NCBI GenBank assembly: GCA_007693395.1
Contig: REDS01000079.1
Coordinates: forward strand, 1-44,066
DNA length: 44,066 nucleotides
Source of the DNA: Balneolaceae bacterium
Lineage (GTDB): Bacteria; Bacteroidota; Rhodothermia; Balneolales; Balneolaceae
Reading direction: 5' to 3'
Shown here: one piece after another, positions 1-44,066 of the stretch
Layout: each line of letters begins with the position of its first letter
Position numbering within the stretch: position 1 is the first letter of the stretch
Made by a program: the position numbers and the translations under genes
The notes under the pieces: model-generated
The model's input: only the letters and a program-made list of their open reading frames with translations
Database searches by the model: none
Told to the model about the DNA's origin: nothing

Positions 1-402
1 ATACCGTCATTTGATGATTCATGAACTTTTATCAAGAAATGAAAGTGATTTTCTAAGAGGCAGTATGAGTATGTAGAAATATGATCGATAGTATATTTTT
101 GATACTTCTTGAGAAAAAACAGAAAGTTTTCTCTGCTCTCGAATAATCTTTCATTTCCCACGGCTCGGTTATAAATATGGTAAAATTTCCCGGGTTCAAA
201 TGGTTTTCCATATTTTGGGTAGCTATTCATATCTCTTGTTGATTACGAATCAGATCAAATATTCAGACGAAAATCTAAGTAATCTCATCAAATCAGACAT
301 GGTATTTCTACAATTTGCTACAAAATCATGTTCAGTGATTGAGGTTGATGTGGTTTTAGTAAGGTGATGTGTTTCGAGAAATACCATGTCTTTTTGGGGT
401 GC
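1..402. other. Gene-free left edge of window
   Basis: I see no convincing reading frame on either strand, and no RNA gene. The stretch is AT-rich. Its only clear structure is a perfect 15-bp inverted repeat at 295-309 and 377-391, listed separately. It may be the downstream region of the minus-strand ThuA-like gene and of a gene lying left of the window. Confidence 0.5.
295..391. repeat. Perfect 15-bp inverted repeat with 67-nt spacer
   Basis: AGACATGGTATTTCT at 295-309 is exactly complementary to AGAAATACCATGTCT at 377-391. The right arm ends 11 nt before the ThuA-like stop codon region. The minus-strand transcript could fold here, but the long spacer and lack of a T-run after the left arm argue against a simple terminator. 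It could be a remnant of a small inverted-repeat element. Confidence 0.55.
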
Positions 403-1356
403 TTAATCAGCTTTTAAAATGATATCTCCCGGAGTGATACTGGGCTTAAACTGTTCACCAAAACCAGCCGGGTTGGGTTCATACTCACCGATGATTTCGG
501 CGTCCAATCCATCTTCCGGAATTTCATCTTCGAGGCCGAGAGCCCAGAAGATCCCCTGAAGGGATAGTTGACGCATATTTTCATCAAAAAAATCATAAGG
601 ATGGCCAAGAGTAGTGAAAAACACACGACTTGTTCCGTGTTCTCCCTCGTAGTAGTGAACCCATGCAACGGTATGGGGATTATCAAAATAATCACCTCCG
701 GGTTCAGCTCCTTCTACCGCGCGTCCGTACAGCAACGGCTCCACATCATCTAAAAGGGTAGTTGCATGGTAGAGCCAGCTACGTACGTGAAAAGGTTCAA
801 TGCCGCGAAGAACAGGGTGAGCTTCTGATCCATCATGAATGAACACATCTGTTGAATTCTGCCCACCGTGATGGCTGATCCACGGCAAACCGAATACGTG
901 CTGCGGCCACTCAAAATCAAGATGGTGATTTGGGTGATCTTCTCCATAGCTAAAGGCATGTGTTGCTGTGCGAAAACCTGCCATTGGTCTGCCCGATTCG
1001 GCAAAATCAAGAATGTATTGAAGCTGACCTACAGGGAGATTCCGGAATCGGGTGTACATTACCACCATATCAGCATCTTCCAAAACATCCAGCCCTTCGA
1101 TGTTATCCTGCCGGTTTGGGTCAATAATGCCCTTACTCAATGCAAATGCAACGGTTACCCGAAATCCGTAGCGGTTAGCAAGAATCCGGGCAAGCATAGG
1201 CATACTCTCTTCGGATCGATACTCTTCATCACCCGTTACAAAAACGATGTGAGGAGCATCCTCATTTGGAAAATAGAAACTGGTTACAGGATCATCAGAT
1301 GCTTCACTTGTACAGGCAAAAATAATGAAAGATAAAAACGCAATGTATTTAATCAT
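403..1356 (-). CDS. ThuA-like domain lipoprotein
   Basis: The 317-residue protein starts with a short hydrophobic segment ending in a lipobox, with Cys15 as the likely lipidated residue (FAC-TSE), so it should be an envelope lipoprotein. The rest matches the ThuA-like family (class I glutamine-amidotransferase-like fold): a central sheet starting around residue 36, an HHGGQNST segment near residue 165, and a HATTLL segment followed by conserved VAWVHYYEG and TTLGHPYDFF stretches around residues 230-258. Family members accompany sugar-degradation genes, but the reaction is not established. It lies 33 bp downstream of the large SGNH/propeller protein on the same strand, so the two are probably co-transcribed. 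ThuA-like proteins often neighbour or fuse with this type of propeller protein. The substrate is unknown. Confidence 0.85.
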   Translation of the reverse strand: MIKYIAFLSFIIFACTSEASDDPVTSFYFPNEDAPHIVFVTGDEEYRSEESMPMLARILANRYGFRVTVAFALSKGIIDPNRQDNIEGLDVLEDADMVVMYTRFRNLPVGQLQYILDFAESGRPMAGFRTATHAFSYGEDHPNHHLDFEWPQHVFGLPWISHHGGQNSTDVFIHDGSEAHPVLRGIEPFHVRSWLYHATTLLDDVEPLLYGRAVEGAEPGGDYFDNPHTVAWVHYYEGEHGTSRVFFTTLGHPYDFFDENMRQLSLQGIFWALGLEDEIPEDGLDAEIIGEYEPNPAGFGEQFKPSITPGDIILKAD

Positions 1357-1389
1357 CGTAAAATATGGTTGAATTTTAGCACTATGATG

Positions 1390-4236
1390 TTACTCTAACA
1401 CTTCCATAACGCCCCGCATCAGCTCACCATGCCCCGGGAATGTGCAGATAAACTGATACCTGCCGGGAGCGGATGGAGCCGTAAATTCGAGGAGTTCATG
1501 TTCATTATGCCGAAGCAAGCGGCTGGCAATTAAAATATCAGGGCTATCGGGTACAAATTGAAGTTCAAAACCCTGCCCGCCCAGATCAATAGCCATCTGA
1601 TAGACCTCGTCAGCCTTGCCCGGTTTGGTAAAAAGGATATTGTGCGGCATGAAATCGGGGTTATCAAATGTAAGGCGAACGGGCTGATTGCTGCGAACGG
1701 TGAAACGCGCCACATCAAAACGCATCTGCTCTATAATTGCTCTGATTGTAAACTCCGCAATATCGTCATCGGTAAAATCGAGCTCCATCCCGGCGCGGTC
1801 GAAAGAATCGGCCAAAGGTATATCGGGGTCTGCATGGTGATGAACCGCTATCAAAGCAGGGTCGCGTTCATTCCAGAACCACTCCACCCGCTCTGCGGCA
1901 ATACGCGCATTCTCCTCCGGCGAATTGAGCAGATGATGCAGCAGTTCATGATTTTGCACATTATGCTGCTGATGCACCCATAGCGCCTCGAGCAGGGCGT
2001 GTGCATCATCATAATTGTGCGGATCAAATTGATCTGTCCATATCCGAACAGCAGAAATCACATCATCCGTATTTCGTCCGCTCAACTCTACACGAACCCT
2101 GTGGCGAATGCTGTTATCGGGGTGGGTTAGCAAATCCAGTAAGTTTTCAATCGGTTCATTGTAGATTGCAACGGGTTCAAGCAGGGGGCGGTTTTTAGCC
2201 GTGATTCTGAAAATTCGCCCGTGTGTGTGATCTCTCATCGGGTCGCGGAGATTGTGCTGCATATGGCCAATGATGGCGTTGTGCCAGTCGCTGATATAAA
2301 GGGCACCATCATTCCCAACAACTCCGTGAGTTGGCCGAAAGTTGGAGTCTGTGGAATAGAACAGGTCTGGAAGCTCTTCACCCCAAACCATGCCGTCATT
2401 ATAGGTTAACTCATACCTTTTGGCACCGAGGAACCCAATTACATTATAGATTAAAAAATTGTCTCTGAACTTTTCAGGGAAATGGCTTGTGGAAAGAACC
2501 TGATTTCCCGGAACAGGGCGCACGGTATGATCGAGAAGCGGACGTTTTTCAAAACGGTCTCCATCAAGATAAACCTGGTGTGCTGTGCCCATGGTGCCAT
2601 CTGTGATAAACTGATTTCCCCACTTATCAAAACTGATTCCGTGCGGGTTGTAAATATTTTCCACCACAAAATCGAACTCAAAAGTACGGGGATTGAAGCG
2701 ATAGAGGCCGGAAACATCCGATTCCATATTTTTTCGCCATGGAGTTTCCACATTGTTGAGATGAAACACCCCGCGCTGATAATAGATCCAGCCATCAGGC
2801 CCGTAGATTACATTGTTTGCAGTGTGATGAGTATCTGCCGAATCGATTGCGCCCATCAGGCGAATGGTAACATCAGCTTTATCATCTCCCGTAGTATCTT
2901 TCAGGAAAAGAATATCCGGCGCTGATACCACAATCACCCCGCCGTTCCAGAATTCGAAACCGGTAGGATTATGGATCTTCGCAAACGTGGTGGATTTATC
3001 CGCTACGCCATCACCGGTGGTATCTTCGAGGATTAAGAGTCGGTCGCTCATCTCTTTCATTGGTTCCCATTTGGGATAGGTTGACCAGGCCGCAACCCAG
3101 ATACGCCCCTTTGTATCAACCTGCATCTGCACAGGGTTCACCAGTTCAGGGAAGATCTCTTCTGATGCAAAAAGATTGGCCTGCAATCCCTCAGCGAGGG
3201 TAAGTTTTTGCAACGATTCTTCACCGCTCAGGTAGGTTGCATTACCGGTAAAATTGGTTTCAATTGGAGTGGGCGGTGGTACGTTGCTGTCATCAACGGT
3301 CAGTTCATTTCCACGCGCTTTTGCCCAGATCACCTCATCACGATTGGCGGTCATCACGTCGAGCATTACAAGTTCGTGTTGCAATGTTTCGTAGTTGCCG
3401 TGAAGCTCGGCCCGCCCACCCCAAACATCGTTACCGCTGGTGGCACGGTATCGGTTAAACCAGTGCCAGTTTTTATCAAGTACAGCTTCGCGGATATCGG
3501 CAATTCTGTTGGCCCGGCCCCGCGGTAAACCCCCAAAAAGATCATCCATAATTACCTGAGCAATTTGTTGGTTTCCCTCCGCTGAAAGGTGCACGCCGTT
3601 TATGGTTAAAGGCTCTTTAGATTGCATATACAAGCGTTGCGAAGTGTGAAACAGATCAACGAACGGGATGTCGTGATCAATTGAAACCTCCTGCATTACA
3701 TTCGTGATAGCAAGCAAACGCTGATTGTTTTCGGCGCCATCAGGCAGGTTTAGATCGTTCAGGTTCTCATGAGCAATTGGGGAGAAAAGCACTATTTTTG
3801 GTTCGGTTTCACCGTTGTAGCGCTGACTTCGGGTGTGCTCAATCCAGGCGATGAGGTGGGCGCGGAACTCTTCAGGCCTGTCATCAAAAGATTCGTTGTA
3901 GCCAATCATCGCAAATATAACATCAGCATTAACGCGTGAAAGGTGCGAATCGCTGTCACCAAAATTTTCGTGCGCCCTGGGCCGGTGGTGAATCTGATCG
4001 CCCGTAAAGCCAAGATTCCGTATCATAAGTTTGTGTTCGGGATAAATTGCATGGATGTAGGTTTCAAGCCAGCCATCGTGCTGCATTCTGTCGGCGAGAG
4101 AATTGCCAATAATAGCAATGGAGTCACCTTTCCGGAGCTCAATTTTTTTCTCGTGTGCACACCCAGTAGTCCAGATAATCAACAGAAAAAAAATTATGGC
4201 AGAGGAAGTGTAGCGGGAATAGATCATGGTAAACAA
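1390..4236 (-). CDS. SGNH + PVC-type propeller + HEAT + azurin-like cupredoxin lipoprotein
   Basis: This is a 948-residue multidomain lipoprotein with lipobox Cys26. Residues about 35-235 form an SGNH-hydrolase-like domain: block I IIGNSLAD at 42-49, LGFTGD at 75-80, GYNES at 112-116 and NGVHLS at 213-218. Residues about 340-680 form the beta-propeller of the planctomycete-type membrane-bound dehydrogenase family, with repeated DTTGDG-like and YGPDGWIYY motifs. Residues about 695-795 look HEAT-like. Residues about 840-948 are a cupredoxin with azurin-spaced type 1 copper ligands: His865, Cys931, His936 and Met940 (C-x4-H-x3-M). Related proteins usually end in a c-type cytochrome, but no CxxCH motif is present, so the copper domain may replace the haem as electron acceptor. 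That role is inference. It is probably the first gene of a unit with the ThuA-like lipoprotein. A start three codons later (Met4) is equally possible. Confidence 0.82.
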   Translation of the reverse strand: MFTMIYSRYTSSAIIFFLLIIWTTGCAHEKKIELRKGDSIAIIGNSLADRMQHDGWLETYIHAIYPEHKLMIRNLGFTGDQIHHRPRAHENFGDSDSHLSRVNADVIFAMIGYNESFDDRPEEFRAHLIAWIEHTRSQRYNGETEPKIVLFSPIAHENLNDLNLPDGAENNQRLLAITNVMQEVSIDHDIPFVDLFHTSQRLYMQSKEPLTINGVHLSAEGNQQIAQVIMDDLFGGLPRGRANRIADIREAVLDKNWHWFNRYRATSGNDVWGGRAELHGNYETLQHELVMLDVMTANRDEVIWAKARGNELTVDDSNVPPPTPIETNFTGNATYLSGEESLQKLTLAEGLQANLFASEEIFPELVNPVQMQVDTKGRIWVAAWSTYPKWEPMKEMSDRLLILEDTTGDGVADKSTTFAKIHNPTGFEFWNGGVIVVSAPDILFLKDTTGDDKADVTIRLMGAIDSADTHHTANNVIYGPDGWIYYQRGVFHLNNVETPWRKNMESDVSGLYRFNPRTFEFDFVVENIYNPHGISFDKWGNQFITDGTMGTAHQVYLDGDRFEKRPLLDHTVRPVPGNQVLSTSHFPEKFRDNFLIYNVIGFLGAKRYELTYNDGMVWGEELPDLFYSTDSNFRPTHGVVGNDGALYISDWHNAIIGHMQHNLRDPMRDHTHGRIFRITAKNRPLLEPVAIYNEPIENLLDLLTHPDNSIRHRVRVELSGRNTDDVISAVRIWTDQFDPHNYDDAHALLEALWVHQQHNVQNHELLHHLLNSPEENARIAAERVEWFWNERDPALIAVHHHADPDIPLADSFDRAGMELDFTDDDIAEFTIRAIIEQMRFDVARFTVRSNQPVRLTFDNPDFMPHNILFTKPGKADEVYQMAIDLGGQGFELQFVPDSPDILIASRLLRHNEHELLEFTAPSAPGRYQFICTFPGHGELMRGVMEVLE

Positions 4237-4345
4237 AAAAGGTGGATTGGGTTACATGAATAAGCACCGAGATTAGGGAATTTCATCACGGCATTCAACA
4301 ATTAATGCAGCGCTAATACTTCATGAAATGTTTATTCAAAGAGTC

Positions 4346-4353
4346 TATCTTTA
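4346..4353 (+). promoter_or_regulatory. Possible -7 element (TATCTTTA) of the MFS gene
   Basis: TATCTTTA fits the Bacteroidota -7 consensus TAnnTTTG at all but the last base and lies 33 nt before the ATG. I see no good -33 TTTG at the usual distance. The same TA[C/T]CTTT core occurs before serA, yajQ and the carA leader. Confidence 0.3.
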
Positions 4354-4378
4354 CCGGTCTGTAATTTGAACAACCATC

Positions 4379-5641
4379 ATGAATAAACCTGCCCTTGCTA
4401 CCGTGTTTCTGGTAGTGGTGATCGATCTCCTTGGCTTTGGAATTGTATTACCGCTGCTGCCTTTCTACGCGCAGGAATTTGCCGCTTCGGCCGTGATGAT
4501 TGGGCTGCTCTATAGTGTCTATTCATTTATGCAGCTTATTTTTTCGCCGATATGGGGCAGCTGGTCCGACAGAATAGGCCGAAGGCCCATCATGCTGCTC
4601 AGTACGTTTGGCGCGGTGATTGCCTATATCATTTTCGGGTTGGCCGAGTCGCTGGGCGTACTCTTCTTTTCGAGGGTAATTGCAGGAATGATGGGCGGTA
4701 ATATTTCCACAGCGCAAGCCTACATAGCCGATGTAACCGATAGCGAAAACCGTGCCCGCGGTATGGGGCTTATCGGGGCAGCATTTGGAATTGGTTTTGT
4801 GGTTGGTCCTGCAAGTGCCACGGCGCTTATTCATCCCGCTTTTCATGAGTTTGTGGCAAATGCCGGTTTTGTTCAGTTTGCCGAATGGATGGGTGAAAAT
4901 CGGTTTGCACTGCCCGGTTTTTTTGCCGCATTTCTGTCGCTATGCAGCTTTATGATGGTAATGTTTCTACTGCCTGAAACAGTGGATACATCCAAAGAGA
5001 GGCCTGCCGCTTTTAAGCGGCCAAGTGTTTTTACAACGCGCTTTTGGCGCCTGCTTAAAGAGCAGAAAGGAAAATCCTCAAGGGGGTATCTGATTCCGCT
5101 CGTTATTGGCTTTTTTCTTCTTTCATTTGGCGAATCGAGCCTGTACAGTTCCTTTCCGCTATTTGCCGAGGGGCAACTGAATATGACGGCCGAACAGGTA
5201 GGCGTTCAGTTTTTCTACATCGGGATAATTGCAGTGGTAGTGCAGGGTTTTTTAATAAAGCCGCTCACAAACCGGTTTGCCGAGGAGAAGCTCTTTATGG
5301 TTGGCAACGTGCTGATGGTAATTGGCCTTGGCTTAATACCCTTTGCGTACAACACAGTAACACTGGCACTTTTTCTTGGTTTGATGGCGCTCGGAAAAAG
5401 CCTCAATTCGCCAACTATCACAAGCCTTATATCGAAAGAAGCGGATGAAGATAATGTTGGCGCTGTGATGGGGGCGGCACAAGGTCTCTCAGGGCTTGGG
5501 CGCATGATTGGCCCTACGTGGGGCGGTGCTCTGTTTGCTGTTTACTTTGGGCTGCCGTTTGGAGCTACTGCTCTTATTGTAGCAACCACAATCTGGATTG
5601 CGATTGGGTTGATGAAAAAAGAGAGTGAAGTGCACCGGTAA
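4379..5641 (+). CDS. MFS drug/H+ antiporter, TetA/DHA1-like
   Basis: This is a 420-residue inner-membrane protein with about twelve hydrophobic segments, the normal size for the DHA1 group. The first segment contains a polar Asp (VVVIDLLGFGIVLPLLPFY). The loop between segments 2 and 3 carries the family's motif A, GSWSDRIGRRP at 60-70. A long cytoplasmic loop around residues 190-235 separates the two halves. The closest group by eye is the tetracycline/multidrug class of proton antiporters. Substrate cannot be read from sequence, and many environmental TetA-like proteins do not confer tetracycline resistance. It stands alone, divergent from the SGNH/propeller operon and followed by serA 120 bp later on the same strand. 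Confidence 0.85.
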   Translation: MNKPALATVFLVVVIDLLGFGIVLPLLPFYAQEFAASAVMIGLLYSVYSFMQLIFSPIWGSWSDRIGRRPIMLLSTFGAVIAYIIFGLAESLGVLFFSRVIAGMMGGNISTAQAYIADVTDSENRARGMGLIGAAFGIGFVVGPASATALIHPAFHEFVANAGFVQFAEWMGENRFALPGFFAAFLSLCSFMMVMFLLPETVDTSKERPAAFKRPSVFTTRFWRLLKEQKGKSSRGYLIPLVIGFFLLSFGESSLYSSFPLFAEGQLNMTAEQVGVQFFYIGIIAVVVQGFLIKPLTNRFAEEKLFMVGNVLMVIGLGLIPFAYNTVTLALFLGLMALGKSLNSPTITSLISKEADEDNVGAVMGAAQGLSGLGRMIGPTWGGALFAVYFGLPFGATALIVATTIWIAIGLMKKESEVHR

Positions 5642-5723
5642 AATCTGTTTACTGCTTGCCTGGCCATTCCAAAAGCACACATCATCTTTTTATTAACCAT
5701 TTCAGGATGAATACAGGTTTCTG

Positions 5724-5731
5724 TACCTTTC
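5724..5731 (+). promoter_or_regulatory. Possible -7 element (TACCTTTC) of serA
   Basis: TACCTTTC matches the Bacteroidota TAnnTTTG -7 pattern except for the last base and lies 38 nt before the serA start. No convincing -33 element is visible. Confidence 0.3.
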
Positions 5732-5761
5732 GTAGATATCACATAATCAAAGCGCAGAAAC

Positions 5762-6964
5762 ATGAGAGTATATATTGCCGATAAACTACCCGACGAAGCT
5801 GTAAGCCAGCTTAGCAAACTAAAACTGGATGTTGTATCAAATCCGAAAGCTACATCTGCCGAGCTTGATACTGGTATTGGTCAGGCGCAGGTTCTGATAG
5901 TTCGTTCCACTGTTGTAAGTGAGAACTGTATTAAAAACAGCCCCGAGCTAAGCCTTATAATCCGTGCGGGAGCCGGAGTGAATAACATTGATATGGATGC
6001 TGCAAGCAGTATGGGAATCTACGTAGCAAACTGCCCTGGGCAAAATTCTATAGCTGTTGCAGAGCTTGCAATGGGCTTAATACTATCTTTAGACCGTTTT
6101 ATTGCAGATAACGTATCTGATTTCCGGGCCGGAAAATGGAACAAATCCGTGTACAGTAAAGCTGATGGGATATACGGTAAGGTGTTAGGTGTAATCGGCA
6201 CCGGGCAAATCGGGCGTGAACTGATTAAACGTGCGCAGGCTTTTGGAATGCCGGTTGTGGCGTGGTCGCGATCTCTTACAGAAGAACTGGCTGAAAAGCT
6301 GGATATTGAACCTGCAGGAAGTATCAAAGAGGTTGCGGAAGTGTGTGATGTTCTATCCATACATCTTGCACAGAATGAGCAGACAAAAGGGATAATATCT
6401 AAAGAGGTGCTTGCTTCGCTAAAAGATGGTGCCATGGTAATTAATACATCGCGTGCCGGTGTGATTGATGAAGATGCACTTTTCCAGGAGCTGAAGGCGG
6501 GCAGGCTTCGGGCCGGGCTCGATGTGTTCAGCAACGAGCCGGAATTTAAAGAGGGGGAATTTTCATCCCGCTTTCAGGATATTAAAAACGTATACATTAC
6601 TCATCATACTGGTGCAAGTACAACCCAGGCGCAATCTGCAGTTGCCAATGATGCCGTGGACATTGTTCGCGGTTATGTGCAGGAGGGCCGTGTTCGCAAC
6701 TGGATAAACCGATGCGACCAGACCGAAGCGCCATGGCAGCTTGTTGTTCGCCACTATGATAAGCCTGGGGTAATTGCTAACGTAATGACGGAGCTGAAAA
6801 AAGCTGATATTAATGCTCAGGAGCTTACCAATGTAATATTCGATGGAAAACGGACAGCATGCTGCACTATTCAGCTTGCTTCGAAACCATCTGATGAAAT
6901 GATGGAGAGCATTCGAACACGCCAGGACGAAGTGATTAGTGCAACGTTGCTTCCGCGAACTTAG
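5762..6964 (+). CDS. serA: D-3-phosphoglycerate dehydrogenase-like, with ACT-like C-terminus
   Basis: This is a 400-residue D-isomer-specific 2-hydroxyacid dehydrogenase, predicted to oxidise 3-phosphoglycerate with NAD in the first step of serine synthesis. The Rossmann motif GTGQIG is at 146-151. The catalytic residues are Arg231 (NTSRAG), Glu259 (SNEP) and His282 (HHTGAST). Residues about 325-400 (VVRHYDKPGVIANV onward) resemble an ACT regulatory domain, which usually binds serine. The length is near that of E. coli SerA (410). No other serine-pathway gene is adjacent, although cysE and cysM, which use serine, lie 11 kb away. Another 2-hydroxyacid substrate is possible but less likely given the ACT-like tail. 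Confidence 0.85.
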   Translation: MRVYIADKLPDEAVSQLSKLKLDVVSNPKATSAELDTGIGQAQVLIVRSTVVSENCIKNSPELSLIIRAGAGVNNIDMDAASSMGIYVANCPGQNSIAVAELAMGLILSLDRFIADNVSDFRAGKWNKSVYSKADGIYGKVLGVIGTGQIGRELIKRAQAFGMPVVAWSRSLTEELAEKLDIEPAGSIKEVAEVCDVLSIHLAQNEQTKGIISKEVLASLKDGAMVINTSRAGVIDEDALFQELKAGRLRAGLDVFSNEPEFKEGEFSSRFQDIKNVYITHHTGASTTQAQSAVANDAVDIVRGYVQEGRVRNWINRCDQTEAPWQLVVRHYDKPGVIANVMTELKKADINAQELTNVIFDGKRTACCTIQLASKPSDEMMESIRTRQDEVISATLLPRT

Positions 6965-6987
6965 TAGATTTGTGTCTTAAACAACTA

Positions 6988-8244
6988 CTACGGCTGTGGG
7001 CGCTGAAGCCAGGTTTCGGGATTTACCATTCGGCTGCCTTCACCAATAAGGAAAAAGAGAACGGGCCCGCGGATAGAGTTTGAATCACCGGAAAGGCCAA
7101 TTGCATCACCTTTTCTGAGAACCTGATTACGGCGTACGAAGATATCACTAAGATTTCCATATGCGCTGTTATATCCCCCATGATTTACAAAAACCACATC
7201 ACCGTAGCCGGTCATATTTTGAATTCCGTAAACATAACCATCACTTACAACCTGAACTGTAGATCTTGGACTGGTTGAAATATCTATCCCAAGATTTTGT
7301 GTACGGGTATTGTAAACAGGGTGAATTCGCTCACCAAACCGCTCAGTAACGGTGCCATTTGCAACCGGCCATGGTAGCTGCCCGCGCTGTTCCCGAAATT
7401 GCGCTTGGAACTGGTTGATCTCATCTTCGCTTACAGCAATCTCCCGGCGAACAATTTCAGCTCCTGATGCTTCTGCACGGCGTAACCGATCCATTTCACG
7501 AAGAAGATTCTCCATGGTAGATTGCAGGTTTTCGCGCTGTTGCTGTGATTGATTTCTTCGCTGTTCAAGGCTCGAAATATCACCCTGCAAAGTTTGCACG
7601 ATGCGTTGCTGCTGTTGTTGCTGGCCTTCCAGATTGGTAGTCTCCTGCCGGATAGATGCAAGAGACTGCTCATTTCGTGCTCGGCTTGCTTGAAGATCGC
7701 GTTTTGTTTGTTCAAGACGGGCTTGTGTTTCCTCAATTTCCTCAACTTGCCGCTGCAGGTATTCATTAAACTGAGCCAGATAATACGAACGAATCATCAG
7801 TTGATTTAATGATGTAGCAGTGAGCAGCAGTGCAAGCTCCGTAGTTCGCCCATGTTTGTAGAGGTAAGTAAGTGTTGCCTGATACTGCTCAACCAGTTCA
7901 GCAAGCCGGCGTTCAAGCTGAGCCAGATTTCTTTCGATTAGTTGTGTCTCCTCAGCAATCTGATTCTGTTCGCGGTTCATCTGCCGCAGGCGCTCTCGTT
8001 GAAGAGAAATAAGGCGATTGAGTTCTTCGAATTGTCTGTAAATCTGATCGTACTCCTGGGAAACTTCATCAAGGCGGTTGGATAAATTTTCTATCTGACG
8101 ATCCAGATTTTCAATTTGAGAACGGGTGGATTGTTGCCTTTCAAGCAGCTGTGACCGCAGCTGATCGTACGATGTTTGCCCTATGGCAGAATCAGCCAGA
8201 AATAGAAGCAAAACCGATAAAATGATAAGGGACTGTTTAATCAT
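6988..8244 (-). CDS. EnvC-like murein hydrolase activator, coiled coil + degenerate LytM
   Basis: This 418-residue periplasmic protein has a signal peptide (about residues 1-22), long Q/E/R-rich coiled coils (about 27-130 and 160-285) and a C-terminal LytM/M23-like domain (about 292-415). The catalytic zinc site is incomplete: the HxxxD position reads NLGID (317-321), with Asn for His, and the LHFEI-type HxH strand reads LFFLI (396-400). As in E. coli EnvC, it is probably an activator of peptidoglycan amidases rather than an enzyme. The start overlaps the stop of the DUF4292 gene by 4 nt (ATGA), indicating translational coupling. The TPR-DUF4292-M23 order is a recurring Bacteroidota arrangement. 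It ends 23 bp from the convergent serA stop. Confidence 0.85.
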   Translation of the reverse strand: MIKQSLIILSVLLLFLADSAIGQTSYDQLRSQLLERQQSTRSQIENLDRQIENLSNRLDEVSQEYDQIYRQFEELNRLISLQRERLRQMNREQNQIAEETQLIERNLAQLERRLAELVEQYQATLTYLYKHGRTTELALLLTATSLNQLMIRSYYLAQFNEYLQRQVEEIEETQARLEQTKRDLQASRARNEQSLASIRQETTNLEGQQQQQQRIVQTLQGDISSLEQRRNQSQQQRENLQSTMENLLREMDRLRRAEASGAEIVRREIAVSEDEINQFQAQFREQRGQLPWPVANGTVTERFGERIHPVYNTRTQNLGIDISTSPRSTVQVVSDGYVYGIQNMTGYGDVVFVNHGGYNSAYGNLSDIFVRRNQVLRKGDAIGLSGDSNSIRGPVLFFLIGEGSRMVNPETWLQRPQP

Positions 8245-9002
8245 GGCCTGTAAATGGGAACGTCATCGGGCAGAATGATTGAAAGTTCGGGAAGTTCTGT
8301 GTTCACATCAAGCCGCTGCACCAATAAAGCAGCACGCGACTCACCATCTCTGCTGTAAATGGTTATTCTTCGCGGCAGACGGAAGCCTTCAATGGTTCCG
8401 TATCCATCGTATTCAATCCGACTGTACGGAGCATTGTAATTTTCAATTGCATGTACAACTTCAAGTATGGTTCCATCCGCCTTGCTGATATTCAAAATGG
8501 TACGGTTGGTGAGAAGCGCTACAAAGGTATCTCTGTCATTATAAATCTGCTCAACATCGTCTGCTTCAAAGGTATAGTTGATCAGATCAAGAATGTTAAT
8601 GGAAGCGATTGAACCCACACTGCTTAGGCGGCTATCGCGCAATGGTACTTTTTCAGCGATCCTGTCGATCCGATTGTAGATGAGCAGCGAATCCGAATCA
8701 ACAAAAATTTGCCCCCCTTCAATTCCCACACTGTTCCGTACAGTAATAAGGCTTTCCTTTCTGTTTGATTGAAACTGCAGGGTAACACGTTCACTGTTTC
8801 CCGGCTCGCTAACAATGGCACGGCCGCTGCCAGAGATGGTGAGCAGTGTTTCTGAGTAGTTTGGAACCATAGCTATAAGCTCTTCAGCCGTCAGGTCAGC
8901 CGGTTCCAGATCATCAAATGTGGTTAGTGTGCCGGGTGTGCTGCAAGCCGATACAATCAGCAGAAGAAAAAAAAGTACCGGTATGTGTTGGGATAATTTC
9001 AA
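8241..9002 (-). CDS. DUF4292 family lipoprotein
   Basis: The 253-residue protein has a signal peptide and lipobox ending at Cys20 (LIVSAC). The remainder matches the DUF4292 family of Bacteroidota envelope proteins, with a curved beta-rich fold resembling lipid-binding LolA/LolB-like domains: repeated strands such as ITISGSGRAIV, VTLQFQSN, GQIFVDSDSLLIYNR, and a late RRITIYSRDG stretch. Its molecular role is not known. It overlaps both neighbours by 4 nt (the TPR gene upstream, the EnvC-like gene downstream). The three products therefore probably act together at the cell envelope. The family assignment rests on remembered sequence features and gene order. Confidence 0.82.
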   Translation of the reverse strand: MKLSQHIPVLFFLLLIVSACSTPGTLTTFDDLEPADLTAEELIAMVPNYSETLLTISGSGRAIVSEPGNSERVTLQFQSNRKESLITVRNSVGIEGGQIFVDSDSLLIYNRIDRIAEKVPLRDSRLSSVGSIASINILDLINYTFEADDVEQIYNDRDTFVALLTNRTILNISKADGTILEVVHAIENYNAPYSRIEYDGYGTIEGFRLPRRITIYSRDGESRAALLVQRLDVNTELPELSIILPDDVPIYRP

Positions 9003-10696
9003 ATGCGTTCCTGTAAATAGGTGCGATCAGGGTCCATTTCAAAGGCTTTCTTCCACCATTTTCGTGCGTTTTCAAGGTCAGAAATGGCTTCGTAAACGTC
9101 GCCAAGGTGCTCGTACACTTCAGCGCTTGCGTCACCGGTATCCACCGATTGTTGGATATACTCTCTAGCCTTCTCATAGTTTCCTTTTTTAAAATGAATC
9201 CATCCAATGGTATCAAGATAGGCAGCATTATTAGGGTCCATAGACACTGCGCGTTCAGACATTTCGAGTGCTTCATCGAGCTTTTCACTGCGAAGGGATA
9301 GGTAATAGGCGTAATTGTTCAGTGCGGTGTGGTTGTTGGCATCCAAACGGAGCGCCATTGTAAATGCATCTACAGTTTCATCCCATTTGCCAAGGTCGTG
9401 CCTTACATCACCCAGCGTGCCATAAATAATCGAACGAAAATTTCGCTGAGAGGGTGACATACTTGCGCTTTCAAGCCACATTTCTGCCTGCTCGTTATCA
9501 TCAGAAAACATATAAGCAGCACCGGTAAAAAACTGAATAAAGGCGTTATCGGGTGCCCGATCGTTGGCTTCATCGGACAGAGCAATGACTTCATCATATC
9601 GGCCAAGCTGAAAAAGTATCTGCATGCGCTGGCTCCATGCATCGGCTTCGGAGGGGAGCAGTTCATTAACACGTTCAAGAGTTTCGAGAGCAGCTTCAGG
9701 GTTATTTTGTTGCATGTAATAGTCGGCCGCTACAAGTTGTGCGGGGCCAAAATCTGACTCATGCTCACTGATGGCAAGAATCACTTTTTCGGTTTGAGCC
9801 CGCAACACCTCTTCCTGCGGCATGCTTTGCTGTTGTAAATACATAAAGCGGACAATCTCCATTTTTTGAGATGCCGGCACCAGAGGGTCTTCTATAATGG
9901 TAATGAATGTATTGCCCAGTTTTTCCCACTCATTCTCGTTGATATAAATCTCGGCCAGAAGAATCTGCGTTTTGGGATCGCGCGGATTGCGATCGCGAGC
10001 TTCGATCAGAACTTCGCGCGCGGCTTCAGAATCACCCATCTCCATGTAATACTGGCTGATGGTATGGAGTGTGCTGAGATTGCCCGGGTTCAGATCTCTC
10101 ATTTTTTCAAGCTCATTGAGTGCGCTATCGCGGTCTCTAAGGGCATTGTAATTTTGAAATTTTCTGAGATGTACTTCAAAGATACTGCCACGGATGGTAA
10201 GAATCTGATCGAGTACTTGGTTAGAATCTTCAAGGCGTCCGGTTTCGAGATAACTCTCTGCAAGAAGGAAAAGCACATCAACATCACCGGGGGCGATGTC
10301 AAGAATAGCTTTGAGCGCGTTTATGCTCTGTTCGTATTGGCCTGAGTGGCGATAAATTTCAGCTAAATTGAGCCGGTACCATCTGTTTTCAGGGTCTGAA
10401 TCAACGGCAATTTGGCCGTAATAAGCTGCATTGCTAAGGTCGCCCATGGTGAGGTAGACGTCAGAAAGCGCATAATTTATGCCGGCATCATCAGATAGAA
10501 TAAGATGGGCGGCAGTTAGTTTGTCAAGTGCCAGCTCAAATTCGCCATTTTCAAAATGAGTGACGCCATCTATAAAATATCCCATAGCACGGTTTTGGTC
10601 AGCATCGGATGTACTGCTCTCCTGGGCAAGGACGGCAGAAGGGGCAAGCAGAAAAAGAATAACCGGCAGGGTAAAGCTTAGAAAAAAGTGTTTCAT
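8999..10696 (-). CDS. Periplasmic TPR-repeat protein
   Basis: This is a 565-residue secreted or outer-membrane-associated protein with a signal peptide cleaved near residue 24 (AVLA-Q). Tetratricopeptide repeats fill almost the whole chain (about 35-560), visible as repeating patterns of about 34 residues such as LSNAAYYGQIAVDSDPEN and LDEALEMSERAVSMDPNN. TPR superhelices bind protein partners, and no enzymatic motif is present. It is the first gene of the operon with DUF4292 and the EnvC-like protein, overlapping DUF4292 by 4 nt. It may act as a scaffold for envelope assembly or peptidoglycan remodelling. That role is inferred only from context. Confidence 0.85.
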   Translation of the reverse strand: MKHFFLSFTLPVILFLLAPSAVLAQESSTSDADQNRAMGYFIDGVTHFENGEFELALDKLTAAHLILSDDAGINYALSDVYLTMGDLSNAAYYGQIAVDSDPENRWYRLNLAEIYRHSGQYEQSINALKAILDIAPGDVDVLFLLAESYLETGRLEDSNQVLDQILTIRGSIFEVHLRKFQNYNALRDRDSALNELEKMRDLNPGNLSTLHTISQYYMEMGDSEAAREVLIEARDRNPRDPKTQILLAEIYINENEWEKLGNTFITIIEDPLVPASQKMEIVRFMYLQQQSMPQEEVLRAQTEKVILAISEHESDFGPAQLVAADYYMQQNNPEAALETLERVNELLPSEADAWSQRMQILFQLGRYDEVIALSDEANDRAPDNAFIQFFTGAAYMFSDDNEQAEMWLESASMSPSQRNFRSIIYGTLGDVRHDLGKWDETVDAFTMALRLDANNHTALNNYAYYLSLRSEKLDEALEMSERAVSMDPNNAAYLDTIGWIHFKKGNYEKAREYIQQSVDTGDASAEVYEHLGDVYEAISDLENARKWWKKAFEMDPDRTYLQERI

Positions 10697-10948
10697 CTGA
10701 GTGATATTGGATAATGTAGTACTACCTGATTGAACGGAGTTGTGGTAAAGTAATTATAGCTGAAGGCAGATCAAAAGGGGGAATTGATTAAACAACCTTC
10801 GAGCGTGCTTGCACCTCGATGCGTTGTGAGTTGATGATGATGAGTTTGAACATGCAACTGGCGCGAGTGTCCCGCTCGTAACAACTCTGAACTCACTCCC
10901 AAAACCCGCCACGATTGAAGGACCTTCGGACGCTTCAATGAGGCTTAA
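10697..10948. other. Gene-free spacer with hairpins
   Basis: This spacer separates the TPR operon from the GLUG-protein gene, both on the minus strand. It contains GC-rich inverted sequence around 10860-10880 that resembles interspersed palindromes. Just after the GLUG stop it has the 7-bp hairpin listed separately. No reading frame stands out. Confidence 0.4.
10914..10939 (-). terminator. Hairpin downstream of GLUG lipoprotein gene
   Basis: ATTGAAG at 10914-10920 pairs with CTTCAAT at 10933-10939 around a 12-nt loop, 9 nt beyond the minus-strand stop codon. Only a short, delayed T-run follows, so termination may be weak. Confidence 0.35.
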
Positions 10949-12514
10949 TCACTCATCCTCCCACCTTAAAACCGGGTATCCGTCCGGTGTGGTTCTCCAA
11001 AGATTTACCCAGTCGAAGCCCGGCATGTTCTGTTCAGCGGCGGGACCGGTCATTTGGGTGGTAGTGAGGCCGGTGGCGCCATCGGGGCTGCCAACTGCTA
11101 CAGTATTATTTAAACCCGACCTTTCTTTATCCCAGTACACATTATCCATAGTGCCCTGGTTTTCAATGATGGCCGCCTTGGAAAAATCGGAGCTTCCGGT
11201 AATTTCTACGGAGCCGGCAAAGTAGCTGTTTTCAATCCTTCCATTATGTTTGTTAGATAATGCAACTCCGGCAATCCTCCTGGAGGCACTAAAATCAACT
11301 ACATCAAGATCCATTACAGAATGTACATTGTTTATTTCTGCGTTATTGTTAAGTGCAAAGCCGGAAATATCAATACTGCTCGAGATTATTCCTGATGCAT
11401 ATGAAGATGTAATAACTCCACCTTCATGGTAACCAACAAATCCCGCAGCGCCATTAGTACCACTTACGCCTATATCTGCGAATGAGTTAGTAATTTGGCC
11501 ATAATTTGTTAATACAAATCCCCAACCTGTCATACCACTTGCACTACCATTGGCTGATGATTGATCTATTGATCCTGTATTAATTACCACAAAACCGGCA
11601 ACCGACCCACTACTTAAATTTCCATTGAAATGTGAATTCTCTATCACGCCGGTATTTACTCCCGCAAAGCCCCCCATTGCCTGATGAATGTGTCCGCCGG
11701 CTGTCCCCATATATACTGAATTGCGAATTGTGCCTCCGTCATTAAAACCTATAAATGCTCCTACTCCTCTTGTGCTGGTAAGATCTGCCTGGCTAAAAAT
11801 TGGTTCTTTTGAAATTTTACCAACTTGTCCGGAAAAGTTCTTTTCAGTTTTGCTAAGCCAGCTTGGAGAGCGATTGTCGATGATTACCTCTTCAATCAAT
11901 CCATTTTTCATATACCCAAAAAACCCTGTAGCATTGTTGCTACTTCTTTGATTGTGAACAAAAAGTCCGAAAATGGTATATCCATTACCGTTGAATGAAC
12001 CGGTAAATGGCTGTTCTCGTGTTCCAATAGGCTGAAAACCTGAACCATTCTGCAACTCAATTGAGCCTGAGGCATCAATATCGCCCATCTGGATGTAGTG
12101 CTTGTCGAGATTCTCCTCCAGCCCGATGGCAACAAGATCGGCAATAGAATAAACCAGGTATGGATTGGCCTCCGAGCCGTCACCACCCATGGTAAGCGGT
12201 GCCCTGCTGAATATAGCAGTGATATACTTGTCGCTGTTCATGGTTAAATCGGCAGGATTTGATACAGTGGTGAGGTCACCTTCCCAGTGCTCAAACAGGT
12301 AATTCTCTGCCGGAATAGCCTTAAGATTCAGATTTTCTCCACCGTGAAAACTGCCGGGTTGTGGAAATGTAGCACCTGCACCTTCAGGCACAATTTCGAT
12401 GTGCAGAGTATAATCGGTAGAGCTGTCTGCAGAACAACCAAACATGAACAGGAATAGAAGAATACCCGGCATGAAAAATAGAGTGATTACTGCTTGACAA
12501 GGTTTTGATATCAT
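10949..12514 (-). CDS. GLUG-repeat surface lipoprotein with InlB-like repeat
   Basis: The 521-residue protein has a signal peptide and lipobox ending at Cys27 (FMFGC). Residues about 33-110 form a divergent InlB B-like bacterial repeat, recognised by the FEHWEGDL and YITAIFSR pattern. Residues about 120-480 are GLUG-type repeats: recurring units such as FTGSFNGNGYTIFGL, GFFGYMKNGLIEEVIID and GGFAGVNTGVIENSHFNGN. Such repeats build a right-handed beta-helix in cell-surface adhesins or cargo proteins. The C-terminus (DGYPVLRWEDE) is the usual end of GLUG proteins. It is transcribed divergently from the CotH protein across a short region with G9 and T-rich homopolymers. Function is likely surface interaction; the ligand is unknown. 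Confidence 0.78.
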   Translation of the reverse strand: MISKPCQAVITLFFMPGILLFLFMFGCSADSSTDYTLHIEIVPEGAGATFPQPGSFHGGENLNLKAIPAENYLFEHWEGDLTTVSNPADLTMNSDKYITAIFSRAPLTMGGDGSEANPYLVYSIADLVAIGLEENLDKHYIQMGDIDASGSIELQNGSGFQPIGTREQPFTGSFNGNGYTIFGLFVHNQRSSNNATGFFGYMKNGLIEEVIIDNRSPSWLSKTEKNFSGQVGKISKEPIFSQADLTSTRGVGAFIGFNDGGTIRNSVYMGTAGGHIHQAMGGFAGVNTGVIENSHFNGNLSSGSVAGFVVINTGSIDQSSANGSASGMTGWGFVLTNYGQITNSFADIGVSGTNGAAGFVGYHEGGVITSSYASGIISSSIDISGFALNNNAEINNVHSVMDLDVVDFSASRRIAGVALSNKHNGRIENSYFAGSVEITGSSDFSKAAIIENQGTMDNVYWDKERSGLNNTVAVGSPDGATGLTTTQMTGPAAEQNMPGFDWVNLWRTTPDGYPVLRWEDE

Positions 12515-12597
12515 AACTTAGCTGTATTTACTTGATAGAATGTATATACGGTAAGATGATCAAAAACAATGATTAATAAAAGTTTAGAAATAAAAAT

Positions 12598-12606
12598 GGG
12601 GGGGGG
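12598..12606. repeat. G9 homopolymer in divergent promoter region
   Basis: Nine consecutive G occur 84 nt upstream of the GLUG gene start and about 100 nt upstream of the CotH gene start. Long G-runs are rare in a genome of this composition and are classical sites of slipped-strand mispairing. A length change here could alter promoter spacing. Confidence 0.6.
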
Positions 12607-12638
12607 ATCTACACTGTAAGTATCTTAAAAACAGTCTG

Positions 12639-12647
12639 TTTTTTTTT
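12639..12647. repeat. T9 homopolymer
   Basis: Nine T lie between the G9 run and the CotH start, 56 nt before the candidate ATG at 12703. It is the second of three homopolymers in this divergent region. Confidence 0.5.
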
Positions 12648-12747
12648 GGAAAGAGAGCAGAATAATTCACTATATTCAGAAAAAAGTTTAATCATTCTCC
12701 AAATGAGTGCGCAGATACGCCCGTTAACGTCATTCATACCCCTTCTG

Positions 12748-12758
12748 TTTTTTTTTTT
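12748..12758. repeat. T11 homopolymer inside CotH signal-peptide codons
   Basis: Eleven T sit in the hydrophobic core of the predicted signal peptide. With 11 T, the frame from ATG 12703 stops at a TGA shortly after position 12795. With 9 or 12 T it would join the main CotH frame exactly. The reverse-strand reading confirms 11 residues in the run. Confidence 0.75.
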
Positions 12759-12806
12759 GGATTTCAAACGCTCCAATCAAATGCTCAGTCCATCCATCTG
12801 AATGAG

Positions 12807-15800
12807 GTGATGGCATCGAATAACAGCACCATTGCTGATGAAGATGGTAATTTTGAAGACTGGATAGAGATCTACAACTCCGGTGATGAACCTGTGAACC
12901 TCTCCGGATTTGGCCTTTCGGATGATTACGGGAACCCTTTCCGATGGGCTTTCCCGGATACATCCATCGCTCCGGGAGAATTTATGTTGATCTGGGCGTC
13001 CAACAAAAACCGAGCTGTGCCGGGAGCCCCGCTTCATACCAATTTTGCGATATCCTCATCCGGCGAAGAGGTAATTCTCACAGATCTCGATGGCACCCGT
13101 CTCGATGAGCTGGAACCCACAGAAATTCCCACAGATATATCATTGGGTCGTCAGCCCGATGGCACCGGTAACTGGGTATACTTTAATGAACCTACACCAG
13201 GAGCTCCCAATACCACCCAACCACTCGAGGATATTCTCGAGCCCGCGCAGTTCTCACATCAGCCGGGCTTTTACAGCAGCTCATTTTTACTTGAACTCTC
13301 CCATCCCGAAGAGGGAGTAAGACTTCACTATACGCTGGATGGATCCAAACCCACAACAGATTCACCCGTTTACGTGCAACCCATCCAGATTCAGGACCGC
13401 TCTTCTGAACCGAATGATATTTCCACTATCCCAACCACAAATGTAACCGACTGGAGGCGCTTCAGGCCGCCGCCACGGGGAATCAACAAAGGGAATAGCG
13501 TACGTGTGCTTGCAGTGAAGAACGGGTATGAACCATCAATTAGCACAGGCACCTTTTTTGTTTTTCCTGAAGGTGCGAATACCCACAGCCTCGCTGTGAT
13601 CTCCATCAATACAGAACGCGATAACCTTTTTGGGCATGAGCGGGGTATTTATGTGCCCGGGATAAATCATCAGGAAGGTATACATCATACAGGCAATTAT
13701 GCAGAACGTGGTATTGAGTGGGAAAGAGAAGCCGCATTTGAATTTTTTGATGAGTCCGGAGAGCTGAAGTTTGCCCAGAATGTTGGGCTTAGAATCCATG
13801 GAGGATTTAGCCGCAGATGGGCTCAAAAGAGTTTCAGAGTGTATGCTCGAAGTGAGTATGGAGAGAGCAGAATTAATTATCAGATATTTCCGGATCAGGA
13901 GTACGACTCTTATAACCGTCTGCTTTTACGAAATTCAGGCAACGATTTTGCGCGCACCACACTACGGGATGCAGTTGCGCACAGGCTGGTGCGCCATTTG
14001 AGTTTTGATACACAAGCATACAGGCCGGCGGTGGTTTACATAAACGGAGAATATTGGGGAATAAAGAATATTCGCGAACGGTATGATCGCCACTACCTTG
14101 CGCGCAAACACGGTGTAGACCCCGACAGGGTAGACATTTTAACCGGGCGGTGGGATATAAAAGAGGGCGATAATGACGCCTACGCTTCCTTATGGTATAT
14201 CCTGAGAAACCACAGCATGGCCGATCCTGAACGCTTTCAGGTGGTGTCAGACCGTATGGATATCGATAACTTTCTCGACTACTACAGCGCTCAAACCTAC
14301 TTCGTAAATACAGACTGGCCACATAACAATATCGATTATTGGCGGGTGAGGCAGGCGTTGGAACCAGATGCACCCGCACCACACGATGGGCGTTTCCGCT
14401 GGCTGTTTTTTGATATTGACTTCACCTTCAGGCTGGTAAGAAACGAAAGCTTCGACATGCTGAACTGGCTAACCAGGAGAGAAAATTTCAATGGTGCAGA
14501 ATGGCCAAACCATTTTTTGCGAAATCTGCTTGAAAACGATGGCTTTAAAAACGATTACATCAACCGAATGGCAGACCATCTGAATACTGCCTTTAAACCG
14601 GAGCGTGTGCTAACTATTGTTGAAGAGATGAAGAGCGTAATTGAACCGGAGATGCCAAGGCATAGCCAAAGGTGGATATTTCCGCGAAACATGAATGAGT
14701 GGGAGCAGCTGCTGGATGATATCAGAGGATTTGCGGCAAACAGGCCGGCTCATCTTCGCCAAAATATCATCAGCCATTTTAATCTGAGTTCAGCTTCTGA
14801 CATTACAGTTGACGTGAATAACTACCAGATGGGCAGAATCAAACTTAACTCTATCTCTATCAGTTCGGATACCCCGGGCATTGAAGGAGAGCCCTATCCC
14901 TGGAGCGGCACCTATTTTGCAGGTGTTCCCGTCAAGCTGATGGCTGAACCCGCGGAAGGGTTTATCTTTTCACATTGGGATGTAGATGGCGAGATCCATT
15001 ACTCAGAAACCCTGGAAATTGATCCGGCAAGCGCAGATCAAATAACCGCACATTTTGCCACAACTGAAATAGAAGATATTGTCCCTTTCACTCTTTCTGA
15101 GAACTACTATCTATTTGCAAGCTGGGAATCGGGCGAGGATGCCGGCAGCTACCCTCAGTCGATGTTTTTTGTTTACATGGATGATGCAGATCCCGGACTG
15201 ACTGCATCCATTTCAGGTGTTACATCAGGTGCATTCGATTTTAGTTCGCGAACCCGCATCAATGGCCTGGGGGATGATGGCTTTTCGTTTATCAACACCA
15301 CCAACCCCGATGGTAACCCGGGCTATCCCGGAACACGCCTTGGAGGAGCCATTTTAGTGCTGGATACTCAGAATATACCGGGTGCAGAAGTGGCGTGGGA
15401 AGCGGGTACGGTTACTCCAAATTCACGAATTTACAATTTGAGATTGCAATATCGGGTTGGCAGTGACGGGGAGTTTAAGGATATAACAGACAGCGATGGA
15501 AACCCGGTTGAGTACCTCCGTAATGAAGAAGAGGGGCATACTGAATTTATAGATCCGGTAACTCTTCCTGAAGATGCCATTGGCCAGCCACGAGTAGAAC
15601 TTTTATGGCGATATTATTTTACAGGTGTGCAGCTCAACCCGGAGAGCAATCAGCGTTCTGAGCTAAACATCTCCACTATTCATGTTGCTGCAGTGCCAGA
15701 AACAATCCAGCCGGTGGCGCATAATCTTCGTGAAGGATCCTACGAGTTCACATTCTGGGCGGATGACGCAGAGGCCGGAACCGCGCCTCCGTCTATGGCA

Positions 15801-16622
15801 TTTGCCTATATGAATCTTGCCGAACCGGGGCTTGATGCATCCATTTTGGGGTATACCACCGGTGCATTTGATCTTGATTCACGAACCCGTGTGAACGGGC
15901 TGGGCGATGCCGGCTTTTCATTTATCAATACTGCGAACCTTGAGGGGAATCCCGGCTATCCCGGACGGCGTCTTGGCGGTGCTGTACTGGCACTCAATAC
16001 AGAAGGCCAGGGTTCGGTTGAAGTGAGCTGGACCGCAGGAACCGTACTTGCCAATTCCCGCGTTTACAATTTACGGCTGCAGTATCGTACTTCGGTAGAT
16101 GAGCCATTCCGGGATGTAACCGACATGAACGGCAATCCGGTTGAATATCGACGAAATGAATTTGATGGGCATACTCTGGCCATTGACCCTGTAGTTCTTC
16201 CCGGAGATGCGGATGATCAGCCGTATGTTCAGCTTTTCTGGCGATACTACTTCACCGGCGAGAGGGTGGATGAGGACAGCGGTCAGCGTTCGCAACTTAA
16301 CATTTCAAATATCAGGGTTTCATCACAACCGCTGCTTGGCGGCGAACCGGGAGTTCCTCAGGAGTTTCGACTCTATCAAAACTATCCCAATCCGTTTTAT
16401 CCGCGAACCACCATTCGCTACGATCTGCCCACAGCACAGCAAGTGCGCATAGATCTCTATACCATTACCGGCCGCCATGTTGCCACTCTGGAAAACCGGC
16501 AGGCAAACCAGGGTCGCCATAGTGTTGATGTGGATGCAACCTCTCTTGCAAGTGGTATTTATATCTACCGGTTTGTTTCAGATGATTATACAGAATCGGG
16601 CAGGATGAGTGTTATAAAATAA
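12807..16622 (+). CDS. T9SS-secreted CotH/lamin-tail protein, N-terminus frameshifted
   Basis: The open frame from GTG 12807 gives 1271 residues, but this start cuts off the beginning of the lamin-tail domain. The real start is probably ATG 12703, which encodes a signal peptide (MSAQIRPL, hydrophobic Phe-rich core, SNAQ cleavage site) joined to the main frame only if the T11 run gains one T or loses two. Using 12807 numbering, domains are lamin tail (1-130), chitobiase-like beta domain (about 145-250), CotH kinase-like domain (about 260-660, with DWPHNN at 503-508 and FFDIDFTF at 534-541), an InlB-like repeat (about 670-750), two tandem ~200-residue repeats (about 762-950 and 960-1165) and a type A T9SS sorting domain from about 1185 (YQNYPNPF). 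CotH proteins can phosphorylate secreted proteins; the substrate is unknown. The protein should be exported and surface-attached. Confidence 0.85.
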   Translation: MMASNNSTIADEDGNFEDWIEIYNSGDEPVNLSGFGLSDDYGNPFRWAFPDTSIAPGEFMLIWASNKNRAVPGAPLHTNFAISSSGEEVILTDLDGTRLDELEPTEIPTDISLGRQPDGTGNWVYFNEPTPGAPNTTQPLEDILEPAQFSHQPGFYSSSFLLELSHPEEGVRLHYTLDGSKPTTDSPVYVQPIQIQDRSSEPNDISTIPTTNVTDWRRFRPPPRGINKGNSVRVLAVKNGYEPSISTGTFFVFPEGANTHSLAVISINTERDNLFGHERGIYVPGINHQEGIHHTGNYAERGIEWEREAAFEFFDESGELKFAQNVGLRIHGGFSRRWAQKSFRVYARSEYGESRINYQIFPDQEYDSYNRLLLRNSGNDFARTTLRDAVAHRLVRHLSFDTQAYRPAVVYINGEYWGIKNIRERYDRHYLARKHGVDPDRVDILTGRWDIKEGDNDAYASLWYILRNHSMADPERFQVVSDRMDIDNFLDYYSAQTYFVNTDWPHNNIDYWRVRQALEPDAPAPHDGRFRWLFFDIDFTFRLVRNESFDMLNWLTRRENFNGAEWPNHFLRNLLENDGFKNDYINRMADHLNTAFKPERVLTIVEEMKSVIEPEMPRHSQRWIFPRNMNEWEQLLDDIRGFAANRPAHLRQNIISHFNLSSASDITVDVNNYQMGRIKLNSISISSDTPGIEGEPYPWSGTYFAGVPVKLMAEPAEGFIFSHWDVDGEIHYSETLEIDPASADQITAHFATTEIEDIVPFTLSENYYLFASWESGEDAGSYPQSMFFVYMDDADPGLTASISGVTSGAFDFSSRTRINGLGDDGFSFINTTNPDGNPGYPGTRLGGAILVLDTQNIPGAEVAWEAGTVTPNSRIYNLRLQYRVGSDGEFKDITDSDGNPVEYLRNEEEGHTEFIDPVTLPEDAIGQPRVELLWRYYFTGVQLNPESNQRSELNISTIHVAAVPETIQPVAHNLREGSYEFTFWADDAEAGTAPPSMAFAYMNLAEPGLDASILGYTTGAFDLDSRTRVNGLGDAGFSFINTANLEGNPGYPGRRLGGAVLALNTEGQGSVEVSWTAGTVLANSRVYNLRLQYRTSVDEPFRDVTDMNGNPVEYRRNEFDGHTLAIDPVVLPGDADDQPYVQLFWRYYFTGERVDEDSGQRSQLNISNIRVSSQPLLGGEPGVPQEFRLYQNYPNPFYPRTTIRYDLPTAQQVRIDLYTITGRHVATLENRQANQGRHSVDVDATSLASGIYIYRFVSDDYTESGRMSVIK

Positions 16623-17047
16623 TGCACGAGCATTACCAAAATATCCCCTCTCAAGTGAGAACCGTATGTCAACAACTCAACACTTATCTTGTTTAATTAA
16701 CTGACGAGGGGTGTGTTGATTGTGTCATGAAACCAGTTTCCGGAACACCCCCGTTGGACGAACCATCCTTCAGCCGACGGACGTCTATCTTCACATTTTC
16801 CCGTTTCGAGAGGCTGTTAAAAAATTATCGTCAAAATGGTTGCAACCATAAATATTACCAGAAGACTTAAGGACACGAAGTAGAACAATATCAATATAAT
16901 AAACTTCGTGAACCTTCGAGACTTTGTCTCCTTATGGCTAAAATAAATTAGTTTATAGCAAAGTTGATTGGTAATTTTCTTACGTACTGTCGAGATACAA
17001 ATATCTACCTATAGTTTATTTGCACATACAAATAATACCGCAATTCA
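16623..17047. other. Gene-free stretch with degenerate repeat
   Basis: No credible gene is visible in these 425 bases. A 6-bp hairpin (TAATGC/GCATTA) directly overlaps the CotH stop but lacks a T-run. Around 16866-16935 is a degenerate inverted repeat, listed separately. Confidence 0.45.
16866..16935. repeat. Degenerate inverted repeat of the 'CACGAAGT' type
   Basis: CACGAAGT at 16875-16882 is matched by ACTTCGTG at 16904-16911, flanked by AAGGA and TCCTT. It resembles the common intergenic repeats rich in cacgaag/cttcgtg seen in many Bacteroidota genomes, here decayed. No function can be assigned. Confidence 0.4.
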
Positions 17048-17533
17048 ATGATCAAATACTCGAAATCCCTCTCTCTTATTGGCGCTGTGCTGCTTATTGC
17101 ATCAGCTTTGATGATAAACTGCTCCGGTGAACCGGAAGCGGAACCGATTGCCGAGGCAGCTATTCCGCAGGATATTGACACTATCAATTTTACAGTACTT
17201 CGACAGTGGCGGCCAAATGATAATCCGGCAGCTTTGGGGCTGGAAGTGCTGATTGATGAAGAAGAAGCTACGTATGAAAACATCATTCAGATGGTACGTG
17301 AACTCGGGAGTGACGCGCAGATAGCGCTCATCAGAGTATTCCAGGATGAAGCGGCATGGAGAGAGTCACGTACTACCAACCACACCGAAATCTATGAGCG
17401 CGGTTATCTGGCATTTTATATTCAAAACCGCACAAACTCAGGAGCTTATCGTGGCCTGCACGAGATTCGGTGGTTTCAGCAGGAGGGACAGCTGGAAGAG
17501 CTGGAGGGTACAACAACTCAGTTTTTTCACTAA
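17048..17533 (+). CDS. Small hypothetical lipoprotein
   Basis: The 161-residue protein has a hydrophobic leader and lipobox with Cys25 (LMINC-SGE). I do not recognise a family. The mature part is acidic, mixed alpha/beta, with stretches INFTVLRQWRPNDNP, IALIRVFQDEAAWRES and YLAFYIQNRT. Its compact size suggests one globular periplasmic domain attached to a membrane. It lies 100 bp upstream of cysE on the same strand, with no visible terminator between, so co-transcription with cysE-cysM is possible but not shown. Confidence 0.7.
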   Translation: MIKYSKSLSLIGAVLLIASALMINCSGEPEAEPIAEAAIPQDIDTINFTVLRQWRPNDNPAALGLEVLIDEEEATYENIIQMVRELGSDAQIALIRVFQDEAAWRESRTTNHTEIYERGYLAFYIQNRTNSGAYRGLHEIRWFQQEGQLEELEGTTTQFFH

Positions 17534-17633
17534 ACGATTTACAAGATAAAACCTTTTCAGCGGCTGATGAATCGTCTGCTCATCCTTTTCTGTTTATAGT
17601 AATCCAAGAAAACGAAAACACCGAGATTTTACC

Positions 17634-18464
17634 ATGAATTTACCCAAGTCTTTCGCGAAAGATCTTCTGATTGCCCACAAAAATGCATTTATGTGTCCGC
17701 CACCGGAAATGGTAGTCACCTTTTTTAATGACTTACTTGGCCTTCTTTTTCCCGAGTTTGCTGTAATTCGGTGTACATCAGAAAAAGAGATATCCATGAG
17801 GCTGGAGCGCCTTCAGGCTAAATTCAGAACCATACTTAATCAGAACAAAGAGTGCTTGAGAAGTGCCGAGGCCGGCGTAGAAAACAAACTCTTTTTTGAA
17901 CTTCCCGGTATACGAGAGGCTCTGCTGCTCGATATCGATGCAATGTACCAGGGCGACCCTGCGGCAAAGAGTACGGCAGAAGTTATTCGAACCTATCCCG
18001 GATTTTATGCCATTGCTGCCCACAGGATAGCCCATTTTCTGGAATCACTTGGTGTTAAGCTTATACCCCGAATTATTTCAGAACAGGCTCATCGGCAAAC
18101 CGGGATCGACATCCATCCCGGGGCAAAAATTGGCACCTATTTTTGTATCGATCACGGAACAGGTATTGTAATTGGCGAAACATCGATGATTGGATCGCAC
18201 GTAAAAATTTATCAGGGAGTAACGCTTGGCGGGCTGAGTGTTAAAAAAGAGGATGCTAAAGTAAAACGGCATCCTACAATTGAAGACTATGTTGTACTCT
18301 ATTCAGGAGCTACCATTTTGGGAGGCGATACAGTTGTTGGAGAAGGCAGTATTATTGGCGGCAATGTATGGCTAACCAAAAGCGTGCCGCCCGGCTCCAA
18401 GATTTACTACAAAGCAAAAATGAGCAATACATCTGGCGATACAGATACCATAACTGTGAAATGA
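17634..18464 (+). CDS. cysE: Serine O-acetyltransferase
   Basis: This 276-residue cytosolic enzyme transfers acetyl from acetyl-CoA to serine, making O-acetylserine for cysteine synthesis. An alpha-helical N-terminal part (to about 150) is followed by a left-handed beta-helix of hexapeptide repeats (about 155-255). The conserved GIDIHPGAKIG (157-167) and IDHGTGIVIGET (172-183) hold the active-site histidines His161 and His174, and VTLGG is at 196-200. Length and the extended N-terminus fit the EpsC/CysE group. cysM follows 49 bp downstream on the same strand, so the two reactions of the pathway are encoded together. Start chosen at 17634 because the preceding sequence is non-coding in this frame. 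Confidence 0.93.
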   Translation: MNLPKSFAKDLLIAHKNAFMCPPPEMVVTFFNDLLGLLFPEFAVIRCTSEKEISMRLERLQAKFRTILNQNKECLRSAEAGVENKLFFELPGIREALLLDIDAMYQGDPAAKSTAEVIRTYPGFYAIAAHRIAHFLESLGVKLIPRIISEQAHRQTGIDIHPGAKIGTYFCIDHGTGIVIGETSMIGSHVKIYQGVTLGGLSVKKEDAKVKRHPTIEDYVVLYSGATILGGDTVVGEGSIIGGNVWLTKSVPPGSKIYYKAKMSNTSGDTDTITVK

Positions 18465-18513
18465 TAATTAAAAACACATTGCTCAAATACATTCCCACAT
18501 AATCAACCAAGTA

Positions 18514-19395
18514 ATGATACTCGAAGACCTGATTGGAAACACACCACTTGTTGAATTAAAACGGATACCTACGAACAAATCTGTTAAAATCTTCTGTAAA
18601 CTGGAGGGGCAAAATCCCGGTGGCAGTGTTAAAGATCGCGCCGCTATGGGTATGATTTCCGGAGCACTGAATCGTGGTGACATCAAAGCGGGTGATACAC
18701 TTGTAGAGGCAACCAGCGGAAATACAGGAATCGCACTGGCAATGATTGCAGCCATGAAGGGGCTGAATATGGTATTGTTGATGCCGGAAAACTCTACTGC
18801 CGAACGAATAAAATCGATGCGGGCATTTGGCGCAGAAGTGATTCTTACACCTGCCGAAAAAACGATTGAGTATTCACGCGAACTTGCAGAAGAGATGGCA
18901 GTGAAAAAAGGGTACTTTCAACTGAACCAATTTGCCAACCCCGATAATTATCGCTATCACGAAAAAACCACAGGACCTGAAATATGGCGGGATACTGCGG
19001 GAAAAATAACACATTTTGTTTCTGCAATGGGCACTACAGGTACAATAATGGGAGTTTCCCGTTTTCTGAAAAGTCAAAACCCAAGTGTACAGATAGTAGG
19101 AACACAGCCAACGGAGGGATCGTCTATTCCGGGAATCAGAAGATGGTCGCCCGAATTTTTACCGGCAATATTTGACGCTCAGCGCGTGGACCGGATTGTG
19201 GATGTAAGCCAGCGGGAAGCTACAGATACAACCCGCCGAATGGCAAAAGAAGAGGGGATTCTTGCAGGAATGAGCAGCGGCGGTGCACTTGCGGCCGCGC
19301 TGAAAGTAGCTGGTGAGCTAAATGAAGGCATTATTGTGTGCATCACCTGCGACCGCGGCGACCGGTACCTGAGTTCAGATCTTTTTGAGGAGTGA
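18514..19395 (+). CDS. cysM: Cysteine synthase B (O-acetylserine sulfhydrylase)
   Basis: This 293-residue PLP-dependent enzyme makes cysteine from O-acetylserine and sulfide or thiosulfate. The PLP lysine is Lys40 in GGSVKDR. SGNTG at 68-72 and GTTGT at 173-177 bind substrate and phosphate. The IRRW segment at 208-211 is typical of the CysM rather than CysK isozyme, and CDRGDRYLS lies near the C-terminus. The length is the usual one for CysM. It follows cysE by 49 bp, giving a two-gene cysteine operon, and ends 24 bp from the convergent ABC permease gene. Confidence 0.93.
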   Translation: MILEDLIGNTPLVELKRIPTNKSVKIFCKLEGQNPGGSVKDRAAMGMISGALNRGDIKAGDTLVEATSGNTGIALAMIAAMKGLNMVLLMPENSTAERIKSMRAFGAEVILTPAEKTIEYSRELAEEMAVKKGYFQLNQFANPDNYRYHEKTTGPEIWRDTAGKITHFVSAMGTTGTIMGVSRFLKSQNPSVQIVGTQPTEGSSIPGIRRWSPEFLPAIFDAQRVDRIVDVSQREATDTTRRMAKEEGILAGMSSGGALAAALKVAGELNEGIIVCITCDRGDRYLSSDLFEE

Positions 19396-19419
19396 ATATG
19401 ATCTTCAAATTTCTTGAAA

Positions 19420-20664
19420 CTACTCATAACGGAGCGATTCTACAGGGTCTACCCGGGATGCTTTGATGGCGGGAAAAATACCGGCTAACAAACCGATCAA
19501 AACCAATACCGTGATGGTAACAGCAACGGCAATAACTGAAATTTCTGGTTTACCCAAAAACTCGCCAGGCCCTTCGGTCATATTTAATGCCAGCACTCCC
19601 TGAACAATTGCGGTTGAAATTGCCAGCCCGATAAAGCCGCCAAGAAGAGAGATAAAGAGCGATTCGAACATAAACTGAGTAATGATGTGAACTTTACGGG
19701 CACCTACGGCCAGTTTAAGCCCAATCTCACGAGTGCGTTCTTTCACAATTACAAACATGATGTTTGCCACACCAACGCCGGCTATCATCAGTGTGAAGAA
19801 ACCTACGGTGAAGAGAAATATTTCGAGGCCGGTGTTAACCGTTCGGTTCATCTTTTCCTGTTCGATAAAATCCCACATTGGGAGAGCCTGTTCATCAGCC
19901 GGATTGAATGCGTATTTCGATGCCATCAGTGAGCGGATACCATCAATAATCTGGGGCTGAAGGGAGGGGTCTGCCGGGCGAATTAAAATAGAGCCAATGT
20001 TACGGTGTCCGTAAATGTTACTGAAGGTGGAATAAGGGATAATAGCCCTTCTGGAATCGGGTCCAAAATTCATGGAGGTTTGCATTTTTGGCTTCATCAC
20101 GCCAACAATTGTAAATGGTGTGCCATCAAGAAGCACTTCTTTACCTACCGGATCTTCATCACCAAAAAGCCTTTCGGCTATTTCATCACCAAGAAACAGC
20201 ACACGCCTCATCTCCTCAACATCACGCTGGTTCAGGAATCTTCCTCCGGCAGCCGGATACATGGTTCTCATTACCTCAAAATCGGGATTGACCCCTTCCA
20301 TATACGTGTTTGTGGTGGTGAGATGCGATTGCAGACGGGCGCCGCCACGGCCATATTGCGGGCTTGAATATGCAATACCGGGTACTGCTCTGTTGATCAT
20401 TTCCACATCTTCTTCTGTAAAGCGGATTAAGCGTCCTTCCGCATGACCCTCGTAAGCCATACTTGTTTGGCCACCAAAAATCATTACAATCTGATCACCA
20501 CCGCCCAGCATACCTTCCATCATTGAATTCCCTAAACCACGGCCAAATGCCAGCAGCAGTACAACCGAGAGAGTTCCCCATGCAATAGCAACTATGGTAA
20601 GAGATGAGCGAAGCTTTTGCTTGCTCAAATCAACAAAAAATTCCCTGATAATGGTTAACCACAT
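19420..20664 (-). CDS. MacB/FtsX-type ABC transporter permease (second of pair)
   Basis: This is a 414-residue inner-membrane protein of the MacB permease family. It has one N-terminal transmembrane helix (about 20-40), a large periplasmic MacB core domain (about 45-265) and three C-terminal helices (about 285-308, 335-360, 378-402). The cytoplasmic loop after the second helix reads KERTREIGLKLAVGAR, a signature of FtsX-domain proteins, and the chain ends in IKASRVDPVESLRYE. Such permeases work as mechanotransmitters with a cytosolic ATPase and a membrane-fusion protein. It is about 35% similar by eye to the adjacent permease and lies 50 bp downstream of it. No ATPase gene is nearby, so the ATPase must be encoded elsewhere if the system is active. 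Confidence 0.9.
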   Translation of the reverse strand: MWLTIIREFFVDLSKQKLRSSLTIVAIAWGTLSVVLLLAFGRGLGNSMMEGMLGGGDQIVMIFGGQTSMAYEGHAEGRLIRFTEEDVEMINRAVPGIAYSSPQYGRGGARLQSHLTTTNTYMEGVNPDFEVMRTMYPAAGGRFLNQRDVEEMRRVLFLGDEIAERLFGDEDPVGKEVLLDGTPFTIVGVMKPKMQTSMNFGPDSRRAIIPYSTFSNIYGHRNIGSILIRPADPSLQPQIIDGIRSLMASKYAFNPADEQALPMWDFIEQEKMNRTVNTGLEIFLFTVGFFTLMIAGVGVANIMFVIVKERTREIGLKLAVGARKVHIITQFMFESLFISLLGGFIGLAISTAIVQGVLALNMTEGPGEFLGKPEISVIAVAVTITVLVLIGLLAGIFPAIKASRVDPVESLRYE

Positions 20665-20714
20665 ACTTCTACCGGTTTATGGATTTGAGTTTGATCATTC
20701 TGGCAGTTCAGGGT

Positions 20715-21941
20715 TCATCGCAGGCATTCAACTATATCGAGGCGGGAAGCGCGCCAGGCAGGTAACAGGCCCGATGCAAAACCAACAAACCCGAGTACGG
20801 CAAAAGCAATCAGCCCAACTTCAGGCGAGAAATGGGGTGACCCTACAAATTCCTGAATCGGCAAATTCTGAGTAACCTGTATCAGCAGCCAGCCTGTTAC
20901 ATATCCGGCGGCAGCTCCCAGGCCAACTATCATAAATGTCTCCGTGAAAAATTGCGACATGATGTGATGCCTTCTCGCACCCGCTGAGCGGCGAATCCCA
21001 ATCTCTTTCATACGCTCCTGAACCACTACAAACATAATATTTGCCACACCAATACCGCCCACTGCCAGGGTAAAAAAGCCGATTATCCCCAAAAAGCCGT
21101 TGATGCCCAAAAAGAGGGTATTGATCAGCGCCCAGAATTCATTTGTATCCCAAATTACGATCGCATCACGGTCGGATGCATCAAACCGGTGTTTCCGTGC
21201 CATAACTTCGTATATCTGGTCCATAATTGCCGGTGCAAGTGCGGGATCGGCCGGAGTGTACAAAATATTGCTGATGTAGTCGGAGCCCAGCATAACAGAC
21301 ATGGTAGTGGCAGGGATAAAGGCACGATCGTAATCTCGCTGCGAGTACGATGAGTTTTGAATCTTATCCTGCATTATTCCAATTACTGTGAACGGTGTTT
21401 GATTTACCATTACCTGATTGCCAACAGGGTCTGTATCTCCAAAAAGATTTTCTGCAAGGCGGTTTCCCAGAAAAATTACTCTTCTGCGATTTTCGATATC
21501 TGTCTCATTCAGCCAGCGACCGCCTTCCTGTTTATAAATGTTACGTATATCGGCATACACCGGATAAACACCTCCAATAGATGAATTTCTTCTGCGCTCA
21601 CCGACTGAAACCTGGAATGAACGCACAAACTCAGGTGTAACCACATCCAGATCGGGTATCTGCTGTTTGAGCAGGTTGGCGTCTGCTTCGCGCATTCTTA
21701 TGGGCCGCCCAATTCCGTATCCTTCATACGCTTTAGTGGTTTGCCCGTTGAACATAATGGCAAGCTGATCGCCCATGCCACGCATATTGAGTACGGTTTG
21801 GTCGCGAAACCCGATACCGAATGCAAGCAGTAAAATAAGCGTGGCTGTGCCCCACATAATCCCAAATATGGTGAGGAAGCTGCGCAGTTTCTGACTGCTT
21901 AAATTACGGTAAAGATCTGTTATGAGGCTTGAGAACGACAT
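20715..21941 (-). CDS. MacB/FtsX-type ABC transporter permease (first of pair)
   Basis: This 408-residue permease has the same layout as its neighbour: N-terminal helix (about 18-40), periplasmic MacB core and three C-terminal helices, with the loop QERMKEIGIRRSAGAR and the ending ASRLDIVECLR. I place the start at the ATG at 21941 (MSFSSLITDLYRNL), because that aligns with the sibling permease. An upstream in-frame ATG at 22010 would add 23 unrelated residues and overlap the membrane-fusion gene. The gap to the membrane-fusion gene is then 22 bp. The pair probably forms a heterodimer exporting a lipid, peptide or drug from the periplasm. The substrate is unknown. Confidence 0.88.
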   Translation of the reverse strand: MSFSSLITDLYRNLSSQKLRSFLTIFGIMWGTATLILLLAFGIGFRDQTVLNMRGMGDQLAIMFNGQTTKAYEGYGIGRPIRMREADANLLKQQIPDLDVVTPEFVRSFQVSVGERRRNSSIGGVYPVYADIRNIYKQEGGRWLNETDIENRRRVIFLGNRLAENLFGDTDPVGNQVMVNQTPFTVIGIMQDKIQNSSYSQRDYDRAFIPATTMSVMLGSDYISNILYTPADPALAPAIMDQIYEVMARKHRFDASDRDAIVIWDTNEFWALINTLFLGINGFLGIIGFFTLAVGGIGVANIMFVVVQERMKEIGIRRSAGARRHHIMSQFFTETFMIVGLGAAAGYVTGWLLIQVTQNLPIQEFVGSPHFSPEVGLIAFAVLGFVGFASGLLPAWRASRLDIVECLR

Positions 21942-21963
21942 GGTAAAACCTGCATGATGTATT

Positions 21964-23070
21964 TTATCGGATGGTAAGGGATCGTACCGGGCGTTCAAGA
22001 ACTCTGTCACCTTCGTTCAGTCCATCGCTAACGGCTACGGTTATGGCATCACTAAGGCCAAGTTCAACCTCTTTTTCTTCTCTTGTTGAAGGGTCTGCGC
22101 CGGGTACTTCAACAAATGTTTTTCCATCTCGCATAATTACAACCCGTTCAGGTATAGTAACGGCATTATCGGCGCGTTCTATGATGATATCAGCATTGGC
22201 GGAGTAACCGGCACGCAATACAACTCCATTTGCATCAGTAATGATAATTTCAACAGGAAAAACGGTGGCATTATCTCTGGTTTTTGCCTTCAGAGAAATT
22301 CGGGATACTTCGCCCTGTACCCTTACATTAGGCATTGCGCCGATTTTAATTTCAGCGCGCATTCCCTCTTCGAGTTTGCCGACATCTATTTCATCAACCG
22401 TTCCTTTAAACAGCAGACGATCCATTCCCGCGATGCTCATAAGCGCAGTACCGGCCTGATAGGATGTAAGCGGAACAACGGGCTCGCCCACATCAACCAT
22501 CTTTTCAAGAATATATCCGTCTATTGGAGAGCGAATGATCGATTCAATCACTGTATCGCCTATTGAAATTCTGCCCGACTCGAGCAGATCGAGCCGTTCA
22601 CGATTAATTTGCAGGCGAACATCCACATCTTGGTAGCGCTGATAAAGCTGATCGTACTCCTGCTGCGATGCAAGATTTCTTTCTCTCAGCACTCGCATTC
22701 TCTCCAGGTCTATCTCAATGGAGTTTTTTTCAATCTGGGTGCGTTCAAGATTACGCTTAGCTTCGGCAAGTTCGAGCGGGGTTGGATCGGGACGCACTTC
22801 AATTAACGGTTCACCGGCGCGGACATAATCGCCCGGCTGGGCAAAAATCTTACTTACCACCCCGGAAATTTTCGATTTGATTTCTATCTCGTTTTCCGGC
22901 TCAATATTGCCAACAGCAAGTGCTTTCTCTACAACCGTGCCGATTTCTGCTACTACAAACGGATCGGTTTTTTCCTGATCGAAAGAAGAGCGGCTCTGAA
23001 GATAAATTAATGCGCCGCTTCCCATTACGATAATCACCGAGAGGGTAACCCAAACTCTTTTTCGTTTCAT
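21964..23070 (-). CDS. Periplasmic adaptor (HlyD/MacA-like membrane-fusion protein)
   Basis: This 368-residue adaptor has one N-terminal membrane anchor (about residues 7-25). The two halves of a lipoyl-like barrel (about 65-92 and 172-205) flank an alpha-helical hairpin (about 98-166), followed by beta-barrel and membrane-proximal domains (ALRAGYSANADI region near 290). This is the architecture of MacA/RND-type adaptors linking an inner-membrane pump to an outer-membrane channel. I chose Met at 23070 (MKRKRVW) because the positively charged residues directly precede the membrane segment; starts at 23079 or 23115 are possible. It heads an operon with two MacB-type permeases. No TolC-like gene lies in the window. 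Confidence 0.88.
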   Translation of the reverse strand: MKRKRVWVTLSVIIVMGSGALIYLQSRSSFDQEKTDPFVVAEIGTVVEKALAVGNIEPENEIEIKSKISGVVSKIFAQPGDYVRAGEPLIEVRPDPTPLELAEAKRNLERTQIEKNSIEIDLERMRVLRERNLASQQEYDQLYQRYQDVDVRLQINRERLDLLESGRISIGDTVIESIIRSPIDGYILEKMVDVGEPVVPLTSYQAGTALMSIAGMDRLLFKGTVDEIDVGKLEEGMRAEIKIGAMPNVRVQGEVSRISLKAKTRDNATVFPVEIIITDANGVVLRAGYSANADIIIERADNAVTIPERVVIMRDGKTFVEVPGADPSTREEKEVELGLSDAITVAVSDGLNEGDRVLERPVRSLTIR

Positions 23071-23235
23071 CTGTATCATCCGTTTTTTTGATTGGTAAAC
23101 TCTGTTGTTTATCAATCTTTACGGAAGATTTTTTGAGAGGTTACTTGTAGCTTAGAAGAATACAGAAAATACCTCTTGGCCAGAGGAGCAGATTTTTTAG
23201 GAATAGTTATGAAAAACAAGCCTCTTGCAGGCACG

Positions 23236-23267
23236 AAAAACCGTTGGAAAAATTTCCGGCTTTTTTT
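23236..23267 (-). terminator. Probable intrinsic terminator of yajQ
   Basis: On the minus strand, a hairpin with arms about CCG/CGG extended by A-runs pairing with T-runs starts shortly after the yajQ stop and ends in T5. The stem has a bulge, so strength is uncertain. It separates yajQ from the downstream transporter operon. Confidence 0.45.
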
Positions 23268-23273
23268 GTAATC

Positions 23274-23765
23274 CTACTGTTTCATGTTCACAAACTGAAG
23301 AGGGATACCAAAATCTTTTCCCTTAAGATGCTGGATAACTTCCTGCAGCTCATCAATTTTTTTGCCGGTTACCCGAACCTGTTCATCCTGAATTGCGGGT
23401 TGTACTTTCAGTCTAAGGGATTTAATCTCTTTCACAATCTTTTTGGCTGTTTCGCGGTCAATACCCTCTTTAATTATTGCAGTCATTTTCACATGCCCCT
23501 GGCTGGTTCCCTCTTCGTTGCCATACTCCACCGCTTTTGGCTCAAGATTGCGCTTAATTAGGTGTTTAATGAACATATCTTTCATAGCTCTCAGCTTCAT
23601 ACTCTCTTCGGCCGACATCTTGATGGCTTTGGCTTTCTTATCATATTCGGCTTCGGCATGCAGCCCGCGAAAATCGTACCGGGTTGAAACCTCTTTTAGT
23701 GTATTATTTACGGCATTGTCTACTTCCTGATGGTTAATTTCGTTTACTATGTCGAATGATGGCAT
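23274..23765 (-). CDS. yajQ: YajQ family nucleotide-binding protein
   Basis: This 163-residue cytosolic protein belongs to the YajQ/DUF520 family, recognised by the start MPSFDIVNEINHQEVDNAVNN, the YDFRG element at 29-33, the KTAKKIVKEIKSLRLKVQ-like segment and the end GKDFGIPLQFVNMKQ. Family members have two ferredoxin-like folds. Some bind cyclic di-GMP or nucleotides and influence transcription, but their role in Bacteroidota is not clear. The length matches E. coli YajQ (163). It is a single gene with a possible TATCTTTT promoter element about 40 nt upstream and a terminator-like hairpin after it. Confidence 0.92.
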   Translation of the reverse strand: MPSFDIVNEINHQEVDNAVNNTLKEVSTRYDFRGLHAEAEYDKKAKAIKMSAEESMKLRAMKDMFIKHLIKRNLEPKAVEYGNEEGTSQGHVKMTAIIKEGIDRETAKKIVKEIKSLRLKVQPAIQDEQVRVTGKKIDELQEVIQHLKGKDFGIPLQFVNMKQ

Positions 23766-23804
23766 GAGGTTAGAAAGTCTTTTTTGTTTTAGGTTTTACT
23801 CAAA

Positions 23805-23812
23805 AAAAGATA
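23805..23812 (-). promoter_or_regulatory. Possible -7 element (TATCTTTT) of yajQ
   Basis: Read on the minus strand, TATCTTTT fits TAnnTTTG except at its last base and lies about 40-47 nt before the yajQ start. No clear -33 element is visible. Confidence 0.28.
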
Positions 23813-23865
23813 CTAATATTCGCACATTGTAGTCCCGAAAAAGTGTAAAACAATAAAAAGTTGTT

Positions 23866-24165
23866 ATGGATCTGCAATCGCAGATGGTACTACTTGAAAT
23901 TACCTTTCCCTTTTTTGGGATTGCAATCATTATCTACTTTGCCAGTGCTGCTGAGGGCAGGAACCGATGACTGGTACTTTTTCTTGGCCCCGCATTGCTT
24001 CTTGGATTGCACTTTTTGTTGCTCGATTTGAAAATCATTGATGGAAACCTGCTAACGGTAGCGTTACTCGGACTAATGATTATGGGGGTTTGGTATTATT
24101 ACATAATCTTGTTCATAGTTGGCCTGGTCTTTTTGTTAAAGTGGTATAAACAAAGAGACAGCTAA
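23866..24165 (+). pseudogene. Small membrane-protein ORF broken by in-frame TGA
   Basis: Read from ATG 23866, one frame runs 99 codons to TAA 24163, interrupted only by TGA at 23968-23970 (codon 35). Before the TGA is one hydrophobic helix (VLLEITFPFFGIAIIIYF). After it come two or three more (LVLFLGPALLLGLHFLLL; TVALLGLMIMGVW to FIVGLVFLLKW), ending with the charged KWYKQRDS typical of a small inner-membrane protein. Continuity of hydrophobic helices across the TGA suggests a single former gene with a nonsense change. It could also be a sequencing error, stop-codon readthrough, or coincidence. TGA is an ordinary stop in neighbouring genes. I do not recognise a family. Confidence 0.5.
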
Positions 24166-24368
24166 TAACGAGCGCAAACCTGCTGCACAGAAAAATGACA
24201 GTGTAAACATCTACATCATCAGATATCTTCAAATAACGGCCCAAAATACAACCTGAAGCAGGTTTTTTTACCTTTTTATACATCGCTCGGTATACTGATA
24301 ATAGTGCTTCAATTTTAAATGTGGCACACATCAAACAAGGAAAGGGTCAGATGAAAAAGACGATAACA

Positions 24369-24414
24369 CAAAAAAAAACCTCAATACGGCCTTTCATCGC
24401 CATATTGAGGTTTT
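24369..24414 (-). terminator. Strong intrinsic terminator after tRNA cluster
   Basis: AACCTCAATA plus GGC at 24377-24390 pairs with GCC plus TATTGAGGTT at 24398-24412, with one mismatch and an 8-nt loop. On the minus strand the stem is followed by a long T-run (24369-24378). It would end transcription coming through the tRNA-Pro region. Confidence 0.7.
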
Positions 24415-24422
24415 GGTGTTTA

Positions 24423-24470
24423 GTCGGGGCGACAGGATTTGAACCGCGGAGTACTACTCCGCAAGATCAA
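24423..24470 (-). repeat. tRNA-Pro 3'-end fragment (T-arm and acceptor copy)
   Basis: Bases 24423-24445 are identical over 23 nt to 24545-24567, the acceptor and most of the T-arm of tRNA-Pro. Beyond the match, the sequence becomes a perfect hairpin (GCGGAGTA/TACTCCGC) instead of the T-arm and anticodon arm. There is no 5' half, so it cannot be a functional tRNA. It is a partial duplication or integration scar, followed on the minus strand by its own terminator. Confidence 0.7.
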
Positions 24471-24501
24471 CGCCTGTGATACTTTTAAAGATCCCACAAA
24501 C

Positions 24502-24538
24502 AAAAAAAGAGCTAGGTTTAGAAAAACCAAAGCTCTTT
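24502..24538 (-). terminator. Intrinsic terminator directly after tRNA-Pro
   Basis: AAAGAGCT at 24506-24513 pairs with AGCTCTTT at 24531-24538, extended by an inner GGTTT/AAACC stem. On the minus strand a T7 run follows the stem. The hairpin starts 8 nt beyond the 3' end of tRNA-Pro. Confidence 0.72.
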
Positions 24539-24545
24539 GATCTTG

Positions 24546-24619
24546 TCGGGGCGACAGGATTTGAACCTGCGACCCCTCGGCCCCCAGCCGAGTGCGCTAC
24601 CGGACTACGCCACGCCCCG
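24546..24619 (-). tRNA. tRNA-Pro, anticodon GGG
   Basis: The 74-nt minus-strand gene folds as a standard cloverleaf. The acceptor arms CGGGGCG/CGCCCCG are followed by discriminator A. The D-arm starts GGCGTAGTCCGGTAGCGCA, which resembles bacterial tRNA-Pro. The anticodon stem CTCGG/CCGAG encloses the loop CTGGGGG with anticodon GGG. The T-arm is GCAGG-TTCAAAT-CCTGT. The CCA end is not encoded. It decodes CCC and CCU. Degenerate partial copies lie on both sides. Confidence 0.93.
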
Positions 24620-24651
24620 AAAATGAATCAATACAATATTTCAAATAAAGA

Positions 24652-24735
24652 AGGTACAGGATTTGAACCTGCGACCCTCCCGATTGGGCTGCATCGGGAT
24701 GCGTTACTCCCGAGGCTTCGGGACCACACCCCGAG
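24652..24735 (-). repeat. Degenerate tRNA-Pro-like sequence with inserted hairpins
   Basis: The minus strand starts like tRNA-Pro (CGGGGTGTGG) and contains a 22-nt block identical to the tRNA-Pro T-arm region (GGGTCGCAGGTTCAAATCCTGT). The middle is replaced by two small hairpins, CCCGA-AGCC-TCGGG and TCCCGAT/ATCGGGA. The 3' side (ACCTTC) does not pair with the 5' acceptor strand. It is therefore a tRNA pseudogene or chimeric duplicate, not an active tRNA. Confidence 0.6.
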
Positions 24736-24745
24736 TATGAATAAA

Positions 24746-24782
24746 ATTGGAATATGCAATTCATACGTGTTCATATTCCAAT
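24746..24782. repeat. Perfect 11-bp inverted repeat
   Basis: ATTGGAATATG at 24746-24756 pairs exactly with CATATTCCAAT at 24772-24782 around a 15-nt loop. It lies at the upstream edge of the tRNA-like cluster and 160 nt before the metalloprotease start. There is no T-run on either side, so it could be an operator, an RNA hairpin or a repeat remnant. Confidence 0.5.
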
Positions 24783-24944
24783 CATGACTTCAAAATTAGG
24801 AGTAAATTCCGCGAAACACAACAAAACAGTTTTTCTAAACAACTTCACCTCCCTCAATTGTGTGAATACAACTTTTTAAAAAAATTGCTGCTATCCTTTC
24901 GTACTTTAAGCCACATTTTAATAATTCAATTGAATCACATCTTT

Positions 24945-27545
24945 ATGAAAAAAATAGCGTATTTAGCTTTTGCTATTCTTCTGGTTCCGGCTCTTTTAAG
25001 TGCCCAGAACAATAGCAACGGCGATGATCCTGATCAGAAATTCAATTCTATGATTGAGGATGCAGAAAAGATTGAAGGCTTTTTCACCTTCTACAAAACC
25101 GACGGTAAACTACTCCTTGCCGTTAAGGAAGATCAGCTTGATGAAGAGTTCCTGCTTAATTTCCAGATTGGGCGTGGAATTGGTGCTGCAGGATTGTACG
25201 GTGGTACAATGCTCAGCATTTTTGAATCAGAACTGGTGGCACTTCGCAAGCGTGAAAATAAGCTGTTTCTTGTAAATATCCCTCACCGTTACACAGCAGA
25301 AGAGGGAACACCGCAGGCACGGGCAGTTGCACTTACCTATGGCGAATCCGTTCTGGAAACGGCAAATATAGAAGCAACCCACAGCAACGGTACCATGCTT
25401 ATTGATACCTATAACTGGTTTGTGGGGGATCTTTCTAACATCAGTACCAGAGTTCAGCGTGCTGTAGCCCAAAGGCCGGGCCAGCCAGGGCGTGCCCAGT
25501 TCGACCGCGGCCGAAGTTACATTGAGTTTGTGGAATCTTTTCCAAAGAATAGTAACATTCAGGCAAGCCTTACCTTCAGAAATCAGGAAACATCTGCACC
25601 AAGAACCGTGGCAGACAGCAGATTTATTCCCGTAGCTGTGTTTTATACCCTTGCAGAACTGCCTGAAGTGCCAATGACTCCCCGCATGGCCGATGATCGC
25701 CTCGGTTACTTTATGACCGTTCACAAAGATTTTACCGATACCAATGAAGAGTTTTTCCAGCGCTATATAAACCGATGGAGACTGGAGTGCGATGGACCTC
25801 CGGGAGATGACGGCCTTTGTGATCCTAAAAAACCAATTGTTTACTATCTCGAAAATACCATCCCGGAGCGCTACCGCCAGCCGATGATGGAGGGTGTTGA
25901 GGCCTGGAATGCTGCCTTCGAAGAGGCGGGTTTCCGATATGCAGTGCGTGCAAAGATGCTTCCGGATTCAGTATCTGCAGGAGACATCCGCTATGCAACA
26001 CTGCGCTGGAATGTGTCGGATCAGCCCGGTTACGGAGCGATTGGCCCATCAACCGTTGATCCAAGAACCGGTGAAATTCTTGATTCCGATCAGCTGTATG
26101 AAGCAAACATGTTCCTCGGGTACAGAAGCACATTCGAAAATTTTGTTGAACCGCAAAACGCCATCAACGAAATCTTTAACGTGAGCGATGAAGAGATGGA
26201 GCTGATGAAACTCGGTATAAAAACAGAATCGTTTTTTACAGAGATGGGCACACAGGCAAATCTTGTTCGTGCATCGCTGCTTGCGGGCGGCTTGATGGCT
26301 CCGGGTGAGCCGTTACCTGATGAATTTATAGATCAGGCCGCGAGATGGGTTACCATGCACGAAGTTGGCCACACATTGGGTCTTCGCCACAACTTCCGTT
26401 CATCAGTTGATACCCCGATGGATAAACTTCATGATACAGACTTTACTGCTGAAAATGGCGTATTCAGCTCGGTTATGGATTATCCTTCACCAAATATCAA
26501 TTCAAACGGGCATGCACATGGCCACTTTTATAATACAGGTGTTGGCAGTTACGACCGCTGGGTAATCAGTTATGGCTACACACCGGATGATGAAAAAGCC
26601 AAAGAGATTGCCCGCCGTGCAGCTGAACCCGGCCATGCTTACGGAACCGATGAAGATGCCCGAGGTGCGGGAGCGATCGACCCGAATGTAAATGTGTTCA
26701 GTTTGAGTGAAGACCCAATTGCATGGGGCCGTGATCGTGCTGACATGATTCGCGAAATGCTGCCGATGCTGCCGGATATTGCCCTTGAGGATGATATGGC
26801 ATACTTCGAAGTAACCAACCTTTTTCAAAGTGCTTTTTTCCAGTATGCACGTGCACTTACACCATCTGTAAAATTCATTGGCGGACAGTATCAATACCGC
26901 GATCATGTGGGCGATCCAAACGGACGAATGCCTTTTGAGCCGGTGCCGCTAGAGAAACAGCAGGAAGCACTGGATACCATCATTGATTATGTATTTTCAG
27001 CAAATGCAATAAACTTGCCGGCAGATGTGTACCAGCAATTTGGAGCAAACCGATGGAGCCACTGGGGCCAGAGCAACACATGGCAGGGACGTATCGACTA
27101 TCCACTGCATCAAACGCTTCTGGGTGTTCAGTCAAGCATGTTAACGCAGCTTCTGAACCCAACCCGGCTCGAGCGTATCAGAGATACCGAAGTGAAGTTT
27201 GGTGCGGAAAATACGGTTACCATTCCAGAGTTGATGGAAGCTGTAACCAATGCGATCTGGCAAGAAGGGTGGACGGCACCCGGTACCAACATTACCAGCA
27301 ATCGCAGAGATTTGCAGAGGGCACATCTCGACCAGATGATAACTCTGGTAACCAATGCGCCATCGGGTACACCGGCAGATGCCCGCGCTGTTGCACGTTA
27401 CACCCTGCAGGATCTGCATGAACGCCTCGAGAGAAGGCTTGCACCGCCAACATTCGATTTTGATGCATACACAAGGGCGCACCTTGTGGAATCTAAAGAG
27501 CGAATTCAGCACGCACTGAGTGCAGGCTTCAGTCTCGAAAATTGA
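24945..27545 (+). CDS. Secreted zinc metalloprotease, DUF5117/DUF4953 type
   Basis: This is an 866-residue exported protein with a signal peptide cleaved after about residue 20 (LLSA-QN). The N-terminal region (about 30-200) matches the DUF5117/DUF5118 region of Bacteroidota zinc-dependent metalloproteases. The catalytic domain has the metzincin motif HEVGHTLGLRH at 472-482, where His472, His476 and His482 bind zinc and Glu473 is the catalytic base. A likely Met-turn follows (SSVMDYPSPN, about 510-519). Family members are about 800-900 residues, in line with this one. An upstream in-frame ATG at 24747 would run through the tRNA-like region and lacks a signal peptide, so I start at 24945. It is probably a single-gene transcript, ended by the hairpin at 27571. 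Confidence 0.9.
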   Translation: MKKIAYLAFAILLVPALLSAQNNSNGDDPDQKFNSMIEDAEKIEGFFTFYKTDGKLLLAVKEDQLDEEFLLNFQIGRGIGAAGLYGGTMLSIFESELVALRKRENKLFLVNIPHRYTAEEGTPQARAVALTYGESVLETANIEATHSNGTMLIDTYNWFVGDLSNISTRVQRAVAQRPGQPGRAQFDRGRSYIEFVESFPKNSNIQASLTFRNQETSAPRTVADSRFIPVAVFYTLAELPEVPMTPRMADDRLGYFMTVHKDFTDTNEEFFQRYINRWRLECDGPPGDDGLCDPKKPIVYYLENTIPERYRQPMMEGVEAWNAAFEEAGFRYAVRAKMLPDSVSAGDIRYATLRWNVSDQPGYGAIGPSTVDPRTGEILDSDQLYEANMFLGYRSTFENFVEPQNAINEIFNVSDEEMELMKLGIKTESFFTEMGTQANLVRASLLAGGLMAPGEPLPDEFIDQAARWVTMHEVGHTLGLRHNFRSSVDTPMDKLHDTDFTAENGVFSSVMDYPSPNINSNGHAHGHFYNTGVGSYDRWVISYGYTPDDEKAKEIARRAAEPGHAYGTDEDARGAGAIDPNVNVFSLSEDPIAWGRDRADMIREMLPMLPDIALEDDMAYFEVTNLFQSAFFQYARALTPSVKFIGGQYQYRDHVGDPNGRMPFEPVPLEKQQEALDTIIDYVFSANAINLPADVYQQFGANRWSHWGQSNTWQGRIDYPLHQTLLGVQSSMLTQLLNPTRLERIRDTEVKFGAENTVTIPELMEAVTNAIWQEGWTAPGTNITSNRRDLQRAHLDQMITLVTNAPSGTPADARAVARYTLQDLHERLERRLAPPTFDFDAYTRAHLVESKERIQHALSAGFSLEN

Positions 27546-27570
27546 TTGCACCCCTTCTTACAAATATCGT

Positions 27571-27603
27571 AAAGCCCGGCCGGAAATATTTTGGCCGGGC
27601 TTT
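27571..27603 (+). terminator. Intrinsic terminator-like hairpin after metalloprotease gene
   Basis: AAAGCCCGGCC at 27571-27581 pairs perfectly with GGCCGGGCTTT at 27593-27603. The 11-bp GC-rich stem is followed by only a short interrupted T-run. It lies 26 nt after the stop codon and is a probable terminator. Confidence 0.7.
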
Positions 27604-27671
27604 GCTATTTCAGGAACCATGTTGCAGGGCAATTGTTTACAATTATGAGCAACTAAATCAGTTATACAAAT

Positions 27672-28046
27672 ATGTCCAGACTAAACGTACTACTTTTTCC
27701 TTTACTCGTTCTGTTATTCGGTTGTGGCACAAGCAGTGATGTGCTTGATGTTGATTACGGCGCAGATTATATCATCGTTGTAACACAAGACAGGCCCTCC
27801 ATAGCTGGAAACACTCTCAGGGTTGTAGTTCAATACAACGGATGCAGCCCCAACCATGAGTTTGAAATCAACGCAATTGAAAATGACAACAGGGAATATC
27901 AGGTCTGGCTGAGAAAAATCACCCCTAATGAGGATTGCCAACAGAGCTTTGAAGAGTCGAGAGAGTATGAATTACCCGCAGAAACAGCGCAAAGCCGAAT
28001 TCTCTTTACCGCACCAAACTTTGAAGGTGTGCTGAGGGAGATTTAG
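27672..28046 (+). CDS. Small hypothetical lipoprotein
   Basis: This 124-residue protein has a signal peptide and lipobox ending at Cys18 (LLFGC). I do not recognise a family. The mature part looks like a small beta-sandwich: alternating strands YIIVVTQDRPS, LRVVVQYNGC, HEFEINAIEN and EYQVWLRKI. Two further cysteines (in NGCSPNH and EDCQQS) could form a disulfide. It lies between the metalloprotease terminator and the M24 peptidase gene on the same strand, 48 bp upstream of the latter, so the two lipoproteins may be co-transcribed. Confidence 0.65.
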   Translation: MSRLNVLLFPLLVLLFGCGTSSDVLDVDYGADYIIVVTQDRPSIAGNTLRVVVQYNGCSPNHEFEINAIENDNREYQVWLRKITPNEDCQQSFEESREYELPAETAQSRILFTAPNFEGVLREI

Positions 28047-28094
28047 TGGGATAAATTTATGATATTCAGGCTTTCCCGAATCTGATATCAAACT

Positions 28095-29414
28095 ATGCCA
28101 CTTCGATCAACTATTTTCCTTTTCATACCACTTCTTTTCATTTCATGCAGCGCAGGCAGTGACGCCGTCTACAATCCGTTTGACGGACCAAATCCATGGC
28201 CAGAAATTCGAGCTGAGCGCATACAAAGCCTGCTTCCGGAAGCCATGCAAAGAGCCGATGTAGAAGCATGGGCCGTACTTTGCCGATCCAATAATAATGA
28301 TCCGCTCGCCAGGCATGTTGGCTGCGAAAATGCCGTAGCTCCGGCTGTGTTTCTTTTTCAGATGATAGATAATGAAATTTATTCTATTGTTTTCACACCG
28401 CCCGGTGAAGCTACAGCTCTTCAGGAAATCGCCCTTCACGACAGTATTGCCGTTACAAGCCGATCGCCCGGCGCTCTGGCCGAAGCTGCGGGTTACATCA
28501 ATGAAACGATCAGCGGAAATCTGGCTCTGAACTTCAGCGAAACAAATGAAATGGCAGATGGACTCAGCCACACACAGTATCTTCGATTTACAGATCTCTT
28601 AACCGGATCTGTTCGAAACCGGGTGGTATCATCCGATGAGTTGGTATATGAGTGGCTTTCCGTGAAAACCCCGGCTGAAATAGACATTCTCAGACAGGCC
28701 GCCGAGATCACCTCCGCATGGCAGTACGAAGCGTACAGTGAGGTAATTCCAAATGAAACTACCGAAAAAGATATTGCTGACTTTCTGAAGGCAAAAATGG
28801 CCGAGATTGGGGTGGCAGATGCATGGTCGCCCGATCAAAATCCTGCAGTTAATTCCGGCCCCGATCGTGGTCACGCTCACCCAACCAACCGTGTGATTCG
28901 AAGCGGGGATGTAATCCAGATCGATTTTGGTATCCGTGTGTATGATATGTGGGTGACCGACATTCAGCGGTTTGCCTATGTACTGCATCCCGGAGAAACC
29001 GCGCCTCCGGCTGACATTCAACGATACTGGGAAGTAGCCCGCGATGGGAACCGTATGGTTTTTGAAGTGATGCAGCCCGGAATTACAGGCTACGAAGTTG
29101 ACAGGGTTCAGCGAAACTGGATGGATGAAAACGGCTCGATGGATGTGATGTGGAATACAGGCCATCCTGTGGGTTATGTTGCACATGATGTTGGGCCAAG
29201 CCTTGGTGGTGCACAGCGGGGCAGGGACCCCCATCCAACCGCTTTTCGCGAACTGCGGGCAGGCAATGTGTTTGCCTTCGATGGATTTCTTATGTGGGAA
29301 ATTGAAGGCGGTACAAAAACCATTTCTGTAGAAGAGATGGCTGTGGTAACGGAAACAGGGGCTGAGTACCTTACAGCCCCGCAGGAAGATCTGATTTTGA
29401 TTCCGGCCAATTAA
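28095..29414 (+). CDS. M24 family metallopeptidase lipoprotein (Xaa-Pro aminopeptidase-like)
   Basis: This 439-residue lipoprotein (lipobox Cys18, LLFISC) has a creatinase/aminopeptidase N-terminal region (about 35-180) and a pita-bread catalytic domain (about 190-425). Expected dinuclear metal ligands are Asp277 (QIDFGI), Asp289 (VTDIQRF), His364 (YVAHDVGP) and Glu413 (SVEEMAVV). The remaining ligand, usually Glu, appears to be Asp396 (FAFDGF). Family members cleave N-terminal residues before proline, or dipeptides. The lipoprotein signal places it in the envelope, perhaps for peptide scavenging. It lies upstream of the carA leader/terminator. Confidence 0.87.
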   Translation: MPLRSTIFLFIPLLFISCSAGSDAVYNPFDGPNPWPEIRAERIQSLLPEAMQRADVEAWAVLCRSNNNDPLARHVGCENAVAPAVFLFQMIDNEIYSIVFTPPGEATALQEIALHDSIAVTSRSPGALAEAAGYINETISGNLALNFSETNEMADGLSHTQYLRFTDLLTGSVRNRVVSSDELVYEWLSVKTPAEIDILRQAAEITSAWQYEAYSEVIPNETTEKDIADFLKAKMAEIGVADAWSPDQNPAVNSGPDRGHAHPTNRVIRSGDVIQIDFGIRVYDMWVTDIQRFAYVLHPGETAPPADIQRYWEVARDGNRMVFEVMQPGITGYEVDRVQRNWMDENGSMDVMWNTGHPVGYVAHDVGPSLGGAQRGRDPHPTAFRELRAGNVFAFDGFLMWEIEGGTKTISVEEMAVVTETGAEYLTAPQEDLILIPAN

Positions 29415-29470
29415 AAGCGGTTTTAGTAAAAAATCGTGCAAAATAACTTTTAAAAAAAAATTCAACTCCG

Positions 29471-29478
29471 TACCTTTT
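29471..29478 (+). promoter_or_regulatory. Possible -7 element (TACCTTTT) for carA leader
   Basis: TACCTTTT, followed by TG, matches the Bacteroidota -7 pattern TAnnTTTG closely and lies 28 nt before the candidate leader-peptide ATG. An AT-rich stretch including CTTTTA occupies the -33 region. A transcript from here would contain the leader ORF and the terminator. Confidence 0.35.
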
Positions 29479-29498
29479 TGAAACCTTAAACGGAGCTG

Positions 29499-29648
29499 AT
29501 GAAGACGCTCAACACAATTGCCTTCACATACTCAACAAAGAATTTAATCCGACACGGATCCCGAGGTCGGATTTTTTTTGGTCTTCACATCTCAATTATT
29601 CACCTCCCGGAAACCAATTTTTCCAATGACAGCATCAATCCCCACTAA
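29499..29648 (+). CDS. Candidate arginine-containing leader peptide upstream of carA
   Basis: A 49-codon frame begins at ATG 29499, preceded by GGAG at a suitable distance, and ends at TAA 29646, overlapping the carA start by 23 nt. Codons 18, 22 and 24 are arginine (CGA, CGA, CGG) and lie exactly within the terminator hairpin at 29546-29573. A ribosome stalled there for lack of charged tRNA-Arg would cover the left arm and block the hairpin. Carbamoyl phosphate feeds arginine synthesis, which makes the logic plausible. The protein itself looks like no known family. It may be a fortuitous short ORF. Confidence 0.35.
   Translation: MKTLNTIAFTYSTKNLIRHGSRGRIFFGLHISIIHLPETNFSNDSINPH
29546..29579 (+). 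terminator. Intrinsic terminator upstream of carA (possible attenuator)
   Basis: AATCCGAC at 29546-29553 pairs with GTCGGATT at 29566-29573; an inner CGG/CCG pair further strengthens it, and T8 follows (29572-29579). It lies 132 nt after the M24 stop and 46 nt before the carA ATG. It may simply end the M24 transcript, or act as an attenuator for carAB together with the overlapping leader ORF. Confidence 0.75.
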
Positions 29649-30738
29649 AAAACCTGCAATTCTTGCACTGGCTGATGGCACCGTTGTGCATGGCCGTTCA
29701 ATCGGTATCATCGGTACAACCGGAGGCGAACTCTGTTTCAACACAAGCATGACGGGCTACCAGGAAATTTTCACCGACCCAAGTTACTACGGGCAGCTCA
29801 TGATGATGACTTACCCGCATATAGGCAATTACGGCACCATGAGCCGTGATGACGAGGCAAGAAGCGTGATGATTGCCGGCCTGATTGTACGCTCTTTTTC
29901 TGATGATTTCAGCAACCCGATTGCAGATGGCAGCCTGCAGGAGTATCTGGAAGCGAATCGTGTTATTGGCATCTCAGGAGTTGATACCCGGAAGCTTGTG
30001 CGCCACATAAGAACCCAGGGGGTGATGAATGCGGTAATAAGCTCCGAAATTCTTGATGAATCAGAACTGGTCCAAAGAGCAAAAGAGTGGGACTCAATGG
30101 TTGGCCTGGAGCTTGCCACCAAGGTTACCCGGAAAGAAGCACAAACCATACCCGCCGATGGTCCTTATAAAATTGCTGCTTTTGATTATGGCATCAAACA
30201 GAATATCATCAACAATTTTATAAACCGCGGCTGCACACTGCGTGTATTCCCGGCTGAGGCAAAACTCGAAGAAGTGAAAGAGTGGAATGCAGACGGCTAC
30301 TTTTTCAGTAATGGCCCGGGCGATCCCAATGCATCATCATCATACGGCCTGCCAATGGTAAACTATGCCAAGCAGACAGGCAAACCGTTGTTTGGCATCT
30401 GTCTGGGGCACCAGCTTATGGCACTCTCGGAGGATATTCCTATTAAAAAAATGTTTGTTGGGCATCGCGGAGCCAATCAGCCTGTAAAAAACACGGAAAC
30501 AGGTCTTGTTGAAATTACCACACAGAACCACGGTTTTGCTGTTGATGAAAAAGAGATAGACACATCAAAGGTGGATGTAACCCACATCAACCTGAATGAT
30601 AAAACCATTGAGGGCCTGAAGTTTAAAAACTTTAAGGGAATGTCGGTTCAGTACCACCCGGAAGCATCGCCCGGGCCGCACGACAGCTCTTACCTGTTCG
30701 ATCAGTTTTTAGACATGATAAAAGAAGCCGCTGAATAG
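29626..30738 (+). CDS. carA: Carbamoyl phosphate synthase small subunit
   Basis: This 370-residue glutaminase subunit supplies ammonia to CarB for carbamoyl phosphate, precursor of arginine and pyrimidines. The N-terminal CPSase domain (about 10-150) has [13 protein letters not shown] (35-47). The class I amidotransferase domain (about 180-365) has nucleophile Cys259 (GICLGHQ) and the catalytic His344/Glu346 pair (YHPEA). I start at ATG 29626 because the 16 extra residues from an upstream ATG at 29578 overlap the terminator and are not conserved-looking. carB follows 53 bp downstream. Its control may involve the leader/terminator just upstream. Confidence 0.95.
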
Positions 30739-30791
30739 AACCATACGTAAACTTATTACTCAGAAATTTTCACTCACTAAAATTAAAAATA

Positions 30792-33620
30792 ATGCCACGT
30801 CGCACAGACATCAGTAAAATTCTAATTATCGGTTCAGGCCCCATTGTAATCGGGCAGGCCTGCGAATTCGATTATTCAGGTACACAAGCTTGCCGCTCGC
30901 TGAAGGAAGAGGGTTTTGAAGTGGTTTTGATCAACTCAAACCCTGCCACTATCATGACAGACCCCATGATGGCAGACGCAATCTACCTGAAGCCTCTCAC
31001 CACTACATCCATAAAAGAGATTGTTGAGATAGAAAAACCTGATGCCGTGCTCCCAACCATGGGCGGGCAGACAGCCCTGAACCTTGCCCGCGATTTGCAA
31101 CACGAAGGTTTCTGGCGCGAGAAGAATATCAAAATTATCGGTGTGAACATGGATGCCGTGGATATCACCGAAGATCGCCAGCTGTTTCGCGATTTGATGG
31201 AGGATATCGGGATAGAGCAGTGCCGCAGCCGAACAGCACACTCCCTGCTCGATGCCAAAGAAATTGTGGAAGAGCTTGGCGGCCTGCCGATTGTAATACG
31301 CCCCTCTTTTACACTTGGGGGTACCGGTGGCGGTATTGTTTGGAATGAAGGTGAGTTTGAGAGAAAAGTACTGCGCGGTTTAGAGATGAGCCCTGTTCAT
31401 CAGGTACTTATTGAGGAGAGCATTTTTGGGTGGAAGGAGTTTGAGCTGGAGCTGCTTCGCGACAGAAATGATAACGTTGTGATTGTATGCCCCATTGAAA
31501 ACCTTGATCCAATGGGTGTGCACACGGGCGACTCTATAACCGTTGCTCCTACCCAAACATTAACGGACAAACAATATCAGTTGATGCGAGATGCAGCCAT
31601 TAAAATGATGCGCTCCATTGGTGATTTTGCCGGAGGCTGCAACGTTCAGTTTGCAATGGAACCGGGCAGCGACAGGCTGGTGGCTATCGAAATTAATCCG
31701 AGGGTGAGCCGTTCATCTGCGCTTGCATCGAAAGCAACCGGCTACCCGATTGCCAAAATCGCCACAAAGCTTGCTGTTGGCTACTCTCTCGACGAACTCC
31801 CCAACCCAATCACACAGGTCTCATCAGCCTGTTTTGAACCCTCGATCGACTATGTGGTGGTGAAAATACCACGTTTCAATTTTGATAAGTTCTCCGGTGT
31901 GGACGAAGAATTAACAACACAGATGAAAGCCGTTGGCGAGGTGATGTCGATAGGGAGAACTTTCCCGGAAGCTATGAATAAAGCGTGGCAATCACTTGAA
32001 GTTGGCCGCTCGGGCCTGGGTGCTGACGGATACGACAATCCCGATAGAAAAACGGTTCGTGAAAGGCTTCTGAAACCATACTGGGATCGCACATTACACA
32101 TTCGAAATGCATTCAAATTTGGTGCATCGGTCGAGGAGATAGCTGATATTACCAAAGTTGATCCCTGGTTCTTGCAACAAATTCGATACATGGTAAGCCT
32201 CGAAAACCGCACTGAGGGTCAAGCACTCGATACAATTTCGAAAGAAGATCTGTACGAGGTGAAAAGGGCCGGCTTTTCTGATGTTCAAATTGCATGGCTT
32301 TTGAGCAAATCAGGCGAGAAAGTGACAGAGAATCAGGTTCGAAAAAAGCGCCTTGAAATGGGCCTAAAGCCAAGCTTTAAGCTGGTAGACACCTGTGCTG
32401 CTGAGTTCCCGGCAGAAACCCCATACTACTACTCCTCATACGAAAGTGAAAATGAAAGCATCGTTACCGACCGCAAGAAGGTGATGATTCTCGGCAGCGG
32501 CCCTAACCGCATTGGGCAGGGAATTGAGTTTGATTATTCCTGTGTACATGCAGTTCTTGCTGCTCAGGAGATGGGTTACGAAGCTATTATGGTAAACTGT
32601 AATCCCGAAACCGTATCCACCGATTTCGATATTGCCGATAAGCTCTACTTTGAACCGGTTTACTGGGAGCGCGTGCTCGATATTTTTGAGCATGAAAAAC
32701 CGGAGGGGGTAATTCTTCAGGTAGGCGGACAAACAGCCCTCAAACTTGGTAAAAAGTTTGTGGAAGACGGAATCAAAATTTTTGGTACAGAGTTCGAGCG
32801 CATTGATTTTGCAGAAGACCGGGGTGAGTTCTCAAAGCTTCTGAAACGCCTTCACATTCCATTCCCCGATTACGGAACTGCACGAAATGCAGACGATGCC
32901 GTTACGATCGCCGACAAAGTTGGCTACCCGGTACTCATTCGCCCAAGTTATGTATTAGGTGGCCAGGGAATGCGAATTGCCGTGAAGGAGGAGGAGCTTC
33001 GACGCTATGTGGAAAAAATTCTGCAAACACACCCCGAAAACGATTTTCTCATCGATAAATATCTCGACAAAGCCATTGAGGTGGATGTAGACTCGGTGTT
33101 TGATGGGGAACAACTACACATTGCCGGTATTATGCAGCACATTGAACCGGCCGGGGTACACTCAGGCGACTCAACCGCTGTAGTACCCCCATACTCACTC
33201 AGTAAGCTTGTGATTGATACCATTCAAACCTATCAGGAAAGAATTGCCAATGAGATGGGAATTGTAGGTTTTTTGAATGTGCAGTATGCGGTAAAAAACG
33301 AAGAGGTGTACGTTCTCGAAGCAAATCCGCGATCCACCCGAACCATTCCGTTTCTTGCAAAAGCAACTGAAAGGCCGGAGGCAAAAATAGGTGTAAAAGT
33401 GATGCTGGGAGCAAAACTTTCTGAGTTTGATCTTGAATCGAAGCTGAAGAACTGGGCCATTAAGGAGCCGGTTTTTCCGTTTGACAAGTTCCCGGAAGTG
33501 AAAAAAGAGCTTGGCCCGGAGATGAAATCAACCGGCGAAAGCATCTACTTTATGGAGAACTTCAACGACGAACATTTCAGAAAGCCGTACGAGTTTAAGA
33601 ATCTTTATTTGAGTAAGTAG
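30792..33620 (+). CDS. carB: Carbamoyl phosphate synthase large subunit, no allosteric domain
   Basis: This 942-residue subunit makes carbamoyl phosphate from bicarbonate, ammonia and two ATP. Two homologous ATP-grasp halves are visible, each opening with a nucleotide-binding segment ([20 protein letters not shown] near 10-30; [20 protein letters not shown] near 560-580), separated by the oligomerisation domain (about 400-550). E. coli CarB has 1073 residues. Here the chain stops after the second ATP-grasp half (ends FKNLYLSK), so the C-terminal MGS-like domain that binds UMP and ornithine is missing. Similar short forms are, as far as I recall, usual in Flavobacteriia and relatives, so this is probably lineage-typical rather than damage. 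It forms an operon with carA. Confidence 0.95.
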
Positions 33621-33731
33621 CGGGACCAAGTTAAGTTATGAATTCGTTACATTTGGCACCCAGGAAGCCATCTTCCGCACCAGACAGAAGTTCATTTGGT
33701 AGTTTCCCAAATAGTGTGCCTGTAAAGCTTT

Positions 33732-34685
33732 TTACTGCAAGTTTTGATCAAAACCACATACTTCTTGCAACGCCCTGCGATCTTCATCGGATAGCCGGAT
33801 GTTAACCAGATCTTGATTACCCATCAGATGATACATTATGGAAGTGGGATTTTCCACGTGGTCAATACCCAAGGCATGGCCTGTTTCGTGAGCCAGAACA
33901 AGTTTAAGCTCCCTCAATCCATTGAAGTGGAATACATTTATACTGCTCTGTGTGCCGTGCCATTCGTATGAACCCTGAGTGAAGCGGCGGGTGCCGGAGA
34001 ATGTGCGGTTGTACTCTTCAATAGCACTGTTTTTTTGGGCAATTCTTCCATTCAGATAGCTCTGCTGCCTGTTGAGTTCATCTGCCTCGGAGCTGAGAAG
34101 TATCCGGCGCCTGTCGAGTTCGCGGTTTCGTATTTCAATTTGTCGCTGCCTATCTTCAAGCTGCTTTATCTGGGCTTCGTCAAACCCTCCCTGAGCATTC
34201 AACTGACGTATCCAGTTTTGAAGAACATCAACATCAGATTGCAGCTGACGGGCATCGTCGTTGTATTCGTCAAGCCGGGTATCATATCGGTCCTGTGCCT
34301 GATTGTATTCCCTTTCAAGCACACTTAATTCCACCCGCATCGACTCAATTCGCTGATTTTGCTGCCTCTCCAAACTGCTGCGTGCCTGATCTTCGGAATA
34401 GATTAAGTGTACCGGAACCCGTCCCTCATCAGATACAGCAACCAGTTGCCGGCCAGCCGCCGCCGACCATAGCGCGGCTACTTCTGCAAGGATCTCTTCC
34501 AACTGGGTTTCTGTGATAGCGTATCGGTTATCTATTTCACCAACAGTAAGTGTTAGAGTTTCTGAACAGGGATCTGTAGCCGCCGGAGTAAGCATCGGGT
34601 TATGTTTACCAGCAAGCGAAAGATATATTACTGCAAGCAAGAGTGCAGTAAAAAAGAAGATAATTTTTGCGATACCGGATGTCAT
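33732..34685 (-). CDS. Membrane-anchored matrixin-like metalloprotease with coiled-coil insert
   Basis: The 317-residue protein has an N-terminal membrane segment (about 5-26, probably an uncleaved anchor). The metzincin site is HETGHALGIDH at 266-276 (His266, His270, His276; Glu267), with Met-turn Met284 in SIMYHLMG. The upstream half of the fold (helix EEILAEVAALWSAAAG and strand VPVHLIY, about 62-97) is separated from the active-site part by a charged coiled coil at about 105-228. Cys40 and Cys310 could form a disulfide joining the ends of the domain. It is 27 bp downstream of tamB on the same strand, so probably the third gene of the tamA-tamB operon and involved in envelope proteolysis. 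The substrate is unknown. Confidence 0.8.
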   Translation of the reverse strand: MTSGIAKIIFFFTALLLAVIYLSLAGKHNPMLTPAATDPCSETLTLTVGEIDNRYAITETQLEEILAEVAALWSAAAGRQLVAVSDEGRVPVHLIYSEDQARSSLERQQNQRIESMRVELSVLEREYNQAQDRYDTRLDEYNDDARQLQSDVDVLQNWIRQLNAQGGFDEAQIKQLEDRQRQIEIRNRELDRRRILLSSEADELNRQQSYLNGRIAQKNSAIEEYNRTFSGTRRFTQGSYEWHGTQSSINVFHFNGLRELKLVLAHETGHALGIDHVENPTSIMYHLMGNQDLVNIRLSDEDRRALQEVCGFDQNLQ

Positions 34686-34712
34686 AAAGTCGGGTTAGAT
34701 GGAATAAAGATA

Positions 34713-37700
34713 TTAATATTCGCGCCGCCAACGCAGGTCAACACCCTCTCTTGAATCATCACCCTGTGTTATGATAAGCTCAAGGTTTTCCCTAAGCAGA
34801 TATTCAAGCATGAAGAGAGTTTTTGGCCGTGATGAACCCACTTCATTAAGAATCGCAAAAAATGTTCTTTCGTTTAGAAACCAGCCGGTTTTTATAGATG
34901 TAGTGTTATTAGAGCCGGAACGAGTATTATCAATCTGTACAACGTCAATGCCGAGGCGCTGAGAAGCAAGCATTTCAACCCTGTCCAGAAGTACTTCAAG
35001 AGCAAAGTCTGCCGCCGATGGGCTGCTTCCGCTTCCTGCAACCACCTGCTCCCATGATTCCAGTTCGTAAAACGGTTTGCCAAACAGGGTATAGCTGATA
35101 ATGTCCTGCAGTTCAAGCTGAGGGTCGCTATCAAACCTGAAATCTGGATCTTGCAAGGTTCCATCAATAATATAGAATATGTTTACTCCGGGAGATTGTG
35201 GCGGTGTATATCGGGTGGTGATGTTTAACTGCGGATCGTCAATTGGGCCAAAAAAGCCTACAATGGCTTCATCAAGCTCAAAGTTTCTTCCAAGTGGGCG
35301 CACGAAACCACGCAGCCCCTCGAGAGTACCAAACATTTGAAGCTCTTCTCCCGGCTCTTTTAGAAGATCAAGCTCACCGCCGAGGGCAAACTCAAGATCG
35401 AGGTATTGCCGGCTTCGAATAAGGAAATTTCTGCCAAAGTTTACGTTCATCTCCATCGCAAGCTGGTCGTAAAATTCGAACGGCTCGGGCTCTTCTTCGT
35501 CATCAAGAACTACATCCTCAACAACCCGTTCTCCGAAGTTTTGCAGATTTACCAATCCGTTCAAAAATGTAACGTCTCCGCGTAAAACCGGGTTTTCAGC
35601 CGAGCCGCTGAGATTTGCAGTTGCATTAACAAGTGCATTGAACTCCGGCGTATTTATTGCGCGGAACTGGTTGGCCGTCATGTTGATGTTGATTGATGAA
35701 GGTACAAGATTTACAATGTCAACTTGCCCTGTAGCCCTAAGCCTGCCCGGGCCACTTCTGAGTGTAAACTGTTGCAGCTCAATCTTATCCGGTTCAAAAC
35801 CAATACTTGAGGCAATTTCAGTAAGGTTTAATCCCGCCGGAACTACCCTCATAGAGCCCCCGGTGAGAACCAGGCGCCCTCGTGGCTCAAGGTTTGAAAT
35901 TATGCCTGTGAGGGAGATATTTCCTTCAAGACGCCCTGAAATGGAGCGAATCAGATCGGGATCTACATAGCTGTTGAGCAGGGCAAGGTCAAAATTGTTG
36001 GTACTGAAGTCTACTTCAACACTGTCGTCATCAGCGGGGAGAAGCACTTCAGCCTGTTTAAGGTTAACAAGCAAGGGTAAATTTGCATTGAAATCGAGGA
36101 TCGGTACACGGTCTTTTACAACTTTTCCTGCAAACCCGATCTTTTCATTTTCATGCAAATAGGAGATATCAACTCCAATACTATCAACCCGGATTCCGGA
36201 AAATAACCCTTGTTTAACAGAAAGGTTTCCGCTTAGTTCGGGATTTCCCGCAATTCCGCTTAGATTCGCCTCAGCGGATATATTTCCTTCTGTTTGCGCC
36301 GGTGCTCCTTCCGGCAGAAATGAAAGCCAGTAGAGCAGGTCTGATTCGTTTAGCCTGAACGAGCCTGATATTTCTCTTTCAAAAAACTGTTCATCAAACG
36401 TGAGCGGATCGCCGGGTAAAAAGGGTACCTGAAGATTCGCATAGAACAGTTCTTTGTTTTCAAACCACCCCCCGGCATCAGCAAGAAGCCACTCATCAGC
36501 GATGGATGCATCAAACCGCAGCGAATCCATACGGCCTTGTTCATACTCAAAATCACGTAAGAGTCCGGTTGCCTTAACATCGAGTTCATCCGTGGTGTTA
36601 ATGACTTCGATATTTCCGGATAGAAATCCACTAAAAAAGCTTTGTTCAAGTATGGTTTGCTGCAGTTCACCAAGATTTAGATTTCCGGCATCAATGCCTA
36701 CATGTTGCTTTAGTGAGTCAACATGAGGTGCCCAGAGGGTCATGTACGACTCATCATCATCTGTGCGAATGGTGAGGGTGTCAACGCGCAGAATATCATC
36801 TGCAAAGGTTACATCGAACGGGTTTGAAAGCCGAAGATTTCGCTGCCGGGTGTTGAATTCTAGCGAGGATGTTCGAAGCATCGCCTGCAGAGAATCTACC
36901 CGGAAACTACCGCTCTGAGAAATGGAGCTCTCATTCTCATTGGAGAGAAAAAAACTGATATCACCAAATGTTTCATCTTGCCGAATGGTAGTGTAAGTTT
37001 GAAGCTGCACATCCTGTACGCCGGTTTGCATAACCACAGGTTTAAAAATATGCAACCGGGCGTCCACTTCCGGTTCTTCTGTAATTAACGCCTTTACTGA
37101 GGCTGTGATTCTTTCTGCGGTAAACAGGTTATCAACAAGTATCTGCTCGATTTCGGCGTTACCGTTGAATTCAAGTATATCCGACTGATTACGCGCAAGC
37201 TGCCCGCTCATGCCCCCCTGAATGTCAAGATCTTCAAAGCCAAACAGTGTTGCGAAAGGTGAGAGGTTTTTCAGTACAAGGTTAAAATCGAGCCGGTTGC
37301 TGCTATTGGTAAAATCGGTAATATGCTGGTAGAGAGAAAAGCCTGCATCTGCAATGGGGCTCTCCAAAATTCCTCTTTCGATGGTTATGAACTGATCCTG
37401 AATGAGCAGATCTGCCTGAAATGCATCGATCTCTTCTCCATTTACCACACTGGAATCGAGTGAAGCTGATGCAAGAAGCCATAAATTTTCGAGTTCTGCA
37501 GAGCGCCCTTCACCAATGAGGGAACCGTTGATGTAGGTTCGTAAGTCTTCGAGACCGGTAATTTCAGCAACATTAAATTCTCTGAGAAAAAGAGAAAAGC
37601 TATACGATGGATCGTCCATCCAATTATCAGCAAGCAGATTAACTTCTGCAATGCTTCTGCCAAGCTGAGCAAAAAATTCTCCATCAATAACATCCTGATC

Positions 37701-39170
37701 TATGACACCGGAAAATTTCAAGGCCGAAAAGGGTTGGTCACCGAAACGGTTGCCGTTAATTTCAAGGTTCACATCAGCTGAGAAAATCTCTCTATCAAAG
37801 CCTTTTCCTGTTGTCTTTGCCGTGATATCAAGGTCGCTGTTGAAGGCTTCATCATGCAGCCATGTTGCAATATTTGTGTTTTGAGAGTTTATTTCGATAT
37901 CCCAGGCTGGCTGTTCACCGAGCAGATCTTCGATTAATGCACCAAACAGAATCTGCTCATCTTTATAGCAAATGCTTCCGGTGAGAGCGGCATCGCCCTG
38001 ATTGAACGAATATTCAGATTCAAATGCATCCATTCCATACGGCTCGAAATCAAACCCGGAGAGAGATATGGAACCTTGCCAGTTGGTTGCATTTGGATCA
38101 TCAGGCAGAAACTCACCCTCCCCTGTAAAGGAGAAGCGTTCTAACTTTGCAGGGGCTTCAATCCCTGTAAGCGCATTAACATCAAGGCCTTCCAGTTGAA
38201 AATCGGCCTGTTTAACAGTAATTTGATCTTCTATGCCAATTCGGATACCTGCATGAAGGTTTTGCAAGCCAGTTGCCGTAGCCTGAAGTGAGAGGTTCAG
38301 ATCATCGAGCCTGCCTCCTGCACTGAACGAAATATTTAAATTCTGCCGCAGCGGCAGGTCTTCGAGGTACAAGGCAAGATCTTCCCTGCTGAGCAGTAAT
38401 TCAGTTTTTTGGTTTATTTCTCCCTCGATTTCATAGTCAGCAGTGGCTTCGAGCAGGGTGCGCCCGGTATTGATTGCAAGCGTTTCGAGGGTAATGCGGT
38501 TCTCATCTCCACGCGCGGCAAGATAAACGTCTATCGGTTCCGGCAGGCGCTCTTCTCGCAGTTGAAAAGAGAGTTCATTTACCGAGCCGAAAAACCCGGT
38601 ATGGGAGGCTCCGGCAGCAAAATCGAGATAGAGGTCGTCTATATGAAGTAATTCATCTGGCAACAGAAGTGCTGACTCTATTCTGATATCTACATGGTGG
38701 AGACGGGCAAACTCCAATGCCCATTCAAGCGGTTCGGGCTCTTCTGTTGCGGGCTCAAACTCGGGCAGCAGGTTTACAACATTCCAGCTTGAGTCGGCAA
38801 GTTGTTCAACAGAGATGTAACCGTTATAAAGCTGAAGCTCATCAACGGTATGCGGAGAGCGAAGCAGTGAACGCAGATTGTAACGGATACGTATGGAATC
38901 AATATTCGCTACGGTTTGCTGGCGGTTATCCAGAAGATGCATGCTGTTGATTACGAAGCCGTGCAGTAGATCACCCCTGATGGACTCAATAGCCAGTTCA
39001 CCGTTAAGTTGATTGTTTGCCTGTTCTATAACGATTCCGGTAATTCTGTCGAAAACCCAGTCGCTTTTTAGTGCAAACCGAATCGCCACGGCCAGAATAA
39101 ATAAAACAGAAATTGTTACAACTATCTGTTTAAACCAGCGTTTTTGATATGTCTTTTTTTCTGAACTCAT
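34713..39170 (-). CDS. tamB: TamB-like translocation and assembly module protein
   Basis: This is a 1485-residue inner-membrane-anchored protein with one transmembrane helix at about 14-33. It has a very long beta-rich periplasmic part made of repetitive strands, and a C-terminal DUF490/TamB domain (about 1090-1485, ending GVDLRWRREY). TamB-type (AsmA-like) proteins span the periplasm as a hydrophobic groove, moving phospholipid or helping outer-membrane protein insertion with TamA. The start overlaps the stop of the upstream TamA/BamA-like gene by one base (TAATG), indicating coupling. E. coli TamB has 1259 residues, so this is somewhat longer, as is common in Bacteroidota. Confidence 0.9.
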   Translation of the reverse strand: MSSEKKTYQKRWFKQIVVTISVLFILAVAIRFALKSDWVFDRITGIVIEQANNQLNGELAIESIRGDLLHGFVINSMHLLDNRQQTVANIDSIRIRYNLRSLLRSPHTVDELQLYNGYISVEQLADSSWNVVNLLPEFEPATEEPEPLEWALEFARLHHVDIRIESALLLPDELLHIDDLYLDFAAGASHTGFFGSVNELSFQLREERLPEPIDVYLAARGDENRITLETLAINTGRTLLEATADYEIEGEINQKTELLLSREDLALYLEDLPLRQNLNISFSAGGRLDDLNLSLQATATGLQNLHAGIRIGIEDQITVKQADFQLEGLDVNALTGIEAPAKLERFSFTGEGEFLPDDPNATNWQGSISLSGFDFEPYGMDAFESEYSFNQGDAALTGSICYKDEQILFGALIEDLLGEQPAWDIEINSQNTNIATWLHDEAFNSDLDITAKTTGKGFDREIFSADVNLEINGNRFGDQPFSALKFSGVIDQDVIDGEFFAQLGRSIAEVNLLADNWMDDPSYSFSLFLREFNVAEITGLEDLRTYINGSLIGEGRSAELENLWLLASASLDSSVVNGEEIDAFQADLLIQDQFITIERGILESPIADAGFSLYQHITDFTNSSNRLDFNLVLKNLSPFATLFGFEDLDIQGGMSGQLARNQSDILEFNGNAEIEQILVDNLFTAERITASVKALITEEPEVDARLHIFKPVVMQTGVQDVQLQTYTTIRQDETFGDISFFLSNENESSISQSGSFRVDSLQAMLRTSSLEFNTRQRNLRLSNPFDVTFADDILRVDTLTIRTDDDESYMTLWAPHVDSLKQHVGIDAGNLNLGELQQTILEQSFFSGFLSGNIEVINTTDELDVKATGLLRDFEYEQGRMDSLRFDASIADEWLLADAGGWFENKELFYANLQVPFLPGDPLTFDEQFFEREISGSFRLNESDLLYWLSFLPEGAPAQTEGNISAEANLSGIAGNPELSGNLSVKQGLFSGIRVDSIGVDISYLHENEKIGFAGKVVKDRVPILDFNANLPLLVNLKQAEVLLPADDDSVEVDFSTNNFDLALLNSYVDPDLIRSISGRLEGNISLTGIISNLEPRGRLVLTGGSMRVVPAGLNLTEIASSIGFEPDKIELQQFTLRSGPGRLRATGQVDIVNLVPSSININMTANQFRAINTPEFNALVNATANLSGSAENPVLRGDVTFLNGLVNLQNFGERVVEDVVLDDEEEPEPFEFYDQLAMEMNVNFGRNFLIRSRQYLDLEFALGGELDLLKEPGEELQMFGTLEGLRGFVRPLGRNFELDEAIVGFFGPIDDPQLNITTRYTPPQSPGVNIFYIIDGTLQDPDFRFDSDPQLELQDIISYTLFGKPFYELESWEQVVAGSGSSPSAADFALEVLLDRVEMLASQRLGIDVVQIDNTRSGSNNTTSIKTGWFLNERTFFAILNEVGSSRPKTLFMLEYLLRENLELIITQGDDSREGVDLRWRREY

Positions 39171-41110
39171 TAAAATGCCTGGCCAATACTAAAATGAATA
39201 CCAATTCTGTTCCAGCCCGATCCAAAATTTTGTCCGTCGAAAATGTTCAAATCTTCATCCGTTGGGTTTAGTTTATATGCAACATCAACGCGGATGGGGC
39301 CAATGGGTGACTGATATCGGAAACCTCCGCCGGCACCAAACTGAAGTGGGCGCTCGTCTAAATTGCTGAGGCTTTCCCAAACCTGCCCGCCATCGAGAAA
39401 CGCCGCAACTCCAAAGTTTGGAATTATCTGTGTTAATTGCTGCCTCAGTTCTACATTAAAAGAGAACGTGGAGCGCCCGCCAATTGGTACATATCCGGCA
39501 AAAACGCCATCATCTTCAAACGTTGGAATACTTGGACCGAGTTCTTGCCTGTTCCAACCGCGAACTGAGTTTGTACCACCTGTAAAGTAGCGTATGTTTG
39601 CCGGCAAGGTATCATCCTGGTTATAGAAAATTACCCCTCCGTTTACCCGTTTGGCCAGTGTAAGTGAGTTTGAAAATGGAGTAAACCGGCGCACATCGAG
39701 ATTAAATTTCTGAAAAGAGAAGTTAGCTTCGCCAAAAATTCCTGAAAACTCTGCCGATGGCTGCACCACCCATCCACGCTGATCGCGGGAAAATCCTTCG
39801 GCGTAGTATCCCGAGAGTGTGATTGATGAGATTGTATATCGTAATTTGGGTTCAATCAGTTCAATCGTTGCATCCCGTGCACGCTCCTCGTTTGCTGAAA
39901 ATTCGTAAGAAATAGATGCCGTTCTGTTTCGCTGTGGGCGATATAATAATCCTGTATTAAAACCAACCTGGTATAATTCGAAGGCCGGTTCAAGCCGGTG
40001 TAAACCGAAAGCGGATGTTACGTTACTGCCTCTGGAGTTATAAACGTATGGTACAAGATAATCTGCACCAATACGCTGCTCTATAAATGAGGCACGCGCA
40101 TTTATTCCAAGCCTGTGGCCTGTTCCGTTTATATTTCTATGGCGCCAGGCAACCTGCCCGCGAACAATCTCTTCCCGCCCAACACCTATGGATGTTTCAA
40201 TGGTTCGAGGAGGATACTCCCTTATTCTGATTAGAGCCGTAAGTGTGGAATCTTTCTCTTGCTCAGGCAGGGTAATGGTAGCGAACCGAAACAGATGATG
40301 ATTAAAAATACTTCGTTGTGCCACCTGCATTTGCCTTCGGCTGTAAACATCGCCTTCTCTGATATCCGTCTGGCGGATCAAGACTCTTTCGGGTACACTA
40401 AGGTCGCCTTCTATCTTAAAATCAGTGAAAAACGTTTTTGAGTTTGGAGTTAATCGAATAACCACATCAACCCGGTTGGCGATGGAGTCTACATCGGCCT
40501 CAATCTCAATTTCAGGCCAGGCGTATCCCAGATTTTCAAGCCTTTCCCGGAAGGCACCTTCAACATCTGGCTGACGAATAAGCTGATAGCGCTGATCTTG
40601 CCTGAAATCATGACGCTCGGAAGTTCGAATAAAATCGCGCGATTCGCGTATCTCTTGTTTGGTCTGTTCGTCGGCCTCAATCTCAATCTGGCTGGACACA
40701 ATTCGAAGAGGTGAGCCTTCATCAATATGAAAAGTTACAATTTTCCGCCAGTCGCGGCGGCGATCCTTTATTTCATATCGCACACGTACGTTATGAAAAC
40801 CACGGCGCTGGTAAAATCTTTCAATTCGAACAATGTCTCGCCGTAATTCTGTTTCACTTAAAACAAAATCGCTGTGCCTTCCAAATAGTTTTCTATAAAC
40901 ACGAGGTCGCGAAGTGGCTATCAACTGTCCTAAAACAATGCTTCTGAACTCTTCATTACCCTCGAAAGAAATAGTCCATACTATGGGATCTCTTTCTTCA
41001 CTTTCGTTTGCTAAAGCTGTGGCTGCAAAAAGAGAAATGATGAACAGAAAAGAAATAAAGAGGAATTTCGTGGTGATGATATCGGGGTATTTTATTGGAA
41101 AACAAATCAA
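39170..41110 (-). CDS. tamA: TamA/BamA-like outer-membrane protein (Omp85), TTG start
   Basis: The 646-residue Omp85-family protein has a signal peptide (hydrophobic segment FLFISFLFIISLFAATALA, about 17-35) and POTRA-like periplasmic repeats (about 45-310). The C-terminal 16-stranded barrel (about 320-646) carries the VRGWNRQELGP element (matching the conserved VRGY/F-type loop-6 motif) and ends in an aromatic residue (GQAF). No ATG occurs near the N-terminus, and the frame opens just upstream at TAA; TTG 41110 is therefore the best start. With tamB directly downstream (1-base overlap) it should form the TamA-TamB module. A BamA paralogue is possible, but the partner supports TamA. Confidence 0.9.
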   Translation of the reverse strand: MICFPIKYPDIITTKFLFISFLFIISLFAATALANESEERDPIVWTISFEGNEEFRSIVLGQLIATSRPRVYRKLFGRHSDFVLSETELRRDIVRIERFYQRRGFHNVRVRYEIKDRRRDWRKIVTFHIDEGSPLRIVSSQIEIEADEQTKQEIRESRDFIRTSERHDFRQDQRYQLIRQPDVEGAFRERLENLGYAWPEIEIEADVDSIANRVDVVIRLTPNSKTFFTDFKIEGDLSVPERVLIRQTDIREGDVYSRRQMQVAQRSIFNHHLFRFATITLPEQEKDSTLTALIRIREYPPRTIETSIGVGREEIVRGQVAWRHRNINGTGHRLGINARASFIEQRIGADYLVPYVYNSRGSNVTSAFGLHRLEPAFELYQVGFNTGLLYRPQRNRTASISYEFSANEERARDATIELIEPKLRYTISSITLSGYYAEGFSRDQRGWVVQPSAEFSGIFGEANFSFQKFNLDVRRFTPFSNSLTLAKRVNGGVIFYNQDDTLPANIRYFTGGTNSVRGWNRQELGPSIPTFEDDGVFAGYVPIGGRSTFSFNVELRQQLTQIIPNFGVAAFLDGGQVWESLSNLDERPLQFGAGGGFRYQSPIGPIRVDVAYKLNPTDEDLNIFDGQNFGSGWNRIGIHFSIGQAF

Positions 41111-41428
41111 TAGGGTAACATTTAAACCGATTTAAAATAAGAATAATTGTATTAGGTCACTGAAAAAAATATTGGCAGGTGCAGCAATGTAATTCAAAAA
41201 ACCGGCATCGCATCTTATGCGAATTATATTTCAAAGGACGAGACGTGTATATTGAAGCGGAGTATGAACATTAACTTAAGATAAAGCGAAGCGAGGAAAT
41301 TGCCTGTGAAGCATTGAATTAGTTTTCTAATTGATAACAATATGTAAATGAACAAAAAACTAAGGCACGTTTCACAAGTTGTTCACATTTTGGTAATAGC
41401 TTTACGTTGATTTAAATCAAAATAGTAT
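41111..41428. other. Divergent promoter region between tamA and the Sco gene
   Basis: This 318-base stretch has no gene. It separates divergent tamA and the copper operon. Its one clear site is the FNR-type palindrome at 41407-41420, listed separately. Confidence 0.5.
41407..41420 (+). promoter_or_regulatory. FNR/CRP-family operator TTGATTTAAATCAA
   Basis: TTGATTTAAATCAA is a perfect palindrome matching the FNR box TTGAT-N4-ATCAA at all ten fixed bases. It ends 8 nt before the ATG of the Sco gene. A site this close to the start would more likely repress than activate, unless the transcription start lies further upstream. An oxygen- or redox-responsive Crp/Fnr-family regulator controlling the copper-delivery operon is a reasonable inference. 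Confidence 0.5.
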
Positions 41429-42010
41429 ATGCTTCGATTTTCAAAATTAATCACGTCTGTTTTTTTGATTGGCTTACTGCTTAGCTCCTGCAGTGCTCCC
41501 GCACTCGATGATTACAGTGATGTGCAATTTGAACTGATCAACCAAAATGGCGAAACTGTAATTTTTCCTGATGATTTTGCCGGCTCGCCTTTGGTAATGG
41601 GATTTATCTATACCCATTGCCCGGATATCTGCTCATTTATCACGGCTAATGTTGGCAAAGTGTATGAGGAGATAAGCGGGGGAGAGAATGTGCAATTTGC
41701 ACTGGTTACGTTCGATCCGGAGCGGGATACACCGGAAGTTCTTAAAACGTACGCCCAGGCTTTTGATATGGACAGGGAGCCGTTCCAGTTTTTAACTGCA
41801 TCACCTGAAGTTATTGATGCATTTATGAGCAGGGTTAGTGTGCGTACACAAGAATCGTACTCGCGCGATCTCGAAGATGGAGAGCGGATGTATTTCATCA
41901 GCCATTCAGACAAGATTTTGCTTATTGACAAAAATTCACGCCTCATTTTCGATTATGGCGGAAGCATGACCCCCGTAAACATTATCATTGAAGACCTCGA
42001 AAAATTATGA
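41429..42010 (+). CDS. SCO1/SenC family copper-binding lipoprotein
   Basis: The 193-residue protein has a lipobox ending at Cys21 (LLLSSC) and a thioredoxin-like Sco domain (about 32-190). The copper-binding CxxxC is Cys64-Cys68 (THCPDICSF) and the distal His159 (FISHSDK) completes the site. Sco proteins deliver copper to the CuA centre of cytochrome c oxidase, or act as thiol reductases in the periplasm. Its stop overlaps the start of the PCuAC gene by 4 nt (ATGA), so the two are coupled, which supports a role in oxidase copper loading. An FNR-like site precedes it. No oxidase genes are in the window. Confidence 0.92.
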   Translation: MLRFSKLITSVFLIGLLLSSCSAPALDDYSDVQFELINQNGETVIFPDDFAGSPLVMGFIYTHCPDICSFITANVGKVYEEISGGENVQFALVTFDPERDTPEVLKTYAQAFDMDREPFQFLTASPEVIDAFMSRVSVRTQESYSRDLEDGERMYFISHSDKILLIDKNSRLIFDYGGSMTPVNIIIEDLEKL

Positions 42011-42483
42011 ACGCATCATTTATTAAGGTACTGTTTTTGGCTTTTGCCATTCCATTTTTCTTCAGCTGTACCAGCGAAGAGGAGATACAGTCCGGGGCTC
42101 AGCTCGAGCTTCCTGAAGATGGAATTGAAATAGTTGATGCCTGGGCAAGGCCCGGCCGCGATGGGGGTGTTTCAGCCATTTATATGCATGTGCTTAACGG
42201 CTCGGCAGAAACAGACACACTGGTTGCATTTTCATCTCCTGTTGCCGGTTTGGTTGAACTCCATGAAACGTTTGACAGGGGCGATGGCATGATGGGAATG
42301 CGTGAATCTGAAGAACCGTACTTTCCTGCAAGAAGTATAGTAAGTATGCGCCCCGGAGGATTACATGTGATGCTGATGCAGCTGAACAGGGCACTACGTG
42401 AGGGCGATGAAGTTGAACTTTCACTTACCTTTTCACAGGCAGGTGAATTTACAATTACAGCACCGGTTCGTTCACCGGAATAA
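42007..42483 (+). CDS. PCu(A)C copper chaperone lipoprotein
   Basis: The 158-residue protein has a lipobox ending at Cys21 (PFFFSC). The mature domain matches the PCu(A)C (DUF461) copper chaperones: conserved DAWARPG near 44-50, then copper ligands His86, Met98, His120 and Met122 in the H-x11-M-x21-H-x-M arrangement (GGLHVMLM). These proteins bind Cu(I) and pass it to the CuA site of cytochrome oxidase together with Sco proteins. The 4-nt overlap with the Sco gene fits this partnership. It ends 10 bp from the convergent cdaA gene. Confidence 0.92.
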   Translation: MNASFIKVLFLAFAIPFFFSCTSEEEIQSGAQLELPEDGIEIVDAWARPGRDGGVSAIYMHVLNGSAETDTLVAFSSPVAGLVELHETFDRGDGMMGMRESEEPYFPARSIVSMRPGGLHVMLMQLNRALREGDEVELSLTFSQAGEFTITAPVRSPE

Positions 42484-42493
42484 CACCAGCAAA

Positions 42494-43306
42494 TTATTTC
42501 ATCTCAAGCTCTGCTTTCTCTGAGCTGAACCCTACGTTTTCATCCTTATCTTCGCCGATTGCGCGCTCCATTTCAGCGCGCAATTTTTGTATAGAAAGAC
42601 CGCTGGTTAAGGCACCATTCTTTGCGATAGAAATACGCCCCGTCTCCTCTGATACCACCACTACAAACACGTTATTCGTTTCACTAATACCAACAGCAGC
42701 CCTGTGGCGTGTTCCAAATACAGATGAGAGATTAGGGTTTTGTGAAATTGGAAGATAACAGCTTGCGGCTACGATCCGGTTATTTCTGATTACCACAGCA
42801 CCGTCGTGAAGCGGCGTATCTTTTTGAAAAATCGTCTGAAGAAGATCGGCATTCACCCGTGCATCCAGCCTTGTGCCAACATCAACCAAATCCTGCAGCG
42901 ATGATGAACGGGCAAATACAATCAATGCGCCGGTTTTGGTTTGTGCCATATTTCGTACGGCGTCAATTACTTCTGAAATCATATCATCCGAGCCCGATTT
43001 TCCAACAAATCTATCAAAAGAGGTATTTTGCCCAAGATTGTACAGCAGTTTACGGATTTCAGGCTGAAAGATGATGAATACCGCCAAAACACCAACATCG
43101 AGCACGCTACGCAGCATAAAGTTCAGAGTAGAAAAGCCAAGCAAGCTAACTCCCGCATTCAATATAATGATGAACAGCAACCCCAATGCGGCCTGAAGTG
43201 CAAACGTACCTCGAATCCATCTGTAGAGATAATACAGAACAAGGGCAATAACAAGCGTCTCAAGCAGGTCTTTAAGGCCAAACTCTATAAAACCGATTGG
43301 TATCAA
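42494..43306 (-). CDS. cdaA: Membrane diadenylate cyclase (c-di-AMP synthase)
   Basis: This 270-residue enzyme makes cyclic di-AMP from two ATP. Three N-terminal transmembrane helices (about 15-30, 37-57, 66-82) precede the DisA_N/DAC domain (about 108-235), which has the catalytic DGA motif at 168-170 (LHDGAVV) and GTRHR at 198-202. Length and layout are those of CdaA. The C-terminal tail (SIQKLRAEMERAIGED) is charged. In Bacteroidota the gene is often next to folP, as here, on the same strand 355 bp downstream of it. c-di-AMP commonly controls osmotic and potassium balance, though a receptor gene is not seen here. Confidence 0.93.
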   Translation of the reverse strand: MIPIGFIEFGLKDLLETLVIALVLYYLYRWIRGTFALQAALGLLFIIILNAGVSLLGFSTLNFMLRSVLDVGVLAVFIIFQPEIRKLLYNLGQNTSFDRFVGKSGSDDMISEVIDAVRNMAQTKTGALIVFARSSSLQDLVDVGTRLDARVNADLLQTIFQKDTPLHDGAVVIRNNRIVAASCYLPISQNPNLSSVFGTRHRAAVGISETNNVFVVVVSEETGRISIAKNGALTSGLSIQKLRAEMERAIGEDKDENVGFSSEKAELEMK

Positions 43307-43661
43307 TGTAGAATATTAGATGGATTTAAATTTTTTCTTTTAATGAAGTCGCTCAAACTAACGATTCTACTCAGAGTTATTAAACTCATTTTAATATAAC
43401 ATGAATTCAATCTTAGAATTTGGAAAATGAGCCTCCCCTCCTTCATAAGGAGGGGTCTGGGGTGGTTGCCGAACTTAAATCAGGACTACAAATTGAGAAA
43501 TTAACTCAATTACCTTTTTGAACCACCCCTATATCCCCTTCTTGGAAAGGAGGGGACTAGCTAGTCGCCTTTTTCAATGGATTATTTTCGAACTCCTGTT
43601 AATATAGTCTAATTGATTCTATTCTTAAATGTTGTGCTAAAGAAAAAAAAGCAGAATCCAT
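43307..43661. other. Intergenic region between folP and cdaA
   Basis: No gene is visible in this 355-base spacer. Most of its centre is the inverted-repeat element at 43432-43560. The rest is AT-rich, and the cdaA promoter probably lies between the repeat and 43307. Confidence 0.45.
43432..43560. repeat. MITE-like inverted repeat with CCCCTCC arms
   Basis: The left arm (43432-43470) reads cctcccctcctt...aaggaggggtctggggtggtt. The right arm (43520-43560) is its imperfect reverse complement (aaccacccctatatcccctt...aaggaggggac). Each arm also contains its own small CCCCTCC/GGAGGGG hairpin. It resembles small interspersed repeats common in Bacteroidota intergenic regions. No transposase is encoded. 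It could fold in RNA and affect folP-cdaA read-through. Confidence 0.65.
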
Positions 43662-44066
43662 TCAGCCCAAATAATTACCGCTCTTTTTTAAAGCACAGTA
43701 GATTTTTATGGAATCGTTTGCCTCTCGTACATCATGCACTCTCAAAATTTTTGCGCCATTGATAATGCACTGATAATGCAAAGCAATAGTGCCGGCAAGG
43801 CGATCGTCAACATCTCTGTTGTTTAAAATTTGGCCAATCATCGATTTTCGGGATGCACCAACAAGTATTGGGTACCCCAAATTGGAAAAGGCGTACAAAT
43901 TATTGATGAGCTTTAAATTATGCTCCAGAGTTTTGCCAAAACCAATTCCGGGATCAATCATTACAGATTTTACGCCACTCCTGATGAGGTGATCGGTTTT
44001 TGTTTTGAAAAACTGTTTGATCTCTTCAACAACATCCTCATAAACCGGATTTTTCTGCATGGTTTT
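43662..44066 (-). CDS. folP: Dihydropteroate synthase, C-terminal part (5' end outside window)
   Basis: The final 134 codons of a gene that continues beyond the right edge. The product condenses para-aminobenzoate with dihydropterin pyrophosphate in folate synthesis. Visible conserved elements of the TIM-barrel are IDPGIGFGKTLEHN (conserved DPGIGFGK, phosphate and pterin site), VGASRKSMIG (the SRK loop) and RVHDV close to the C-terminus. The frame is open to the window edge, and the apparent Met at 44060 is internal. It is followed on the same strand by cdaA. Confidence 0.92.
   Translation of the reverse strand, partial: KTMQKNPVYEDVVEEIKQFFKTKTDHLIRSGVKSVMIDPGIGFGKTLEHNLKLINNLYAFSNLGYPILVGASRKSMIGQILNNRDVDDRLAGTIALHYQCIINGAKILRVHDVREANDSIKIYCALKKSGNYLG

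Follow-up and report, generated by a model that had tools for sequence, protein, structure and literature searches.

An eleven-T run breaks the signal-peptide frame of a CotH/lamin-tail protein gene in a Balneolaceae bacterium and is probably of unreliable or drifting length

The 44,066-nucleotide stretch of Balneolaceae DNA analyzed here (the window) carries a gene for a protein with a lamin-tail domain (LTD), a CotH kinase domain and a C-terminal T9SS sorting domain, in which a run of T places the first half of the signal peptide in a different reading frame from the rest of the protein. An earlier note on this DNA proposed that the run is a phase-variable switch for secretion, with a sequencing or assembly error as the plain alternative. 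The question raised by this locus is therefore whether the T run is an evolved switch, or a run of unreliable length in an otherwise normal gene for an exported protein.

The run was read as exactly 11 T, as the note had stated. Translation from ATG 12703 gives MSAQIRPLTSFIPLLFFFLDFKRSNQMLSPSI and reaches a TGA 96 nt after the start, against an earlier figure of about 95 nt. The long frame in which the remainder of the protein is read (12807-16622, 1271 aa) has GTG 12807 as its earliest listed start codon and, as had been claimed, begins inside the first domain when no shift takes place. Although this frame is open for 31 codons upstream of 12759, neither these codons nor the remainder of the frame upstream of GTG 12807 contains an ATG, GTG or TTG, ruling out the conserved alternative start, with a signal peptide and without a shift, that the note had raised. 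Addition of one T yields MSAQIRPLTSFIPLLFFFFGFQTLQSNAQ, which runs directly into SIHLNEVMAS in the lamin-tail frame, and a run of 9 T also rejoins the frames, the peptide being MSAQIRPLTSFIPLLFFFFGFQTLQSNAQ minus one F; both lengths named in the note thus join the signal peptide to the lamin-tail domain. The length of the tract decides the reading frame of the gene, as it does in contingency genes, and as assembled the gene has no in-frame N-terminal signal peptide.

Table 1. Features at the start of the LTD-CotH-T9SS gene and in the protein it encodes (window positions)
Feature	Position	Strand	Remark
Poly-G tract (G9), 97 nt upstream of the CotH ATG	12598..12606	+	three-species alignment
Conserved promoter-like stretch TTG-N22-TATATTCAG	12646..12679	+	three-species alignment, by eye, tentative
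Native ATG start with first half of signal peptide (MSAQIRPLTSFIPLLFFF...), frame differs from rest	12703..12758	+	
T11 homopolymer	12748..12758	+	frames joined by 12 or 9 T
LTD-CotH-T9SS protein portion read in other frame, 1287 codons	12759..16622	+	
Lamin tail domain (PF00932)	12777..13115	+	Pfam
TGA ending the ATG 12703 frame	12799..12801	+	
GTG, earliest listed start codon of long frame, within lamin-tail domain	12807..12809	+	
CotH kinase domain (PF08757)	13788..14756	+	Pfam
T9SS C-terminal sorting domain (PF18962, Por_Secre_tail)	16383..16595	+	Pfam

The T9SS sorting domain reported earlier was recovered as a Por_Secre_tail match, so that the gene combines the three domains (LTD, CotH and Por_Secre_tail) of a T9SS-exported CotH/LTD protein. 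The genome also holds the T9SS translocon gene sprA, recognized by a SprA_N match, and an exported CotH/LTD protein is therefore expected.

Comparison with relatives identifies the start of the gene. In the sister species G013, the nearest relative in the genus, the protein is 89% identical and the gene (L018) has the same ATG, an MSAQIRP start and the signal peptide MSAQIRPVTSFTSLLFLLFFGFQTYHINAQSVHLNEVMAS, all in one frame. Because the same ATG opens an in-frame signal peptide in this species, ATG 12703 is, on the alignment, the native start, in line with the suggestion that it begins a signal peptide. The tract region in G013 is CTATTCCTACTGTTTTTTGG, with six T only; the span from ATG to GGA measures 60 nt in G013 and 56 nt in the window (4 nt shorter), and with 12 T the window distance would be 3 nt shorter than in G013, with the frame kept. 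In a further relative (G007, 74%) the signal peptide is in frame and the T run is absent. Across the family, 80 of 85 N-termini have an in-frame start and a hydrophobic core by a crude signal-peptide-like test, crude in that L361, counted among the 80, is actually broken; no poly-T break was seen in L133, L139, L146 or L150, which fail the test.

The same comparison reveals selection on the protein. Over 1091 codons compared between the window and G013, dS is 0.96, dN 0.069 and dN/dS 0.071, and the changes assigned to the two branches are similar (synonymous and replacement changes number 97 and 20 on the window branch, 99 and 13 on the G013 branch). No further disruption was found in the 1287 codons of the CotH gene. 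The low ratio indicates strong purifying selection and, together with the similar branch changes and the lack of other disruption, makes a dead gene unlikely unless the event was very recent. Since the start is in frame in G013 and purifying selection is strong, this appears to be a functional gene bearing a single homopolymer frameshift.

We then compared the T11 with other long A/T runs. The 3.56 Mb assembly contains seven A/T runs of at least 11, two of which touch coding sequence. One is the T11 of the CotH gene, which falls exactly where relatives encode an in-frame signal peptide, and the other is an A12 near the 3' end of the phosphofructokinase gene pfkA (G000:C208:51507-51518; L015 1501-1512). 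As assembled, pfkA ends in GKKKNRFRSC, whereas relatives end in GKIKKIDFDLVELSKVLR, and residues near-identical to GKIKKIDFDLVELSKVLR are found one frame off in the window's genome. Both coding runs of at least 11 in this assembly are thus out of frame (n = 2). Phase variation of pfkA is implausible, which makes a general cause likelier than a switch. Among 93 tracts of 9-10 bases, about 30 are located deep within long open frames, where no mid-gene frame-break signature was seen; this rules out a long-read type of error throughout the assembly.

Over the 28 genomes of the genus, 86 A/T runs of at least 11 were found. Across loci L279-L358, 21 of the 86 are no more than 120 nt from a contig end. 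With roughly 6,650 contigs totaling 98.7 Mb, our own arithmetic gives an expectation of about 1.4, and the excess is thus about 15-fold; the contig-end runs are mainly of 14-19 bases, with some of 11. This excess demonstrates that assemblers fail at long A/T runs and that run lengths are poorly resolved in these assemblies. Conversely, of the mid-gene runs of 11-17 in the other genomes of the genus, about 9 are in frame and 1 is a clear break (T16), so assembled lengths are often right. In G016:C463 (L331 1103), a T16 has an open frame of about 150 codons on either side, both on one strand, in a methyltransferase-like gene with a probable homopolymer frameshift. An A11 run (L350) was at first taken for a break and was excluded under a stricter rule. 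The genome collections compared hold one genome per species, and a pattern scan of viral_contigs for conspecific copies of the site gave 0 matches.

Taken together, we consider it probable that the frame break arises from a T run particular to this lineage and of unreliable length, in a normal gene for an exported protein, and not from an evolved switch. The CotH/lamin-tail protein would be normal and exported, starting at ATG 12703, and the run would either have been miscounted by the assembly, which is probably short-read, or its length would have drifted by a base within the population that was sampled. The exported protein would come directly from cells whose run has 12 T. If the 11-T template is genuine, slippage of RNA polymerase on it would still yield some mRNA in the right frame, and the break would be tolerated thanks to in-frame templates or transcripts, whose existence we infer. 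Such recovery has a precedent in an 11-A run that restores frame at 20-25% through transcriptional slippage (PMC4256274). The pfkA break, the unbroken frames at coding runs of 9-10, the in-frame peptides of G013 and G007, the low dN/dS, the contig-end excess, the 80 of 85 N-termini and comparable breaks in core genes of Blochmannia (PMC3017870) are in favor of miscount or drift. Against it, most mid-gene long coding runs in the other genomes keep the frame, and the window's own genome supplies two cases. A miscount in particular is opposed by the run length, as 11 T is below the range above 14 bases in which Illumina errors are said to be worst (PMC8808543), and by a second family case. The LTD-CotH paralogue in G012:C83 (L361 1350-1430) reads ATGAATAACAAACCGATTTTTTTTTACTGC, with nine T and a latent signal peptide whose frame is off by one base, and becomes MNNKPIFFTALFLLCLSVQIAGINAQNLHLNE on removal of one T; its T9 is too short for a likely miscall. 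No close orthologue was found to polarize this change, which modestly backs the occurrence of real signal-peptide frame breaks in Phe-rich leaders.

Selected phase variation, in which replication slippage at the T run would switch cells between exporting and not exporting the CotH protein in the manner of Campylobacter and Neisseria contingency genes, is unlikely. It would fit the position of the run within the signal peptide, restoration of the frame by one base, a surface-type protein with a T9SS tail, a gene maintained under selection and the paralogue in G012, but the tract is not kept in the two nearest orthologues, long T runs are absent from most signal peptides of the family, those of T8-9 are mostly in frame, and pfkA has the same kind of break. 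Miscount or drift is judged likelier than an evolved switch because G013 reads in frame and pfkA is off in the same way. The proposal first made for this locus is retained in part: ATG 12703 is the native start, its signal peptide is off by one base, and a run of 11 T has sufficient length for slippage in replication or transcription. The T counts of the relatives do not indicate a maintained tract, and a dedicated switch is left without support. A likeness to Campylobacter Cj1295 (PMC3068675) extends to a tract length that sets the frame of a cell-surface-linked gene; tracts of that type are known to vary, whereas the tract in the window is known from one assembled length and is not conserved.

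It is similarly improbable that a fixed, genuine T11 is rescued by transcriptional slippage, such that a minority of mRNAs would encode the exported form and expression would merely be lowered. The run is above the slippage threshold of at least nine A/T, taken from PMC1088944, with the restored frame one base away, and a large proportion of bacterial genomes show selection against A/T runs of about nine or more (PMC1088944). The frame downstream is intact and constrained, and there is no stem-loop for ribosomal frameshifting, as folding downstream was no better than that of shuffles (z = 0.13 and 0.40). Against this, mis-transcription would also affect the roughly 30 coding runs of 9-10 that stand in frame in this genome. 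The length matches the proven A11 site of Citrobacter rodentium tssM1 (PMC4256274), which likewise has an eleven-base A/T run, a frame one base off and intact coding sequence beyond; that run, however, is a poly-A toward the 3' end of a gene of the T6SS and was proven by mass spectrometry, whereas ours is a candidate poly-T site in a signal peptide. Blochmannia and Buchnera provide a further parallel (PMC3017870), with core genes, housekeeping genes included, that are frameshifted by a single homopolymer indel and otherwise constrained; the Blochmannia genes broken by poly-A/T indels are otherwise intact. Those are finished genomes of very AT-rich endosymbionts, whereas the assembly here is a draft from a lineage not known as symbiotic.

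Upstream of the gene, a second homopolymer is conserved. The aligned poly-G tract is G9 in the window, G11 in G013 and G9 in G007, constant in position and different in length, and it is kept though synonymous sites are near or past saturation. Runs of at least nine G are scarce, with six in the window's genome, two in G013 and four in G007. The tract goes with the CotH gene, since it is retained in G013 although the divergent GLUG-type neighbor is absent there and the upstream gene is a TPR-protein homologue. Between the poly-G and the ATG, all three species have, by eye, the promoter-like TTG-N22-TATATTtAG, which we take to resemble the Bacteroidota promoter consensus. An ATG lies immediately before the poly-G (12596-12606); in G013 (G11, L018 1330) it opens a frame into the CotH gene, and in the window and G007 the frame ends after a few codons. 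A motif around the poly-G shared throughout the genus was considered and set aside, as AAAAATGGGGGG is scattered in 15 of the 28 genus genomes.

The alignment suggests that the poly-G tract is a better candidate for a switch than the T run, possibly acting at the promoter level. Poly-G promoter switching is known for Treponema pallidum tprL (PMC7864442), an outer-membrane protein gene preceded by a tract of 7-11 G, most often 9, to which the G9/G11/G9 series is similar. For tprL the effect of length on transcription was measured, whereas here there is only cross-species conservation with a length difference, and, unlike in tprL, the poly-G sits upstream of the presumed promoter. That the CotH/T9SS locus is under slipped-strand control at two levels, with a conserved promoter-proximal poly-G and a T run of this lineage gating the signal peptide, seems very doubtful.

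A recent loss of export, whether as an early pseudogene or as a cytosolic protein made from GTG 12807, is less probable still. As assembled, GTG 12807 alone opens the long frame, but the dN/dS and the otherwise undisrupted codons speak against such a loss, the window branch is just slightly richer in replacements than that of G013, and relatives do not start inside the lamin-tail domain. Programmed -1 ribosomal frameshifting is ruled out, as the slippery heptamer T TTT TTG at 12753-12759 has no downstream structure.

These results bear on how such proteins are annotated, as gene callers would start this one at GTG 12807, without its signal peptide, and a secreted protein would be labeled cytosolic; the case shows how relatives reveal a signal peptide that is lost from annotation. 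Real variation, if shown by read data, would point to slipped-strand switching of T9SS cargo in bacteria other than pathogens.
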